Positions 1 through 64,000 of a stretch of 64,000 nucleotides of DNA are shown one piece after another. The notes beneath the pieces were generated by a model. The model was not told where the DNA came from. It saw nothing but the letters and a program-made list of their open reading frames with translations, and did no database searches. Position 1 is the first letter of the stretch. Each line of letters begins with the position of its first letter. Location: contig JAMLHF010000001.1 in NCBI GenBank assembly GCA_023957275.1, forward strand, positions 114,568 through 178,567, in the 5' to 3' direction. The stretch is from Lentimicrobium sp. (GTDB lineage Bacteria > Bacteroidota > Bacteroidia > Bacteroidales > Lentimicrobiaceae). The translations under genes and the position numbers were made by a program.

Positions 1-1260
1 TCCCGATTCCAGAACAAGTTGTTTCCTTTTCAGAAAAAGGAAAAGCAATCCCAGAATCACGACTGCACTTATCATGGCCAGAAAATCAAGCTGAACCATA
101 ACAATAATACAAGCCAGTGAACCTATCATACTTACCCATGCCGGTGTCCTGAACGATGGTCTGAAATCAGCGCTTGTCAATGATTCAAATGCTGCACTCA
201 GATTAAGAAAGCCGTAGGTTGTGATAAAAAATATTGAGACAATCCTTGCAATAACATCCAGTTCGCCGATAAGTATCCCGGCTTCGGCAATTAAAAAGGT
301 AAGCAGCAAAGCGTTCCGGGGCTCTTTGGATGCTCCGGAACCACGTGCAAAAATGCGGGGAGTGATCCTGTCAATAGCCGTTGACTGTAAAATGCGAGGC
401 GCGGCCAGTATGCTTCCAAGCGCCGAACTGAGCGTTGCTCCCCATATCCCGGCAATCACCAACTGGGGCACAAGGGCTATTTTAAACAATGCCCGGGGGT
501 CTGTGGCAAGCATTTTCCCGTCAACAGTATATGCAAAAAAGAAAGCCAGTAAAACGTAGACTATCAGGCCAATGGAAATGGCAGAGATGGTTCCGAAAGG
601 AATTGACTTTTTGGGATCTTTCAGATCTCCCGACATGGAAACACCGGCCTCAAAACCGGTTACTGCAGGAAAAAATATTCCGAAAAGTACCATCAGGGGA
701 ATGCCTGAACCTGAACCAAAAAAGTTCGGGGCTTCAGGTGCAAAATCATGCCTGCCCAGAAAAATCGACAGCAGAGACAAGCCTATCGCTGTCATAATCA
801 GGTATTGCGCTTTGATGGCTAAAGAAGTACTGATGAATGTAATGATGGTTACTACCAGTAAAATGATGCTGCCAACAATCCGGATATGGGTAACATCCAT
901 CGGAAGTCCAAGGTAATTGAGGAAACTTTCGGAAAAACCAATAAGGTACAGACTGACACTGAATGAAAGCCCGACAAAGAGGGCAAGCCCCAGTGTCCCT
1001 CCGATAGGCAGCCCGAGGCTACGTGAGATTATGTAATAAGTCCCGCCCTCCTTAACTTTCTTGTCAGTGGCGATACTGGAAACACTCAGGCCTGTGGTGA
1101 CTGAAATAAGATGCGCAATAAAAATGATCCCGAGTGAACCAACCAATCCGGCCTCTCCGGCGATCATTGGCATACGCATATACATGATCACCCCAAGAAT
1201 GGTAAGAATCGAAGGCGTAAAAACCCCGCCAAAGGTTCCGAACTTTTTTGCTTTGGCCAT
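1..1260 (-). CDS. SLC12-like cation-chloride cotransporter / APC-superfamily permease (C-terminus outside window)
   Basis: The reading frame is open from the ATG at 1258-1260 to the window edge, giving 420 residues of a protein that continues off the left end. The N-terminus (MAKAKKFGTFGGVFTPSILT) followed by a long run of hydrophobic helices resembles the start of SLC12-type Na-K-Cl cotransporter homologues found in bacteria; about eleven membrane segments can be read. A short hydrophilic loop with KVKEGGTYYIISR follows helix two, as in APC permeases. The substrate (chloride with cations, or amino acids) cannot be decided, because the C-terminal part that separates these groups lies outside the window. 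It stands alone, with 348 untranslated bases before the next gene on the same strand. Family is fairly sure, substrate is inference. Confidence 0.75.
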   Translation of the reverse strand, partial: MAKAKKFGTFGGVFTPSILTILGVIMYMRMPMIAGEAGLVGSLGIIFIAHLISVTTGLSVSSIATDKKVKEGGTYYIISRSLGLPIGGTLGLALFVGLSFSVSLYLIGFSESFLNYLGLPMDVTHIRIVGSIILLVVTIITFISTSLAIKAQYLIMTAIGLSLLSIFLGRHDFAPEAPNFFGSGSGIPLMVLFGIFFPAVTGFEAGVSMSGDLKDPKKSIPFGTISAISIGLIVYVLLAFFFAYTVDGKMLATDPRALFKIALVPQLVIAGIWGATLSSALGSILAAPRILQSTAIDRITPRIFARGSGASKEPRNALLLTFLIAEAGILIGELDVIARIVSIFFITTYGFLNLSAAFESLTSADFRPSFRTPAWVSMIGSLACIIVMVQLDFLAMISAVVILGLLFLFLKRKQLVLESG

Positions 1261-1608
1261 AATGCACTACGCATTTAAGATTTATAAAAATAGCAATAAT
1301 TCCTGAGAAATAAATCAAGGTATAAAAAACATCCTGAAAAACCTGAGATCAATCAACTTTTAAAATAAGCATTACTCTATCTTTCAGTATCAATTATTTT
1401 TTCTACAATCAGATAGTATATCAATATTAAAAACCTTCCTGAATTGAATGGAAATGCCATAACACTGAAGCCGGCTATAAGCGGATTCGCAGCGAATAGC
1501 CAGCTTTTTCATGTTATGAATGACAAAGGGCAATTGCAGTCATCATCTCCGCAACAAGCAATCCTGCAGCCTGACATCTCCTGTTTAGCAATATTTAACA
1601 ATGAAATA
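1261..1608. other. Intergenic stretch, no gene seen
   Basis: This 348-base stretch lies between the transporter and alanine dehydrogenase. Open frames here are short and resemble nothing. It is AT-rich close to the transporter start and contains one hairpin (1470-1509). I see no RNA gene. Confidence 0.6.
1470..1509. terminator. Possible hairpin terminator downstream of alanine dehydrogenase
   Basis: GCCGGCTAT (1470-1478) pairs with ATAGCCAGC (1496-1504) with one mismatch, and five T follow on the plus strand. The T run is on the wrong side for the minus-strand alanine dehydrogenase gene unless the hairpin works in both directions, so function is uncertain. Confidence 0.3.
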
Positions 1609-2835
1609 TCAGTGAAACGCCGCAATCAGCAGTTCAATATCCTTGTGTGGCAGGTGAAAATATTCGCTGATATAACGGTTTGTTGAAATGCCGTTGTAGA
1701 GGTAAACTCCGTTCCTGACACCAGTGTCGGTGCGGAGGATATTGTTGATTCCGCCTTCGTCTCCAATCTTCAGCATAATGGGCGCCAGCAGGTTACTGAG
1801 CGCGCGTGAAGCGGTCCGGGGCACCCTTGAGGCAATATTGGGCACACAATAATGGGTAACGCCGTATTTTTCAAATACGGGGTTTTTATGATTTGTTATC
1901 ACGGAAGTTTCAAAGCAACCTCCCTGGTCGATACTTACATCGATGATTATGGCACCTGCCTTCATCTGCTGCACCATTTCTTCGGTAACACACACGGGCG
2001 AGAGTCCTCCCTGCGGCCTCACGGCACCTATGGCAACATCGGCGGTCTTCAGTGCTTCTTCTATCGGCCGGGGTTGCAGCACACTGGTATATATCCTCGT
2101 TCCAAGGTTATTCTGAAGCCTGCGCAACCTGTATACAGAGCTATCGAAAACTTTTACCAACGCCCCCATGCCCATGGCAGCGCGGGCGGCAAACTCCCCT
2201 ACCGTGCCGGCTCCCAGTATCACTACCTCGGTAGGTGAAATACCGCTTAATCCGCCGAACATCAGCCCCCGCCCGTAGTCGGGATGACTCAGGTATTCGG
2301 CAGCAATCAGAATAGAGGTATTCCCGGCAATTTCTGACATGGCCCTGATTACCGGAAAATTCCCGTCACGGTCCTTCATGTATTCATAAGCGAGCGCAGT
2401 AACTTTTTTAGCTGCCAGTTGCCTGAAATGGGCTTCGGTAAGACCGGCAAGGTTCAGCGATGACAGCATGACCTGCTTACCCCTGAGCATTTCTATTTCC
2501 TGGGTAGTCGGTGGTGCAACCTTGATGATCACATCGCACTGGAATATCAACGCACTTTCATAAACGATCTCTGCCCCGGCTTCGCTGTACTCGTTGCCGG
2601 AATAATGTGAAGCTGCGCCGGCATTGTTCTCCACAAGCACGCGGTGGCCCGATTTAACCAGCAGGCTAACGGCGTCAGGCACCAGTGAAATCCGGTTTTC
2701 AAGCCAGGCGGTTTCCCTGGGAATGCCTATGGTAAGCCGGCACGCTTTATTCGGAACCTCAAGCCTTTCTTCCTGTGGCATCAGGCCGGTAGTATGCGAG
2801 GGGAACATAATGAAATCCTGTTGTTGTTCTTCCAT
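1609..2835 (-). CDS. ald: Alanine dehydrogenase (AlaDH/PNT family)
   Basis: This 408-residue protein has the two-domain layout of alanine dehydrogenase, which reversibly converts L-alanine and NAD to pyruvate, ammonium and NADH. Visible landmarks are the N-terminal GIPRET and ENRISL segments (Arg49 is the expected substrate arginine), the lysine in IIKVAPP (Lys105), the nucleotide loop GAGTVG (208-213) and the SIDQGG motif with Asp303. The place where Bacillus-type enzymes carry the catalytic histidine (LHLA) reads LNLAG here, with Asn128, so the substrate or the mechanism may differ. The first 30 residues extend beyond the usual N-terminus. The start is an ATG. It is flanked by non-coding gaps and so is probably transcribed alone. 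Transhydrogenase alpha subunit or a saccharopine-type enzyme is less likely, given the full-length single-chain match. Confidence 0.85.
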   Translation of the reverse strand: MEEQQQDFIMFPSHTTGLMPQEERLEVPNKACRLTIGIPRETAWLENRISLVPDAVSLLVKSGHRVLVENNAGAASHYSGNEYSEAGAEIVYESALIFQCDVIIKVAPPTTQEIEMLRGKQVMLSSLNLAGLTEAHFRQLAAKKVTALAYEYMKDRDGNFPVIRAMSEIAGNTSILIAAEYLSHPDYGRGLMFGGLSGISPTEVVILGAGTVGEFAARAAMGMGALVKVFDSSVYRLRRLQNNLGTRIYTSVLQPRPIEEALKTADVAIGAVRPQGGLSPVCVTEEMVQQMKAGAIIIDVSIDQGGCFETSVITNHKNPVFEKYGVTHYCVPNIASRVPRTASRALSNLLAPIMLKIGDEGGINNILRTDTGVRNGVYLYNGISTNRYISEYFHLPHKDIELLIAAFH

Positions 2836-2951
2836 TGTTACCAGCGTCTAATTTTAATGCTAAGATACAAAAAACAAAAACAAGTAAACAAATCCACTCC
2901 ATACACTCCACAACCGGCAAATCCCCGGGCCTTCAGCAGATGCACTGATCT

Positions 2952-3398
2952 CTAACGGATAAAAACAAAAGTCCTGGCCCCGCTTCCTTCTTCCACAGTA
3001 ATCTCAACCTTAACGGCACCGGCCGGTATCAGCATCCCTGCAAGTTCGGGCCACTCAATAAAGCAGTAATCCCCGCTGAAAAAATAATCCTCATAACCTA
3101 TATCCAGCAACTCCTCAGGTTTGCGCAACCGGTAAAGATCAAAATGAAAAACAGGCTCCCCGCTACCGGTGCGATACTCATTGACAATTGAGAATGTAGG
3201 GCTGCTTACATTATCCTTTACCCCCAACTGCCTGCATATTGCCTGAATGAAGGTTGTCTTTCCGGCGCCCATCGGCCCGGAAACGGCAAAAACCCTTTCT
3301 TCAGGGAACATCAGCAGCATTTGCGCTCCGATCCTGTCAAGTTCAGACACACTGCCGCATTGTATCTGAAATGCCGGTAAATTATCTGAATGAATCAT
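2952..3398 (-). CDS. tsaE: tRNA threonylcarbamoyladenosine biosynthesis ATPase TsaE
   Basis: At 148 residues this is a typical TsaE (YjeE), the small P-loop ATPase that works with TsaB and TsaD to form t6A at position 37 of ANN-decoding tRNAs in the cytoplasm. The Walker A loop GPMGAGKT is at residues 41-48, the SSPTF segment of switch I follows near residue 65, and FHFDLYRL and CFIEWPE correspond to conserved downstream strands. The gene lies 108 bases downstream of porX on the same strand, a neighbourhood I recall from other Bacteroidota. A -7 type promoter box lies just upstream (3421-3428). Full-length, with no anomaly seen. Confidence 0.93.
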   Translation of the reverse strand: MIHSDNLPAFQIQCGSVSELDRIGAQMLLMFPEERVFAVSGPMGAGKTTFIQAICRQLGVKDNVSSPTFSIVNEYRTGSGEPVFHFDLYRLRKPEELLDIGYEDYFFSGDYCFIEWPELAGMLIPAGAVKVEITVEEGSGARTFVFIR

Positions 3399-3420
3399 CT
3401 GAATTCCGGATATAAAATTG

Positions 3421-3428
3421 CAAAAATA
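3421..3428 (-). promoter_or_regulatory. TAnnTTTG -7 box before tsaE
   Basis: On the minus strand this reads TATTTTTG, matching the Bacteroidota -7 consensus TAnnTTTG. It lies 22 bases upstream of the tsaE ATG. No convincing TTTG -33 element is seen at the right distance. Confidence 0.4.
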
Positions 3429-3506
3429 AAAAGAACCGCCTCAGGTCGGTATAATTCCGGCCGGGGATGAACATCCTTCTTTACCACAGCAAAGTTATAT
3501 TCCACC

Positions 3507-5060
3507 CTATTTGGCTTTGAGGGTCACAAAGGGTATCATCATTTCCTCCATCGAGATACCACCATGCTGGAAGGTATTCCGGTAGTAGTTGACGTAATAA
3601 TTGAAATTATTGGGGTAGGCAAAAAAGTCGGTATTTCGGCAGAAAACGTAATTGGAACTGACATTGGTCCGCGGCAGGAAAACATCTGCAGGATTTTTTA
3701 CTTCAAATACCTCTTTGCGGTTATAACTAAGGCTTCGTCCGGTTTTGTAACGAAGGTTGGTGTTGGTCGCCTTGTCGCCTACAATTTTTACAGGGGCATC
3801 CACCTTTACCGAGCCATGATCGGTTGTAATCACTACAGGAAGTTTCTTCTCGGCCAGAAAACGAATGATCTCAAAAAGCGGTGAATGTTCGAACCACGAA
3901 ACCGTGATGGAACGGTAAGCCGCTTCATCGTCAGCCAGTTCACGGATCACCTCCATCTCAGTCCGGGCATGCGAAAGCATATCAACAAAATTATAAACAA
4001 TCACGTTCAGTTTATTACCCAAAAGATTGGGCATCGTTTCCACCAGTTTCCTTCCGGCAGTAAGGTTGAGTATCTTGTGATATGAATATTTTATATCACG
4101 TCCGTAACGTTTCAACTGTTCACCAAGCAATTCTCCTTCAAACTGATTCTTGGTCCCTTCATCGTCTTCATTTACCCAGTATCGGGGATATTTTTTTTCT
4201 ATTTCAGTAGGGAGTAATCCGGCAAACAGCGCGTTACGTGCATACTGAGTAGTAGTAGGAAGTATGCTGTAATAGATTTCATCGGATTCAACCCGGTACA
4301 ACTCGCTGATAATCGGCTGAAGGATCTTCCATTGATCATAACGTAGGTTATCGATCAGGATAAAGAAAAGAGAAGATGTTTCATCCAGCAGTGGAATCAG
4401 TTTGTCTCGGATCAGTGTATGCGACATCACAGGGCGGTCAGAGTTCTTTCCATTTACCCAATCGGTATAGTTATTCTCCACAAAGCGGCTGAATACCTGA
4501 CCGGCTTCCTCTTTCTGCATCTTCAGCACATCCATGATACCGCTGTCGTTCGACTGTCCGAGTTCAAGTTCCCAATACACCAGCTTGCGGTAAATCTCCG
4601 GCCACTCTTCATGGGTCAACCGGTTGCTGATTTCCATACCGATATTCCGGAACTGCTGCTGATAACTGAAAGTCGTCTTCTCACTGATCAGCTTCTTATT
4701 TTCAAGGTTCTTTTTAAGGCTCAGCAGAATCTGTTTGGGATTCACCGGCTTGATGAGATAATCGGATATCTTGGAGCCAATGGCATCTTCCATGATTGTT
4801 TCCTCTTCACTTTTGGTGATCATGACCACCGGCAGGTCGGGAAACAGGTTTTTAACCCGGATCAGTGTTTCAATTCCGGAAAGCCCCGGCATCTGCTCAT
4901 CCAGAAAAACAATATCGAATGGCCTGGTTTTTAATATTTCAATGGCTTCCACACCGTTATTTGACGTAAACACTTCATAACCCTTATCTCTGAGGAACAT
5001 GATATGTGGTTTCAGCAGGTCGATCTCGTCGTCGGCCCAGAGTATTGATACATTTTCCAT
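3507..5060 (-). CDS. porX: PorX, T9SS response regulator with PglZ domain
   Basis: This 517-residue protein joins an N-terminal receiver domain (about 1-120) to a long PglZ/alkaline-phosphatase-superfamily domain (about 210-515), the architecture of PorX. The receiver has the acidic pair Asp10-Asp11, the phosphoacceptor Asp54 in FLDEQMPG, and the conserved lysine in YLIKP. In the C-terminal half, LIDNLRYDQW, TTTQYARNAL and ITTDHGS match the metal-binding phosphodiesterase core. PorX works with PorY and the sigma factor SigP to control type IX secretion genes, and this fits the several proteins with T9SS sorting domains in the window. The start is the ATG at 5060. A CheY-like regulator of another pathway is unlikely, because the PglZ fusion is distinctive. 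Confidence 0.95.
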   Translation of the reverse strand: MENVSILWADDEIDLLKPHIMFLRDKGYEVFTSNNGVEAIEILKTRPFDIVFLDEQMPGLSGIETLIRVKNLFPDLPVVMITKSEEETIMEDAIGSKISDYLIKPVNPKQILLSLKKNLENKKLISEKTTFSYQQQFRNIGMEISNRLTHEEWPEIYRKLVYWELELGQSNDSGIMDVLKMQKEEAGQVFSRFVENNYTDWVNGKNSDRPVMSHTLIRDKLIPLLDETSSLFFILIDNLRYDQWKILQPIISELYRVESDEIYYSILPTTTQYARNALFAGLLPTEIEKKYPRYWVNEDDEGTKNQFEGELLGEQLKRYGRDIKYSYHKILNLTAGRKLVETMPNLLGNKLNVIVYNFVDMLSHARTEMEVIRELADDEAAYRSITVSWFEHSPLFEIIRFLAEKKLPVVITTDHGSVKVDAPVKIVGDKATNTNLRYKTGRSLSYNRKEVFEVKNPADVFLPRTNVSSNYVFCRNTDFFAYPNNFNYYVNYYRNTFQHGGISMEEMMIPFVTLKAK

Positions 5061-5205
5061 ACTTAAATCAAGTGAAACGGTTTGTTAATGCCTGAAGGGG
5101 AAATAAAATCCGTAATTTTGCAACATCCGGAACAGATACAGGAATAATGCCGGAATCCGGTTTTTAGTATCCGGAACGCTACAAATTAACAATTTTTCGC
5201 AATTA

Positions 5206-5213
5206 CAAAGATA
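5206..5213 (-). promoter_or_regulatory. TAnnTTTG -7 box, candidate porX promoter
   Basis: The minus strand reads TATCTTTG here, a full match to TAnnTTTG. It would give porX an untranslated leader of roughly 140 bases. The box sits only 10 bases upstream of the divergent HD gene start. A plus-strand TAATTTTG (5113-5120) is a matching candidate for that gene, so the two transcripts would overlap. Confidence 0.35.
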
Positions 5214-5222
5214 GGCCAAAAC

Positions 5223-6473
5223 GTGAAGCAGGCTTCCCGCAACAAAAGAAAAATCGTGAATGATCCGGTGCACGGTTTCGTTACCATAAGTTCCGAGCTT
5301 TTGTTCGACCTGATTGAACATCCTGTGTTTCAGCGCCTGAGGAGGATCAGGCAACTCGGGATGACTTCCTACGTTTATCCGGGGGCTCTTCACACGCGCT
5401 TTCATCACGCCATTGGCGCCATGCACCTGACGCAGGAAGCCATTGACACCCTCAGGCTCAAGGGATTTGAAATCACCGGGGAGGAAGCAGAGGCCACCCT
5501 GGCAGCCATACTGCTTCACGACATCGGTCACGGACCCTATTCACATGCGCTGGAACACAGTATTGTTTCGGGCATGGGCCATGAAGAGCTGTCACTATTG
5601 CTGATGCAACGGCTTAACCGGGAGTTTTCGGGCCGGCTTGACATGGCTATTGAAGTATTTACCAATAATTACCCCAAAAACTTTCTGCACCAGCTGGTGT
5701 CCAGTCAGCTCGACATGGACCGCCTTGATTATCTGAAACGCGACAGTTTCTACACGGGTGTTTCGGAAGGGGTAATCAGCACTGACCGCATCATCAAGAT
5801 GCTTACCGTACATAACGACGAGTTGATGGTTGAGGATAAAGGCATCTATTCCATTGAAAAATTCATCGTTGCCCGCCGCCTGATGTACTGGCAGGTCTAT
5901 TATCATAAAACTGTCGTTTCGGCCGAGAATATGCTGATTAATCTTCTGAAACGTGCCAAATACCTTGCCGAATCGGGCGAAAAACTATTTTCCACCCCTG
6001 CGCTGGAATTGTTTCTTCAACACCGGTTTAACCGTGAAGACTTTGCTATTGATGAAAACCTTGTGGAAAAATTCGCCCTGCTCGATGATTATGACATCTT
6101 TGCCGCCATCAAAGTATGGGCGCAACACCCCGACTTTCTGTTATCCATGCTCAGCCGTTCATTGGTTAACCGTCAGCTTTTCCGCGCCGAATTCAGCGAT
6201 CATCCCACGGATGAAAACCGCATAAAAACTTTAAAAAACGCCATTCTGGAAACATGGCCGCAGGCAGGACCAGGAGCCGAAGATTACCTGCTCACAACCG
6301 GAACCATCACCAACAATGCCTACATACCTGAACATGATAAAATCTACCTGCTATACCGCAATGGCAGGGTTTGCGATATTGCCGACGCCTCAGATCAGTT
6401 AAATATATCTGTACTAACCAGTGCCGTGTCAAAGCATTTTATAGTCTACCCGAAAACCATCCCGGAATTTTGA
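5223..6473 (+). CDS. HD-domain phosphohydrolase (dNTPase-like)
   Basis: This 416-residue protein belongs to the HD superfamily of metal-dependent phosphohydrolases related to dGTP triphosphohydrolases. The signature residues are visible: HTRFHH (57-62), the HD doublet His99-Asp100 in LLHDIGHGPYSH, and the later aspartates in SSQLDMDRLDYLKRDS (about 161-175). The N-terminal segment NDPVHGFVTI is typical of this subfamily, which occurs directly upstream of lpxD in many Bacteroidota. The start codon is GTG at 5223, chosen because the family N-terminus begins right there and no in-frame ATG precedes it. Substrate is unknown; nucleotide hydrolysis is inferred from the family. Confidence 0.85.
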   Translation: MKQASRNKRKIVNDPVHGFVTISSELLFDLIEHPVFQRLRRIRQLGMTSYVYPGALHTRFHHAIGAMHLTQEAIDTLRLKGFEITGEEAEATLAAILLHDIGHGPYSHALEHSIVSGMGHEELSLLLMQRLNREFSGRLDMAIEVFTNNYPKNFLHQLVSSQLDMDRLDYLKRDSFYTGVSEGVISTDRIIKMLTVHNDELMVEDKGIYSIEKFIVARRLMYWQVYYHKTVVSAENMLINLLKRAKYLAESGEKLFSTPALELFLQHRFNREDFAIDENLVEKFALLDDYDIFAAIKVWAQHPDFLLSMLSRSLVNRQLFRAEFSDHPTDENRIKTLKNAILETWPQAGPGAEDYLLTTGTITNNAYIPEHDKIYLLYRNGRVCDIADASDQLNISVLTSAVSKHFIVYPKTIPEF

Positions 6474-6620
6474 TGTTTATTCTGTCCGGTTTATCATGAT
6501 ATTTTAATAACTTGCATGGCTTTTCAAGAAGGAACAAATTTTTTAATATCTACCTGTTAATCAATTTTTTAACTCAAATTGCAAGCTCAATTCCGAGCGC
6601 TTTTTTTTAAATCCGGTTAA

Positions 6621-7649
6621 ATGAAGTTTACAGTCCAAGAAATTGCCGACCTGATCAAGGGGACTATTGAAGGTGACCCGAAAACAGAAATCCATAAACT
6701 TTCAAAAATCGAGCAGGGTGAACCCGGGTCAATTTCCTTCCTGGGAAATCCCAAATATACCCATTATATTTACCAGACCGGGGCTTCTGCTGTTATAGTC
6801 AATCACGATTTTGTCCCTGAACAGACTATAAACTGTACCCTTATCCGGGTTGAAAATGCTTACAATGCTTTTGCCATGATGCTGGAAGCATACAATAACC
6901 TGAACCGCGAAAAATCAGGTATCTCAGGATTTGCAGCCATTGCAGAGAGCGCGTCGGCGGGAAACAACTGTTTTATCGGCGATTTCGTAAGTATAGGCGA
7001 ACATGTGAAAATCGGCAGCAATGTTAAAATATACGCTAACACCAGCATTGGCGACAATGTTATAATCGGCGACAATACCATCCTGTATGCCGGAGTGAAG
7101 ATATACAATGACTGCCATATCGGAAATAACTGTACCCTGCATTCAGGGGTAGTAATCGGTGCCGACGGTTTTGGCTTTGCGCCGCAAAGCGATAATCAGT
7201 ATTCAAAGGTAGCGCAGATCGGCAACGTGATCCTTGAGGACAATGTAGAGATAGGCGCCAATACCACCATCGACCGGGCTACGCTGGGCTCCACCATCAT
7301 CCGGAAAGGGGTTAAGCTGGACAATCTGATTCAGATCGCCCACAATGTGGAAATAGGTGAAAACACAGTTATCGCAGCGCAAACCGGAGTTGCCGGTTCC
7401 ACCCGTATCGGCAGAAACTGCATGATTGCCGGCCAGGTGGGCATCATCGGCCACCTGGAGATCGGAAATGATGTTAAAATCGCGGCACAATCCGGGATTT
7501 CCACCAACCTGCCCGACGGAGCCATAGTGATGGGCAGCCCGGCTTTCGATATTTCGAGCTACCGGAAAGCATACGTTTATTTCAGGAGCCTTCCGAAACT
7601 TGTCGACCGGATTTCAGCCCTGGAGAAAAGATTCAAGGGCGAAAAATAG
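6621..7649 (+). CDS. lpxD: UDP-3-O-(3-hydroxyacyl)glucosamine N-acyltransferase LpxD
   Basis: At 342 residues this matches LpxD, the third step of lipid A synthesis, which N-acylates UDP-3-O-acylglucosamine from acyl-ACP in the cytoplasm. An N-terminal uridine-binding domain (about 1-105) is followed by a left-handed beta-helix of hexapeptide repeats (about 108-310; many I-G-x-N-x-x-I units). The catalytic histidine is His241 in [11 protein letters not shown]. The C-terminal helix that binds acyl-ACP is present. It is first in a block with lpxC-fabZ and lpxA. A second LpxD-like gene lies at 11419-12369; this one keeps the canonical features and is the better candidate for the housekeeping enzyme. 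Confidence 0.95.
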
Positions 7650-7726
7650 CTTTACCAGCTGAGCTTTAACTTTATTATATTGTTTTTCAGCGCATTATTA
7701 ATACGCTGATCAAATAAAAAATGTAG

Positions 7727-7734
7727 TAACTTTG
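7727..7734 (+). promoter_or_regulatory. TAnnTTTG -7 box immediately before lpxC-fabZ
   Basis: TAACTTTG ends 8 bases before the lpxC ATG, so a transcript from this promoter would have only a few untranslated bases. The upstream stretch is AT-rich but lacks a clear TTTG -33 box. Confidence 0.4.
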
Positions 7735-7742
7735 CCAGCCCT

Positions 7743-9143
7743 ATGTCAGAAAAACAGAAAACCCTAAAAGAGGCTGTAACCATCTCCGGAGCCGGCCTGC
7801 ATACAGGCAAAGAGGTCAACCTGACCTTCAGACCTGCCCCCGAAAATCACGGATTCAAATTTCGGCGTACCGACCTGCCCGGGCAACCGGTAATCGATGC
7901 CGATGCCGACCTGGTAACGGATACCTCGCGAGGTACTACAATTGAGCATAACGGAGTCAGGGTCAGTACGATCGAACATGCCCTGGCCGCACTCACCGGC
8001 ATGGACCTTGACAATATTCTGATTGATCTTGACTGCCCCGAAACCCCGATTCTTGACGGAAGTTCAAGGTATTATGTAGAAGCCATCAAAAAAACCGGAA
8101 TTGTCGAGCAGAACGCTGAAAGACATTATTTCAAAATCAATGAGGTACTCAGGTATTCAGATCCTGAGAAAAAAACGGAGTTGCTGATCCTTCCCAACGA
8201 CACCTACAAAGTATCGGTAATGATCGATTACGACACCAAGGTGCTGGGCACACAAAACGCCCACCTCAGCCACCTGAATGATTTCGCCGAAGAAATCAGC
8301 CCCTGCCGCACATTTGTCTTTTTGCATGAACTTGAATTCCTGATCCGGAACAACCTGATCAAAGGAGGCGACCTCAGCAATGCGATCGTGTTTGTGAATC
8401 GCCTCATCAGTCAGGAAGAGCTTGACCGCCTTGCAAAGTTCTTCAACAAACCACGGGTAGAGGTGTTGAAGGAAGGCATACTCAACAACCTGGAACTATA
8501 TTTCAATAATGAACCAGCCCGGCACAAGCTGCTGGATGTTATCGGAGACCTTTCCCTGGTAGGAACCCGCATCAGGGGGCATGTGATTGCAAGCAGGCCC
8601 GGCCATCTGGCCAATACTCATTTTGCGCGCATCATCAAACAGCACATCAAGCACGAAACCTCTCAGCCCCAGCAGCCAAAATTTGACCTTAATAAACCGC
8701 CGTTATGCGACATCAACGACATCAAACGGCTGCTGCCCCACAGGCCTCCTTTTCTGCTTGTCGATAAAATCCTTGAGATGAGCGACCATGATGTTACCGG
8801 TTTAAAAAATGTGACCATGAACGAAGGCTTCTTCATCGGGCACTTCCCGGACGAACCCGTTATGCCGGGCGTGCTGATAATCGAAGCCATGGCTCAGACA
8901 GGTGGGATCTTTGTGCTTAGTTCAGTTCCGGACCCTGAAAACTACATTACTTATTTTATGAAAATAGACAATGTACGTTTCAGGCAGAAAGTGGTTCCGG
9001 GCGACACCCTGATTTTCCACCTCGAACTGATGTCACCTTTCCGCAGAGGAATCAGCCATATGCGCGGAGTTGCCTATGTCGGAAATAAAATTGTTGCCGA
9101 GGCCGAACTGATGGCCCAAATCACTAAAAAAACCGTATCCTGA
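7743..9143 (+). CDS. lpxC-fabZ: Bifunctional LpxC deacetylase / FabZ dehydratase
   Basis: The 466-residue chain fuses two enzymes. Residues 1-305 are LpxC, the zinc deacetylase that commits UDP-3-O-acyl-GlcNAc to lipid A; the zinc ligands are His79 (STIEHALAAL), His261 and Asp265 (HKLLDVIGDL). Residues 320-466 are FabZ, (3R)-hydroxyacyl-ACP dehydratase, with the LLPHRPPFLLVD segment, catalytic His367 in GHFPDEPVMPG and Glu381 in IIEAMAQ, 14 residues apart as in stand-alone FabZ. This fusion is characteristic of Bacteroidota and links the competing uses of hydroxyacyl-ACP, lipid A and phospholipid. One base separates its stop from the lpxA start, so the two are probably translationally coupled. 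Confidence 0.97.
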   Translation: MSEKQKTLKEAVTISGAGLHTGKEVNLTFRPAPENHGFKFRRTDLPGQPVIDADADLVTDTSRGTTIEHNGVRVSTIEHALAALTGMDLDNILIDLDCPETPILDGSSRYYVEAIKKTGIVEQNAERHYFKINEVLRYSDPEKKTELLILPNDTYKVSVMIDYDTKVLGTQNAHLSHLNDFAEEISPCRTFVFLHELEFLIRNNLIKGGDLSNAIVFVNRLISQEELDRLAKFFNKPRVEVLKEGILNNLELYFNNEPARHKLLDVIGDLSLVGTRIRGHVIASRPGHLANTHFARIIKQHIKHETSQPQQPKFDLNKPPLCDINDIKRLLPHRPPFLLVDKILEMSDHDVTGLKNVTMNEGFFIGHFPDEPVMPGVLIIEAMAQTGGIFVLSSVPDPENYITYFMKIDNVRFRQKVVPGDTLIFHLELMSPFRRGISHMRGVAYVGNKIVAEAELMAQITKKTVS

Positions 9144-9144
9144 A

Positions 9145-9930
9145 ATGAATCAACCTCTAGCATACGTCCATCCCCAGGCAAAAGTCGCCAAGAATGTCGT
9201 AATTGAACCCTTTGTCAATATCGAGAAAAATGTTGAGATTGGCGAAGGCACCTGGATTGGCTCTAATGTCACCATTATGGAAGGTGCACGTATAGGGAAA
9301 AACTGCAAAATATTCCCCGGGGCCGTTATTTCCGCCATACCACAGGACCTGAAATTCGATGGAGAAGATACCATCGTCAGGATTGGAGACAATACCGTGA
9401 TCCGTGAGTTTGTCACCATCAACCGGGGCACCAAGGCCAGCTGGGAAACCGTGGTGGGAAGTAATTGCCTGCTGATGGCCTATGTACATATAGCACATGA
9501 CTGCCTGGTTGGCAATAATGTAATTCTTGCCAACGCAGCCACCCTTGCCGGGCATATTACCATTGACGATTATGCCATTATCGGCGGATTGAGTGCCGTG
9601 CACCAGTTTGTCAACATCGGCGCCCATGTGATGATATCAGGTGGCTCACTTGTCCGGAAAGATGTTCCGCCTTTTACAAAAGCCGCCCGTGAACCACTTT
9701 CTTATGTTGGAATCAATTCCATTGGACTGCGTCGCAGGGGATTCTCCGCAGAAAAAATCAATGAGATACAGGACATCTACCGTTATATTTATCTGCGGGG
9801 CAACAATGTAAGCCAGGCTTTGGAATACATTGAAGCAAACCTGCCCGCTACCTCCGAACGCGATGAGATCATCTCTTTCATCTCCAGATCAAGCAGGGGA
9901 ATTATGAAAGGTTATGCCAAACAGGCATAA
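9145..9930 (+). CDS. lpxA: UDP-N-acetylglucosamine O-acyltransferase LpxA
   Basis: The 261-residue protein is a full-length LpxA, the first acyltransferase of lipid A synthesis. It shows continuous hexapeptide repeats forming a left-handed helix (about 5-185) and the catalytic motif AYVHIAHDC, with His118 as the expected general base. The segments LAGHITIDDYAIIGG and VHQFVNIGAHVMISGG align with E. coli LpxA by eye, and VGINSIGLRRRGFS begins the helical C-terminal domain. It starts one base after the lpxC-fabZ stop. Together with lpxD and lpxC it gives the early Raetz pathway in one operon. Confidence 0.96.
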   Translation: MNQPLAYVHPQAKVAKNVVIEPFVNIEKNVEIGEGTWIGSNVTIMEGARIGKNCKIFPGAVISAIPQDLKFDGEDTIVRIGDNTVIREFVTINRGTKASWETVVGSNCLLMAYVHIAHDCLVGNNVILANAATLAGHITIDDYAIIGGLSAVHQFVNIGAHVMISGGSLVRKDVPPFTKAAREPLSYVGINSIGLRRRGFSAEKINEIQDIYRYIYLRGNNVSQALEYIEANLPATSERDEIISFISRSSRGIMKGYAKQA

Positions 9931-10008
9931 TTTTATTGAAGTAACGATCAACAACAATTCTGATTCCGGCTCGCTGCCTGAAAAAACTATGAATACCATT
10001 TTTGCTCC

Positions 10009-10668
10009 ATGCTGAACATTACGCTCGAAAACGCCGGTAAACAATATAACCACACCTGGATCTTTTCAGACCTCAATGCCACACTCACTTCCGGGCGGTC
10101 AACCGCAATCCTGGGAGCCAACGGGTCCGGAAAATCCACACTGCTCCAGATGATTGCTTCAGCTATAATGCCAAGCAATGGCTCTATCAGTTATTCTTTT
10201 AAAGGCAATATCATCAGACCTGAACACGCTTTCAGGCTGATGTCGATTGCGGCACCCTATATGGAACTGATCGAAGATTTTACCCTTACCGAAATGATCT
10301 GTTTCCACCGCCGCCTTAAACCCCTGATTCGAAATATGACTACCGCTGAATTGATCAGGATAATGCAACTGGAAGAAAACGCAGCCAAGCCCATCCGTTA
10401 CTTTTCATCCGGAATGAAGCAGCGGGTGAAACTCGCCCTTGCCATCATGAGTGACACTCCGGCATTGTTACTCGATGAACCGGTATCGAACCTCGACCAA
10501 AAGGCCGTTGAATGGTTTCGCGGACTTGTGAGTACACACAAGGAAGAGCGATTGATTGTGATCAGCTCCAATTCGGTTGCTGCTGAACATGATTTCTGTA
10601 CCAACACCATCAGAATGGAGGATTACAAAAGCCGCACGCACACAGCGCCGGCTCCGATGTTTTTCTGA
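10009..10668 (+). CDS. ABC transporter ATP-binding protein, single domain
   Basis: This 219-residue protein carries one ABC ATPase domain. Walker A is GANGSGKST (about 44-52), the signature is YFSSGMKQRVKLALAI, and Walker B with the D-loop is ALLLDEPVSNLD. The domain is small, and the last 15 residues after the switch region are unrelated to anything I know. No permease gene lies next to it. It sits between lpxA and efp, a position also seen in related genomes, so it may belong to a conserved envelope gene block. Substrate unknown. Confidence 0.85.
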   Translation: MLNITLENAGKQYNHTWIFSDLNATLTSGRSTAILGANGSGKSTLLQMIASAIMPSNGSISYSFKGNIIRPEHAFRLMSIAAPYMELIEDFTLTEMICFHRRLKPLIRNMTTAELIRIMQLEENAAKPIRYFSSGMKQRVKLALAIMSDTPALLLDEPVSNLDQKAVEWFRGLVSTHKEERLIVISSNSVAAEHDFCTNTIRMEDYKSRTHTAPAPMFF

Positions 10669-10718
10669 AGCACGCCTCCCGGTTTCCTTCCCTTACATCC
10701 CAAATTGTATGAAAGCTG

Positions 10719-10752
10719 TTTGGGGAAACTGAAATAAAAAACATTACCTTTG
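10719..10752 (+). promoter_or_regulatory. Bacteroidota-type promoter of efp
   Basis: TTTG at 10719-10722 and TACCTTTG at 10745-10752 give a -33/-7 pair with 22 bases between them, close to the Bacteroides consensus. The efp ATG is 30 bases downstream of the -7 box. Confidence 0.55.
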
Positions 10753-10782
10753 CGCACGAAAAAAAACTAAGTATCAGATTTT

Positions 10783-11349
10783 ATGGCAACTACCGCTGAC
10801 TTTAAGAATGGCTTATGCATCGAATTTAATGGTGAATTATACTCCCTGGTAGAATTTCAGCATGTAAAACCCGGAAAAGGGGCTGCATTTGTCCGTACCA
10901 AACTGAGAAACCTCAAAACAGGGAAAGTAATCCCCAACACTTTCAGTGCAGGGGTAAAAATTGATGTAGCCCGGGTAGAACGCAGGCCATATCAGTTCCT
11001 TTATAAGGATGACTCAGGGTATAACTTTATGCACACTGAAACATTTGAACAGGTTTCCATTGAAGAAGCCCTGATCAGCGCTCCCCAGTTTCTGAAGGAA
11101 GGGCAATCGGTTGAGATCATGTTTCATGCCGAAACAGAAACACCGCTTAGTTGCGACCTCCCTCCGTTTGTGGAACTGACGGTAACCTATACTGAACCCG
11201 GATTGCGCGGCGACACCGCCACCAATACACTCAAGCAGGCTACCGTTGACACCGGTGCTGTTGTCAATGTACCTCTCTTTATCAACGAAGGAGAACGCAT
11301 AAAGGTCGATACCCGCACCGGAGACTATTCAGAGAGGGTTAAATCATAA
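10783..11349 (+). CDS. efp: Translation elongation factor P
   Basis: The 188-residue protein has the three beta-barrel domains of EF-P, which binds between the ribosomal P and E sites and relieves stalling at polyproline runs. The tip loop reads [12 protein letters not shown] with Lys32 at the functional position; which modification, if any, it receives cannot be told here. The C-terminal segment ending [11 protein letters not shown] matches the family signature. It has its own promoter (10719-10752) and a strong hairpin terminator right after the stop (11368-11397), so it can be expressed apart from the lpx genes. Confidence 0.97.
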
Positions 11350-11367
11350 TCATCAGAAGAATTGAAG

Positions 11368-11397
11368 AACCGGGCGATCAATAAGCCCGGTTTTTTT
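11368..11397 (+). terminator. Rho-independent terminator of efp
   Basis: AACCGGGC (11368-11375) and GCCCGGTT (11385-11392) form a perfect 8-bp stem with a 9-base loop, running into a stretch of seven T. It starts 18 bases after the efp stop codon. It also shows that the next gene must start downstream at 11419 rather than at the in-frame TTG at 11362. Confidence 0.8.
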
Positions 11398-11418
11398 ACA
11401 AAAGCCAATAGCAAAACA

Positions 11419-12369
11419 ATGCAACTTGACCCATCACTGACACTGCAGACTGTAGCCGGCCTCATCGGGGCAGAATTCTCAGGATCCCCTGATTTTCTGA
11501 TTACCGGTCTCAATGAGATTCATATGGTACAACCCGGTGATCTTACATTTGTTGACCACCCCAAGTATTACGACAAGGCGCTTCATTCAAAAGCGACCAC
11601 CATCATCATCAACAAAGAAGTTTCTTGTCCCGACGGTAAAGCGCTGATTTTTCACGAAGACCCATTTGGCGCCTATGTTACACTGGTTAAAAAGTTCAGG
11701 CCTTTCGAAAAAGCCGTAGCCGCCATCAGCCCTTCAGCAAAAATCGGAGAAGGAACTGTAATTCAACCCAATGCCTTTGTCGGAAATCATGTGGTGATCG
11801 GCAGAAACTGCATTATCCATTCCAATGTCAGCATTTATGATCATGTTGTGATTGGAGATAATGTAATTATCCATTCAGGAAGTGTGATTGGCGCCGATGC
11901 ATATTATTTCCAGCGGAAACCGGCGGGATACCGGAAGTTTGAATCATGTGGCCGGGTTGTCATCAGTGATAATGTTGAAATAGGCGCGCTCTGCGCCATT
12001 GACATAGGCGTTTCAGGAGATACTTTTGTGGGCAAAGGCACGAAGTTTGACAACCATGTGCAGGTAGGCCATGACAGTTATATCGGCAGCAATTGCCTGA
12101 TAGGCTCACATTGTGCCATAGCAGGAGTTACCCGCATCGAAGATGATGTAATACTCTGGGGCAAAGTCGCCATCAACAAAGATCTGGTTATCGGCAAAGG
12201 GGCCATCATTCTGGCTACTTCAGCCGTTGACAAAAACCTGGAAGGCGGCAAGACTTATTTTGGAGTTCCCGCCGATGACGCCCGTAAAAAGTGGCGGGAA
12301 CTGGCAGCCCTCAGGCAGTTGCCGGCTATCCTCAACGCCGCAAACCTCAGCGGAATTGAACAGCAATAA
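11419..12369 (+). CDS. Second LpxD-like N-acyltransferase (hexapeptide repeat)
   Basis: This 316-residue protein has the LpxD layout: an N-terminal uridine-binding-like domain (about 1-100) and a left-handed beta-helix (about 103-290) with a histidine in the catalytic place (His218, HVQVGHDS). It is shorter than the canonical LpxD at 6621-7649, and motifs differ, for example the AYYFQRKPAGYRKF loop in place of GFGFAPQ. The start is the ATG at 11419, because an upstream TTG would put the efp terminator inside the gene. Bacteroidota often carry such a paralogue after efp. It may acylate a different sugar nucleotide or take a different acyl chain; that is inference. Confidence 0.85.
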   Translation: MQLDPSLTLQTVAGLIGAEFSGSPDFLITGLNEIHMVQPGDLTFVDHPKYYDKALHSKATTIIINKEVSCPDGKALIFHEDPFGAYVTLVKKFRPFEKAVAAISPSAKIGEGTVIQPNAFVGNHVVIGRNCIIHSNVSIYDHVVIGDNVIIHSGSVIGADAYYFQRKPAGYRKFESCGRVVISDNVEIGALCAIDIGVSGDTFVGKGTKFDNHVQVGHDSYIGSNCLIGSHCAIAGVTRIEDDVILWGKVAINKDLVIGKGAIILATSAVDKNLEGGKTYFGVPADDARKKWRELAALRQLPAILNAANLSGIEQQ

Positions 12370-12476
12370 AGACAACAGTTTCTGAAACGGAATTTGTCTG
12401 CCGCGTTTCAGTCTGCAGAAACGCTTTACCCCATATTCCCGGTTTCATCAGATGCAGCGTGAACTGCATCTTTCTC

Positions 12477-12785
12477 TTAATTCATTGATGTAATCAACCG
12501 GCACCAGTTGTTGCGGTCCTTCAGGGTAAACCGGAGCAAACGGCCGTCACTCGTTTTCAGATCGAGGCCACGGGGAATAAAACCCAGGCTGTTATAAAAA
12601 AGCACTTCGCTGATTTCGTGCGGCATAATTTCAAAATCATTGGATTCCATTGTGTCTCCGGTCGTTTTGAAATAGATCCGCTGATTGGTAATAATCAGTT
12701 TTCCGCGCGATTCTTTCACTCCTGAGATATGCAGCGTATTTCCGGCCTTTATAACTACTTCGTTGGCTTTCAGATTTATTTTCAT
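12477..12785 (-). CDS. Small GRAM/PH-like domain protein
   Basis: A 102-residue protein beginning MKINLKANEVVIKAGN. The ATG at 12785 is preferred over the upstream TTG at 12818 because AAGGAGG lies 7 bases before it, one of the clearest ribosome-binding sites in the window. The pattern of short beta strands (SRGKLIITNQRIYF, then EVLFYNSL, then LRFTLKDRNNWCRLI ending in a helix) looks like a bacterial GRAM/PH-like fold. Such domains bind membranes or proteins; no enzymatic residues are expected. It stands alone between the lpx block and the polysaccharide genes. Role unknown. Confidence 0.65.
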   Translation of the reverse strand: MKINLKANEVVIKAGNTLHISGVKESRGKLIITNQRIYFKTTGDTMESNDFEIMPHEISEVLFYNSLGFIPRGLDLKTSDGRLLRFTLKDRNNWCRLITSMN

Positions 12786-13030
12786 CGTTTCCTCCTTTTC
12801 AATACGAATATCCGTCAAAGCAAAACATGTGCCAGGTGAATATCAGATTATGTTTCAACACTTTACTGGTTTTACAAGTTCTGAATCACAGCTGCTTGTC
12901 CGGTGATGTACAGTATTTGTCCGGAAACAGACGCAGCATCAGTACCAGAAAGCTGTTTTTAAGACGCCGGAACCAATAAAAAGTTACGTACTGAAAAAGA
13001 ATTAAGTTGGAAACGGAGTGAAAGTGCTGG

Positions 13031-14491
13031 CTAAGCCCGTTCTTTCGTCATTGAGGTATCCACCTTTTCAGTCTCTTTGTGGTAGATGTCCATTGCAACG
13101 ATCATAGCCATAAAACCCCAGAAGGGCACGGAAGCTTTATCGGTATCAAGAAAATTATTCAGAAATCCATGAATAAAATAAGTTACCAGAGCAAGCACAG
13201 AAACAAGGCTGTAAAGGCGGATTTCACGGTTTCTGGCATTGCGGTAAACTCTGATGCCTGTAATAATGGCAGCAATTCCAATCCAGAGGATACTGATTAA
13301 TCCCGGGAAGCCCTGCTCCGATAAGGGGCCGATATACTCACTGTGGGCATTACCCAGATCCCCGGCATTGGTACTGATAATCGTACGCTCTTTTGACCGC
13401 TGGAAAGGAGCATAGATAAACTGGTATGTCCCGGGCCCCCAGCCGAAAACCGGCCGCTCTTCGAACATCCTGATGGCAGATTGCCACCGGTTGATACGTT
13501 CAAGATTGGAAGCGTCAGAGGAGATATTATAGATTGACTGGACATGTTCAATAAAATTGGCCGATGAATCCTGCTTATTTTTCTCCAGTGCATACAGAAT
13601 TTCGGTTTTGAACATATAGAAGGAAGCCACCACGATCACAAGCCCGGTAAAAATCCACCTGAACTTGATTTTATAGACAACCAATACAGCCACGCCGACC
13701 GAAGCAGCCAGGCTAACCCAGGCTGCACGGCTGAATGAAAGATAAAGTGCTCCGATAAGAATCAGGGATACTATGGCTGCATAGAACCTGTAGGTCCTTG
13801 AACGCTCATGGTTAAACATGAAGCCGACAAAAACAGGCACAAAAAATGCAAGAATGGCCCCGTATGCCGTGTGATCGTTGTAGAAGGGTTTCATTACCCA
13901 GTGACCCTGTTTTTCCGCAAAACCATAAGATGAATGGTGAATGGTTGTATAGATGATGACAATGATCAGCGTTGCCACATAAAGCCATTTAAACCTGGAG
14001 ATATTCTTTACATCCTTAAAAAGCAAAATACCAAGGAAGTAGAAAGGAACAACAAACCAGAGCCTGGCAGCCAGAAATTTGAATGATACCAAAGGCATCT
14101 CACTGGTAATGCTGGTAATTGTGAGCCATGCAAGGTTAAAAAATACGGCAATGGTAAGCGGATGTTTCAGTATTTTCCTGTCATATTGCCCGTTAAACAG
14201 CGTTTTCAGAATAAAGAGCACCAATACCCCAACCATCAGAGGTTCCGATGGCAAGGAAATCCCGATCCCCAGCTCGCTGTCGGCAATATTGACAGCCAGC
14301 GGAGTTACCATCACGATCATCAGCAGCAACTTATCCAGCCAGAAAAGGTACATCAAGGCAACAACAATGGCGACGGGAATGGCTATACCCCAGTAAAACT
14401 CCTTCACCAGCAGCAAGGAATTCAGCAGGATAAACAATCCGCTGAGAAGGTAAAACCATCTTAATTTAGGGTCAGCCAGTGCCTTGAGCAT
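13031..14491 (-). CDS. O-antigen ligase / polymerase family membrane protein
   Basis: The 486-residue protein is strongly hydrophobic with about eleven to twelve membrane segments. The Wzy_C/O-antigen-ligase signature is present in the large external loop: RINRWQSAIRMFEERPVFGW then GPGTYQ, and later NAHSEYIGPLSEQGFPG. Proteins of this family either polymerise surface glycan units (Wzy) or attach them to lipid A core (WaaL); the sequence does not separate the two. It is last in a minus-strand run with two Wzz-like proteins and a Wzx flippase, 21 bases after the preceding gene, which supports a role in exporting and polymerising a surface polysaccharide. Confidence 0.82.
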   Translation of the reverse strand: MLKALADPKLRWFYLLSGLFILLNSLLLVKEFYWGIAIPVAIVVALMYLFWLDKLLLMIVMVTPLAVNIADSELGIGISLPSEPLMVGVLVLFILKTLFNGQYDRKILKHPLTIAVFFNLAWLTITSITSEMPLVSFKFLAARLWFVVPFYFLGILLFKDVKNISRFKWLYVATLIIVIIYTTIHHSSYGFAEKQGHWVMKPFYNDHTAYGAILAFFVPVFVGFMFNHERSRTYRFYAAIVSLILIGALYLSFSRAAWVSLAASVGVAVLVVYKIKFRWIFTGLVIVVASFYMFKTEILYALEKNKQDSSANFIEHVQSIYNISSDASNLERINRWQSAIRMFEERPVFGWGPGTYQFIYAPFQRSKERTIISTNAGDLGNAHSEYIGPLSEQGFPGLISILWIGIAAIITGIRVYRNARNREIRLYSLVSVLALVTYFIHGFLNNFLDTDKASVPFWGFMAMIVAMDIYHKETEKVDTSMTKERA

Positions 14492-14512
14492 GGTAATGTG
14501 TAAAATGGTGAA

Positions 14513-15511
14513 TCAGCCCTTTATCAGGTCTTTCATTTCCTGATTGATCCTTTTGTTTTCAATCACAGAGATTACAACGACCGAGAAAAACAGCGCTGCA
14601 GCTACCGAATACAGCACGATCAGCCAGCGGACGGGGTATGACTTCTTGTCTGCAACCACCGGAGGCGTAACCACATTGGTAAAGGTGAATACTTTCTCTG
14701 CGTCGTAAACGGCCCTGTCATAGATCAGTTCGAACTCGGAATAGATGTGGAGGATATCATTCCGCCGCTGGGTAAGTATAGCCATCTGTCCGGCTTTGTT
14801 CTCAAAATTCTCTTTCAGGCGAAGCACATCCTTCGTGTTGATATTGGTACTGTTCGACCCATCAACCGTGCGGAGGTAACCGCGTGTAATCTCAGTTGCC
14901 TGGGCTCCGTAATCAATCAGTTCATAATTCAGGCGGAGATCTGAAAGTGCTTTTTCTACGCTGTCGAGTTGCGCTTTCTTCTCCTGGAGGATCAAACCCA
15001 TGCTGTTGACAACCTCAGCATATTTATCGCGGTGAATCTTGCGAATTTTAAGATTACAGAAATCAATAATTGCCAGTACCATATCCCGTGCTATCACCGG
15101 ATCTGTATCCATCACCACAATCTCAATTGATTCAAACTGTGTTTTACTGATCTTCACATTCTTATTGTAAAGATACTGTATCGTTGACTGAAAATACTTA
15201 TATGAACTATCGATGCGGTAGTGTGCTGCCAGATCGAATTTCCGGATAACGCTGTCTCTGATATCCTGGGACTGCAGCCACTGTAACATCTGTTCACTTT
15301 CACTCTCATCGGAATAAGGTGCGATATTCGAGGGATAGACCAATGCAAAGGATTTGAATTTCGGCTTGATAAAGAATGAACCCGAAAAAACAGCTGCGAG
15401 CAACGCCGCAATAATGGCTATTGAAAGGAGATGCCATTTCCATCTGAAGAAAATCTTCATCATATGGATGTTACTGAAATAGTTCTCCGTTGAGGGCCTG
15501 ATGTTGTCCAT
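14513..15511 (-). CDS. Wzz-like polysaccharide chain-length/co-polymerase protein
   Basis: The 332-residue protein has a membrane segment near each end (about 27-49 and 292-316) and a periplasmic, largely helical and probably coiled-coil middle, the layout of Wzz/PCP proteins that set glycan chain length. The segment SYPVRWLIVLYSV before the second membrane helix resembles the proline-rich region of the family. There is no cytoplasmic tyrosine-kinase domain. It is a divergent paralogue of its upstream neighbour (15529-16578), 17 bases away, so the cell carries a tandem pair. Confidence 0.75.
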   Translation of the reverse strand: MDNIRPSTENYFSNIHMMKIFFRWKWHLLSIAIIAALLAAVFSGSFFIKPKFKSFALVYPSNIAPYSDESESEQMLQWLQSQDIRDSVIRKFDLAAHYRIDSSYKYFQSTIQYLYNKNVKISKTQFESIEIVVMDTDPVIARDMVLAIIDFCNLKIRKIHRDKYAEVVNSMGLILQEKKAQLDSVEKALSDLRLNYELIDYGAQATEITRGYLRTVDGSNSTNINTKDVLRLKENFENKAGQMAILTQRRNDILHIYSEFELIYDRAVYDAEKVFTFTNVVTPPVVADKKSYPVRWLIVLYSVAAALFFSVVVISVIENKRINQEMKDLIKG

Positions 15512-15528
15512 TATGCTGAAATTAAAGC

Positions 15529-16578
15529 TTATTTTTTTGAAAAGGAGTTTTTTTTTAATGCATTAAATGCCGGCAACTTCTCTATGGTAATGATCACAAT
15601 GACCGAGATCAGAAAAGCAGCAAGGGTTGATACGAGTACGATAATCCAACGGACCGGATAAGACTTCTTTTCAGCTTTGTAAGCCGATTCGACAACAAAT
15701 TTTTGTGGCAGATTCTCCGTGGCATCTACTTTAGCCTCTTCATATCTTGCTTTGAGATAACTCAATTGCTTTTTCTCATGCTCCAGCATGTCACGCAACG
15801 AAACATAAGCTCCGCCATACTTTGCAAGAAGGCTTAACTTTTCCTCAAGTGATGCGATCCCCCTTTCATTCCCTCTGGCTATTTCAATGGCGAGCTGCTG
15901 ATTGAACATTTCCGACTGGGACTCATAATCATATACGCCCAGTTCGCGTATTACCCGCAACGAGTCTTCCATTCTGGCGATATCATCGCGCAACTGAAAG
16001 TATTCCTGTTGCACAATGGCAAAGCCTTTCATCGCCCGTTCGCGTTGCATCGCATTCTTCGTTGAGTCAAGCAGTTCGGAGATCGCATTGGCAATATCGG
16101 CAGCCATCTGAGGGTCACGGTCGAGTACGGATATCCTGACGGCCATAAATTCTGTCCTTCTGAAAGTAATATTACTCTCGTATTGCCTGTGAAGCTCGGT
16201 ATTCTTATATTTTGACCTTGGATTGATCTTGTAATGCTTCATCAGGTCAAACTTTTCAACCACCTTATCACGGATCTTGCCCGAACTGAGAATCTGAAGC
16301 ATCTGCTCTGTCTGCTCATCTTCACCAAACTCTAGGATATCGGTTTTAGCAGCAGGCTGATCGGAAAGCAACGCCCTGGAAACTGAATTGCTTGACACCG
16401 GGAAAAGGACAACTGTTGAGCGGTAAAGCGGGGTTATGAACAGGCTGGATGAAAAAAACGCAGCCAGAATGGCGGCACTTAAACTTATAATTATCAGGTG
16501 CTTACGCCAGGAGAAAAGGAACATTCCGAGGCTTGTGGAATCAAAATCCCTGATTTCTGATAGCTTATTCTCCGACAT
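15529..16578 (-). CDS. Wzz-like polysaccharide chain-length/co-polymerase protein
   Basis: At 349 residues this is the longer of two tandem Wzz-like proteins. Membrane helices lie at about 26-48 and 306-330, with YPVRWIIVLVS preceding the second, and a long helical periplasmic part between. It shares with its neighbour the pattern EQMLQ(W/I)L.S..IRD.V..KFDL..HY.I, which shows common descent. A good -7 promoter box lies upstream (16607-16614), so the two wzz genes and the ligase can be transcribed apart from the flippase. Partner specificity unknown. Confidence 0.77.
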   Translation of the reverse strand: MSENKLSEIRDFDSTSLGMFLFSWRKHLIIISLSAAILAAFFSSSLFITPLYRSTVVLFPVSSNSVSRALLSDQPAAKTDILEFGEDEQTEQMLQILSSGKIRDKVVEKFDLMKHYKINPRSKYKNTELHRQYESNITFRRTEFMAVRISVLDRDPQMAADIANAISELLDSTKNAMQRERAMKGFAIVQQEYFQLRDDIARMEDSLRVIRELGVYDYESQSEMFNQQLAIEIARGNERGIASLEEKLSLLAKYGGAYVSLRDMLEHEKKQLSYLKARYEEAKVDATENLPQKFVVESAYKAEKKSYPVRWIIVLVSTLAAFLISVIVIITIEKLPAFNALKKNSFSKK

Positions 16579-16606
16579 AATGGAATGTTGGTTCGTTTTA
16601 GGTTGC

Positions 16607-16614
16607 CAAAGATA
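16607..16614 (-). promoter_or_regulatory. TAnnTTTG -7 box before the wzz pair and ligase
   Basis: The minus strand reads TATCTTTG here, 28 bases before the ATG at 16578. A TTG on the minus strand about 23 bases further upstream could be a weak -33 element. Confidence 0.45.
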
Positions 16615-16721
16615 GGGAAAAAAATATCAGTTATATCCAACAATCATGGTATAAAACTTAAGTAAAATTAACGCGATCAGTGCCGGAAAAAAAACTGTCC
16701 TGGAAAAGCGCTGCGGCAAGC

Positions 16722-18173
16722 CTAATCTTGTCTGGAAGTGACCAGCCTGAAGAAATGCCTTATGTTGAATAGTCCCAGAAACATTGCAAGAATAAATGAG
16801 ACGCCCAGCATTAGTGAAAATGATTTGATCCAGTGCATTGGCAGGCCTGAAGTTATGCGGCTGATCAGGATAACGCCGGTCACAAAAGCCAGTAGGGTAA
16901 CAAGATAACGCGGATTAAACCTGAACCTGAATAAAATAACGGCCAGAACTACCTGACTGGCAGCCATAAGCAACTGTGTTACAAGACTTGCCCAGGCAGC
17001 GCCCAAAGCCCCGTACCAGGGAATTAAAATAAGGTTAAGCCCGACATTAAGCAACATGCCGCCTGCAGCTACCAGATTGAGGTACTTCAGACTACCGTTG
17101 GCAGTGAGCAGCGTACCGAACACATAGGTGGTAGAGTAACCGATAAAACAGCCCATCAGCACTCCGAATACTGTAGCCGAGTTGGAAATATAATGATCGT
17201 AGAGTAAATCCATGATGGGATAACTATAAAACCAGGATCCGGCTGACACGATTACAGAGAGTACAAAAAGAAGGGTGAAACTCAGCCTGGCCAGGTTTTC
17301 AACTTTCATGCCGGATTTAAGCTGACGGGCAAACAGAGGCAATAAAAGCACGGAAACCAGGTAAGCAATGTTGTTGGCTGCATCTAACAGGCGATATCCG
17401 TGGGCATAGACTCCTACCTGAATTTTCCCTTCCTCTCCCGGAATCAACTTCTGCAGCAAAACGGAATCGAAACGGTTGTAAAATGTCATCAGCAATACCA
17501 GCACGGCGAATGGAAGGCTTTGTTTGATGATCATCACAAAAAAAGGCACATTCCAATTCAGACGTGTAAAGGAAGCTTTACGAATGACAACCAGCAAAGC
17601 AACCAGCGCCGTAAGCACATATGAAAGCGTTTGCGCGTAAACGAACCACTCGATGCGCATAGGTTGGCTGATGATGTTTCCCCAAAGCAGGATACTGCAG
17701 AAAATAATCATCAGAATGCGGTCGAGCACCGAAAGCACGCTGTCTGTCTTAAAAAAGAGCAGGGCAGAAACATTGGAACGCAGGTAGAGGATAAATGAGA
17801 TCAGAAACTGGTTTAACCCCAGCAGCGCAAGCATCCATAGTCCTGTACCGCGGAAGCCCCAGATCAGACCGATTGAAAATGTAACCACGAAATACACAAT
17901 GGCAAGCATGAACTTCATGGCCAGAATACCTGAGAAGTGCTTGTTCAGCAGGTGGGCATTCTGTGCAATATTCCGGTTGTTGAAATTGGTAATCCCGAAA
18001 TCGAGCAGTATGTTGAAAAGGAAAGAGAAATTGAGAATGGTAAAATAAAAACCGAAATCTTCGGCGCCAACCACATTCTGCACAGTCCTGTCGATGCCGA
18101 AAATCCAGAAGGGCTTGATCAGCAGATTAAGGAATAACAGAAAACCAAGATTGGTAAGAAATTTACGTTGCAT
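16722..18173 (-). CDS. Wzx-type polysaccharide flippase (MOP superfamily)
   Basis: The 483-residue protein has about twelve to fourteen hydrophobic helices and the general look of an oligosaccharide flippase that moves lipid-linked glycan units across the inner membrane. The ATG at 18173 (MQRKFLTNLGFLLFLNLLIK) is preferred; the frame could extend upstream to a TTG at 18224, but those residues are hydrophilic and unlike the family. RTVQNVVGAEDFGFYF is the typical first loop. It leads the minus-strand polysaccharide module and is divergent from the glycosyltransferase at 18338. MATE-type drug export is a remote alternative. Confidence 0.82.
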   Translation of the reverse strand: MQRKFLTNLGFLLFLNLLIKPFWIFGIDRTVQNVVGAEDFGFYFTILNFSFLFNILLDFGITNFNNRNIAQNAHLLNKHFSGILAMKFMLAIVYFVVTFSIGLIWGFRGTGLWMLALLGLNQFLISFILYLRSNVSALLFFKTDSVLSVLDRILMIIFCSILLWGNIISQPMRIEWFVYAQTLSYVLTALVALLVVIRKASFTRLNWNVPFFVMIIKQSLPFAVLVLLMTFYNRFDSVLLQKLIPGEEGKIQVGVYAHGYRLLDAANNIAYLVSVLLLPLFARQLKSGMKVENLARLSFTLLFVLSVIVSAGSWFYSYPIMDLLYDHYISNSATVFGVLMGCFIGYSTTYVFGTLLTANGSLKYLNLVAAGGMLLNVGLNLILIPWYGALGAAWASLVTQLLMAASQVVLAVILFRFRFNPRYLVTLLAFVTGVILISRITSGLPMHWIKSFSLMLGVSFILAMFLGLFNIRHFFRLVTSRQD

Positions 18174-18256
18174 ACCGGAATCCGAGAATCTTGCGGGCAA
18201 ATGCCTCACCGGTGGGGAATGCAACTGAAAACCTCATCCGGTAAGCGATTATGTGT

Positions 18257-18264
18257 TAAATTTG
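18257..18264 (+). promoter_or_regulatory. TAnnTTTG -7 box before the glycosyltransferase at 18338
   Basis: TAAATTTG matches the -7 consensus and lies 73 bases before the TTG start codon, within the divergent region shared with the flippase gene. Confidence 0.35.
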
Positions 18265-18337
18265 CGCAAAAATATCATTATTCTTGTAATATTCACTGCA
18301 GGTGACTGAATAAAAGCCTCATCAATACCAAATTGAT

Positions 18338-19489
18338 TTGAAGATCGCTGTCAATACGAGATTGCTGTTACCCGGAAAACTCGAAGGAATCGGGTGGTTC
18401 AGCTATGAGAACCTCAAAAGAATTACGACTGATCATCCCGAACACCAGTTCTATTTTCTTTTCGACCGGCCATACCACAGGGATTTTATTTTCAGTGATA
18501 ACGTCATTCCTTTGGTAGCCGGCCCTCCGGCCCGTCATCCCGTGCTGTATTACGTATGGTTCGAAATTACCGTACGCCGCTTGCTTAAAAAGACCGGTGC
18601 CGACCTTTTCCTTTCCCCCGACGGTTATCTTTCCCTGGGGTCAAAGGTGCCTTCCATTGCCGTATTTCACGACCTCAATTTCGAACACTACCCTGACGAC
18701 CTTCCCCGGGCAGAACGCTGGTATTACAGAACCTTTTTCAGAAAATATGCTTCAAAAGCAGCCCGGATCGCAACGGTTTCCGAATATTCAAAGGCGGATA
18801 TTACAAGTCAGTACGGTACGGATCCCGGAAAAATCGATGTTGTTTATAACGGGGCCAACGAGGATTATCTTCCTGTTAATGAATCCGTTAAATCAGAAAC
18901 CAGAAAAAAGTATACCGGTGGCCGCCCCTATTTCTTTTTCGTTGGCTCCCTGCATCCGCGAAAAAACCTGGTCAATCTTTTCAGGGCTTTCGATCTATAC
19001 AAAAAAACCGATAACCATAACACCGTGCTTTTGCTTGCCGGTGCAAAAAAATGGTGGACAGGAGAGATTGCGTCTGTTTATGAAAGCATGGAATTCAAAA
19101 ACGATGTGATCTTTTCGGGCAGGCTGGAAACAAGCGAGATGCGCAATGTGATGGGTTCAGCCATTGCGCTCACCTATGTTTCCTATTTCGAAGGGTTCGG
19201 CATACCTATCGTGGAAGCTTTCCGCTGCGGAACACCGGTAATCACATCCAATATCACTTCCATGCCTGAAGTAGGCGGCGATGCTGCTCTTTATGCAGAC
19301 CCTTTTAAACCGGGGGAAATTGCTGATGCCATGATTAAGATCGCAAACGATGACACCCTCCGTGAACAACTGATCAAAGCCGGAACTGAAAGGGCCGGGA
19401 TATTCACCTGGGATCAATCAGCCCGGAGGCTATGGCAAACTATGGAGAAAGCACTTGCAGCTCAGACGGATTTCTCAGCGCGCTTGTAG
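18338..19489 (+). CDS. Glycosyltransferase family 4 (GT-B)
   Basis: The 383-residue protein is a retaining GT-B glycosyltransferase. The start is a TTG, chosen because translation from it gives the standard first strand MKIAVNTRLLL and no ATG fits. Family landmarks include FVGSLHPRKNLVNLFRAF (nucleotide-sugar domain start), the E-x7-E element around SYFEGFGIPIVEAFRCGTPV, and TSNITSMPEVGGDAALYADP. It probably adds a sugar to the glycan handled by the neighbouring Wzx/Wzz/ligase genes. Its 3' end overlaps the convergent putP gene by 28 bases. Donor and acceptor cannot be told. Confidence 0.88.
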   Translation: MKIAVNTRLLLPGKLEGIGWFSYENLKRITTDHPEHQFYFLFDRPYHRDFIFSDNVIPLVAGPPARHPVLYYVWFEITVRRLLKKTGADLFLSPDGYLSLGSKVPSIAVFHDLNFEHYPDDLPRAERWYYRTFFRKYASKAARIATVSEYSKADITSQYGTDPGKIDVVYNGANEDYLPVNESVKSETRKKYTGGRPYFFFVGSLHPRKNLVNLFRAFDLYKKTDNHNTVLLLAGAKKWWTGEIASVYESMEFKNDVIFSGRLETSEMRNVMGSAIALTYVSYFEGFGIPIVEAFRCGTPVITSNITSMPEVGGDAALYADPFKPGEIADAMIKIANDDTLREQLIKAGTERAGIFTWDQSARRLWQTMEKALAAQTDFSARL

Positions 19490-20898
19490 GTGCACAGGCT
19501 TACAAGCCACACGGCGGCGAATGCAAGTACAAAGGAAGCAAACCGCACGCTGATTGCCTGATCGAGGTAAGCAATTTCAGACCAGATTATTGTTGAGAGC
19601 GAGCCCGTTAACATACCGGCAAGCACTCCCTGCCAGGTTGTCTTTCGCCATTTAAGCAACAGCAGCAGCGCCGGGCCAAACGAAGCCCCCAGACCCGACC
19701 ATGCATAGGAAACCATGGCAAAAATCAACTTTTGCGATGTTACCGCGATGACAAAAGCTGCAAGTCCGACCAGCAAGGTTACTATGCGGCTGAGATTCAC
19801 CATTGCCTTCGGGCTCATGTTTAATTTTAAGATGTTATGGCAAAAATCCTCTGACACAGTCGAAGAAATTACCAGCAACTGTCCGTCGGCAGTCGACATC
19901 ATGGCAGCAATGGCTGCAGAAATCAGAATACCGGCAACCCAGGCCGGCAGCAGGTTGTTGGCAAGCTGAGGCATCACCTTTTCAACATCATCAAAAGCCC
20001 CTTGTCCATACAATGCCAGTCCCACCAAACCAATCACAAAAGCTCCTGCAAAAGCAGGAACAGCCCAGAAAAATGCAATGCGACGGCTTTTCTTCATTCT
20101 GGCAGGATCTTTAAGGGACATGAATTTAGTCAGCAGGTGGGGCTGCCCCATATATCCGAATGCCCAGCTCAGGCCGCCGATGATTGTTGCCGCCGCTGCC
20201 CAGCCTGTTTTGCCTCCTGTAATGCTCAGGTAAGTACCTCCGGCAGCATCCAGTGCCGATCCCAGCGAATGTCCACCGGTTGACACCTCCTGTAATCCGG
20301 CAAGCGGAAGCAATACCAGTGCGCCGAACATCAGTAATGCCTGAATGAAATCAGTCCAAACCACCGCGTGAAACCCACCCAGCATCGTATAAAGAATAAT
20401 TACGGCAGCGCCGGTCACCATGCCGGTAAAAGGGTCAATACCAAAAGTTACGTTGAGCACCTTGCCCGCTCCGTTAAACTGTGCCGCCAGGTAAAACGTA
20501 AAAAAGAAAATAATGATCAGCATGGCAGTAAACCTGATCCATAAGCCGCCTCTGCTGAATTGTTTTGAAAAAACATCAGGCAGGGTGATGGCATTAAAGC
20601 GCTCAGATTGCCGCCGGATGTCCTCTGCCACCGCATACCAATAAAAGAAAATGCCGATCAGGCATCCCAGGGCAGTCCAGACCTCCACAACACCCAGTGC
20701 CAGGGCTGCGCCGGGAAGTCCCAGCAGCAGCCAGGCCGACTCTCCGGATGAACGCTCCGACAATGCTACTACCCAGGAGTTCATCCGCCTGCCTCCGAGA
20801 AAATAATCGGCATTCGACTCATTGCGGCGATACATGTAAATACCTATGCCCATCATGGCAATAAGGTAAATGATGAAACCAATCAGGGTTGTGCTCAT
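19462..20898 (-). CDS. putP: Sodium/proline symporter (SSS family)
   Basis: At 478 residues and about thirteen membrane helices this is a sodium:solute symporter closest in appearance to PutP. YFLGGRRMNSWVVALS and GESAWLLLGLPGAA correspond to the N-terminal signature of proline carriers, with serines in the region that forms the sodium site. AFGYMGQPHLLTKFMSL and the STADGQLLVISS segment are also family features. It would bring proline in with sodium. It stands alone, with a 724-base non-coding stretch upstream. Other SSS substrates (pantothenate, sugars) are less likely from the overall pattern. Confidence 0.87.
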   Translation of the reverse strand: MSTTLIGFIIYLIAMMGIGIYMYRRNESNADYFLGGRRMNSWVVALSERSSGESAWLLLGLPGAALALGVVEVWTALGCLIGIFFYWYAVAEDIRRQSERFNAITLPDVFSKQFSRGGLWIRFTAMLIIIFFFTFYLAAQFNGAGKVLNVTFGIDPFTGMVTGAAVIILYTMLGGFHAVVWTDFIQALLMFGALVLLPLAGLQEVSTGGHSLGSALDAAGGTYLSITGGKTGWAAAATIIGGLSWAFGYMGQPHLLTKFMSLKDPARMKKSRRIAFFWAVPAFAGAFVIGLVGLALYGQGAFDDVEKVMPQLANNLLPAWVAGILISAAIAAMMSTADGQLLVISSTVSEDFCHNILKLNMSPKAMVNLSRIVTLLVGLAAFVIAVTSQKLIFAMVSYAWSGLGASFGPALLLLLKWRKTTWQGVLAGMLTGSLSTIIWSEIAYLDQAISVRFASFVLAFAAVWLVSLCTYKRAEKSV

Positions 20899-21361
20899 AA
20901 ATGCCTGAAATTTGGTAAATAACTGTTAAAGATGCGCTAATATACGGTAATATGATAAAACCGATCAGCCATCCGGCGCATTTATCATAACCTTACTGCA
21001 TCATTGTTGCGAAAATGCATCGTTATCTCAAACAGCATCCACCCTGTCAGAAATTACACCTGCGGATTGTGATAAAATCCCCGCCAAAGCGCATTGTTAA
21101 TCCGGAAATAAGCAAGCCTCACAGGCTGGTATCCTAACCACCGGCATAAACCGGGCAGGAAGAAATCGCCTGGGATATTAGAATTTGCCGTTTGCGGGCT
21201 GTGACCGATCAAGCCATTGAGCGTTTTTACGGACAACAACCTATAAAAAACCAACTGTCCCAAAATTTTTTATACCGGGTTTCAGGTTTTATACTCTTTA
21301 TCACCGTTGTCCGGAAAAACCTGATAACGGACTTGGAGATTCTATACTTCACGATGTTACA

Positions 21362-21467
21362 CTCAGAAAGACAATGTTTTAGGATTCAAAGGAGGGTGCC
21401 TGGTGGCGGCAAAGCCACCACCAGGCACCCTCTTTAAAAAACACACGCAAATTGCAGTCTTTCTGAG
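21362..21467. repeat. Nested inverted repeat, about 106 bp (MITE/REP-like or structured RNA)
   Basis: An outer pair, CTCAGAAAGAC (21362-21372) and GTCTTTCTGAG (21457-21467), encloses an inner hairpin. The inner arms, 21392-21410 and 21414-21432, pair over 19 positions with one mismatch around an AAA loop (GAGGGTGCCTGGTGG against its complement). Two concentric palindromes of this quality are unlikely by chance. It could be a small non-autonomous mobile element, a REP-type sequence or a transcribed hairpin. It lies between putP and the DUF4386 gene and codes for nothing. Confidence 0.6.
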
Positions 21468-21485
21468 CGTTAGCGAAGAACCGAT

Positions 21486-21500
21486 CCCGATACTATCGGG
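21486..21500. repeat. CCCGAT-ACT-ATCGGG palindrome
   Basis: A 6-bp inverted repeat with a 3-base spacer, 19 bases after the nested repeat. It is surrounded by TCTGAGCGTTAGCGAAGAA, a string of the kind I recall as a dispersed non-coding repeat in Bacteroidota genomes. The resemblance is from memory and has not been tested. Confidence 0.35.
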
Positions 21501-21622
21501 AGAGTTCACCGAAGGTAATCTCATGCTTTTCCCCGGGCAATAGTGTTATTTATTAACCAAAGTCAATGAATTACTCCTAAGGGGCAATGTAGCTTTGCAT
21601 CAACAAATTTAAAACTTTGACT

Positions 21623-22339
21623 ATGAAAACAAATGAATTGAATTTATCGGCAAAAACTTTGGCAAGAACTACCGGATTCTTCTACCTGTTAATTATTACC
21701 GGCGGATTGATAAGTGGAATGTTTGTCAGAGGAACATTGATCGACCTTACTAATGCTGAGATTACCCTGAATAATATTATTCAAAACGAAGCTTTATTCA
21801 GGTTAGGATTTTTAGGAGATCTTATCATGGTTCTATCCGACGTAATGGTATCCGTACTTTTCTATTTCCTTCTTGTAAATGTTCACAAAGGTCTTGCAAT
21901 CCTTGCGGCCGTTTTCAGATTATTACAATCATCAGTGCTTGGCGCAAACCTGATCAACCTGTTTAAGCCTGTAGTAATGATTCAAGGCGCAGAAAAAATG
22001 TCAACTGAACAATTGACTGAACTAAGCAGAGATGTAATGACACAGATGCAGGTCTTCGACTATGGTTACTTAATCTCCGGGGTATTCTTTGCGATCAATT
22101 GTTTATTAATGGGAGTCCTTTTGTATAAATCTGCTGATTTTCCAAAATTCATAGGGATAATGATTTTTATTGCCGGCTTAGGATATATGTTTAATTCCAT
22201 GGCAAGTTTTCTGGTCCCTTCACTGATCGAGATCAGTGCAATGGTTATGCTATTTACAGCAGTTATCGCAGAATTAACTTTTTGTGCATATCTATTGACA
22301 GCAGGGGTAAGAAACAAAAGTAAAGAATCCCAGCCATAG
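21623..22339 (+). CDS. DUF4386 family membrane protein
   Basis: The 238-residue protein has about six membrane helices and the features of DUF4386: an N-terminal KTLARTTGFFYLLIITGG helix, a RLGFLGDLIMVLSD segment, and a C-terminal pair of helices. The ATG at 21623 is preferred to an in-frame TTG two codons earlier. It is convergent with a Crp/Fnr regulator whose gene begins one base after its stop, and these two families often sit together in Bacteroidota. Function is not established for the family. Confidence 0.8.
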   Translation: MKTNELNLSAKTLARTTGFFYLLIITGGLISGMFVRGTLIDLTNAEITLNNIIQNEALFRLGFLGDLIMVLSDVMVSVLFYFLLVNVHKGLAILAAVFRLLQSSVLGANLINLFKPVVMIQGAEKMSTEQLTELSRDVMTQMQVFDYGYLISGVFFAINCLLMGVLLYKSADFPKFIGIMIFIAGLGYMFNSMASFLVPSLIEISAMVMLFTAVIAELTFCAYLLTAGVRNKSKESQP

Positions 22340-22340
22340 T

Positions 22341-22925
22341 TTAAGACTTATTCTTTTGGGCAATACGTTTACGTATCCTGCTCAAAGATTCAGGCTGCAC
22401 ACCCAGGAATGTCGCCAGGTGATATTGAGGAACCCGCTGGAGCAATTCTGGCCGGGTTTCTTGTAACATTAAATATCTTTCTTCCGGATTCCTGGTAAGG
22501 TAGTTTTGAAGGACTTCTTGTTGCTTGCCGAATTCCTGCTCAATGCTGTTTCTGCAGAGGGCTTCAAATTTCGGGTACTGTTTATAGAGTCTTTGTTCAT
22601 TATCAAAACTTAATACAGCCAATGTGCAATCTTCAATACATTCGAAATAATGATTTGCCGGAGTTTTATTAAGATAGCTTAAAAGTGATGCAATTGGATC
22701 TCCTTCAATAAAGAACTGCGTTGTTTTTTCTTCGCCATTCAGAATTTGATACGAACGAACACAACCTTTGATGTTGAAGTAACATTCTTTTGCAATGCTT
22801 CCTTCTTCCAGAAGAAGCCGGCCTTTCTTAAATTCTTTGATGGGAATCAAGGTATCCACTGCTTCTATTTCTTCAGGAGTCAGAAACATTTCCTTTGCTA
22901 TCAAATCAGATATTTTTAATTCCAT
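22341..22925 (-). CDS. Crp/Fnr-family transcriptional regulator
   Basis: The 194-residue protein has a cyclic-nucleotide-binding-type beta-roll (about 20-120) and a short C-terminal winged helix (about 150-190), in which HLATFLGVQPESLSRIRKRI is the recognition helix region. There are no clustered N-terminal cysteines for an FNR-type iron-sulfur cluster. Its tail faces the DUF4386 gene with only one base between stops, suggesting a linked pair even though the genes are convergent. The effector is unknown. Confidence 0.85.
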   Translation of the reverse strand: MELKISDLIAKEMFLTPEEIEAVDTLIPIKEFKKGRLLLEEGSIAKECYFNIKGCVRSYQILNGEEKTTQFFIEGDPIASLLSYLNKTPANHYFECIEDCTLAVLSFDNEQRLYKQYPKFEALCRNSIEQEFGKQQEVLQNYLTRNPEERYLMLQETRPELLQRVPQYHLATFLGVQPESLSRIRKRIAQKNKS

Positions 22926-22949
22926 TGGGTGAGTATAAATAAAACCAGA

Positions 22950-23978
22950 CTAAAGGATATTTACTTCCGGTTCCAATATTACGCTAAATCCGGAGTAGAC
23001 CGAATCAATAATTCTCTTTGAAAGATCAAGGATCTGTATCCCGGTGGCCTTGCCATAATTGACGAGCACCAATGCCTGCCGTTCATGCACCCCTGCATCG
23101 CCCTCCCGGTATCCTTTCCATCCGCATTGTTCAATCAGCCAGCCGGCAGCCAGTTTAACGCCATGTTCACCCGGATATGCGGGTATGGAGGGATTTTCAC
23201 TTTTCAGTTTTTCAAAATGCGCATGGCTCACAACAGGATTCTTGAAAAAACTTCCGGCATTTCCAATCACCTCCGGATCCGGCAGTTTGCTGCGCCTGAT
23301 ATTACATACGGCCTGCGCTATTGCTTTCACCGAAGGCATTTCTCTCATTGCTTCAAGTTCTGCCCCGATAGCACCGTATGCGGTATTCAGTAACGGCCGC
23401 TTTCTCAGGCGAAAAGTTACCGATAAAATCAGGTACTGTCCTTTTAACTCATTTTTAAAAACGCTGTTCCGGTATCCAAAAGCACAATCCTCAGCAAAAA
23501 ACTCACGAAATTCTCCCGTGCGCAGCGAAACGGCATCCAGCATATAAAAAGTATCTTTCAGCTCAACCCCGTATGCACCGATGTTCTGTATCGGGCTGCT
23601 GCCGACATTGCCGGGAATCAGGCTCAGGTTTTCAAGCCCGCCGAAACCATGCCTTACACAGTACTGAACAAAATCATCCCAGTTCTCACCGGCCATCCCG
23701 CGCACATAAACGAATTCTTCATCCTGGTCAATAACCTCAATGCCTTTGGTTGAGACCCCAACCACCATTCCGTCAAAATCTCTGGTAAACAATATATTGC
23801 TGCCTCCGCCCAGAAACAGCAGAGGTGTACCGGCCTGGTGAATCATCCGTAGCAGGGCAGGAAGCTCACTTTCATCCGTCAGTTTCGTAAATATAGCCGC
23901 CTTAACATCCATACCGAATGTATTGCAGGACTTCAGGCTGTAATTGAATTTCTGTTCGGGAACAGGGTGTATTGTCAT
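22950..23978 (-). CDS. murB: UDP-N-acetylenolpyruvoylglucosamine reductase MurB
   Basis: The 342-residue protein is a type I MurB, the FAD enzyme that reduces UDP-GlcNAc-enolpyruvate with NADPH to UDP-MurNAc for peptidoglycan. The start at 23978 (MTIHPVPEQKFNYSLKSCNT) is preferred because the conserved LKSCNTFGMDV segment follows it directly and a promoter box lies just upstream. GGGSNILF and IPGNVGSSPIQNIGAYGVE form the FAD-binding part, GYRNSVFK carries the active-site arginine, GNAGSFFKNP the catalytic serine and EPEVNIL the glutamate. Full-length, no oddity. Confidence 0.96.
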   Translation of the reverse strand: MTIHPVPEQKFNYSLKSCNTFGMDVKAAIFTKLTDESELPALLRMIHQAGTPLLFLGGGSNILFTRDFDGMVVGVSTKGIEVIDQDEEFVYVRGMAGENWDDFVQYCVRHGFGGLENLSLIPGNVGSSPIQNIGAYGVELKDTFYMLDAVSLRTGEFREFFAEDCAFGYRNSVFKNELKGQYLILSVTFRLRKRPLLNTAYGAIGAELEAMREMPSVKAIAQAVCNIRRSKLPDPEVIGNAGSFFKNPVVSHAHFEKLKSENPSIPAYPGEHGVKLAAGWLIEQCGWKGYREGDAGVHERQALVLVNYGKATGIQILDLSKRIIDSVYSGFSVILEPEVNIL

Positions 23979-23983
23979 GGGTA

Positions 23984-23991
23984 CAAAGTTA
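23984..23991 (-). promoter_or_regulatory. TAnnTTTG -7 box directly before murB
   Basis: The minus strand reads TAACTTTG only five bases before the murB ATG, so a transcript from this promoter would be essentially leaderless. The same short spacing is seen before lpxC-fabZ. Confidence 0.4.
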
Positions 23992-24223
23992 AGGAGATCG
24001 TTCCGACATTCCGGAGGCATGTACCGAATTATTTACCGGCCGGATTCTTAAGACCGGTTGCAGCTTACCATAAAAATCACAAGCAATTTAATATCAAATA
24101 CGCCCGGATCAGGCACCTGACAATGCGTAAGGATTTAAACTTCGTTAATCAGCACATTTTCACTTCCGCCAGTTTACTGTAAAACAGATGGCCTGCCAAT
24201 AGCAGTGTTTCCAAAAATTCAGG

Positions 24224-24231
24224 TATTTTTG
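24224..24231 (+). promoter_or_regulatory. TAnnTTTG -7 box before the glycosyltransferase pair
   Basis: TATTTTTG lies 28 bases before the TTG start of the gene at 24260. No clear -33 element is present. Confidence 0.35.
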
Positions 24232-24259
24232 CAACCACCAAAACACCTGACTACCTGCC

Positions 24260-25375
24260 TTGAAGAAAGTCATTGTTACCGTAACCAATGATTTAAGCAC
24301 CGACCAGCGCGTTGATAAGTCATGCCGCACCCTCAGCGATATGGGTTTCAGCGTATTACTTGTCGGACGCAGGTTACCGGGCAGCCTTGAGTTGACCGGT
24401 CGTCCATACACTACAAAGCGGATGAAGTTATTATTCAGGAGGGGGCCGCTCTTTTATGCGGAATACAACATCAGGCTGCTTTGGTTACTTATCACCCATC
24501 GTTGTCATTTAATTGTTGCCAACGACCTCGATACGCTGCCTGCCGGCTTTCTGGCGCACAGGCTGAAACGGGTGCCGCTGGTTTATGACAGTCACGAATT
24601 TTACACCGAAACGCCCGAGCTGGTTAACCGGCCTTTTGTTCAGGGAATTTGGGAACGTATTGAAGCGTTTATATTCCCCAGGCTCACTGACATCATAACC
24701 GTCAATGGCAGCATCGCCGGACTATATGAAGAGAAGTACCATAAAAAACTGCATGTGGTAAGGAATATCCCGCGGCGCCTGAAGGAGGAAAAAAGATACA
24801 GCCGGGCAGAGCTCGGTTTACCTGAAGACCGGAAAATCATCCTGTTGCAGGGAGCGGGCATCAACATTCAGCGGGGAGCTGAAGAGGCAATTGAAGCAGT
24901 CAGGCATTGCGAAAATGTCCTTCTGCTCATTATCGGCAGCGGGGATGTGATTGGGAAACTCAAAGAAAAGGCAGAACAGTCAGATTACAGAGACAGGGTA
25001 ATGTTTCTGCCAAAAATGCCGTATGAGGAAATGATGCGTTATACAAGGCTGGCAGACATAGGACTAACCCTGGACAAAGACACCAATATCAATTACCGTT
25101 ACAGCCTTCCGAACAAGCTTTTCGACTATATTCACGCCCGCATTCCGGTGCTGGCATCCCGTCTGCCTGAAATTGCTTCCATTGTCGAAGATTACGATAT
25201 CGGGATGATCACCGAAAACCATAAACCTGAACATATAGCGCTGAAATTAAAGGAGATGCTTGGCGATCAGGAACTCACCTCCAGGTGGAAAAAAAACCTG
25301 GATAAAGCAGCCGAAGCGCTTTGCTGGGAAAAGGAAGAATTAACACTGAAAGAAGTCTATCAAAAATATGTCTGA
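24260..25375 (+). CDS. Glycosyltransferase family 4
   Basis: The 371-residue protein starts at a TTG with MKKVIVTVTNDLSTDQRVDK, the conserved start of a Bacteroidota glycosyltransferase subgroup. DLDTLPAGFLAHRLKRVPLV and YDSHEFYTETPEL belong to the N-terminal acceptor domain; SLPNKLFDYIHARIPVLASR is the nucleotide-sugar region with the expected acidic context. Its last eight bases overlap the start of the next glycosyltransferase, so the two are almost certainly co-translated. It probably builds a surface glycan; sugar and linkage unknown. Confidence 0.88.
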   Translation: MKKVIVTVTNDLSTDQRVDKSCRTLSDMGFSVLLVGRRLPGSLELTGRPYTTKRMKLLFRRGPLFYAEYNIRLLWLLITHRCHLIVANDLDTLPAGFLAHRLKRVPLVYDSHEFYTETPELVNRPFVQGIWERIEAFIFPRLTDIITVNGSIAGLYEEKYHKKLHVVRNIPRRLKEEKRYSRAELGLPEDRKIILLQGAGINIQRGAEEAIEAVRHCENVLLLIIGSGDVIGKLKEKAEQSDYRDRVMFLPKMPYEEMMRYTRLADIGLTLDKDTNINYRYSLPNKLFDYIHARIPVLASRLPEIASIVEDYDIGMITENHKPEHIALKLKEMLGDQELTSRWKKNLDKAAEALCWEKEELTLKEVYQKYV

Positions 25376-26501
25376 CCACCACCTGCATATTGTTTCATTC
25401 GATGTACCTTTTCCGCCCAACTACGGCGGAGTAATCGACGTCTTTTACAAAATCAGGGCGTTGCACCAACACGGCATCCGCCTGCACCTTCATATTTTTG
25501 AATACCCCGGGCGCGACCGGGCAAGTGAACTGGAAGCCTACTGCGAAGAAGTGTTTTATTATTCAAGGAAAACCGGCATTGGGTCCGCCTTTAGTTTTAT
25601 TCCGTATATCGTAAAGAGCCGACGTTCCGAATCCCTGATGAACAATCTTCTGAAAGACAAATACCCGGTACTTTTCGAGGGCATGCATTCATGCTATTAC
25701 CTTGGTGATCCCCGGCTCCGGAATCGCAAGCTGATTTATCGCGAAAGCAACATCGAACATGAATATTATATCAATCTCTTTGCTGCAGAGCACCGCCTGG
25801 TAAAAAAAGCATATTTTCTCGTCGAAAGCATGAAACTCAGGTTTTTTCAGCAAAAACTGAAGCATGCCGGCCTGATGCTTGTGGTATCAGAATGTGATAC
25901 AGATTACCTGAAAAAAGTATTCCCGGAAAAAGATATCAGGTTCCTGCCAAGTTTTCATGCAAATGACGCGGTGAGTATTGAAGCAGGGTGCGGCGATTAT
26001 GCACTCTATCACGGAAATATTGAAGTGCCGGAAAATGAGGCGGCAGTGGAATTTCTTATCAGAAAAGTTTTCGCCGGCAGCAAGCACCGGCTGATCATTG
26101 CCGGAATGAATCCTCAGAAAAGAATAATTGAACTGGCAAAACCTCACGCAAACATCAGTATCATCGCGAATCCTGACGATGAAAAGCTTTTCTCACTGAT
26201 CCGGAATGCCCACGTGAATGTTTTGGTCACCTTTCAGGCTACAGGCTTAAAACTGAAACTACTGAACACCCTATACAATGGCAGACATTGCCTGGTGAAC
26301 CCCCTGATGCTCAACGGAACCGGGCTTGAACCATTATGCGTAATTGCCGAAACAGCGGAAGAGTTCAGAAACAAACTTGACGAACTGCAGGATATCCCCT
26401 TTACCGTATCCGCAGCAGAAAAAAGGCACGAATTACTTGACCAGACATTTTCAAATTCAGGCAATGCCGCCCGGCTGGCCGAAGCCGTTTTCGGAAGTTA
26501 A
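25368..26501 (+). CDS. Glycosyltransferase (GT-B fold, family 1/4-like)
   Basis: The 377-residue protein overlaps the preceding glycosyltransferase by 8 bases. It begins HLHIVSFDVPFPPNYGGVID, the glycine-rich loop that opens many GT-B enzymes, and ALYHGNIEVPENEAAVEFLI marks the second domain. The usual E-x7-E motif is weak: the corresponding region reads HVNVLVTFQATGLKLKLLNT, where a lysine-rich element replaces the acidic one, as in a recognised divergent subgroup. The 3' end overlaps the convergent ftsE gene by 45 bases. Donor unknown. Confidence 0.78.
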   Translation: MSDHHLHIVSFDVPFPPNYGGVIDVFYKIRALHQHGIRLHLHIFEYPGRDRASELEAYCEEVFYYSRKTGIGSAFSFIPYIVKSRRSESLMNNLLKDKYPVLFEGMHSCYYLGDPRLRNRKLIYRESNIEHEYYINLFAAEHRLVKKAYFLVESMKLRFFQQKLKHAGLMLVVSECDTDYLKKVFPEKDIRFLPSFHANDAVSIEAGCGDYALYHGNIEVPENEAAVEFLIRKVFAGSKHRLIIAGMNPQKRIIELAKPHANISIIANPDDEKLFSLIRNAHVNVLVTFQATGLKLKLLNTLYNGRHCLVNPLMLNGTGLEPLCVIAETAEEFRNKLDELQDIPFTVSAAEKRHELLDQTFSNSGNAARLAEAVFGS

Positions 26502-27161
26502 AACCTTACCCGCTTCACATTTCAGGGTACGCGTGGGAAATTTCTCCATCAGCGCGTAATTGTGGGTCGCCATCAGAACTGCGCGCCCTGAGCGGCTGAT
26601 TTCAAATAAAAGAGCCATAATACCTTCCGAAGTTTCAGGATCGAGATTGCCGGTAGGCTCATCTGCGAGGATCAGTTCAGGGTCGTTGAGCAGTGCACGG
26701 GCGATGGCAACACGCTGCTGTTCCCCTCCCGACAACTGGTGGGGCATCTTAAAACCCTTGGTTTTCAGCCCTACCTTCTCGAGTACATCCTTGATCCTGT
26801 CCTGCATGGCCTCTTTATCTTTCCACCCGGTCGCCTTAAGCACAAACAACAGATTATCATTCACACTCCTGTCGGAGAGCAACTGGAAGTCCTGAAAAAC
26901 AATCCCGATTTTCCTGCGAAGATAGGGCACATCCTTCTGCCTGATATTTCTGAGATCGTATCCGACAACTTCTGCCCCCCCTTCATTTACCGGCAAATCA
27001 GCATAAAGGGTTTTCAACAGGCTGCTCTTACCGGTTCCCGTTTTGCCAATCAGATAAACAAATTCCCCTTTAACAATGGAGAGGGTAACCTCGGACAATA
27101 CAAGGATATTACGCTGGTATACGCTCAGGTTGTTCAGATCAATAATAGTATCAAGTGCCAT
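26457..27161 (-). CDS. ftsE: FtsE-like ABC ATPase
   Basis: The 234-residue protein is a single ABC domain. Walker A is GKTGTGKSS, the signature is [17 protein letters not shown], Walker B is [14 protein letters not shown] and the switch histidine lies in MATHN. The close match to cell-division FtsE ([18 protein letters not shown]) supports that name, and FtsE works with the membrane protein FtsX to activate peptidoglycan hydrolases at the septum. No ftsX is nearby, so a LolD/MacB-type exporter ATPase remains possible. The 45-base overlap with the convergent glycosyltransferase is in the C-terminal tail. Confidence 0.8.
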
Positions 27162-27170
27162 GCATCAGTG

Positions 27171-27187
27171 CTTTGCATGCAAAGATA
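27171..27187 (-). promoter_or_regulatory. Promoter box and palindrome before ftsE
   Basis: The minus strand reads TATCTTTG (27180-27187), a -7 match 18 bases before the ATG. It overlaps the perfect 14-bp palindrome CTTTGCATGCAAAG (27171-27184), which could be an operator. Confidence 0.4.
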
Positions 27188-27402
27188 GGGCTACTTTTTT
27201 AAATGAAAGGGGGATTTTAACAATTAATGCAACGCGCAGACCCGCCGGCAAATGAACCAAACCGGGCAGCCGGATAAGGCTTGCTGTCAGCCTGATAACA
27301 ACCTTGTGTTCAACAAACCACGAACCGGGCACTTGCGCGAAGTTCAGCCTGAACATCCGCTTTAAGTCGTACTTATGCCGGCCTGAAATACCATGCATAA
27401 AT

Positions 27403-30400
27403 TCAACTGCCACCCTTTGTTGGCATATACCTGTCAATCAATGCAAGAAACATATCGCGCTTCAACGGCTTACTCAAATAATCAACACAACCGCTGGCAA
27501 GCGCTTTTAACCTGTCTTCCTCAAAAGCATAGGCAGTGAGGGCGATTACCGGCAATTCTTTTCTGATTTCCAGGATCTGCCGGGTTGCTTCATATCCATC
27601 CAACAGGGGCATCTTAATATCCATCAGTACGAGGGAAATATGCGGGTTCTCCCTGCACTGCAACACAGCCTCTTCCCCATTGAGGGCCCTGATCAGTTTT
27701 ACCTGCCTGCCTGCCAGCAACTTATTAAGATAATAATAGCTGATATCATCATCTTCAGCAACCAGGATCAGATCTCCGGCAGACGTTTCTGGAGCTGATT
27801 CATGAATTTTGTCATGTCTGACATATTCCTTGTCAGCCGGCAGGTGAGGTAATGTAAATATAAAAACAGAGCCTTTTCCCTCTTCAGATTCTACCGTGAT
27901 ATCCCCTCCCATCATTCCGGCATAAGCTTTACAAATGGATAACCCGAGGCCGGAGCCTTCATAATCGCGTGAATAAGAAACATCTGCCTGCACAAACCGC
28001 TCAAATATGCTCTGCAGTCTGTCAGGGGGAATCCCCTTTCCGGTATCGGTAATACGGAATTCAAGCATGGAATCATCCATCAGCCTGCAACTCAGTTTTA
28101 CTGAACCCATTCGGGTAAATTTCAGTGCGTTTTTAATCAGGTTTGTAAGGATTGACTCCAGCTTGACATGATCTGAACTCACCCATGCCAGATCATCATC
28201 CAGCATCTGTTCAATTGAAAAATCAAGTCCCTTCTCTTCAGCCTCATACCTGAAGAATTTATACAGCCTGTCAATCAATTGATTGATATTTGTCCGGGTA
28301 TAATTAACTACTGCCTGCCCGGATTCAATTTTAGAAATATCTATAATATCGTTAATGGTGCTCAATAACCTTTCGCCGCTCGATTTCACAATACCGATGT
28401 ACTCGGCCCGCAGTTCGCTTTCGAGATCAGGCTCCTGCAAAAGATCCATGAAACCGATTATTCCGTTCATCGGCGTCCTGATTTCATGACTCATATTTGC
28501 CAGAAAAGCAGATTTCAGCCTGTCGCTTTCCTCTGCTTTGTCCTTGGCGGATTTCAGTTCAGTGATCATCCTTTTTTGGGCAGTTATATCTTCAAGAATA
28601 ATCACGTAATGGGTTATCTGCTGCTCCTTGTCAAAAACCGGGGATATCACTGCATTCTCCCAGAAAGTCCCGCCATTTTTGCGTCGCTCCGGATACTCTC
28701 CGCACCATTCCTTACCAGCACCAATGGCAGACCAGACTTCTTCAACCTGATGAAGATCCCCTGACTTACGATTCAACATTGACGGAACAAATCCGATGAG
28801 TTCTTCGGAATCCAACCCCGACATCTGCAGATACTTTGGATTTACATATTCAATAACGCCATGAGGGTTTGTGATTATTATACCCACAGGACTTTGTTCT
28901 ATTGAACGGATCAACAGGTTTATGCGCTGCTCGGCGTATTTTTTGCCTGACACATCATGTACAACAGAATGCAAAAATTCCTTGCCCGAAATCAAAATGC
29001 TGCTGCTGAAGACCTCAACATCGCTGACAGACCCATCTTTATGACGATGCCGGAACTCAAAATGGGTACGTTTTTTGATCCTGGCATTTTCCATCTCCAC
29101 TTTGAGCTTTTCCTCTGACAAGGTATTTATCTGATTGATGTTCATACTGGTAAGCTCCTCATGGGTCCATCCGTAATAAGCTGATGCCGATGCGTTTGCA
29201 TCGGTGATCTGTCCTGATGCTGCATCTATCAGCAATTTTACCGCGGAATGATTTTCAAAAAGATTCCGGAACTTTTCTTCACTTTTCTGAAGAGCCTGCT
29301 CAGCCAGTTTTCGTTCGGTAATATCATCGACCATCACATGCCTGGCCTTTCTGCCATTGTATGTGACAAGGTGCGACACAATGACAACCCATATCACTTC
29401 GCCATTCTTCTTTAAATGTTTCCATTCGCCGGCATGATTCAACTCAGGACTGGTCTCGGACATACTTTTCAGAAGGCGTTCCTGTTCATTTTCAGGCCTG
29501 ACATCCTTAATTGTCATTGAAAGAAACTCCTCATGGGTGTAGCCATATTTGTCAATGGCTGCCGCATTTACTTCGAGAAAGCGAAGGGTCTCCAGATCAT
29601 AAATCCACATCGGCTGGGGATTTTCGACAAACATTCGGCGATATCTTGCTTCACTTGATTCAAGTGCAGCCTGATAATCCCGCTGCTGAGTCTGGTCGTG
29701 AAATACAAGCACAGCCCCCTTGATCTGACCTGATTCATCCCTGATCGGCGCACCGCTGTCGGCGATAGGGATTCTTTTTCCATCCTTTGAAAGCAGCAGT
29801 GTATGGTTCGCAAGGCCAACCACAATACCCTGAGTCAGCACCTTTTCAACCGGGTTGGGAACTTCGGCATTGGTATTTTCATTGAAAATCCGGAATACTT
29901 CAGATATACTACGGTTGATCGTTTCCGACTCTTTCCATCCTGTAAGCAATTCAGCAACAGGATTCATATTTTGTATCAGGCCCGCCTTATCGGTAATAAT
30001 GACGCCATCTCCTATGCTATAGATTGTAGTTCTGAACTCTTCCCGGGCATGAAGCAACGAAGCCAGCATCCTGCGTTGCCGCTCCGCATTGTACAGCCAA
30101 AAAATCTCACCCAGAAACAAGCCCACTAAAACGAGCAGGAATAAAACCAGGGCGACCTCCCTCCTCAGGCCTGAATAAAGTTCACGCTTGTCAATCTTGG
30201 TGATCAGGTACCAAGGGGTTCCTTCCACCGGGCATAAATATGCAAAAATATCAACCCCGCGATAGTCCTTCCCCTCGACAATCCCTTTAAAACCATCAGC
30301 AACCGGCTCTTTATGGTCTTTAAAATCAGGAAAAGGTATTCTTTTATTTAATGCAGCCCCATCCTCGAAGCGCAGGTTGCTTAACACCAACGCCTGATCT

Positions 30401-31062
30401 CCCTCCTTCCTGAAAAGCACTGATTCGGATGAATTTCCAGGCGAAGGATAATAAGATAACAGGGGATAGAGATAATCATAAGGATCAATACTAAAAACGA
30501 TCGCACGCTGGCATTCCCCTTCCTGTAAAGTCAGCGGCGCGATAAAATCTATCCTGGGGGCACCGCTGGCGGGACTCGCGTATAAATCGGTACATACAAC
30601 CTTCTTATCCCGTAAAGCCTCTTTGATAAAATCAACCAGAAAAGTGTCCGGCCCCGCATAATCAGGATTTGTGGATAAACGCAGGTTTCCTTCAACATCA
30701 GTGAGAAAGATTTCACTATAGCCATGTTCGGTTTTCAGGTCATTAAGAAAAACGATCAGATCATTTCCGGTAACCTCATCTCCGGAACTGATACTTTTTA
30801 AATATACCGAATGGAGAAAAGTATTGGCCGATATTACGGCAGCATCATTGATTTCATCCAGGTACCATTCTGTAATCCCGTTGCGTTTCAATTCAGCTAT
30901 AGAAACCAGTTCATTCCCGATTTTCTTCTTAACCGATGCGATTCCATTGCGGATATAAAAAATTGCCGCAACAATCAGCATCATGAAAATAAGTCCGATT
31001 GCCAGAATAAAAACAGAGTTTCCACGATCCGGGAATAAACTTTTGTGCCTGAGATTTTTCAT
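27403..31062 (-). CDS. Hybrid sensor histidine kinase with Cache-like sensor and multiple PAS domains
   Basis: The 1219-residue protein is a membrane sensor. A first membrane helix (about 17-39), an extracytoplasmic dCache-like region (about 40-295) and a second helix (about 297-320) are followed by about four PAS domains (roughly 340-455, 475-590, 590-710, 720-835), a HisKA domain with His near 859 in ANMSHEIRTPMNG, an HATPase domain (DTGKGIPPDRL, GSGLGLSICK) and a C-terminal receiver with the phospho-Asp near 1147 in LVLMDIKMP. The ATG at 31062 is preferred; the frame extends to a GTG at 31119. It lacks an output domain, so it must act through a partner. The signal is unknown. Confidence 0.92.
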   Translation of the reverse strand: MKNLRHKSLFPDRGNSVFILAIGLIFMMLIVAAIFYIRNGIASVKKKIGNELVSIAELKRNGITEWYLDEINDAAVISANTFLHSVYLKSISSGDEVTGNDLIVFLNDLKTEHGYSEIFLTDVEGNLRLSTNPDYAGPDTFLVDFIKEALRDKKVVCTDLYASPASGAPRIDFIAPLTLQEGECQRAIVFSIDPYDYLYPLLSYYPSPGNSSESVLFRKEGDQALVLSNLRFEDGAALNKRIPFPDFKDHKEPVADGFKGIVEGKDYRGVDIFAYLCPVEGTPWYLITKIDKRELYSGLRREVALVLFLLVLVGLFLGEIFWLYNAERQRRMLASLLHAREEFRTTIYSIGDGVIITDKAGLIQNMNPVAELLTGWKESETINRSISEVFRIFNENTNAEVPNPVEKVLTQGIVVGLANHTLLLSKDGKRIPIADSGAPIRDESGQIKGAVLVFHDQTQQRDYQAALESSEARYRRMFVENPQPMWIYDLETLRFLEVNAAAIDKYGYTHEEFLSMTIKDVRPENEQERLLKSMSETSPELNHAGEWKHLKKNGEVIWVVIVSHLVTYNGRKARHVMVDDITERKLAEQALQKSEEKFRNLFENHSAVKLLIDAASGQITDANASASAYYGWTHEELTSMNINQINTLSEEKLKVEMENARIKKRTHFEFRHRHKDGSVSDVEVFSSSILISGKEFLHSVVHDVSGKKYAEQRINLLIRSIEQSPVGIIITNPHGVIEYVNPKYLQMSGLDSEELIGFVPSMLNRKSGDLHQVEEVWSAIGAGKEWCGEYPERRKNGGTFWENAVISPVFDKEQQITHYVIILEDITAQKRMITELKSAKDKAEESDRLKSAFLANMSHEIRTPMNGIIGFMDLLQEPDLESELRAEYIGIVKSSGERLLSTINDIIDISKIESGQAVVNYTRTNINQLIDRLYKFFRYEAEEKGLDFSIEQMLDDDLAWVSSDHVKLESILTNLIKNALKFTRMGSVKLSCRLMDDSMLEFRITDTGKGIPPDRLQSIFERFVQADVSYSRDYEGSGLGLSICKAYAGMMGGDITVESEEGKGSVFIFTLPHLPADKEYVRHDKIHESAPETSAGDLILVAEDDDISYYYLNKLLAGRQVKLIRALNGEEAVLQCRENPHISLVLMDIKMPLLDGYEATRQILEIRKELPVIALTAYAFEEDRLKALASGCVDYLSKPLKRDMFLALIDRYMPTKGGS

Positions 31063-31362
31063 ATACTGACCCGACTTAAACAAAGGATACGCTTTTTTAA
31101 ACCGATAAAAAACAAACACCTAATCCAATGATGCTAAACTCATAATTTCCTGCCTGCTTTACCATTAGACCCTTCGGGTGACTCCCGGCTTCTTTGTAAA
31201 AGGCTAAAATAAACAAAAATAAACATGACCGTCGCTACAAGCAACATATAAATGCCAACCAATGAGATTAAAGCACATAAATCCTCACCCGGAGACATGT
31301 GTTTAATAACATCTTCCGAAAATTAACCGGAGTTCAAGGCTGGCTATCGGCCAAATTTAATT

Positions 31363-31905
31363 TCAGAGGGTTTCCAGTATTTTTTTGAGGTTGACCAATC
31401 CATTTTCAAGGTCAGGGCCCAGCATGCCTTCCATATCCATAAACAGCAACATCAGGTTCATGGGATAATCCATTCTGCCGCTGAAACCCCATTTCACCAG
31501 GGTTGCGCTGTCACCTGCGCTTTCAGTGATCATATAGGTGTAATCAGTACTTTCAAACGGCTCCCTGAATCTCAGCTCATAGTCAATCCGCTCGCCTTCC
31601 ACAATTCCGGTAATTTCCTGCTCGCCTTTACCCACCTGTTTATCATCACTTTCCCATGCTGATATAAATCCAACGGTTCCGTCAACACCAGTGAATTCCT
31701 TTTTCATATCAGGATCCATTAAAGACCATACACTGTAATTGTCCTGATTTTTAAGGTATCTGACATAATCAAAAACTTCAGTTTTTGATCTATTTACAGT
31801 AATTTCCCGCTCAAGCGAATACTCCTTCTTCACAAAAACTGCCACTATCAGCGCAAGGGCAATCAGTGCAAGAATCAAAAAAAGAATACGTTTCAGAATT
31901 TTCAT
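31363..31905 (-). CDS. SRPBCC-family protein with N-terminal membrane helix
   Basis: The 180-residue protein begins MKILKRILFLILALIALALI, a membrane anchor, followed by an SRPBCC (START-like) ligand-binding fold: EYSLEREITVNRSKTEVFDY and WSLMDPDMKKEFTG at the start, VKWGFSGRMDYPMNLMLL later. The ATG at 31905 is chosen because the helix starts there; the frame extends upstream, but those 26 residues are basic and unlike the family. Family members bind hydrophobic ligands; here the membrane-anchored type found in Bacteroidota is the best match. Function unknown. Confidence 0.8.
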   Translation of the reverse strand: MKILKRILFLILALIALALIVAVFVKKEYSLEREITVNRSKTEVFDYVRYLKNQDNYSVWSLMDPDMKKEFTGVDGTVGFISAWESDDKQVGKGEQEITGIVEGERIDYELRFREPFESTDYTYMITESAGDSATLVKWGFSGRMDYPMNLMLLFMDMEGMLGPDLENGLVNLKKILETL

Positions 31906-32108
31906 AAGGATTGATTTTGGTGTACGAACAATAATTGAACGACGATTCCGCCAGCTTACAGCAAATATAATTAATCTGACCATTTGTTTTGCGATGAAAA
32001 ACCATTATCGTTTTATAAACATCCGCTGTTTACAAAAACTGTTTTAAACTTTTGCTGAATCCCGAAAATTCCTGTACGTTTGGGGTCTTCAAAACTCAGC
32101 CTCCCACG

Positions 32109-34082
32109 ATGAATCAGCAATTCGACCCCAGGGAAAACTACAAAAAGACCATGAAAGCTGCCGGTTATGTACCCCGCAGCGAAGCAACCCAGGAAACCTA
32201 TGATGCCATTGGCTTTATGTCAGGGCTGGAGGTTCACCAACAGTTAAAGACCAAGGAAAAACTATTCTGCCACTGCCCTGCCGGCATCTATCAGAAACCT
32301 GATGTGTTTGATGCGGAAGTAATCCGGCATATGCGACCCACCCTGAGCGAGTTGGGCGAATATGACGGAACGGCGCTGATGGAATTCAAGACACGCAAAA
32401 ATATCATCTACAGGCTTAAAAATGAAACGACCTGCACCTACGAGGTGGATGATACACCGCCGTTTCCGGTAAACCGCGAAGCGCTGGATATTGCCATTGA
32501 AATCTCATTGTTATCGAAGCTCAATATTGTCGGTGAAGTACACATTACCCGCAAACAGTATCTCGACGGAAGCATTCCTACGGGGTTTCAGCGAACAGCC
32601 ATCATTGGCGTGGAGGGGGAGATTCCTTTAAAAAAGAAAAAAGTCAGGCTGATTCAACTCAGTCTTGAAGAAGACTCCTGCCGGGAGGTATCCGACATCG
32701 GGCACACGAGGATTTACCGCACCGACCGCCTGGGCATGCCCCTGATCGAAACGGTTACCTATCCGGATATGATGAATCCTGACGAAGTTAAGGAAGCCTG
32801 TGATTATATCCGTTTTCTGAACCGCAGCACAGGGAAGGTAAGAACGGGTATAGGCGCGGGCCGCCAGGATGTGAATGTCAGTTGCCGCGGCGGACACAGG
32901 GTTGAAATCAAAGGCGTAGCCCATACCCGCTGGATACCAGAACTTACACACAATGAGTGTTTCAGACAGTGGTCGCTGCTTCAGTTACGTGACCGCATTC
33001 TTGAAGATATCCCGGATCATAAAAACTGGAAAACCAGGCATCTCGAACTCGACTTTCATGATTTTAAATTTACTTACCCTCCGCTCGCAGAAACAAAAAA
33101 ACAACAACACAAAATAATTGTCATAAACCTGCCGGGTTTCAGGGGAGCACTATCGCACTTTACCCAGCCGGGCAAAATGTTCGCCGACGAACTCACCGAC
33201 CGGCTCAAAGTTATCGCCTGTCTGGAGAAACCCAATATGACCCATTCGGAAGCATTTGAACAGCATATTACTGACAAAGACTGGGAAACCATCCGAAAAA
33301 TGCTTAAATCCAACGGGCAAGACGCCCAGGTAATTTTATGGGGACCGGAAGAGGATATGGCAACCGCCGTTGAAACCGTGGAAGAACGCTGCAAAATGGC
33401 GTTTGAAGGCATCCCCGGCGAAACCAGAAAATCATTTGAGGATGGCACTACCATTTTCGAACGGGTATTGCCCGGTGCCGACAGGATGTATCCCGATACG
33501 GACAGCGCACCCATACCGCTCGAAGATGCTTACATCGAAAAGCTGGGTAAAAACCTGCCACAGGAAGTGACCGACCGCTATCAAATTATGAAGGAATGGG
33601 GTATCCCGGAAGACACCTACACATATATTTTCAAGAAGGACATCTTTCCTTTGATCGAAAAAATTATCAATGAACTTGGTTATAAACCTTCTTTCGTAGG
33701 AACACTCTTCGGACACAGGCTCAAATATGTTGAGGGCCACTCCAGGCCAACCGCTGAATTTTCGTATAAAGTCATTTACGGCCTGCTTAAGTTCATTAAA
33801 GACAAAGGACTGGCTCCGGAAATTGCCTGGCTGATGCTGCCCCATGTATATGAATATCCGAAACTCGATTTTGAATCGGTACTCACCAGCATCCGGTACA
33901 AAAAAGTCAGCAAAGAAGAGTTGTTGGGAAGTCTGCCCTTCCTTAAATCCAAATTCTCCGAAATCCGGCACACACAACGCGAAGGAATTGAAAAAGACTG
34001 GATCATGGGTCAGTTAAGAAAACTGGCAATCGGAAACATCCCACTGGCTGAACTGGCAGAGAAGCTCAGAAAAAGTAAATAA
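32109..34082 (+). CDS. gatE: Glu-tRNA(Gln) amidotransferase subunit E
   Basis: The 657-residue protein is the kinase/tRNA-binding subunit of a GatDE amidotransferase, which converts Glu-tRNA(Gln) to Gln-tRNA(Gln). The GatB/GatE signature GLEVHQQL is at 39-46, followed by LFCHCPAG (cysteines 54 and 56), ETTCTYEVDDTPPFPVN, and RKQYLDGSIPTGFQRT. The middle and the C-terminal helical tail domain (KVSKEELLGSLPFL onward) match GatE rather than the shorter GatB. The ATG at 32109 is preferred over an upstream in-frame TTG at 32052 because the archaeal-type start MNQQFDPRENYKKTMKAAGY follows it. The matching GatD gene comes 49 bases later. GatDE is described as an archaeal system, so its presence among Bacteroidota genes is unusual. 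Confidence 0.93.
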   Translation: MNQQFDPRENYKKTMKAAGYVPRSEATQETYDAIGFMSGLEVHQQLKTKEKLFCHCPAGIYQKPDVFDAEVIRHMRPTLSELGEYDGTALMEFKTRKNIIYRLKNETTCTYEVDDTPPFPVNREALDIAIEISLLSKLNIVGEVHITRKQYLDGSIPTGFQRTAIIGVEGEIPLKKKKVRLIQLSLEEDSCREVSDIGHTRIYRTDRLGMPLIETVTYPDMMNPDEVKEACDYIRFLNRSTGKVRTGIGAGRQDVNVSCRGGHRVEIKGVAHTRWIPELTHNECFRQWSLLQLRDRILEDIPDHKNWKTRHLELDFHDFKFTYPPLAETKKQQHKIIVINLPGFRGALSHFTQPGKMFADELTDRLKVIACLEKPNMTHSEAFEQHITDKDWETIRKMLKSNGQDAQVILWGPEEDMATAVETVEERCKMAFEGIPGETRKSFEDGTTIFERVLPGADRMYPDTDSAPIPLEDAYIEKLGKNLPQEVTDRYQIMKEWGIPEDTYTYIFKKDIFPLIEKIINELGYKPSFVGTLFGHRLKYVEGHSRPTAEFSYKVIYGLLKFIKDKGLAPEIAWLMLPHVYEYPKLDFESVLTSIRYKKVSKEELLGSLPFLKSKFSEIRHTQREGIEKDWIMGQLRKLAIGNIPLAELAEKLRKSK

Positions 34083-34131
34083 ATGACAGTTCCCGGTAAC
34101 TCATTCATACACTCAAAGAAACAAAAGACAA

Positions 34132-35517
34132 ATGGCCGACGATATTTTCCAGGGATATAAAGGAGCTGCCCTTGAGATGCTCAAAAAATTCAATGTCAGG
34201 GTATGGGGACAGGCAGAGGTTACAACCACACGCGGTTTGTTTAAAGGAACGGTGCTTCCCCGTGCCGAAAACGACGACGACAGGCATATTGTGATGAAGA
34301 TTGCAACCGGCTATAACGTGGGGATTGATATTGCAACCATCACCGGGATGAAGGAAACCGGGTATAAGAAAGCAAACTATAAAATTCCGGAAAAGGAATT
34401 TCCTTATACGCAGGGTCTTCCGAAAGTTAAACTTATAGGTACCGGCGGCACCATTGCTTCGCGGCTCGACTACCGCACCGGTGCTGTTATCCCGGCATTT
34501 TCGCCCGGAGAACTGTACGGGGCTGTGCCGGAACTGGCGCAGATCTGCAATCTTACAACAGAAAAAGTCTTCGCGGTTTTCAGCGAGAATATGGCCCCTG
34601 ACAACTACCGTAAACTGGCCGTTGCCATAGGAAAAGAAATTGAAAACGGGGTTGATGGCATCGTAATCGGCCATGGAACAGACACCCTGCATCACACTGC
34701 CGCTGCATTGACCTATATGGTTCAGGATTCGCCGGTCCCCATAGTGCTGGTAGGATCTCAGCGGTCGTCGGACAGGCCCAGTTCAGATGCCGCCCTCAAC
34801 CTTATGCATGCCTGTACTGCGGCAGGGCATGGCGATATTGCCGAAGTAATGGTTTGCATGTTCGGCCCTACCAGCGACGAGTACGGATTTCTCCACCGCG
34901 GCACCAGGGTGAGAAAAATGCATTCTTCCTACCGCTCAACATTCCGGACCATTGGCGACACGCCGCTGGCTACCGTCACCCGGAAGGGAGTCTTCCCCAT
35001 CAAAAAAGATTACAACCCCCGCCGGAAAGATAAAAAGGTTACCATCCTCCCCTATTTCGAAGAAAAGGTGGCCATCGTTTATTACTATCCCAACATGCAG
35101 CCCGATATTATTGACTCACTGGTCGAAAACGGATATAAAGGCATCGTGATTGCCGGCACCGGACTGGGACATGTAAACAAGCCCATTTATCCGGCTATCG
35201 AAAGGGCCCATGCCGCCGGCGTACATATGTATATGACCGTGCAGACACTCTGGGGTTACGCCCACATGTTTGTTTACGATACCGGCCGCGACCTGATGGC
35301 CAAAGGAATTGTTCCGGCTGCCAACATGCTGCCCGAAGCCGCTTACATCAAACTGGGCTGGGTACTGGGTCAGACCAGCGACCCGGAAGAGGTCAAACGG
35401 ATGATGCTTACCCCCGTAAAAGACGAGATTACCCCCAGAGAACCATACAACGGTTACCTGGTTTATCAGGGTGGCGTACCGGAGGTGGAGGAATTCATCC
35501 GCAAGGTGCACAAGTAA
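34132..35517 (+). CDS. gatD: Glu-tRNA(Gln) amidotransferase subunit D
   Basis: The 461-residue protein is the glutaminase subunit that supplies ammonia to GatE. An N-terminal barrel domain (about 1-90) is characteristic of GatD and absent from plain L-asparaginases. The asparaginase-like core follows: Thr107 in IGTGGTIAS, Thr183-Asp184 in GHGTDTLHHTAAAL and Lys262 in RVRKMHSS occupy the catalytic places known from GatD and type I asparaginases. VGSQRSSDRPSSDAALNL and the C-terminal RDLMAKGIVPAANMLPEAAY are further strong matches. It follows gatE in the same operon. Nothing is broken. Confidence 0.95.
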   Translation: MADDIFQGYKGAALEMLKKFNVRVWGQAEVTTTRGLFKGTVLPRAENDDDRHIVMKIATGYNVGIDIATITGMKETGYKKANYKIPEKEFPYTQGLPKVKLIGTGGTIASRLDYRTGAVIPAFSPGELYGAVPELAQICNLTTEKVFAVFSENMAPDNYRKLAVAIGKEIENGVDGIVIGHGTDTLHHTAAALTYMVQDSPVPIVLVGSQRSSDRPSSDAALNLMHACTAAGHGDIAEVMVCMFGPTSDEYGFLHRGTRVRKMHSSYRSTFRTIGDTPLATVTRKGVFPIKKDYNPRRKDKKVTILPYFEEKVAIVYYYPNMQPDIIDSLVENGYKGIVIAGTGLGHVNKPIYPAIERAHAAGVHMYMTVQTLWGYAHMFVYDTGRDLMAKGIVPAANMLPEAAYIKLGWVLGQTSDPEEVKRMMLTPVKDEITPREPYNGYLVYQGGVPEVEEFIRKVHK

Positions 35518-35617
35518 ATCTTCCGCCAATAGCGCAAATCGAAAAACTCCCGGACCCGGCAGCGACATAATTCAATCCTTTGGAAAACAAGCTTTTCAGG
35601 GATAGTGATTAATGTTG

Positions 35618-35625
35618 TACCTTTG
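35618..35625 (+). promoter_or_regulatory. TAnnTTTG -7 box before the secreted endonuclease-fold gene
   Basis: TACCTTTG lies 22 bases before the ATG at 35647. A TTTT stretch about 21 bases further upstream may act as a weak -33 element. Confidence 0.45.
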
Positions 35626-35646
35626 CATCCCTTTTCCTGACAATTA

Positions 35647-36948
35647 ATGTTTATGCTCCGGATAAAAAAATCTGTTTTACTCTTGCCGTTCCTGCTGTTC
35701 TTTCTGGCTTCCGGCGCACAGGACACCCTGACAATCATGCATTATAACCTGCTGAATTACGGCAATTATACTTCTTACTGTACTTCAGGGAACAATAATC
35801 ATGAAGATAAGGACATTTACCTCAGAACCATCACCGGCCATGTGAATCCGGATATTTTCACCGTAAATGAAATCAGCCAGTACGAATTTTATCACAACCG
35901 GATACTCAGTGAGGTTTTGAATGTATCCGGAAAGGACTATTACCGGAAAGCGACCATCACAAACATTGCTGATTCATATATCATTAACGGACTTTTCTAT
36001 GATTCCCGGAAGCTGGTATTGCATTCTCAGGCAGTGCTGCAATCTTATGTCAGGGACATTAACCTTTACAGGCTCTACTTCCGCAGCCCCGCGCTGGCGC
36101 AGGGCGATACGGTTTTTATCAACTGTATTGTTGCGCATCTTAAGGCCAGTTCGGGCAGTTCGAATGAAGAGGCAAGGGCGGTCATGACCAATTCGGCCAT
36201 GAACTGGCTTAAAACCAACATGACGCCCGGCAATTTCCTGATAATGGGTGATTTTAACCTGTATACTTCCGCTGAACAGGCTTATCAGAACCTGATCAAT
36301 CCACCCGCAGCAAACCAGGGTTTCAGGTTTTACGATCCTGTTGATAAACCCGGGGACTGGAACAACAATTATTCTTTTGCAGCCTGGCACACCCAGTCGG
36401 TCTCTTCTTCGGGCAACGGTTGTCAGGCCAGCGGCGGAATGGACGACCGCTTCGACTTTATCCTTGCTTCGGCCGACATCATGCAGGGGAACAAAGGGGC
36501 TGAATATATCCCTGAATCGTATAAGGCACTGGGACAGGACGGAAAACACTTTAACCGTTCAATTGATGATTCCCCGCAGAATAACAGTGTACCATCCGGT
36601 GTATTGTCGGCACTTGCTGAGATGTCGGACCACCTTCCTGTGGTTATGAAATTAAAAATCAACAGCGGCCCGACCGGCGGGATTACCGACCAGGATATAT
36701 TTAAAAGCGCCTTTGTATACAGGGACGGCAGCGGGTTGAATTACCTCTGCGTTTATTCTAACAGAAGTATCACCGTTGAAACCAGTATTTATGACCTCGC
36801 CGGGAACCTGAAATCCACCGGCATTTATCCGCTTTCAACCGGAAGGAATGATATACTGATTGAAACCGACCGGCTCAGGCCGGGATTTTACCTGTTGAAG
36901 CTCAGTGACAAATCAGGCAGCGACACTACGATAAAACTGGCTCTTTAA
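35647..36948 (+). CDS. Secreted endonuclease/exonuclease/phosphatase-fold protein with C-terminal sorting-like domain
   Basis: The 433-residue protein begins with a signal peptide (SVLLLPFLLFFLASGAQ). Its core (about 25-335) has the EEP fold: TLTIMHYNLLNYG, an acidic residue in FTVNEIS, the MGDFNLYTS motif and the final SDHLPVV triad, as in nucleases and sphingomyelinases. The last 80 or so residues (IYDLAGNLKSTGIY, LRPGFYLLKLSD) look like a type IX sorting domain, so it is probably exported and surface-anchored or released. Its 3' end overlaps the convergent glycosyltransferase by 23 bases. DNA, phosphoester or lipid substrate cannot be told. Confidence 0.82.
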   Translation: MFMLRIKKSVLLLPFLLFFLASGAQDTLTIMHYNLLNYGNYTSYCTSGNNNHEDKDIYLRTITGHVNPDIFTVNEISQYEFYHNRILSEVLNVSGKDYYRKATITNIADSYIINGLFYDSRKLVLHSQAVLQSYVRDINLYRLYFRSPALAQGDTVFINCIVAHLKASSGSSNEEARAVMTNSAMNWLKTNMTPGNFLIMGDFNLYTSAEQAYQNLINPPAANQGFRFYDPVDKPGDWNNNYSFAAWHTQSVSSSGNGCQASGGMDDRFDFILASADIMQGNKGAEYIPESYKALGQDGKHFNRSIDDSPQNNSVPSGVLSALAEMSDHLPVVMKLKINSGPTGGITDQDIFKSAFVYRDGSGLNYLCVYSNRSITVETSIYDLAGNLKSTGIYPLSTGRNDILIETDRLRPGFYLLKLSDKSGSDTTIKLAL

Positions 36949-38125
36949 TTTCCGAATGCAATCCTTTGGACAACGGACTCCTGGCTGCATCAGCTGCCAG
37001 TTGAAGATAACGGACTGCCCTTTCACGGGCAGTTCCGAATTCCGGTAATTTGCGCTTTCCATAAGCGACCATCCTTGCCTGAAGTACAGGATCATGATAC
37101 AACAGTAAAATTTTCTCTGCAATATCCCTGGCATCCAACGGATTGAAATACACCGCCGCCTCGCCGCACACATTTCGGGCAAAGGAAAGGTCTGAGGTCA
37201 GGATGGGCAGGCCCATTTTCATGGCTTCGGGATAAGAAGCCGAAAAACAGTCGAGCAGAGAGGGCAGGAACATGAAGTCGCACTGCTCATATAGATAAGG
37301 GCATTCCGCCACAGTAATGCGATCGGTAAAATATACGGATTTCCTGTTCGATGCCTGCAAACCACCAAATTGCTCTTTCCTGATGGTAAGGATAAACTTT
37401 ACCCGTAAATCAGGTTCCAGGTTACGCAGTTCATTGATCACCCCGTTGATAATCTCAAGATTTTTATACCTGTGATTGGCCGAAATGGTAACCAGCCTGA
37501 GTTCACCCTTCAGCCGTTCAGGCAGTTTTACCCTGTCGGACCACTGGGCCGGATGATTATAAATATTACTGTATGTATTGTGAACCTGAAAGATGCGCTT
37601 CTCATCAATTTTAAAAATGCTGATAAGGCGTTGCCGCACTTCTTCTGTTTCCACGACAAGATAATCCACATAGCGTGTAAAAAGCCTTCCCTTTATATGA
37701 TTAACAAAACGGCGTTTCAACAATTCAACCTTACTGATCACTTTGAAGTAGGGCGAATCCCGGTAAACAAAGAACGGGATGGCAAAACCAGCGATATGGG
37801 GGGCAGAAGGCTTCCAGAATGTCGGCCCGAAAACAGTGAAAACGACATCCGGCTTGATCACACGTTCAAGCAACCGGAGCCGGCTGAGCCGTCGATAACT
37901 TAACCAGCGCTTCTTCAGGCCTCCCTGTTCACCCGAAAAAGCCATAAATGAATAAAATCTGCAGTTCTCAGGGAAGCCCTGACCGGAAATCTGGCTTTCG
38001 GCCTCGGCAGATAAAAAAATATGATATTCGTTGCCGGGAAAATACACCAACTCGTTGATAAATGAGATGGCGACCTGCAGCATACCCCCCACATGAACAT
38101 TTGATGCATTAATGATGAGCTTCAT
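36926..38125 (-). CDS. Glycosyltransferase family 4
   Basis: The 399-residue protein starts MKLIINASNVHVGGMLQVAI, a GT4 N-terminus with the glycine-rich loop. The acceptor domain runs to about residue 200, and the donor domain shows PSLLDCFSASYPEAMKMGLP (an E-x7-E-like element) and LTSDLSFARNVCGEAAVYFN. The last 35 residues are a helical tail. A second glycosyltransferase-rich area lies at 24-26 kb, but this gene is isolated between a T9SS-type cargo gene and an unrelated sigma-factor module. Sugar unknown. Confidence 0.87.
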   Translation of the reverse strand: MKLIINASNVHVGGMLQVAISFINELVYFPGNEYHIFLSAEAESQISGQGFPENCRFYSFMAFSGEQGGLKKRWLSYRRLSRLRLLERVIKPDVVFTVFGPTFWKPSAPHIAGFAIPFFVYRDSPYFKVISKVELLKRRFVNHIKGRLFTRYVDYLVVETEEVRQRLISIFKIDEKRIFQVHNTYSNIYNHPAQWSDRVKLPERLKGELRLVTISANHRYKNLEIINGVINELRNLEPDLRVKFILTIRKEQFGGLQASNRKSVYFTDRITVAECPYLYEQCDFMFLPSLLDCFSASYPEAMKMGLPILTSDLSFARNVCGEAAVYFNPLDARDIAEKILLLYHDPVLQARMVAYGKRKLPEFGTARERAVRYLQLAADAARSPLSKGLHSEIKEPVLS

Positions 38126-38360
38126 TTTAATGACTTATTATTGAAGGAGACAGCGGGGTTTTAAAATTAATTACTTTTAGCTAAATACTGAATGACTGAG
38201 TAACCATATCAGGCATGAAAACTAAAAATACCGGAATTTTTACAAAAAACCCGGATTCGATAATTTTGGTCTGTATAAAGATATGAAATAAATCAGCATC
38301 TGGCACAAGTAATCTGCATGAAATGACAAAATAAAAAAATCAACTGCGAAAAGGTTTGTT

Positions 38361-39140
38361 TCATCTGAATAAAATTCCGGCCTTCAGGGTAATCCTGTTG
38401 TAACGGGTAATTGTTTTTCTGCTGTAATTTCCGTTCCAGTCATAGCCGGGTGATGTCCATGACAATTCCTGATAGCGGTACCCTATGCCAATCAGAAAGG
38501 CGTATCTGTCCCCGGCAGAAATCCGCAATCCCGCCTCAGGATTCAAAAGCACTCCCCCGTAATTCTTTCCCTGATCCCCATTCAGGTAAGAATCGGGATT
38601 CTTGGAAAGGGGAAACGCATAACCACTTCTCAGCGATAGATAAGGAGTAAGAATATCGGGCTTCATCAGCCATAATAATTCAGCAAAAACAGGCAGAATA
38701 CTCCATCCGAAGTATTCATATCCCAGTCCGGCTCCTGTAAAAAGACGCTGATCCCATTGATAGCCGTTAATCATGGTTAAGGAGGGATAAGGAACAAAGC
38801 CGTCAGCACCCTCACCGAAAAGCAGGGAGCCGCTGCTTAAATTATAATATCCGCTGCGCTTACCCTGTGACCAATGATTCAAATCCTGAAAAACGACACT
38901 ATCCACTTCTGCCATGGTAAAGAGCCAGGAGCCACAATCATTATTTATTCTGACACCCCGCAGACTGTCGCTATAAATCAGGCTTCCGGCAAGCACAGAT
39001 CCTGATTTCAGGTAAACGATATCCTGCTTCCGGTTCTGGGCCGTAGCGACACCAGGGAAAATCACCCCTGCAAAAAGACAAACAGATAAAAACCTGTATA
39101 AAAGAGTGAGATCAGGCATCAGGCAAATTTTAAGGGACAT
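38361..39140 (-). CDS. Outer-membrane beta-barrel-like protein of unknown function
   Basis: The 259-residue protein has a signal peptide (RFLSVCLFAGVIFPGVATAQ), a short N-terminal beta-rich domain (DIVYLKSGSVLAGSLIYSDS to AEVDSVVFQ, about 38-85), then alternating hydrophobic strands ending in an aromatic residue (final LFR), which fits a small outer-membrane barrel. Its ATG overlaps the stop of the LVIVD lipoprotein gene upstream, so the two are coupled. The operon ends here. It belongs to the ECF sigma module at 38.4-42.3 kb. Not recognised as a named family. Confidence 0.65.
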   Translation of the reverse strand: MSLKICLMPDLTLLYRFLSVCLFAGVIFPGVATAQNRKQDIVYLKSGSVLAGSLIYSDSLRGVRINNDCGSWLFTMAEVDSVVFQDLNHWSQGKRSGYYNLSSGSLLFGEGADGFVPYPSLTMINGYQWDQRLFTGAGLGYEYFGWSILPVFAELLWLMKPDILTPYLSLRSGYAFPLSKNPDSYLNGDQGKNYGGVLLNPEAGLRISAGDRYAFLIGIGYRYQELSWTSPGYDWNGNYSRKTITRYNRITLKAGILFR

Positions 39141-40422
39141 ACACCGGAATATGGCTGATCAGGACAAGGTTGTCAAGGTCGGTGTAATCATATTGATACA
39201 GGCCACCGGAGCCTATCAGCATCAGCAGGCCATTGTATGGGATAACATCATAGGTTTTAATATCCGGGAAATGGGCCAGCTGATTCATGTGAATATTCAT
39301 GGGGTCATTGGCATCATATACCTTCAGCCCTGCATCTCCGTCACAGACAAACAGGATATGATTCTCAATGCCCAGCCCGTGAGGATTGAACATTGGATAG
39401 GATTTTACAAGAAACGGATGCGAAAGTGATGAAATATCCACTACATCCAACTGATTGGTAAATCCGTTGCATTGCGTGCCGGAACGCAGGGTAACATAGG
39501 CATAGTTCCCTTCAATAACGACCGGATCGCACGAATTGATGTGCTCAAAAACAGATACAAAGGAAGGTGTTCCGGGATTTGAAAGGCTGTATACCATCAT
39601 CCCGGTGGTTGTTCCGAGAAACAGATGGTCATTGTATGGGAAAATAGTCTCCACCTGTCTGTCGAGCATAATTTCAGGATTCACGCTGATCCCCGGGGTG
39701 GAAGAAATATTGAACACTTTCAGCGAACTGTTGTGAACGGCATAAAGATAATCAGCGCTCAGGGTAAACCTGGCCATGGACCCTGCCAGTCCTGAGCCGG
39801 AAGAAGCTATGGAAACCTCATTGGCACCGATAGTGGGAACACCCAGCCCATCAAAATACAGCATCTCGTTGCGGTAAGTGTTCCCTTTTTCCACCAATTC
39901 TGTGACTTCCCTGGTTTCCCAACCCACGACAATGCCTTTCTCCCAGTCAAGTCCATACACAGGGTAAGTATAATCGAAAACCGGCAGCACATTCGGAAAG
40001 GCATCTTCAACCCGGTCGATCTCCACAGGATTCGCCGGATCTGAAATATCTATTGCGACCAGATCGATGAAACTGTCTGCATAAAGAATGTTTCCCTTTA
40101 TGGCTATATCAAAGTTTCCCGGAATTTCAAGGAACGTGGTTATCACCGGATTCGCAGGATCACTGTTGTCCACCACATGCACCCCTTTGTTTATCTCATT
40201 TACGAACAGATAGTTATCCTTGAAATAGATTTTACCCGGCTGTTCCATCTGCCGGGGATCCGAACGCTTTACCGATGACCGGAACTCATCGAAGCCCATA
40301 TAAACGGGCACATTCGCGGTATAGGTTATTTCCTCAAACGTTTTATCCTGACAGGAGATAAAAAACACGGATACCGGCATTATCAAAAGTAAAGCAGGCA
40401 GGATAAATTTCAGGGTTTTCAT
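39130..40422 (-). CDS. LVIVD-repeat lipoprotein
   Basis: The 430-residue protein has a lipoprotein signal (LLIMPVSVFFISC), with the cysteine as the lipidated residue. The rest is a beta-propeller of LVIVD-type repeats: GVHVVDNSDPANPVITTFLE, LVAIDISDPANPVEIDRVED, LDVVDISSLSHPFLV and LKVYDANDPMNI are clear copies. Such proteins sit on the cell surface or outer membrane and are thought to bind partners. It is followed by the barrel gene at 38361-39140, whose start overlaps its stop, and preceded by a 77-base gap from the anti-sigma-barrel gene. Confidence 0.85.
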   Translation of the reverse strand: MKTLKFILPALLLIMPVSVFFISCQDKTFEEITYTANVPVYMGFDEFRSSVKRSDPRQMEQPGKIYFKDNYLFVNEINKGVHVVDNSDPANPVITTFLEIPGNFDIAIKGNILYADSFIDLVAIDISDPANPVEIDRVEDAFPNVLPVFDYTYPVYGLDWEKGIVVGWETREVTELVEKGNTYRNEMLYFDGLGVPTIGANEVSIASSGSGLAGSMARFTLSADYLYAVHNSSLKVFNISSTPGISVNPEIMLDRQVETIFPYNDHLFLGTTTGMMVYSLSNPGTPSFVSVFEHINSCDPVVIEGNYAYVTLRSGTQCNGFTNQLDVVDISSLSHPFLVKSYPMFNPHGLGIENHILFVCDGDAGLKVYDANDPMNIHMNQLAHFPDIKTYDVIPYNGLLMLIGSGGLYQYDYTDLDNLVLISHIPVYVP

Positions 40423-40499
40423 GATGCAGGGATTTTAATTTCTGTAAATAGATGCCTCTCCTGAGCAAAGGTTGCATTCCCCGGCAAGAATATAGGGGC

Positions 40500-41777
40500 T
40501 TAACGGATTTTTACGCGCACGCCCGCCTGAAAAGACGGCCAGGCAATTCTTGCACTCCTTATGTTGTATGGCTGGGATTTGTTCATAAAAAAACATTGCA
40601 CACCAGCCATTCCGTAAACCGAGATGGCCCCTGAAAACTTTAACTCCCCTCCCAGGCCGGTGAGCGATGAAATCTGAAAACCACTGATACTTTCCTGCCG
40701 GGTGACTGATTCATTCAGAAGTCCTGACAGGTAGGCTGAGGAAGTCACGCGGCTTGCCAGCCCTTTTTCAAAAATAAAGGAATGCGATGTAAAAAATCCT
40801 GCGCGTCGTCCGTCAATTAAAGTGAACCGCAAGCCAAGCGGCACGCCGAGATAGGTAAGTTCATTCCGGTATTCACGGTAAGCCGAGTTAAACTCAGCAG
40901 TTCTGATCAGGTAACCCAGGCGTGAATATACCAGTCCGCTTTCTGCAGCCCATCTCCGCGCGAACGGTTTACTAATAATCAACCCGAGGATAAACGGCGC
41001 CTGATGCTCAGTACTTTCAACTTCATCAAAATACGATGTTTCTGCAGCCAGTTCGGAGGAAACCGCATCAAAACTGTAATTGCCCCTGTTCGATTCCATG
41101 GAATAATCCTGCTGGGTGAGTTCAATCGCGGGATTTGTTCCGTAATGCATGGCCAGGATCCAGCCACTTTCCGGGACAGATTCGTTTTTCCGGTCAGCGG
41201 GAATTGTTTCCGCCGTCAGCACAGATTTTATTTCCGCATCAGAAGGTACTTTAGCCGCAATTGCGTCCCCAGCGGGCGAAGCCACAGGAATATCCTGACC
41301 TTGCATGGAAGTATCCTGCATGATTATGCCGGAAGCCGGCTCAGCGGCATCGGCTTTTACTGCCAACGCTGTTTCCGGCGCCAGGCTGATAACGGGTGAC
41401 GAAAGCGCTGAAACCGGGGTCTTCGCGGATTTCACCCTGAAAACATGTTGCCCGGGGCCAACCGGAATTTCTCCGGTAACATCTCCTTCAGTTGAACCTG
41501 CCTGGGTCACAGGTGCAGGTTGCACTGAATCAAAGGCCTTTCTGTTCTCTGAAATTATAACATCTCCCTGACGTCTGTCAGGATTTATAAGCAAGTATCC
41601 GATCCCCATCAGCAACAGCAGGGTGGCAGCAATCAGAGATACCCTGAAAACGGCAAGCCGTCGGCGGCGGTGCATCCCTGACCTGATCCGATCCCACATC
41701 AGATCAGGCGGTGCGGCTTCAAACTGTGCCAGTTGCCGGCCCGCCTGCTCCCTCAGATTATCCTTGACTTCCTTCAT
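40500..41777 (-). CDS. Anti-sigma-type protein fused to an outer-membrane-type beta-barrel
   Basis: The 425-residue protein starts with a cytoplasmic segment containing FEAAPPDLMWDRI, a pattern I recognise from Bacteroidota anti-sigma factors. It is followed by a basic stretch and one membrane helix (LIAATLLLLMGIGYLLI, about 48-64). A long, low-complexity, probably disordered periplasmic linker (about 70-240) then leads to a domain with amphipathic strands (about 255-425; SKPFARRWAAESGLVYSRLG, ending VRVKIR) typical of small outer-membrane barrels. It lies 14 bases after an ECF sigma gene, and so probably controls it. One chain reaching from the cytoplasm to the outer membrane would be a direct envelope sensor. 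The name is inference from context. Confidence 0.65.
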   Translation of the reverse strand: MKEVKDNLREQAGRQLAQFEAAPPDLMWDRIRSGMHRRRRLAVFRVSLIAATLLLLMGIGYLLINPDRRQGDVIISENRKAFDSVQPAPVTQAGSTEGDVTGEIPVGPGQHVFRVKSAKTPVSALSSPVISLAPETALAVKADAAEPASGIIMQDTSMQGQDIPVASPAGDAIAAKVPSDAEIKSVLTAETIPADRKNESVPESGWILAMHYGTNPAIELTQQDYSMESNRGNYSFDAVSSELAAETSYFDEVESTEHQAPFILGLIISKPFARRWAAESGLVYSRLGYLIRTAEFNSAYREYRNELTYLGVPLGLRFTLIDGRRAGFFTSHSFIFEKGLASRVTSSAYLSGLLNESVTRQESISGFQISSLTGLGGELKFSGAISVYGMAGVQCFFMNKSQPYNIRSARIAWPSFQAGVRVKIR

Positions 41778-41791
41778 GGTGACAATAATTC

Positions 41792-42316
41792 TTAACCTTT
41801 TAAACGCTTCTGCAGCCAGGCCCGCGCCCTTGCATATTGCGATTTCGATGTTCCTTCGCTGATCCCCAGCATTTGCCCGATCTCTTTATGTGAACAGTTT
41901 TCAACGACATAAAGATTAAACACTGCCCTGAATCCCGCCGGCATTGCCTGTATCAGCCTTACAAGCGCATCAGTATCCGGGACATCTTCCCCTTCTTCTG
42001 CCTGATCACTTACCTGAAAGTCATTGTCCAATGGAGACGCATAACGAAAAATATCCTTCTTCCTGAGTATCTCAAGCGAGGTATTTATCATAATCCTTCG
42101 AATCCAACCTTCAAACGAGCCTTCCATCCTGTAATTTTTCAGATTGGCGAATACCCTGATAAACCCCTCTTGCATAAAATCTTCAGCCATTGGTTGATCA
42201 CCGGCATAACGAAGACATACCCCGAACATTTTCCGGGCATACTTTTCGTACAAACGTTTCTGGGCATGCACGTCGCCTTTGAGACAATCCTTCAGGAGTT
42301 GCTGTTCATCCATCAA
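41792..42316 (-). CDS. ECF-type RNA polymerase sigma factor
   Basis: The 174-residue protein has the sigma-2 region (QKRLYEKYARKMFGVCLRYA, AEDFMQEGFIRVFANLKNY) and the sigma-4 helix-turn-helix (GFRAVFNLYVVENCSHKEIG, GISEGTSKSQYARARAWL) with an acidic linker between, and no region 1.1 or 3, as in extracytoplasmic-function sigma factors. It is first in an operon with the anti-sigma-barrel gene, an LVIVD lipoprotein and a small barrel protein. The promoter that it recognises cannot be seen from one locus. Confidence 0.92.
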   Translation of the reverse strand: MMDEQQLLKDCLKGDVHAQKRLYEKYARKMFGVCLRYAGDQPMAEDFMQEGFIRVFANLKNYRMEGSFEGWIRRIMINTSLEILRKKDIFRYASPLDNDFQVSDQAEEGEDVPDTDALVRLIQAMPAGFRAVFNLYVVENCSHKEIGQMLGISEGTSKSQYARARAWLQKRLKG

Positions 42317-42536
42317 TTATTCAAAAGCGCTGTTAAGTCCGGATCAAATCTGAGATGCATCATACAAGCAATGGTTGCATGCTAAATTAGAAAATTGTTT
42401 GCATTCTGCCGGCTACAGAAATCATCAACCTTTTTCTGGAAAAATGAATCAATGGAATAGTATTCGGTACTTAAAATATGACGTCCAGTCCATCAATAAA
42501 GTTTAGACCTTTCAAAAAGCCTACATAATAATCAGC

Positions 42537-42544
42537 TAAATTTG
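42537..42544 (+). promoter_or_regulatory. TAnnTTTG -7 box before cinA
   Basis: TAAATTTG lies 70 bases before the cinA ATG. No clear -33 box is present. Confidence 0.35.
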
Positions 42545-42613
42545 CCCTGGTCATTTCAGCATAAAAATCTATTCCAGACCCGGCACAACCGGCAATTATC
42601 CTGAACTCAATCC

Positions 42614-43849
42614 ATGAATGCAGAAATCATAACTATAGGCGACGAACTGCTGATCGGGCAGGTTGTTGACACCAATTCCGCATGGATGGCGGAACAGCTG
42701 AACCTTATCGGAATCAGGGTAGTGCAGATCACGAGCATATCAGACCAACGGAACCATATTCTTACAACCCTGAAAGAAGCTTCATCGCGCGCTGACATTA
42801 TTCTGATGTCGGGTGGGCTTGGACCGACCCGGGATGATATCACCAAAGCAACCCTTTGTGAATATTTCAGCACGAAACCGGTGTTCAACCAGGAGGCCTA
42901 TGAGAATATCGTCCGGCTTTTCGGTTCGCGCGGATTCGTTATCACACCGCTTAACTGCGCCCAGGCGGAAGTACCGGAAAGCTGCACCCCTCTGCTGAAC
43001 GTGAACGGCACAGCCCCCGGCATGTGGTTCGAGAAAGATGGAATCATTTACGTTTCAATGCCCGGCGTGCCATTTGAGATGAAAGGCCTGATGAGTACCC
43101 AGGTGCTTCCGCGGCTTTCGAAACTCAGCCCAAAGAGCATTGTGCACCGGACAATTCTTACACAGGGTGTTGGTGAATCATTCCTTGCCGCAAAAATTGA
43201 AGCATGGGAAACCGCTTTGCCGGATTACATCAAACTGGCTTACCTTCCACAACCGGGCATTGTCAGGCTCAGGCTTACCGCTTCGGGCCCTGACAGGACA
43301 CCGCTTGAAAAAGAAATCAATGAAAGGGTATCAGAATTATACAGTCTGATCCCGGAGTATATTTTTGGCGAAGGTGACGAAACGCTTGAATTGGTCGTAA
43401 GCAAACTGCTGAAAGCCCAGGGCTTTACCCTTGCCACTGCCGAAAGCTGCACCGGAGGATACATCGCCCACCTGATTACCAGCATACCCGGAAGCTCCGT
43501 TTTTTTCAAGGGATCGGTGGTTGCTTATGCCAACGAGATCAAGGAAAATCTGCTTGGCGTATCGCCCGGCACCCTGGCCAGGTATGGCGCTGTCAGTCAG
43601 GAAACGGTTTTCGAAATGGCCGCCGGCATCATCAGGCATTTTAAGGTTGACTGTGCGATTGCTGTTTCAGGAATCGCCGGCCCTGACGGCGGGACGCCCG
43701 ACAAGCAGGTAGGCACCACCTGGATTTCAGTGCTTACCCCTAAAGGCGCTGAAACAAAAATGTTTACATTCGGCGAGCACCGCGGCCGCAATATCCGAAG
43801 GGCCGCCCTGGCAGGACTCGATATGCTCAGAAAACAATTAAGTCTGTGA
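42614..43849 (+). CDS. cinA: CinA-family protein (MoCF-like domain plus NMN amidase)
   Basis: The 411-residue protein has an N-terminal MoaB/MogA-like domain (about 1-170: ITIGDELLIGQVVDTNSAWM, ILMSGGLGPTRDDITK) and a C-terminal PncC domain (about 255-411: LATAESCTGGYIAHLIT, VSGIAGPDGGTPDKQVGTTW), which in other bacteria deamidates nicotinamide mononucleotide to recycle NAD. The N-terminal half is the COG1058 pyrophosphatase type. Full-length, with its own promoter and no co-directional neighbour. The competence role suggested by its name is not implied here. Confidence 0.93.
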   Translation: MNAEIITIGDELLIGQVVDTNSAWMAEQLNLIGIRVVQITSISDQRNHILTTLKEASSRADIILMSGGLGPTRDDITKATLCEYFSTKPVFNQEAYENIVRLFGSRGFVITPLNCAQAEVPESCTPLLNVNGTAPGMWFEKDGIIYVSMPGVPFEMKGLMSTQVLPRLSKLSPKSIVHRTILTQGVGESFLAAKIEAWETALPDYIKLAYLPQPGIVRLRLTASGPDRTPLEKEINERVSELYSLIPEYIFGEGDETLELVVSKLLKAQGFTLATAESCTGGYIAHLITSIPGSSVFFKGSVVAYANEIKENLLGVSPGTLARYGAVSQETVFEMAAGIIRHFKVDCAIAVSGIAGPDGGTPDKQVGTTWISVLTPKGAETKMFTFGEHRGRNIRRAALAGLDMLRKQLSL

Positions 43850-44092
43850 ATAAGCCGGATCAAATTGGGCAAATCCTGTAAATATCAAACTGACATATCA
43901 TGAAAAACCGGGAATCCGAACCCGGTGAAGCGCGAAAAAAATCAACGGAAACAAGCTTTTCAGCTTATTAATTAATTTTATTTTATAGTCGGGTAATTTA
44001 TAAAAATTTCATTATTTCTATGCATATATTACAATATGTACGGAATAGTTTTGCACATTTGCTGTTACTATAACAATCCTAAACCTAAATCC

Positions 44093-46195
44093 ATGAGAAA
44101 ATTATTTACCCTTGCCTTAACGGGCGTTTTCGGTGTTTTCGGACTCTCTGCACAGGTGCTGGTCAGCACGGACCCTATGCCCAGAAACGCCATTCTTGAA
44201 GAATTCACCGGCATTCATTGCACTTACTGTCCTGACGGTCATGCCATTGCCCAGTCCATAATGGACAATAATCCGGGAAGGGCCTTTGTGATAGCCCTCC
44301 ATCAGGGTTCATTTGCATCGCCTTCGGCAGGGGAACCCGATTACCGCACGCCTTTTGGCGATGCGATAGCCGGGCAAACCGGACTTACCGGATATCCTTC
44401 CGGGACAGTGAACCGGCATGTTTTCAGCGGCAGCAATACCGCACTCAACCGCGGCGCCTGGGCCGGTGCCTGCGATCAGATTATTCAGGAAATATCACCG
44501 GTAAATATCGGAATCTCATCGGAGTACGAAGCGTCCACAAGGCTGCTTACAGTGAACATTGAATTATACTACACTTCCAACTCTTCAGCTCCCGCCAACT
44601 TCATCAACATAGCCCTCATTCAGGACAGCATTTACGGACCCCAGACAGGCGGAGGGGCAGGAAGCAACTACCGCCATATGCATATGTTGCGCCACCTGAT
44701 CACCGGACAATGGGGGGATGAGGTCACCACCACAAGTGCCGGAACCCTCGTAAACCGGACCTACACATACAATGTGCCTGATGCCTATAACAATGTTCCG
44801 GCAATTGTAGAAAATATGAAGGTTGTTGCTTTTGTGGCCGAAGGCCATCAGGAAATAATTACCGGCGATGAGGTTGATGCGATCGGAGGAACAAACCTGT
44901 ACATCGGAGAAATTACATCGGCCGAACCATACATCCAGCGGGGATATATGAATTCCGAAAGCAATTTCAGCATTGAAGCAAACAGCAATATTGAAGGAAA
45001 TAATGCTTTTGAATTCCGGCTCGAAACGGAAAATGCCCCGCAGGACTGGCAGGTTTCCTATCTGATTGATGGTGAAGAATATACCACATCAGCCGTCATC
45101 AATCTTACCAAAGGCACACCAAAACCTGTAACCATAAGGGTTATTCCCGGAGAGACACCCGGATTCCCGGGATACGTGTTGAAAATGAAATCTGTTGACA
45201 ACCCGGCTGCCCCGGAAAAACAATACAGGGTTATGCTGATTTCGGGTGTTACCGACCTGCTTGTTAACGGGACAGGCGGACCTGAAACTACGCTCCATCA
45301 GGATGCTTATCTTAACGGATTCGCTGCAGCAGGTATCACCAGTTATGCAGTTACAAACGCTAATGCAATGCGTGATATGATCAATGCAAACGCCTACCAG
45401 GATGTTTTCACCTGCTGGCTCAACATTGCCTGGACCTTCCCTGCCCTGACCGACAGCCAGGCTGAAGCCGTAATGGATTTCATGGATGCCGGTCACAATA
45501 TTTTTATTGCCGGACAGGACATCGGCTGGGACATCATGAGCGGACAGGATGGGTCGAACGGCACTCCGGTTACGCAGAACTTTTACACCAATTATCTGAA
45601 CGCCATCTATGTCGCTGATGGATCAGGCACGAATAACAAGCTGAATGCCAATACCGATGACCCCGTTTTCGGAGGCGTTGCCCAGAGCAACATTGTTGAT
45701 GTTTATGCCGGCAACATGTATCCGGAAGAAATCAATGCCGGACCTGGCGCAGATATTATTTTTAATTACACGACCGCGGCCAAACATGCGGCCATTAAAT
45801 ATGAGGCATTAAATTACCGCTCGGTTTATTTTGGCATTGGCCTTGAAATGGTAAGTAATGTGGATGTAAGAAATGAGATCATCAGCCTCAGCAGGCAATG
45901 GTTATCAGATGAAATGGTTGGAGTGGAGTACACGCAGGCCATGCAAACCCTGATGAATGAACAGAATTACCCGAATCCCGCTTATGACTATACATGGATA
46001 AAGACCAATGAAGCCGCAAAAGGCGGAATCATTGAAATATTTAACATGAATGGCAGCAAGGTAATCAGTCAGACAACCGGCAGCGCCTTGCTGAACCGCA
46101 TTGACCTGAGTGGACTGCCAGCCGGACTTTATACCTACAGGATCATTGCAGGGAACAAAACTTCAGAAACCAGAAAACTTGCCATCATCCGGTAG
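44093..46195 (+). CDS. Secreted Omp28-domain protein with T9SS type A sorting domain
   Basis: The 700-residue protein starts at the ATG at 44093 with a signal peptide (KLFTLALTGVFGVFGLSA). The first domain (about 25-300) is Omp28-like, with a thioredoxin-type CxxC (Cys43-Thr-Tyr-Cys46 in EEFTGIHCTYCPDGH). The middle (about 305-625) has no assigned family; one part (DLLVNGTGG, later DAGHNIFIAGQDIGW) looks like a glutamine-amidotransferase-like (ThuA/DUF4350) region, with low certainty. The last 80 residues (NYPNPAYDYTWIK, IIEIFNMNGSKVI, LPAGLYTYRI) are a type A sorting domain for T9SS. A strong hairpin terminator follows (46244-46296). Confidence 0.85.
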   Translation: MRKLFTLALTGVFGVFGLSAQVLVSTDPMPRNAILEEFTGIHCTYCPDGHAIAQSIMDNNPGRAFVIALHQGSFASPSAGEPDYRTPFGDAIAGQTGLTGYPSGTVNRHVFSGSNTALNRGAWAGACDQIIQEISPVNIGISSEYEASTRLLTVNIELYYTSNSSAPANFINIALIQDSIYGPQTGGGAGSNYRHMHMLRHLITGQWGDEVTTTSAGTLVNRTYTYNVPDAYNNVPAIVENMKVVAFVAEGHQEIITGDEVDAIGGTNLYIGEITSAEPYIQRGYMNSESNFSIEANSNIEGNNAFEFRLETENAPQDWQVSYLIDGEEYTTSAVINLTKGTPKPVTIRVIPGETPGFPGYVLKMKSVDNPAAPEKQYRVMLISGVTDLLVNGTGGPETTLHQDAYLNGFAAAGITSYAVTNANAMRDMINANAYQDVFTCWLNIAWTFPALTDSQAEAVMDFMDAGHNIFIAGQDIGWDIMSGQDGSNGTPVTQNFYTNYLNAIYVADGSGTNNKLNANTDDPVFGGVAQSNIVDVYAGNMYPEEINAGPGADIIFNYTTAAKHAAIKYEALNYRSVYFGIGLEMVSNVDVRNEIISLSRQWLSDEMVGVEYTQAMQTLMNEQNYPNPAYDYTWIKTNEAAKGGIIEIFNMNGSKVISQTTGSALLNRIDLSGLPAGLYTYRIIAGNKTSETRKLAIIR

Positions 46196-46243
46196 GGATC
46201 AACCTTGCGAAAACCGGCTCTGACTCATCTCTGAATCCGGAAT

Positions 46244-46296
46244 AAAACCCGTTATCCCGAGAAAAATCAAATCTCAGGATAACGGGTTTTTGTTTT
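46244..46296 (+). terminator. Strong hairpin terminator after the Omp28-domain gene
   Basis: AAAACCCGTTATCC plus CGAG (46244-46261) pairs with the complementary arm 46273-46290 over 18 positions with one mismatch, with an 11-base loop. The right arm runs into a T-rich tract (TTTTTGTTTT). Confidence 0.85.
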
Positions 46297-46320
46297 CAGG
46301 CCATTCAGCCACTTAACTCA

Positions 46321-46590
46321 CTAGCCTGAACGGTGAAAGCGCGAATCAGAACAATCCTGTTTCAATGAAAATCCGCCGTGAAAACCCTCAAATCCATCTG
46401 ACACAAGGTCATCTGAATCACAGGATGGAACAATACGGTAGCTCACACCCATGCCAAACCTCAGCCAGCGGGCCACATTCACTTCAATTTCAACGCCGGG
46501 CCCGGCAATCAGAAAAGCTTGGGCATCTTCAATAAAAATATCATCGTATTCATACGGATGATAAAACCTGAAAACCTGCTGCGGGCAATG
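46321..46590 (-). pseudogene. Degraded duplicate of the beta-barrel gene at 50860-51558
   Basis: Read on the minus strand this region is clearly similar to the C-terminal 80 or so residues of the protein at 50860-51558 (shared segments include HPY-YDD-FIE-A-AFLIA-PGVEIE and NVARWLR-G-G-SYRIV). Two single-base deletions relative to the intact copy break the frame: one just upstream of the HPY segment near 46562, the other near 46358, after which the original ending (K-x-G-L-F-stop) can be read only in a shifted frame. The N-terminal two thirds are missing. This is a decayed paralogue, left between a T9SS cargo gene and its own terminator on one side and another T9SS gene on the other. Confidence 0.8.
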
Positions 46591-46730
46591 CCTGTAGTAC
46601 TGACCAGCCTGCGATACTGAACGGATGAAAAGTCAGCCGTAACAAACAGAATGCAAATCTTCATGTAGGATATTAAAAAGCAACCCGATCCCGGTTTTTA
46701 CTGGCCTGTAGCCATTGGGATAACAGGAAA

Positions 46731-49313
46731 TCACATTATTACACATTTCCTGGTAAGCAGACAATTTCCCACCTGTAAACGGTAATAATAAATGCCCGGA
46801 CTGAGTAATGAACCGTCAAATCCGACCGAATAATCACCTTTTGTCTGAAACCTGTTTATCAGGGTCTTAATCTCCTGCCCGTGAATATTGAAAACTTTCA
46901 GCGTTGTAAAGCCGTTCAGGTCGCTTTTCCATTTTATCTGCGTTATTCCTGTGAAAGGATTGGGCACATTCTGGAACAACCGGACTTTCTGGTCCGGGCC
47001 CTTTGAGCTAGGGCCGTTAATGGAAAAGACTTTCTCAAACATTGGTTTAATACCCCAGGCATTTAGCGTTCCTGTGTGACCTGTCTCATTGTCAAAAACA
47101 CAGAGTGTCCAATCGCCATTCGGGTTCATTCCATTAAATGCCGACAAAGGCTCATATGGTTTATAATTGCCAGAAAAAGGGGATATCCCATCAGTGATAA
47201 TTCCCGTAGCTTCATCGCAGAGTTTTGTCCACAGGAAGTTCTCACCCTGATCGGCAACATGATAAACAAGTGTTTGAGTAACATCGTTGTGTTTGAGGGA
47301 TATTTCCAGATCACTCACCCTGGAATGCATAATTGAGTCAATGTATAATTCAACTCCGGTGAGATAATAGCCATCCCGGCCAAAGCTTTCTACATTCACA
47401 TCTATGGTGCTGTTGGTTTCTTCATTGTCATTGATCGGCAGGCCCAGATTGTCTTTCCAGAAAGTGCCCGGCGGATGCATAAAGCCTCCGTTATCTGTTC
47501 TTAAAATACTCCCACCTTCACCACTGACCCAGCCAGTTAAATGGTCGTTAAAATAAACTGAAGTTAAAGTATTTGTGGCAACAGGGTTGTATTGATTTAT
47601 CCATGTATAGCCACCATCCATTGAACGCAGGATGGTTCCCTGATCACCGGCAATCCAGCCATTCTGGTGATCAATAAAATATACAGAGTTTAGTAATTTT
47701 GAAGTGCCGCTGTTGATTTCCTGCCAGGTAACCCCGCCATCCTCAGTTAACAATATGCTTCCATAAATACCGACAACCCATCCTTTCATCTCATCAATAA
47801 AAAATACAGATGCGAATCGATATCCTTCTATTGCATTTGTAATCAGCCGTTCCCAGGTTTGTCCACCATTTGAAGTCCTTAAAATTGTGGAATCAAGCCC
47901 AACAGCCCAACCTTTGTTCTGGTCAATAAAAAATACATCATACAAAGGGTTGGATGTAGGGTTCACCTGTTGAGTCCAACTTAATCCACCATTTTGTGTA
48001 CGGATTATCTGTCCCCAGTTACTCATGCTAACGATCCATCCGTTGTCTTCATCAACAAAACAAACAGAGGTAAGTGTTCCATTCAAAGGGCTCTGCGGAG
48101 TAGCCCAGCTTTCGCCACCGTTTGATGTATATATAATCAAGCCCTCTCTACCCACTGCCCATGCATGATTTTCGTCGATAACATCCAATGCAATTACTGC
48201 TTTTGACAAACTCTGGCGCGTTTCCCAGGTGTCACCTCCATCGGTAGTTTGCAGTATGACTCCTTTTGAACTTCCTGACAAGTCGGTTAGCCTGCCACCT
48301 GCCGCCCAGCCCTTGTTCTTGTTTGCAAAAGCTACCGCATTAATTCCGCAGTTGATTCTTTCATTCATAATTTCAAATTCAGCGCCTGCTTCATCTGGTT
48401 TTCGCAGAACTATGCCGTATTGGCCGGTTACATATACGCCATGGAATAATGCCTGAAAACAAACATCATGCAGATTGCAAAATGTGCCTGATTCAGCAGG
48501 ATTCCAGGTGGGGTCGGAATACAATCCCTTGAGAATAATACCATCATCACCAACAGCATAAGCTTCTCCAACAATGCCTTTTGTAGCAATATTTTTCAAA
48601 GCATAGCCTGAATTTTCATTCTCTTTAAACCATGTATTGCCATCGTCGGAAGAATGGATTATAGTTCCGGCATACCCGCAGGCTCTGTAATCTCCATTAT
48701 CAACAATATCAATGGAATATAAATCGCGTGAAGTGGGCGTAGCATGAGATTGCCATGTACCTCCGGCATCAGTGGTGTTTATAACAAGCCCGTCTTCACC
48801 AGCAATCCAGACCTCTTCGCAATCTTTATGGTCGAGGGCATAAAACCGGGAGTGAAAGATGCTGTTAACCCTATTCCAGGTTTCACCGTCATTGTAACTT
48901 TTGAGGATAATGTCGTTGCCACAGATCCAGGGGCAGTTACCTTCGATGGCTGAAACAGAATATAATATTTCGGATGTTCCGCTGTATTGTTTTTCCCAGG
49001 TCTGGCCATTGTCTCCCGAGTAATAAACAAGGCCGTTGTTGCCAACGATCCAGCCTTTTTCCGCAATATTTGATATATATATGCAATTCAGGGTTTCTGT
49101 AGTTCCAATGTCCACCACTTCCCAATCATGCCCCTGATTTATGGTATGCATCACTGTCCCCAATGTACCTACGGCCCAGCCCACGGAGCCATTCATTACA
49201 ATGGAATTTAGACCGTTTCCCTGGGGATAAGGATTCTGCCAACGCCATCCGGACTGGGAAAATGATGCGTTAGCCAATATAAAAATGAGCGAAAAGCAGA
49301 TAAACTTTTTCAT
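46731..49313 (-). CDS. Secreted YCF48-repeat protein with P-domain and T9SS sorting domain
   Basis: The 860-residue protein has a signal peptide (KKFICFSLIFILANASFSQ), then about fourteen repeats of the YCF48/BNR type (about 45-620) built on the pattern W-A/V-G-x-x-G-x-I-x-x-T-x-D/N-G-G-x-T-W, for example GWAVGLDSTILRTSNGGQTW. A proprotein-convertase P-domain (about 630-765: LTGVELYIDSIMHSRVSDLE, GDWTLCVFDNETGHTGTL) follows, and a type A sorting domain ends the chain (FQNVPNPFTGITQIKW, LLSPGIYYYRLQVG). It is a beta-propeller surface or secreted protein; nothing indicates an enzyme. Function unknown. Confidence 0.87.
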   Translation of the reverse strand: MKKFICFSLIFILANASFSQSGWRWQNPYPQGNGLNSIVMNGSVGWAVGTLGTVMHTINQGHDWEVVDIGTTETLNCIYISNIAEKGWIVGNNGLVYYSGDNGQTWEKQYSGTSEILYSVSAIEGNCPWICGNDIILKSYNDGETWNRVNSIFHSRFYALDHKDCEEVWIAGEDGLVINTTDAGGTWQSHATPTSRDLYSIDIVDNGDYRACGYAGTIIHSSDDGNTWFKENENSGYALKNIATKGIVGEAYAVGDDGIILKGLYSDPTWNPAESGTFCNLHDVCFQALFHGVYVTGQYGIVLRKPDEAGAEFEIMNERINCGINAVAFANKNKGWAAGGRLTDLSGSSKGVILQTTDGGDTWETRQSLSKAVIALDVIDENHAWAVGREGLIIYTSNGGESWATPQSPLNGTLTSVCFVDEDNGWIVSMSNWGQIIRTQNGGLSWTQQVNPTSNPLYDVFFIDQNKGWAVGLDSTILRTSNGGQTWERLITNAIEGYRFASVFFIDEMKGWVVGIYGSILLTEDGGVTWQEINSGTSKLLNSVYFIDHQNGWIAGDQGTILRSMDGGYTWINQYNPVATNTLTSVYFNDHLTGWVSGEGGSILRTDNGGFMHPPGTFWKDNLGLPINDNEETNSTIDVNVESFGRDGYYLTGVELYIDSIMHSRVSDLEISLKHNDVTQTLVYHVADQGENFLWTKLCDEATGIITDGISPFSGNYKPYEPLSAFNGMNPNGDWTLCVFDNETGHTGTLNAWGIKPMFEKVFSINGPSSKGPDQKVRLFQNVPNPFTGITQIKWKSDLNGFTTLKVFNIHGQEIKTLINRFQTKGDYSVGFDGSLLSPGIYYYRLQVGNCLLTRKCVIM

Positions 49314-49376
49314 GACTTTGACTTTTTGGACATTAAAAACCCGATTCCCGAAGTTACTCTGACTGAACAGATAGAA

Positions 49377-49875
49377 TTATTCTGTTAGAATCATTTTCCC
49401 CGATTCAACCACTCCATTTACGTTAAGCTGATAAAAGTAAATTCCGGCCGCCAAGCCCATGGCATCAAATACAACTTTATGCTCACCGGACCGTTGGTTT
49501 TCATCAGCCAACACCATGATTTCCCTTCCTGTAAAGTCAAAAACTCTTATTACAGCATGTCCGGGCATCCTGCTTTTCCAGGAAATTACTGTGCTGGCAC
49601 GAAATGGATTAGGAATATTGTGACTGATTGAAAAACCTGAAATATTGATTGTTTCTTCCAAACCCAGGGCACCGAAAAATGGGCTGAACCTGATGATTAA
49701 TCCATCAACCGAAGTATGACCAACAGCAATGTAGCTGCCATCATCGCTTTGCAGAATACGCCTCCCTCTGAAGAAGTCTGAACCATTCCCCAGTTCAAAT
49801 GACTTAATTCTGAGCATGGCAGGTCGAACAGCAGGCACCAAAGACTAAAACAATAACCAATCCAATTCCTTTCAT
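49377..49875 (-). pseudogene. Remnant of a secreted T9SS cargo gene (frameshifted and truncated)
   Basis: The ATG at 49875 begins a good signal peptide (MKGIGLVIVLVFGACCSTCH, then AQ) that runs into a stop after 23 codons. A second frame, one base off, opens about there and runs 120-150 codons to 49377. Its sequence ends as a complete T9SS type A sorting domain (ISHNIPNPFRASTVISW, GLAAGIYFYQLNVNG). Its start has a fragment of a repeat type (ILQSDDGSYIAVGHTSVDG) seen in large secreted proteins. The most likely history is a large gene that lost its middle by deletion, leaving the signal and the tail out of frame. Confidence 0.65.
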
Positions 49876-50859
49876 AAGCCCCCCCCGATAGCTAGTTTCT
49901 AAAAAACAACTACATTACCACAAGACAAACCCAACGATTCCGGAAATCATGAAAGTGACCTGCCAACCATCATATTTGTATTCCGGATTCTTTTTCTGAC
50001 AAAACTGTACTTATGGTCTCCGTTTAACAGTTTCAAATCGACGAGAAAAAAGCGGGCAGAAAGAATAATCCAGATAACCGGAAGAAATAAAAATGAATCA
50101 GGAAGACGAGTGTCACTGATTCCGGAGCAACTTAATTAGTGAAGATTTCAACAATACATCAGCGGGAATATTTACACGAAACCATGGCAATGAAAACCAA
50201 AACTTCCGATATCCCAAAAACAGGCTTAAATATAAGAAAATCCGCTCTGATTGTCAAATCTATTTTTTACAAATTGCTTTATAATATCGCCTGACTACTG
50301 AAAATCCAACCATGTTAAAAAACTTACTATACTGAATATCTGACAATCCATATCTTTCTGCCCATGATTCCATTGCTTATTGCCGCTTAAACATCGTGAA
50401 TATTACCTTGGCAGCATATTCAAATCCCAAAATTACCGGACAGGTAAAATGAACCGTTAATTCCCTTGTATTGACCTTTCTGAGAATTGGCGTTATTCCA
50501 GACAAAACAGCATCGGTATGTTAGATCAGAGGTTCAGGCAATTCGTTCGCAACAATTCATCGGTTGGTTGTATACCCTGCGCCGGTTGCAATGCTGATTG
50601 TTGCATTATTATCATGGAAACCATGGTTGATTAGGGCGGGCTCAGCAACCGTAAGCCGGAAGTTACACCTTTTTCCCGGTTTGCATATATATGGCGGATC
50701 ATAACCTGAATTACCGGAGCCCTGATCGTAGCGCATGGCTCTTTGTAAACAATCTTCCCTGTTCGCAGGGAAAAACTGAACTTTAGACGAAATTTTTGTA
50801 TATAAACAAGATTCTTACGCTCGTCCCTCCTGCCTGCGCTGAACTGAGATCCTTCCGGG
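49876..50859. other. Long gene-poor stretch of 984 bases
   Basis: No intact gene is visible. On the minus strand one frame stays open for about 86 codons (about 50550-50812) without a plausible start, ending in DNNATISIATGAGYTTNR and a stop, and open pieces continue in the same frame to about 50377. These may be the remains of a secreted protein, in keeping with the decayed genes on both sides, but chance is not excluded. A run of eight C followed by a CGATAGCTA sequence (about 49880-49895) borders the left remnant. Confidence 0.4.
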
Positions 50860-51558
50860 TTAAAATAATCCCACTTTCAGTGAAAGACCTCCGTTAAAAC
50901 CGTCCATTTCAGCGGGATTGAACCCATCACTATCCAGGGACGAAACAATGCGGTAGCTTATGCCCGCACCCATCCTTAACCAGCGGGCCACATTCAGTTC
51001 AATTTCAACGCCGGGTTCGGCAATCAGAAAAGCTTCGGCTTCTTCAATAAAAAAATCATCATAATCATACGGATGATACATACCTGAAACCCTGTTGCGG
51101 GCAACACCCCCGGCTCCCAGCAATACAGGGAATGACAAATGTACAGGCCGTTTCGGGAAAAGAATCGGTTCTATCAGCAAACCTCCATACCCGCCTGCAT
51201 AATTATAATTTGCGGAAGAGCCTGCATCACCGCGAAATGATTCTGAAACAAAACCCTTCCCCGAAAATCCGATTGCAAGGCTATGATTGGCTATCAGCGC
51301 AACTGAAGCGCCGGCGTTTACAGCATCATATCCATCGATCCGGGAATAACCGGTTGTAAAACCAAAATAAAACCCGAAATGACTTCCCGGCCCCGTCAGT
51401 GTCTGTATTTCATTGCGATTCCTGCTTTGCTGATCAGGCATTTTCGCTTCTGTTGATCCATCATTCCGGTTACCAAACAAATGCAGGGTATCCTGCGCTT
51501 GGGTGAACTGGGCGGATAAAACAACTGCAATCAGCATTATTAAGGATTTTCTATTCAT
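50860..51558 (-). CDS. Small outer-membrane beta-barrel-like protein
   Basis: The 232-residue protein has a signal peptide (SLIMLIAVVLSAQFTQAQ), a short hydrophilic stretch and alternating amphipathic strands ending in LKVGLF, with a terminal aromatic residue as in outer-membrane barrels. It resembles nothing with a known name. A degraded partial copy lies 4 kb away (46321-46590). It is the last gene of the ECF sigma module at 50.8-54.9 kb, 190 bases after the DUF2807 gene, and may be regulated with it. Function unknown. Confidence 0.7.
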   Translation of the reverse strand: MNRKSLIMLIAVVLSAQFTQAQDTLHLFGNRNDGSTEAKMPDQQSRNRNEIQTLTGPGSHFGFYFGFTTGYSRIDGYDAVNAGASVALIANHSLAIGFSGKGFVSESFRGDAGSSANYNYAGGYGGLLIEPILFPKRPVHLSFPVLLGAGGVARNRVSGMYHPYDYDDFFIEEAEAFLIAEPGVEIELNVARWLRMGAGISYRIVSSLDSDGFNPAEMDGFNGGLSLKVGLF

Positions 51559-51748
51559 TGTCAGCTTGTTTAAAAGATTAATAATTTGATGTTAAAATTC
51601 ATTACTTATTCATTTACAATGATGACTGCACAAGGCTTATGAAAATAATCTTCCGCTTCTGAGCAGAACATCCTTTGTTTTATCAGCAAGGCTGATGTCC
51701 GGAATTACACGGCTTCCTCACTATCCTGTGCCGGTTAAGCGACAGGGA

Positions 51749-52492
51749 TCAATACCTGATTACTTTACCTGAACCACTGATGTGGGAGATTATTCCCGGA
51801 TTGCCCATGTAGTAAACGCAACCGCTGCCTGATATCCAGGCTTCAAGGGCATCAGCAACAGAAACAATGACATTGCCGCTGCCGGAGATATTGGCGTCGC
51901 AGTTTGAAAGATCACATTGCAGCGCCCTGATTTCGCCCGAGCCTGAAACACGCAGATAGCCATTCCCGGCCTGCCCGCTTAAGGACATAATGCCTGAGCC
52001 CGACACTTCCGCTTCAATACTTTCGGCAATAAAACCGCATTCAATGCTGCCTGAACCGGAAAGTTCAATATCCGCATGATCACAGACGAATGTGCCGCTT
52101 TCAAGGCGCCCGGAGCCGGAGAGATGAATACTGCTCAGCCCGGGCGTGGTGATATACACTTCAACCGTAAAGTGTTCGCGTATATTGTAACCGTTTCTGA
52201 ATTCCAAAACGAGCCGGTTTCCCGAAACAGATGTTTCCACATAGGGCAGCACATTGGATTCGCCTTTTAGTTCAACAGAAGGCACATCACCGGGAATAAT
52301 ATAGACCCTGAAGTTGCCTTTGGAAACAACACCGGTAAAGGAGCTGGTTTCACGGGTTTCAGAAATAAGATCGTAATTCCCTTCAATTCGTTCGCGCATA
52401 CAGGCAGCAGATGCAAGAAGAATTAATACTAATAACGCGGGCAGACCGGTTTTCGACCGGGAAGATTCTATAAACGCCTTTACTTTTTTCAT
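51749..52492 (-). CDS. Head-GIN (DUF2807) lipoprotein-like protein
   Basis: The 247-residue protein starts at the ATG at 52492; an in-frame extension upstream is unlikely. It has a signal or lipoprotein segment (GLPALLVLILLASAACM) and then repeating beta-helix turns with SGSG at regular spacing (IHLSGSGRLES, IELSGSGSIEC, VSGSGIMSLSG, ISGSGNVIVS, ISGSGCVYYM). This is the pattern of head-GIN-domain proteins in Bacteroidota, which form a right-handed beta-helix of unknown role. It lies downstream of the DUF4097-like gene in an ECF sigma operon. Confidence 0.85.
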   Translation of the reverse strand: MKKVKAFIESSRSKTGLPALLVLILLASAACMRERIEGNYDLISETRETSSFTGVVSKGNFRVYIIPGDVPSVELKGESNVLPYVETSVSGNRLVLEFRNGYNIREHFTVEVYITTPGLSSIHLSGSGRLESGTFVCDHADIELSGSGSIECGFIAESIEAEVSGSGIMSLSGQAGNGYLRVSGSGEIRALQCDLSNCDANISGSGNVIVSVADALEAWISGSGCVYYMGNPGIISHISGSGKVIRY

Positions 52493-52648
52493 GATCTGTT
52501 GATTTTGATAAATGAATGACAACAAAATTTCTTAAGGGTTGGAACCAGCGGAAAATTATTTTCTAAGCGGGCCGGATGAGGCTGAAACCATAGCCTCCGG
52601 CCGAGCAGTGCCGGTTATAAAACATTGGAAACTACTATGTAAAGGATG

Positions 52649-53752
52649 CTATTTATTCAGCAGGGTCAGCGAACCCGCTTTCATCAGAAGGGTAACCTGC
52701 GAACTGCCGGCATGCCCGATTTCAGCACGGGCTTTCACGGCTCCGGTGGTCGCATTGACGACTTCCCTTTTAAACTGATTGTCAATAGATCCGGGCATGT
52801 TCAGGGTTGTTTTGGGATCATAACTCAGGTCAATGGAATAAGCAGCCTGATTGCTGAATGAACATACCAGATCAGTATACTCAGATCTGACATAAATATG
52901 TCTGAAGTTTTTCGAAATGCCATTCAGCTTCAGATCGCCGTAACGGGTATTCATGGTACATCCGGATTCCAGTGTGTTGATACGGATGCGTGAGAATGAT
53001 GCATCTCCGTCGAGAGAAGAACAGTTCCTGATGTTGATCTTATCCCTGACAGAATTAATTTCGAGATTTGTAACTTTATCTATATCAAGATTTGACGATC
53101 TGCTGTTGAGTGAAAGGTTCGTCACCTGCTGAACCGAAACGTCAGAATAATTGATTTCAAACTGCCCGTGAACGGCTTCCTGTATGGTTGCGGATCCAAA
53201 TTCAAGTTTAAGTTTGAACGTTCCTGCAAAATCCCTGGCCTGGAGGTCTCCGTTCGACAGATTAATATCTGCGTTTTGTTTATGGCTTCCCAGGTATATA
53301 TTCCCGAATTTATTCTCAATTTTTACCGGACTTGCTGCCGGAAGATAGACTGTGTAGTTGATCTGAAGGTTATTTCCGGCATTGATAACCTTGCCGGCAT
53401 AGCTGACAACGTCTTTCCAGAATGTTGCGCTGTTATCGTTAAAAACGGTACGGGCACTGATAAAACCGGCCGCTGACACCATTTCGCAGTCGATGGACGA
53501 CAATATTTTATTTACCCTGGCCTGTTGCTTCGACTGAGCGGTGATGCTGACTTCAAATCTGACTGAATCTTTTTCCCAGACCATAACATTTACATTGCCA
53601 TACTTATTGAAAACCTGCACCTGCGTGCCGGGTTTCAGCCGGAAACTCTTGTTCTCCCTTTTAGTTTCGGAGAACATTTGCGCCTGTGCCACCGGCGAAA
53701 AGCAAAAAATTCCGCCTAATATCAAAACACCGAAAAACAGTTTCTTTATCAT
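52649..53752 (-). CDS. Exported DUF4097-like beta-helix protein
   Basis: The 367-residue protein has a signal peptide (LFFGVLILGGIFCFSPVAQA) followed by a repeating beta pattern (VQVFNKYGNVNVMVWEKDSV, VKIENKFGNIYLGSHKQNAD, LKLEFGSATIQEAVHGQFEI). The recurring N-K-x-G-N-I/V and L-x-x-x-x-S-x-x-x-I units are typical of DUF4097-type putative adhesins. It is encoded 42 bases after the anti-sigma-like gene and probably co-expressed with it and with the DUF2807 gene that follows. Function is not established for the family. Confidence 0.78.
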   Translation of the reverse strand: MIKKLFFGVLILGGIFCFSPVAQAQMFSETKRENKSFRLKPGTQVQVFNKYGNVNVMVWEKDSVRFEVSITAQSKQQARVNKILSSIDCEMVSAAGFISARTVFNDNSATFWKDVVSYAGKVINAGNNLQINYTVYLPAASPVKIENKFGNIYLGSHKQNADINLSNGDLQARDFAGTFKLKLEFGSATIQEAVHGQFEINYSDVSVQQVTNLSLNSRSSNLDIDKVTNLEINSVRDKINIRNCSSLDGDASFSRIRINTLESGCTMNTRYGDLKLNGISKNFRHIYVRSEYTDLVCSFSNQAAYSIDLSYDPKTTLNMPGSIDNQFKREVVNATTGAVKARAEIGHAGSSQVTLLMKAGSLTLLNK

Positions 53753-53794
53753 GATTCAATTTTCTTTTAACGAATACCAACAGTTCTTTTTGAT

Positions 53795-54370
53795 TTACAA
53801 CTCCTTTCCGGACTTAGTATCATTGTTTGATTCTTTATCCGTCTGCCTGAGTTCCAAAAGCATCTCATCCAGAATTTCGAGCTTTACCCGGTACGACAGG
53901 ATGATGGCCTCTATCACCTTTGCATCGGCATTGCTTTCAGCCAGATCAGTCCGCAATTCCACCTTGCGCTGGTCCATCGCCCTGAACTCCTCTCTCAGGT
54001 CTTCAATGATCTCAGGATGATCCTTTGCATAGATTGCAAGCTCCTGTTCACGGCTTTGGATTTTGGATGTGTAATAGGCTTCGGCATCCGAGAGTTCATC
54101 AATGACATAATTCATCCGGTTAACCGCCTGCCTGTCTGCATCCTTGATCTGCATCCGGTTATCACGCACATCATTCAGCATCCATGCTGCAGCAAAAATC
54201 AGCACAGCGGCCGCTGACCTCCAGGCAATGACACGCAGTTTTTTCATTCTGCCTGAACGGAATGGAAAAACCCTCTCTTCAATTACTTCCCATGAAGCAG
54301 GGGGTGCCTCAAGGGAGTCAAACTCCCCGGCATGCTCCCGAACAAATCTTTCAAGGTTATCCTTTTTCAT
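53795..54370 (-). CDS. Anti-sigma-factor-like membrane protein with coiled coil
   Basis: The 191-residue protein has a cytoplasmic N-terminus with LEAPPASWEVIEERV, resembling the FEAAPPDLMWDRI segment in the protein at 40500-41777. One membrane helix follows (WRSAAAVLIFAAAWMLN, about 48-64), then a long helical, probably coiled-coil outer part (about 75-175) rich in charged heptads. It lies between an ECF sigma gene (14 bases upstream) and surface beta-helix genes, so the likely role is to hold the sigma factor at the membrane. No zinc-binding ZAS motif is seen. Confidence 0.7.
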   Translation of the reverse strand: MKKDNLERFVREHAGEFDSLEAPPASWEVIEERVFPFRSGRMKKLRVIAWRSAAAVLIFAAAWMLNDVRDNRMQIKDADRQAVNRMNYVIDELSDAEAYYTSKIQSREQELAIYAKDHPEIIEDLREEFRAMDQRKVELRTDLAESNADAKVIEAIILSYRVKLEILDEMLLELRQTDKESNNDTKSGKEL

Positions 54371-54383
54371 AACATTATTTTTT

Positions 54384-54935
54384 TCAGGTCACAGGCATTT
54401 TTCGTAAAATATCCCTCACCATCTGCCTGGCCCGCATAAACTGCGTTTTGGAAGTGGATTCAGAGATCTTCAGTATTTCTGCAATCTCCGTATGATCATA
54501 TCCTTCGATCAGGTAAAGTGAAAAAATCATCCTGGCTCCCTGCGGCAACTGATTCATCGCCAGTTTCACCCTCTCGACGCTGAGCCGGAGTTCTTCTTCA
54601 TCAGGCATATCATCCTGAGGCAATGGATCGGGAACCTCCTCATCCACAAAAACAATTCTGCGCTTTTCAAGGGCATTGATACACTTGTTGACGACTATTC
54701 TTTTAAGCCAGGCACCGAAAGCCGATTCGAACCGGAATGAGTCAAGACGGTTGAACGCTTCAATAAAACCTTCCTGCAACATATCCCTGGCATCTTCAGC
54801 ATTATTCATCATACGCAGACACAGGTTATACATTGCCCTGGAATAAGCACTGTACAGGTCATTGTACGCTTTCCGGTTGCCGGCCATACATGCCTCAACG
54901 AGATGTCTGTGTATATCGTAGTTCTGCTGGTTCAA
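54384..54935 (-). CDS. ECF-type RNA polymerase sigma factor
   Basis: The 183-residue protein has sigma region 2 (YNDLYSAYSRAMYNLCLRMM, ARDMLQEGFIEAFNRLDSFR) and region 4 (LPQGARMIFSLYLIEGYDHT, ILKISESTSKTQFMRARQMV). It is first in a five-gene run with an anti-sigma-like membrane protein, a DUF4097-like protein, a DUF2807 protein and a small barrel protein. The gene order (sigma, anti-sigma, exported beta proteins) parallels the module at 38.4-42.3 kb, but the two sigma factors are only distant paralogues. Confidence 0.93.
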   Translation of the reverse strand: MNQQNYDIHRHLVEACMAGNRKAYNDLYSAYSRAMYNLCLRMMNNAEDARDMLQEGFIEAFNRLDSFRFESAFGAWLKRIVVNKCINALEKRRIVFVDEEVPDPLPQDDMPDEEELRLSVERVKLAMNQLPQGARMIFSLYLIEGYDHTEIAEILKISESTSKTQFMRARQMVRDILRKMPVT

Positions 54936-55130
54936 GCTATCCGGATCCTGTTTTTATCAGACTAATGACAGAGAAATAATTTAAAGGTTGGAATGAACAG
55001 ATAAATTTATGAATATTTTTGGTGCTCTTCATCGCTGACCGGATAAATGGCTCAGCCCGGACGATCTCCGAACCGGCTGAACTTAATGTGCAACGATTTG
55101 TTTCATATTACCTTAAGGTAAATCCCTTTT

Positions 55131-55883
55131 ATGCAAAGCAATCAAAATTCACAAAAGCGCACTCAACTTTATTTGTTCCTCTCTGCCATTTTCCTGACAA
55201 ATGCGTTGGTTGCCGAATTTGCGGGAGTAAAGATTTTTTCGCTGGAAAAACTGCTCGGTCTGATGCCGGCACAGCTTCCTTTTTTCGGCGGGCAAAAACT
55301 CGATCTTAACCTGAGCGTGGGGGTGGTTATCTGGCCGATTGTTTTCCTGGTTTCTGACCTGATCAATGAATATTTCGGCCGCAACGGGGTGCGTAAGATC
55401 AGTTTTATAACCGCGGGGATGATTGCATGGTCATTTTTAATCGTACTGGCAGGTACAGCAGTTCCTCCGGCAGATTTCTGGCTCGACCTGAACCAAACAG
55501 ATCCAACCGGCAATCCTTTCGACATCAACTATGCCTATACCAGCATATTCAGAGCGGGGATGGGCATCATTATCGGTTCGCTGGCAGCCTTTCTCGTCAG
55601 CCAGTTGATTGATGCCTATGCCTTTCATTACCTGAAAGCCCTTACCGGCAGTAAAAAACTCTGGTTGCGGGCAACCGGCTCCACCGTGATTTCGCAGCTG
55701 ATCGACAGTTTTGTAATCCTTTTCATTGCTTTTTACCTGCTCGGAAACTGGAGTATGCAGCAGGTACTGCAGGTGGGGCTGGTGCAATACACCTATAAGG
55801 TTACGCTTGCCATTCTCTTAACTCCGCTTATTTACCTGGCCCACTGGGGTATCGACTGGTATCTTACCAAAAAGGCCGACTAA
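55131..55883 (+). CDS. yhhQ: Queuosine precursor transporter (YhhQ/VUT family)
   Basis: The 250-residue protein has six or so membrane helices and matches the YhhQ family, which imports queuine precursors such as preQ0 or preQ1 in other bacteria. FLTNALVAEFAGVKIFSLEK, FLVSDLINEYFGRNGVRKIS and GSTVISQLIDSFVILFIAFY are family landmarks. The ATG at 55131 is the first in the frame. No preQ1 riboswitch is visible in the leader. The gene stands alone, 44 bases before the regulator that follows in the same direction. Confidence 0.9.
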   Translation: MQSNQNSQKRTQLYLFLSAIFLTNALVAEFAGVKIFSLEKLLGLMPAQLPFFGGQKLDLNLSVGVVIWPIVFLVSDLINEYFGRNGVRKISFITAGMIAWSFLIVLAGTAVPPADFWLDLNQTDPTGNPFDINYAYTSIFRAGMGIIIGSLAAFLVSQLIDAYAFHYLKALTGSKKLWLRATGSTVISQLIDSFVILFIAFYLLGNWSMQQVLQVGLVQYTYKVTLAILLTPLIYLAHWGIDWYLTKKAD

Positions 55884-55902
55884 GCCCCTGCAGCTTTATT
55901 CC

Positions 55903-55910
55903 TATCTTTG
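55903..55910 (+). promoter_or_regulatory. TAnnTTTG -7 box before the sigma-54 activator gene
   Basis: TATCTTTG lies 16 bases before the ATG at 55927. No -33 element is clear. Confidence 0.4.
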
Positions 55911-55926
55911 CAGAAAAAATCAGGAT

Positions 55927-57834
55927 ATGGCCCGGAAAAACCGGAAGCAGGAAGAAATTATTCACGATTCGCATGAGCGGAGCAAAAAGTACGGGGTCAC
56001 GCGCGATCAGCAATACCCTTCACTGCTGCTCTCAGAGCAGGAAAAAGCAGTTTTGCTTGACGAAAACCGTGACCTGATCCGCGTTGCCGGACCTTTCCTC
56101 GACATGCTCTATAATTTTCTGGAAGGATCGGGATTTATCATTTTACTTACCGATAAAAACGGCTGCATTCTCAGCATAACCGGCGATCCTGAGCCCGTAA
56201 CCGCAGCCGCCGGATTGAATATGGTAGTGGGCGCGTATATGAATGAAATGAGTATAGGCACCAATGCCATGGGAACCGCGCTGAGTGAAAATTCCCCCGT
56301 TCAGGTATCTGCCTCCGAGCATTTTATAACCGCGTATCACCGTTGGACCTGTTCCGCCGCCCCTGTGCATGATGATGCCGGGAATATCATCGGTACGGTT
56401 AACCTTACCGGAGGTCGCGAACTTGTTCATCCGCACACCCTCGGCCTGGTGGTTGCAGCCGTTACTGCCATCGAAAATCAGCTGAAAAACCTGAAAAATG
56501 AGTACCGCCTGAAGGAATCAGCCAGGTACATCAGCCAGGTGATGGATTCACTATCACTGGCTGTGATGTCGGTAAGTGAAGACGGGCTGATCACATCCGC
56601 CAACAAGATGGCTCACAAATTACTGAAATATCAGAATGGCATGCTTTCGGGAAAAGCGATTGATGGTTGCATTCCCGATTATAAAAAGCTACTTCAGGCC
56701 ATTCATGAGCCGGGTATTATGCTTGATGAGGACACCCAGATCATCACCTCCTCCGGTCCTGAGTCATTCAGCCTGAACGCCTACCCGATTACCCGGCCTG
56801 ACGGGAAAATTGAAGGCATGGTCATCAGTTTCAGGGAGATGAAAAGGGTGTACAAAACCGTGAATAAATACACGGGTATGCATGCCCGGTACACTTTTGA
56901 AGACCTGATCGGCGAGAGTGATGAGCTCAGGCGGGTGACGGAATATGCAAAAACGGTATCCGACAGCCCGTCAACCGTGCTGATTACAGGGGAAAGCGGC
57001 ACCGGCAAAGAGGTAATTGCCCAATCCATGCATAACCACAGCGCCAGGGCATCGAATGGTTTTGTAGCCCTCAACTGCGGCGCCATTCCCGCCACCTGAT
57101 CAGGCAGGCTGTTTGGCTACGACGAAGGGGCGTTCACCGGAGCTTTCAAGGGCGGAAGACCGGGAAAATTCGAGCTGGCTAACGGAGGCACACTGTTTTT
57201 GGACGAAATCGGCGAAATGCCGCCCGACATGCAGGTGAAATTGCTCAGAACATTGCAGGAGGGTGTAATCACCCGTGTTGGAGGAAGCAGACAAATTCCG
57301 GTTGATGTCCGGATTATCGCAGCAACAAATAAAAATCTGAAAGAAGAAATTGAAAAAGGCACATTCCGGAGCGACCTCTTTTACCGGCTGAGTGTCATCC
57401 CGATCCATCTGCCCGCCCTGCGGGAGCGCAGAGAGGATATACCACTGCTGATCAGCTATTTCCTGAACCTGAAGTCTGTAAAACTGAAAAAGAGCACACC
57501 GGAAATCAGCAAGGATTTGTTTATCAGGCTTACCGGTTACCACTGGCCCGGCAATATCAGGGAGCTGGAAAATTTTATCGAAAAATATGTGAATCTGGGT
57601 GGAGACCTTTCCTTCGATCCTGAATCATTTTCTGCAGAAAAAAAGAGCGCATCAAAGGAATCATCCGGCAATGACAAGCCCGGAGGGACAATCCTCAACC
57701 TGGCTGAAGCTGAAAAACAAACCATTTTGTCAGCGCTCAGGGCAACAGAAAGTAACATCAGCCAGACTGCCAGATTACTGGGTATAAGCCGGAACGCGCT
57801 TTACGAAAAAATGAAGCGCCACGGCATCGGTTGA
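55927..57834 (+). pseudogene. Sigma-54-dependent activator (GAF-PAS-AAA+-Fis), interrupted by an in-frame stop
   Basis: The gene would encode about 635 residues: a GAF-like sensor (about 60-190, as in AcoR/DhaR), a PAS domain (about 200-310), an AAA+ domain and a C-terminal Fis-type helix-turn-helix (NISQTARLLGISRNALYEKM). Walker A is GESGTGKE (355-362), and past the interruption GAFTGA, the FLDEIGEM Walker B and the later AAA+ motifs are intact. A TGA at 57097-57099 ends translation after residue 390, in the segment that normally reads L-(L/I)-x-S-E before LFGY. Compared with the family this place is one codon short, as if a 1-base and a 2-base deletion had occurred close together. It is a recent pseudogene, or an assembly error. 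Its product may have regulated the redox operon downstream. Confidence 0.75.
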
Positions 57835-57969
57835 AGTCCGGATGCAAGGTGAACCGATACCCGGATTTGCCACGAACTTCTGCCTGAAATTTGTCAAGTA
57901 TTGTCTGCTGCAATCATCCTGACCAGCCCCCCATCTGTCAATTACCAGCATCTTTTTCTCAGGGATTTA

Positions 57970-57986
57970 CTGAATCTCGGATTCAG
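57970..57986 (+). promoter_or_regulatory. Inverted repeat, candidate operator upstream of the redox operon
   Basis: CTGAATC-TCG-GATTCAG is a perfect 7-bp inverted repeat with a 3-base spacer, about 132 bases before the nuoE-like start. That is a usual distance for an upstream site of an enhancer-binding activator such as the neighbouring broken gene. No good -24/-12 sigma-54 promoter is seen in the gap. Confidence 0.4.
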
Positions 57987-58117
57987 ATTCCAGGCCGGAA
58001 AGGCATATTCCGCTGTTTATCTGAACTTTACACAGTATTTAGAAGAAATATAAATTAAAGGAAATTTCTATCTATAATATCCGGAATTTCTACTTTTAAC
58101 GCAAAAACAATTTATCC

Positions 58118-58648
58118 ATGCGCGTTGCACGAATTCAAAAAGCAGAAAAGCCTTTCAATGGTGAAGTTCCTGACCTCAACCTGCTGAACCCGCTTATAGA
58201 GAAATACAAAGAGCGCAAAGGGAATATGATCCCCCTGCTTCAGGGAGCCCAGAACATTTATGGTTATATCCCCCGCCAGGCTTTTGAGAAAATTTCAGCG
58301 GATACAGGTTTAAGTCTCAGCGAAATGTATGGCGTGGCAACATTCTACGCACAGTTCAGGCTGAAACCCGTTGGAAAACACATCATCAAAGTTTGTCACG
58401 GAACAGCCTGCCATGTTCAGAATGCCAACTCCATCACCGATGCCATTCAGGATTCATTAAAGATCAAAGATACGGAAACCACTGAAGACGGCCTGTTTAC
58501 GCTTGAATCCGTGGCCTGTCTCGGATGTTGCTCCCTGGCACCGGTCATGATGATAGGCGAAGACACTTTTGGTAAACTTACCGGAAAGGAAGCGGTGAAG
58601 ATCATCAAGGAAATCAGGTTAAAGGAAAACCGGCAGGAAGAAAAATAA
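58118..58648 (+). CDS. NuoE/HndA-like [2Fe-2S] subunit
   Basis: The 176-residue protein is a 24-kDa-type thioredoxin-fold subunit of NADH-oxidising complexes. The four cysteine ligands of the [2Fe-2S] cluster fit the usual spacing (CHGTAC, then VACLGCC). The helical N-terminal domain (LLNPLIEKYKERKGNMIPLL) is also typical. It is the first gene of the operon, 34 bases before the NuoF-like subunit, and passes electrons between that subunit and the large redox subunit. Full-length. Confidence 0.93.
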   Translation: MRVARIQKAEKPFNGEVPDLNLLNPLIEKYKERKGNMIPLLQGAQNIYGYIPRQAFEKISADTGLSLSEMYGVATFYAQFRLKPVGKHIIKVCHGTACHVQNANSITDAIQDSLKIKDTETTEDGLFTLESVACLGCCSLAPVMMIGEDTFGKLTGKEAVKIIKEIRLKENRQEEK

Positions 58649-58682
58649 ACCACTGGATTCATATTGCTTTACATCACGATAT

Positions 58683-60461
58683 ATGAGTAAAACACAGGTA
58701 ATTGTAGGATTGGGCAGTTGCGGCATCGCAGCCGGGGCCGGCAAGACCTACAACAAAATCAAGGCATTGAAAGAAGCCGAAAATCTGGACTTTGAATTGA
58801 AAAAAACCAGTTGTGTAGGCATGTGCTACCGCGAACCACTGGTTGAAATCGTGGACAGCACAGGAACTTACCTTTACGGCGAAATTGATGAGGACAGGGT
58901 ATTTGAGATTATCGACAAACATATCGTCCAGGGAAGTCCGGTAAAAGAATATGTTGTACAGTCAGATCTTTTTAAAACGCCTGAAAATGAATTTCTTGAC
59001 GAACAGGTAAAAATCGTGCTGCGCAACTGCGGACATATGGATCCTGAGAGTATTGAGGAATACCAGGCGCGTCAGGGATATGCCGCCATCCGCAAAATTG
59101 CCGGAGAGCAGATTTCAGGGGCGGATGTTATCCAAAAAGTACTTGATTCCGGAATCAGGGGCCGGGGTGGCGGTGGGTTTCCCACCGGCATGAAATGGCG
59201 GTTTGCCGCCGGCAATCCTTCTGATGAAAAATTCATCATCTGCAATGCCGATGAAGGCGATCCGGGGGCTTTTATGGACCGTTCCGTATTGGAGGGGGAT
59301 CCGCATTCCGTGCTCGAAGGAATGATTATCGGCGCATATGCCATCGGCGCCACCGAAGGAGTCATCTACTGCAGGGCTGAGTATCCCCTGGCCATCAAAC
59401 GGCTCAACATTGCCCTGGACCAGGCCCGCGAGCATGGCTATCTGGGGAAAAATATCCTTGGAATCAAAGGATTTAACTTCGACATACACATCAAAGAGGG
59501 CGCCGGCGCATTTGTCTGCGGTGAAGAAACGGCCCTGATTGCATCGGTGGAAGGTGAACGCGGGATGCCCCGGAAACGCCCTCCATTCCCGGCTGCTTCA
59601 GGATTGTGGCGCAAGCCTACCAACATCAACAATGTTGAGACTTACGCCAATATCCCCTGGATTATTCTCAACGGCCCGGAAGCCTATGCAAAATATGGCA
59701 CCGAAAAAAGCAAGGGCACCAAGGTGTTTGCCCTCGCAGGAAAAATCAGGCGCTCAGGCCTCGTTGAAGTCCCTATGGGCATCACCATCAGGGATGTAAT
59801 CTTTAAATTGGGCGGAGGAATCAAGGACAACAAAAAATTCAAGGCCGTTCAGATGGGAGGCCCCTCCGGCGGGTGTATTCCCGAATACCTGGCCGACACC
59901 ATCGTGGATTACGATTCGGTAAATGCCACAGGCGCCATCATGGGATCAGGCGGTATGGTTGTGATGGATGAAACCACCTGCATGATTGATGTGGCCAAAT
60001 TCTTTCTTGACTTTACTCAAAAGGAAAGTTGCGGAAAATGCACCTTCTGCCGCATAGGGACGAAACGGATGCTTGAAATCCTGAACCGCATCACCGAAGG
60101 AGAAGGCAGGGATGGCGACATCGAACTGCTCGAAGAACTTGCCTACCAGATCAAGGATACGTCGCTTTGCGGACTGGGACAGACAGCGCCGAATCCCGTG
60201 CTCACCACGATCCGCTATTTCCGTGATGAATATGAAGCACATATTTATCACAAAAAATGCCCGGCCAAAGTCTGCAAGAAATTACTGACTTATGAGGTAG
60301 ATCCTGAAAAATGCACCGGGTGCACGGTTTGCGCCAAAAACTGCCCGACCCATGCCATCGATGGCGACAGAAAGCAGATTCATTTCATCCGTCAGGATGC
60401 CTGTATCCGCTGTGGCGAGTGCTATTCGAGATGTAAATTCGACGCCATCAAGATCTTCTGA
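58683..60461 (+). CDS. NuoF/HndC-like NADH-binding subunit with extra iron-sulfur domains
   Basis: The 592-residue protein has an N-terminal thioredoxin-like [2Fe-2S] domain (about 1-95), the NuoF core with the NADH/FMN loops (GIRGRGGGGFPTGMKWRF, CNADEGDPGAFMDRS) and the [4Fe-4S] motif CGKCTFCRIGTKR, and a C-terminal 2[4Fe-4S] ferredoxin domain (CTGCTVCAKNC, CIRCGECYSRC). Of the four expected cysteines in the N-terminal domain only Cys13, Cys44 and Cys48 are present; the first place is Val8, so that cluster may be absent or altered. The subunit feeds or accepts electrons at NAD(H). The gene is followed 33 bases later by the large fused subunit. Confidence 0.93.
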   Translation: MSKTQVIVGLGSCGIAAGAGKTYNKIKALKEAENLDFELKKTSCVGMCYREPLVEIVDSTGTYLYGEIDEDRVFEIIDKHIVQGSPVKEYVVQSDLFKTPENEFLDEQVKIVLRNCGHMDPESIEEYQARQGYAAIRKIAGEQISGADVIQKVLDSGIRGRGGGGFPTGMKWRFAAGNPSDEKFIICNADEGDPGAFMDRSVLEGDPHSVLEGMIIGAYAIGATEGVIYCRAEYPLAIKRLNIALDQAREHGYLGKNILGIKGFNFDIHIKEGAGAFVCGEETALIASVEGERGMPRKRPPFPAASGLWRKPTNINNVETYANIPWIILNGPEAYAKYGTEKSKGTKVFALAGKIRRSGLVEVPMGITIRDVIFKLGGGIKDNKKFKAVQMGGPSGGCIPEYLADTIVDYDSVNATGAIMGSGGMVVMDETTCMIDVAKFFLDFTQKESCGKCTFCRIGTKRMLEILNRITEGEGRDGDIELLEELAYQIKDTSLCGLGQTAPNPVLTTIRYFRDEYEAHIYHKKCPAKVCKKLLTYEVDPEKCTGCTVCAKNCPTHAIDGDRKQIHFIRQDACIRCGECYSRCKFDAIKIF

Positions 60462-60494
60462 ACCGGCTATTTTTAATAAAAGCAAGAGAATCCA

Positions 60495-63400
60495 ATGAAG
60501 AATAAAGTCAACATTATTATAAACGATCAGTTAGCAAAGGGTTACGAAGGTGAAACCATACTTACCGCAGCCCGCAGGCTGGGCATCGAAATTCCAACCC
60601 TTTGCGACGATCCCCGTCTTGAACCTTTTACATCCTGCTATGTCTGTGTGGTAGAGGTTGAAGGTATGCGCGGCATGCAGCCGTCCTGCTCCACACGCAT
60701 CGCCGAAGGAATGAAGATAAAAACCCACAGCGAGAAAGTGCTGAAAGCAAGGAAAACGGCACTTGAGCTCATGCTCAGCAACCATTACGCCGATTGCGTG
60801 GGGCCGTGCAAGCAGACCTGTCCGGCCGGGGTAGATGTTCAGGGGTATATTTCACTGATAGAGAAGGGATTATATAATGATGCCGTGGCAGTTATCAAGG
60901 AAACAAATCCGCTGCCGGCCATCTGCGGACGTGTATGCGTGCGTCCCTGCGAAGTAGCCTGCCGCCGTAACCTACTCGACGAGGGTGCACCCGTTGGCAT
61001 CGACTACCTGAAACGGTTTGCTTCCGATATCGACCTCGATTCACCCGATAAATTCAAACCGCACATTCATCCCGACACCGGAAAACGTGTTGCCGTTATC
61101 GGTGCAGGACCGGGCGGACTTTCAGCAGCATTTTTCCTGAGAAAAGAAGGGCATGCGGTGGATATTTATGAAGCCAGCCCGGCCGCCGGCGGATGGCTGA
61201 GGTATGGTATCCCCGAATACCGGCTGCCCAACGACCTGTTGCAGCGCGAAGTGGATAACATCACCGAAATGGGGGTAAATATCCACTATAACAAACGGCT
61301 TGGCGAAAACATCAGTTACAGGGATCTGAGGTTAAAATATAACGCAACCATTCTTGCCATCGGCTCTCAGAAAGGTACCGGGATTGGGTGCGAAGGCGAC
61401 GATGCTGACGGCGTGTTTGCAGGTACTGACTTTCTGAAGGCGCTGGAGTTAAATAAATCCGACAAACCTGATTTCACAGGAAAAACGGTAGTTGTTGTCG
61501 GGGGTGGCAATACCGCCATGGACTGCTGCCGTACTTCGCGCAGGCTCGGCGCTTCAAAGGTTTACGTAATATACCGCCGTACCGAAAAGGAGATGCCGGC
61601 CAATCCGATCGAGATCCACGAATCAAAACTGGAAGGCGTAGAATATATGTTCCTGACGCTTCCGCTGAAAGTTAAAAAAGATGAAAAGGGCCGAATTAAA
61701 GGGATGATCTGCATCCGCATGGAGCTGGGCGAACCTGATGCTTCAGGAAGGCGCAGACCGGTACCGGTTCCCGACAGCGAATTTGAGATTGACGTGGATA
61801 TCGCCCTGGCAGCAATTGGCCAGAAAACCGATATACATTTCCTGAATGATATCAATTCAAATGAAACCACAGGACAGCTTGCCGCAAACAAGTGGGGAGA
61901 TCTGGATGCCGATAAAAATACCCTGCAAACGGGCATCCCTTCAATGTTTGCCGCAGGTGACGGGGTCACCGGCCCGGCTACCCTGATACAGGCCATTGCC
62001 CAGGCCCGGATCGCAGCGCTGAGTTGTCATCAGTACCTTACCGGTCAGCCGGTGAAGCCGCGCAAAAAAGAGTTTATCAGCAAACGGGAAAATTTCCGGG
62101 AGCAAACTCCGGCTGATTTTGCCGGAAAGTTCGCTCGTCAGCTCAGGCATGAAATGCCGGTGCTGGATCCTGATCAGCGCAATAACTTTAAAGAAGTTGA
62201 GCTGGGCTATGAAAACGAAGCGGTTGCCGGGCAGGAAGCTGCCCGTTGCCTCGAGTGTGGCTGCACCGCCTATTTTGACTGCGATCTGAAAAAATACTCC
62301 ACCGAATACGAAGCGGAGCAAAAGCACTTCGAAGGTGATCATCGCGAGTATGAAGTAGATTTCAGACATCCCTACATCGAAATTGACAACAACAAGTGCA
62401 TACTCTGCGCCCGATGCGTGAGAATCTGCCACGAGGTGGTCGGTGCCAACGCCCTGGGGCTGGTAAACCGGGGATTTGATACCTATGTAGCTCCAAGCAT
62501 GGGCAACTCGCTGAGCGACACCCAATGTGAATCCTGCGGGCTCTGCCTTTCCACCTGCCCTACCGGCGCCCTTTCCGAAAACAAACTGTTTAAGCCGGGA
62601 CCGGTAAAGACTGAAAGTTTCAACACCATCTGTAACTACTGTTCCGTGGGATGCACCCTGGAGGTTCATCACCGCAACGGCTTTGTGATGGAGGTTAAGG
62701 GGGCAGAAGGCCTTGTAAACCAGGACGGAAACATCTGCCGGTACGGAAAATTCGGTTATCAGTACCTGAATGACCGCAGCCGCCTTACCGTTCCGATGCT
62801 GAAAAAGAACGGAAAGTATGAGCCCATTGAATGGGACGAAGCATTTGAAATCCTGGAAGAAAAGATCAGGTCATCTGTGCCGGAAGAATCTGCATTTTTT
62901 GCCGGGGCCCGTCTTACCAATGAGGAACAATACCTGGTGCAGAAGCTGGCGCGCGGTGGCGCAAAAACCAACAATATCGGAAGTTTCCATTACCTGGGAC
63001 GTGGCACAGGGTATACAAAGCTTACCAAGGCCAACCTGCCGTTCCCCGAGCTTTCCGAATCGAGCCGTGTCTACCTGCTGGGGGCAGAAGTGAGCCGCGA
63101 CAATGCCGTTGCCGGTTTTATGATCTGGAATAACCGGAAGATAAATGGTATTCCGGTTGAGGTTATCACTGCGCCTGACAAAAGTACTTCGGAGCATAAA
63201 GCCGATAAACTTATCAGGATAAAATCCTATTACCATTTCGTGAAAGCGGTGAACCATTATCTGCTTGCACACAAACTGGAGAATCAACTCTTTATAAGAG
63301 ACCTGATCGATAATTTCGACGAATACAAGTCACATACACTGCGTGAATCTTTTTCAGACCTGGTAAAGGCATCGGGTGTTGACCGTGAAGAAACCATCAT

Positions 63401-64000
63401 CCGGTTTGCGGTAGATTACAACAATGAAAAAGCGGCGGTCATTGTTTTTTCCGAAAAGGAATTGTCGGGACGCACCTGTTCCGAAATCTTCAACCTTGCC
63501 TGCATCACCGGCAAACACGGGAAAACCGGCAGCGGGCTGATGTTGCTGAAAGAAAAAAACAACAGCCATGGCCTGCACGACATGGGCGTAATGTCAAACC
63601 TGGGCCCGGGGGCCTGCGACTGGGAAGACCCCATCCTCAGACAATCGTTCGAGCACAGCTGGAACTGCGGGGAACTGCCGTCAGGAAACGGTTGCACCCT
63701 GCACGACATGCAAAGCGGCACATACAGGAACCTGTTTATTTTCGGTGAAGACCCTGTGGGATGCGCCGTAAACCAGGAGGAAGTCAGGAATTGGTTTTCC
63801 AAAGCCGGTTTCGTAATGGTGCAGGATTATTTCATGACCGAAACGGCAAAAATGGCTGACCTTGTATTACCTGCTTCACTACCCTGGGAGACCGGAGGCA
63901 CCTTTACCAACAGTCAGAAAGTGATCCAGAAAATCGACAAGGCATTGGAACCTGCGATTCAATATGAAGGATGGAAACAAACCGATAAGCTGCTTTCGCG
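60495..64000 (+). CDS. NuoG/formate-dehydrogenase-like large subunit fused to a GltD/NfnB-like module (C-terminus outside window)
   Basis: The frame is open from the ATG at 60495 to the window end, giving 1168 residues. Domains in order: [2Fe-2S] ferredoxin (Cys37, 48, 51, 65); a GltD/NfnB-like flavin module with cysteine clusters (101-156), FAD loop GAGPGG (203-208) and NADPH loop GGGNTA (336-341), to about 520; two [4Fe-4S] ferredoxin sites (Cys635-645 and Cys678-688); then a molybdopterin-oxidoreductase-type part with its own [4Fe-4S] ligands (Cys713, 716, 720, 748). At the place where formate dehydrogenases bind molybdenum through Cys or Sec, the segment NNIGSFHYLGRGTGY has none (Gly835 at the aligned place), as in NuoG. 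So it is not an ordinary formate dehydrogenase. With the NuoE/F genes it suggests an NADH/NADPH/ferredoxin electron-transfer complex. The end of the protein is not seen. Confidence 0.88.
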   Translation, partial: MKNKVNIIINDQLAKGYEGETILTAARRLGIEIPTLCDDPRLEPFTSCYVCVVEVEGMRGMQPSCSTRIAEGMKIKTHSEKVLKARKTALELMLSNHYADCVGPCKQTCPAGVDVQGYISLIEKGLYNDAVAVIKETNPLPAICGRVCVRPCEVACRRNLLDEGAPVGIDYLKRFASDIDLDSPDKFKPHIHPDTGKRVAVIGAGPGGLSAAFFLRKEGHAVDIYEASPAAGGWLRYGIPEYRLPNDLLQREVDNITEMGVNIHYNKRLGENISYRDLRLKYNATILAIGSQKGTGIGCEGDDADGVFAGTDFLKALELNKSDKPDFTGKTVVVVGGGNTAMDCCRTSRRLGASKVYVIYRRTEKEMPANPIEIHESKLEGVEYMFLTLPLKVKKDEKGRIKGMICIRMELGEPDASGRRRPVPVPDSEFEIDVDIALAAIGQKTDIHFLNDINSNETTGQLAANKWGDLDADKNTLQTGIPSMFAAGDGVTGPATLIQAIAQARIAALSCHQYLTGQPVKPRKKEFISKRENFREQTPADFAGKFARQLRHEMPVLDPDQRNNFKEVELGYENEAVAGQEAARCLECGCTAYFDCDLKKYSTEYEAEQKHFEGDHREYEVDFRHPYIEIDNNKCILCARCVRICHEVVGANALGLVNRGFDTYVAPSMGNSLSDTQCESCGLCLSTCPTGALSENKLFKPGPVKTESFNTICNYCSVGCTLEVHHRNGFVMEVKGAEGLVNQDGNICRYGKFGYQYLNDRSRLTVPMLKKNGKYEPIEWDEAFEILEEKIRSSVPEESAFFAGARLTNEEQYLVQKLARGGAKTNNIGSFHYLGRGTGYTKLTKANLPFPELSESSRVYLLGAEVSRDNAVAGFMIWNNRKINGIPVEVITAPDKSTSEHKADKLIRIKSYYHFVKAVNHYLLAHKLENQLFIRDLIDNFDEYKSHTLRESFSDLVKASGVDREETIIRFAVDYNNEKAAVIVFSEKELSGRTCSEIFNLACITGKHGKTGSGLMLLKEKNNSHGLHDMGVMSNLGPGACDWEDPILRQSFEHSWNCGELPSGNGCTLHDMQSGTYRNLFIFGEDPVGCAVNQEEVRNWFSKAGFVMVQDYFMTETAKMADLVLPASLPWETGGTFTNSQKVIQKIDKALEPAIQYEGWKQTDKLLS

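Follow-up and report, generated by a model that had tools for sequence, protein, structure and literature searches.

A putative Stn-type electron-bifurcating transhydrogenase operon in a Lentimicrobium-like bacterium, and the free-standing counterparts of its FdhF-like tail

What enzyme is built from a NuoE-like protein, a NuoF-like protein, and a long fusion that ends in a formate dehydrogenase-like (FdhF-like) tail? The question is raised by 64,000 nucleotides of DNA from Lentimicrobium sp. (GCA_023957275.1, contig JAMLHF010000001.1), here called the window. An earlier note on these letters proposed a NuoE-NuoF-fusion redox operon encoding a bifurcating transhydrogenase for NADH, NADPH, and ferredoxin, related to Stn, with a dead catalytic site and with a fused layout unlike those of Nfn and Stn.

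Operon layout and nearest relatives

Three + strand open reading frames lie head to tail (Table 1), separated by 34 b (stnA-stnB) and 33 b (stnB-stnC). Together with the Pfam domains, they bear out the proposed redox operon. The end of the window is the exact end of its contig (C1); the missing end of stnC, about 83 residues, was found on another contig (C17:2-253). Complete StnC relatives mostly have 1215-1245 residues, and three frames are longer. Scans for promoters and terminators found no excess over shuffled sequences. The GAF-PAS-sigma54 activator gene upstream, a single 636-aa ORF in one relative (L063), is a possible regulator of the operon.

Table 1. Features of the operon and its upstream neighbor (window coordinates)
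Feature	Position	Strand	Description
GAF-PAS-sigma54 activator gene	55927..57834	+	upstream of operon; broken in window near 57099
stnA	58118..58648	+	176 aa; NuoE/HydC/BfuC-like, thioredoxin-fold [2Fe-2S] subunit
stnB	58683..60461	+	592 aa; NuoF/HydB/BfuB-like subunit
stnC	60495..64000, open at window end	+	1168 aa of about 1234; Fer2 / GltD / 2xFer4 / FdhF-like fusion, tail predicted dead
stnC [2Fe-2S] domain	60501..60731	+	residues 3-79; Fer2_4, E 1e-18
stnC GltD/NfnB-like FAD-NADPH module	60795..62048	+	residues 101-518
stnC two-cluster ferredoxin domain	62370..62573	+	residues 626-693; Fer4_Nqo3
stnC FdhF-like tail	62619..64000	+	residue 709 onward

StnA matches the Pfam family 2Fe-2S_thioredx (E 6e-51), and its [2Fe-2S] ligands presumably are Cys93, 98, 134, and 138. 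StnB matches Complex1_51K, NADH_4Fe-4S, and two C-terminal Fer4 families. Its parts are an N-terminal thioredoxin-like part; the FMN/NADH domain; a [4Fe-4S] cluster; a linker whose Cys526 and Cys531 are probably of Zn type; and a C-terminal ferredoxin domain with two [4Fe-4S] clusters. The first and last of these characterize bifurcating BfuB proteins and are missing from non-bifurcating homologues. In StnC, Pfam adds Fer4_20 (101-180) and Pyr_redox_2 (198-504) within the GltD/NfnB-like module, and Molybdop_Fe4S4 (709-759) and Molybdopterin (763-1154) within the tail. The domain order is thus [2Fe-2S], GltD, two ferredoxin clusters, and an FdhF tail that appears inactive, the fusion by which StnC is recognized. 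The AlphaFold model of StnC is moderate (pLDDT 70.3), with residues 91-182 and 525-704 poor.

For each of the three proteins, the top three PDB matches are the solved Stn/Nfn-ABC complexes: 9bov_C, 9n5u_C, and 8oh5_A for StnA; 9n5u_B, 9bov_B, and 8oh5_B for StnB. Nfn-ABC of Caldicellulosiruptor saccharolyticus (9bov/9bp5) is the best match of StnC and StnA and the second of StnB, with about 35% identity to the window StnC. StnABC of Sporomusa ovata (8oh5/8oh9), as described in PMC7483475 and PMC10482914, has the same three subunits, with an identical set and order of domains. Its StnC is the second-best match of the window protein and fuses, within 1172 residues, a [2Fe-2S] part like that of Fe-hydrogenases, GltD, ferredoxin clusters, and an FdhF domain that is inactive (PMC10482914). 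The earlier note therefore erred in holding the fused layout to be unlike Stn; the alignment and the S. ovata description rule out a distinct architecture.

Other known systems share portions of the plan. Nfn-Bfu (NfnABC) of Thermococcus sibiricus (9n5u/9n5v) has the BfuBC core and a GltD-type BfuA, but that BfuA, at 963 aa, lacks one cluster of the window StnC and ends in a tail that is shorter (PMC9304861). NfnAB shares the GltD/NfnB-like FAD-NADPH module (matches 5jca_L and 4ylf_B); it differs in that the window operon has a HydBC-like bifurcating core instead of the NfnA subunit. No NfnA-type FAD/NAD partner is present among the three window genes or the next genes on C17. A gene at C107:5618-6568, suspected by eye to be NfnA-like, has no Pfam match. 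Another genome (G124) has NfnA-like and NfnB-like genes besides Stn.

StnC Lys173 corresponds to S. ovata Lys170, reported as strictly conserved and essential (PMC10482914), and is lysine in 35/35 aligned StnC sequences; Arg243 corresponds to Arg239; and StnB E191 and D193 keep S. ovata E184 and D186. One difference, which counts against the Stn reading, is the place of S. ovata Cys114, which is valine in the window StnC (V in 34 and A in one of the 35). PMC10482914 describes this cysteine as helpful, not strictly conserved, with Val or Ile in two other homologues; it is no defining feature there. BfuC, BfuB, and an NADP(H)-binding BfuA occur in one operon, as in Nfn-Bfu type 1. The nearest solved relatives and the invariant lysine argue, with high confidence, that the operon is stnABC of a Lentimicrobium-like member of the Bacteroidales and that its product is an electron-bifurcating transhydrogenase of the Stn type (Nfn-Bfu type 1). 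The operon itself, the order of its domains, the key residues, and these relatives are direct observations, as is the loss of the molybdenum ligand.

The metal site of the FdhF-like tail

The earlier note saw no molybdenum-binding Cys or Sec in the large subunit, and alignment agrees. Sec140-His141 of E. coli FdhH align with the motif NNIGSFHYLGRG, Gly835-Arg836 of the window StnC; FdhH Arg333 is replaced by Lys1019, and Lys44 by Tyr750. Across 35 StnC sequences the Sec140 place holds G (18), N (13), T (2), E (1), or L (1), and Cys in none. The tail folds like FdhH and keeps one [4Fe-4S] site, with Cys713, 716, 720, and 748 as likely ligands. The C-terminal molybdopterin-dinucleotide domain PF01568 gave no match at E 0.001 in the window StnC, a cut protein with about 66 residues beyond 1168, and was likewise not found by Pfam in three complete free-standing tails. 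By these residues, the FdhF-like tail is not catalytic. The S. ovata work found its FdhF domain to be required for assembly; PMC10482914 calls the domain a non-functional remnant for electron transfer.

Electron path and rival explanations

By analogy with S. ovata, the path, the bifurcation, and its direction may be sketched as follows. NADPH would bind in StnC, at the FAD of its GltD-like part, and the StnC clusters would carry electrons onward to the FMN in StnB. At the FMN they would split: one pair to NAD+, the other through the [2Fe-2S] clusters that StnB and StnA contain, into the StnB C-terminal ferredoxin domain and from it to ferredoxin. In vivo the enzyme probably runs mainly in reverse, from NADH and reduced ferredoxin to NADPH.

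An enzyme of the same build could instead be a simple NADPH:NAD+ oxidoreductase without bifurcation. Valine at the Cys114 place would suit this, and sequence alone cannot reveal bifurcation; the marks of a bifurcating BfuB (C-terminal ferredoxin domain, N-terminal cysteines, and linker cysteines) are nonetheless kept, and simple transhydrogenation is judged improbable. Much less probable still is an active NAD(P)-linked formate dehydrogenase of the FdsABG kind with an unusual metal ligand. The FdhH-like fold and a match to the TIGR01591 Fdh-alpha family point that way, but the match, 277 bits, falls below the cut-off of 666; FdhH Sec140, His141, Arg333, and Lys44 are all replaced, so that the window StnC has no active-site Cys/Sec ligand with His and Arg; the C-terminal pterin domain was not found; and S. 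ovata Stn is described in the available part of PMC7483475 as lacking formate oxidation.

The genes might also form a diaphorase or NADPH module for a separate partner: a hydrogenase, complex I, or a rubrerythrin-type peroxide reductase. A rubrerythrin-like gene directly follows stnC in 16/48 named relatives, and in G124 a rubrerythrin-ferredoxin-tail fusion adjoins stnC; within the window's genus, no rubrerythrin-like gene turned up behind stnC. Downstream, on the opposite strand, group-B [FeFe]-hydrogenase genes lie at distances between 1.2 kb and about 6 kb. The nearest, in relative L031 (group B1, NCBIfam), stands behind a lyase gene; on C17 a Fe_hyd_lg_C fragment starts 5.7 kb away. However, the next genes on C17 are all on the opposite strand (one without a Pfam match, a beta-eliminating lyase of threonine-aldolase type, and two carboxylase genes), and the genome's three HydABC-type hydrogenases carry their own NuoE/NuoF-like genes. 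The H-cluster domain of the HydABC A subunit, PF02906, is absent from the window proteins by Pfam. The earlier note had named a downstream formate dehydrogenase or [FeFe]-hydrogenase gene as fatal to its reading; none belonging to the operon was found on C17. A partner module is accordingly given hardly any weight, and the bifurcating Stn-type transhydrogenase proposed by the earlier note, with its dead catalytic site, stands as the supported reading of the sequence.

Distribution and free-standing tails

A StnC-like long frame occurs in 128/393 genomes of the order. Among the 42 named relatives with 2.6 kb of upstream sequence, stnA and stnB lie directly upstream of stnC in 34; at least one of the eight misses (L040) is a miss by the distance rule only. 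In the available part of the first Stn paper (PMC7483475), the table covers Firmicutes, Proteobacteria, Synergistetes, and a Thermococcus; Bacteroidetes are mentioned in the Bfu paper, and no literature was found on Lentimicrobium with a transhydrogenase. PntAB and Stn are not strict alternatives across the order, a point against the Stn reading, since PntB is present in 29/128 Stn genomes and in 68/257 genomes with neither (Fisher p 0.46). In one genome counted as Stn (G004), stnC is in two frames, stnB is in two pieces, and PntB is present; since further genes in G004 are split as well, this was not taken as decay of Stn.

In eight of 19 genomes of the genus, nothing of Stn remains but the dead FdhF-like tail, which stands as a gene by itself; the same holds for 5 genomes that belong to three other families. 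Ten of these 13 genomes carry pntB, an unrelated transhydrogenase gene. Elsewhere in the phylum no free tail was found among 395 genomes drawn. Four of these matched at E 1e-50: the window's own genome (fused), G585 (frame of 1219 aa), and two with 29% identity, whose frames of 939 and 954 aa probably encode real formate dehydrogenases. Free tails appear to have arisen more than once (the tree has three or four such changes), following the loss of stnA and stnB together with the leading two thirds of stnC; a single origin was rejected (AU test p 1.1e-5, for a group named after seeing the tree and with some rows long). Where measurable, free tails are under purifying selection. Three lack the [4Fe-4S] ligands, yet keep loops found also in active formate dehydrogenases. 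The free tail of one relative (L120) reaches 100 bits with the tail of S. ovata, less than with active formate dehydrogenases (9t1s, 190 bits); judged by it, the window tail is nearer in score to active formate dehydrogenases than to its S. ovata counterpart.

The window StnABC adds to a known kind of energy-saving enzyme of anaerobes and extends its range to many Bacteroidales. The free-standing tail is the more novel part. Its apparent repeated release as a gene and its purifying selection tip the balance slightly toward a function of the dead tail that is independent of the transhydrogenase: it may bind a nucleotide or a partner protein and serve the balance of NAD(P)H as sensor or scaffold. 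Several lineages dropped the enzyme and retained the FdhF domain, often with PntAB, and thereby provide a natural experiment on a question left open by the S. ovata paper: the purpose of the FdhF domain and its clusters.

The stn operon and its surroundings

The three stn genes lie head to tail in the last 5.9 kb of the window, whose end is also the end of contig C1 in this 4.4 Mb genome. The 3' end of stnC, 83 residues with 98% identity to the relative G001, is found on another contig, C17. Lentimicrobium and other Bacteroidales genomes provide the closest named relatives. The genes past stnC on C17 lie on the opposite strand: one that matches no Pfam family, a lyase gene of the beta-eliminating kind (threonine-aldolase type), a pair of genes for carboxylases, and, starting 5.7 kb away, a fragment bearing the Fe_hyd_lg_C domain. 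A group B1 hydrogenase gene lies 1.2 kb beyond stnC in a related locus (L031), again on the opposite strand. The earlier note had considered a hydrogenase or formate dehydrogenase past position 64000; to judge from C17 and L031, neither is part of the operon.

The upstream GAF-PAS-sigma54 activator gene is broken near 57099, by decay or sequence error; it is a single frame in relative L063, and a gene resembling it by eye is still close in G011, a genome without stnB.

Downstream genes were surveyed in 54 named loci (stnC end present in 52; 700 b downstream available in 48). A rubrerythrin-like gene (151 to 160 aa) directly follows stnC in 16 of the 48; in L038, L041, L044, L051, and L068, judged by eye, one other gene separates the two. 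Genome G124 has stnC, then a zinc-ribbon-like protein (weak matches) and NfnA-like and NfnB-like genes; further on are a 757-aa rubrerythrin/ferredoxin-cluster/dead-tail fusion and a second rubrerythrin-like gene. Elsewhere, a protein of about 990 aa (response regulator plus PPDK_N) is encoded after stnC or close to a free tail.

Coordinates of the stn operon and associated features
Feature	Location	Strand	Remark
Vut_1 transporter gene	window 55131-55883		upstream of operon
GAF-PAS-sigma54 activator gene	window 55927-57834		
stnA	window 58118-58648		NuoE-like
stnB	window 58683-60461		NuoF-like
stnC	window 60495 on		open frame, 1168 residues; Fer2, GltD, two-cluster ferredoxin, Fe4S4, molybdopterin-oxidoreductase-like domains
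stnC 3' end	C17:2-253		
Activator-like gene, G011	L122:14363-16270		
Rubrerythrin-like gene	L040:11868-12323		and 15 other loci
stnC and following genes, G124	L119:952-11035		
Gene for ~990-aa protein	L066:12195-15164		Pfam-tested
Same, other loci	L055, L048, L054, L120, L123, L117		by eye
Free tail, f58	L117:8249-9826	-	
Free tail, f58	L114:593-2212	-	
Free tail loci of this study	L019-L026, L114-L118, L120-L127		

Key residues of StnC and StnB

Residues were counted in 35 aligned StnC proteins, one being the window's own; 33 others belong to Bacteroidales-type relatives and the last is an Aminicenantes protein. All 35 have lysine at K173 (window numbering), the counterpart of K170, an essential lysine in Sporomusa ovata StnC (PMC10482914), and all have arginine at R243 (S. 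ovata R239). The S. ovata protein has Cys114, whereas the window StnC has valine there, as do 34 of the 35 overall (alanine in one). StnB of the window retains the bifurcating-type cysteines and loop. The GltD module appears to be inserted inside the NuoG His-Cys3 cluster motif of StnC, because the motif is spaced His97-x3-Cys101, GltD, Cys590-x5-Cys596.

Four active-site residues of E. coli FdhH were located in an FdhH alignment and then carried over to the StnC alignment: Sec140 corresponds to Gly835, His141 to Arg836, Arg333 to Lys1019, and Lys44 to Tyr750. The missing Cys or Sec metal ligand reported in the earlier note is thereby confirmed: place 835 is glycine in the window and cysteine in none of the 35. 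Place 836 is R in 24 of 35; place 1019 is K in 33 and R in two; and place 750 is Y in 28, F in five, and Q and K in one each.

Fused and free tails

The last, FdhF-like part of StnC (the tail) also occurs as a separate gene. StnB is present in 11 of 19 genus genomes (85-100% identity; in two pieces in G004), and the same 11 have the StnC front (first 694 residues, at least 84% identity). In the other eight, StnB matches did not exceed 62% identity and matches to the StnC front did not exceed 37%. Each of these eight has one gene of about 523-597 aa (that of G017 runs to the contig end), whose product aligns with the tail only, at 49-58% identity.

Neighbouring genes were recognised by eye, except those given a Pfam scan. 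In G010 and G017 the Vut_1 gene adjoins the free tail; in G011 it is three small frames off. The lyase gene known from downstream of stnC is adjacent to the free tail in G018, G014, and G005, and two genes off in G011. Neither was seen beside the free tail in G003 or G016; a CinA-type gene upstream is common to G003, G016, G018, G014, and G005. Where the Vut_1 or lyase neighbour is kept, the position of the free tail thus agrees with loss from an old stn locus.

Across 393 genomes of the order, the tail was matched in 136 (E 1e-60). Sorted by open frame, with presence of the GltD part in each not a criterion, 128 look fused: 119 have frames of at least 1190 aa, and nine, the window's own included, have 709 to 1173 aa. 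One counted as fused, G314, has only 31% identity. Seven tails are free-standing (527-567 aa); G156, cut by a contig end, was left out of these counts.

Free tails have more than one origin. In a tail tree of 71 rows, those of the genus nest within the genus beside the fused L033, with modest support (84/96). Others come from three further families (f58, f34, and f73), and the f73 free tail, that of G090, is sister of a fused protein (100/99). The fused or free label requires three changes on this tree, two forced by starred branches. A single clade of all 13 free tails was rejected (p-AU 1.1e-5).

Free tails are under purifying selection where this is measurable: dN/dS is 0.12, 0.12, and 0.08 for three pairs (the last with near-saturated dS), dS being saturated in two more; three fused pairs gave 0.06-0.09. 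The [4Fe-4S] cysteines are also lost in three of the 13 (L115, L116, and L118), which retain the loops NN..G..(D/E)MG, GED, and VQD...T.TA..A...LP. These loops are common to active formate dehydrogenases, where they presumably line the pterin pocket. The free tail may serve independently in binding or sensing. In searches of a limited part of the literature on this subject, PMC10482914 was, among the papers listed, the only match apart from one paper on Blautia.

PntAB and the role of Stn

Within the genus, PntB occurs in seven of the eight genomes that carry a free tail, all but G017 (72% complete), versus two of the 11 with Stn (G004 and G008; Fisher p 0.0055, uncorrected for kinship). In the order sample it occurs in five of seven free-tail genomes, missing from two of f34 (G164 and G051); among the 128 genomes with fused StnC it occurs in 29 (p 0.011). 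Stn and PntB show no exclusion across the order (29/128 fused versus 68/257 with neither, p 0.46). PntB lies within 15 kb of the tail in eight of the 34 order genomes having both, six fused and two free. The two free tails, from f58, are each 1.7 kb from the PntB gene (PF02233); the gene between is PntA-type and divergent from the tail, and a Pfam scan of that in G272 gave PntA/alanine-dehydrogenase type. Together, these counts and this proximity suggest that Stn and PntAB are functionally linked, and that one transhydrogenase took the place of the other while the tail remained.

By analogy with the S. ovata work, NADPH would reduce the FAD of the GltD part, and the StnC clusters would carry electrons on to the FMN of StnB. 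The FMN would pass electrons to NAD+, while ferredoxin would receive them by way of the [2Fe-2S] clusters in StnB and StnA. The window's own genome encodes RnfC and three HydABC-type hydrogenases, and a search of it for PntB found no match. It is therefore likely that Stn serves here to produce NADPH from NADH and reduced ferredoxin.
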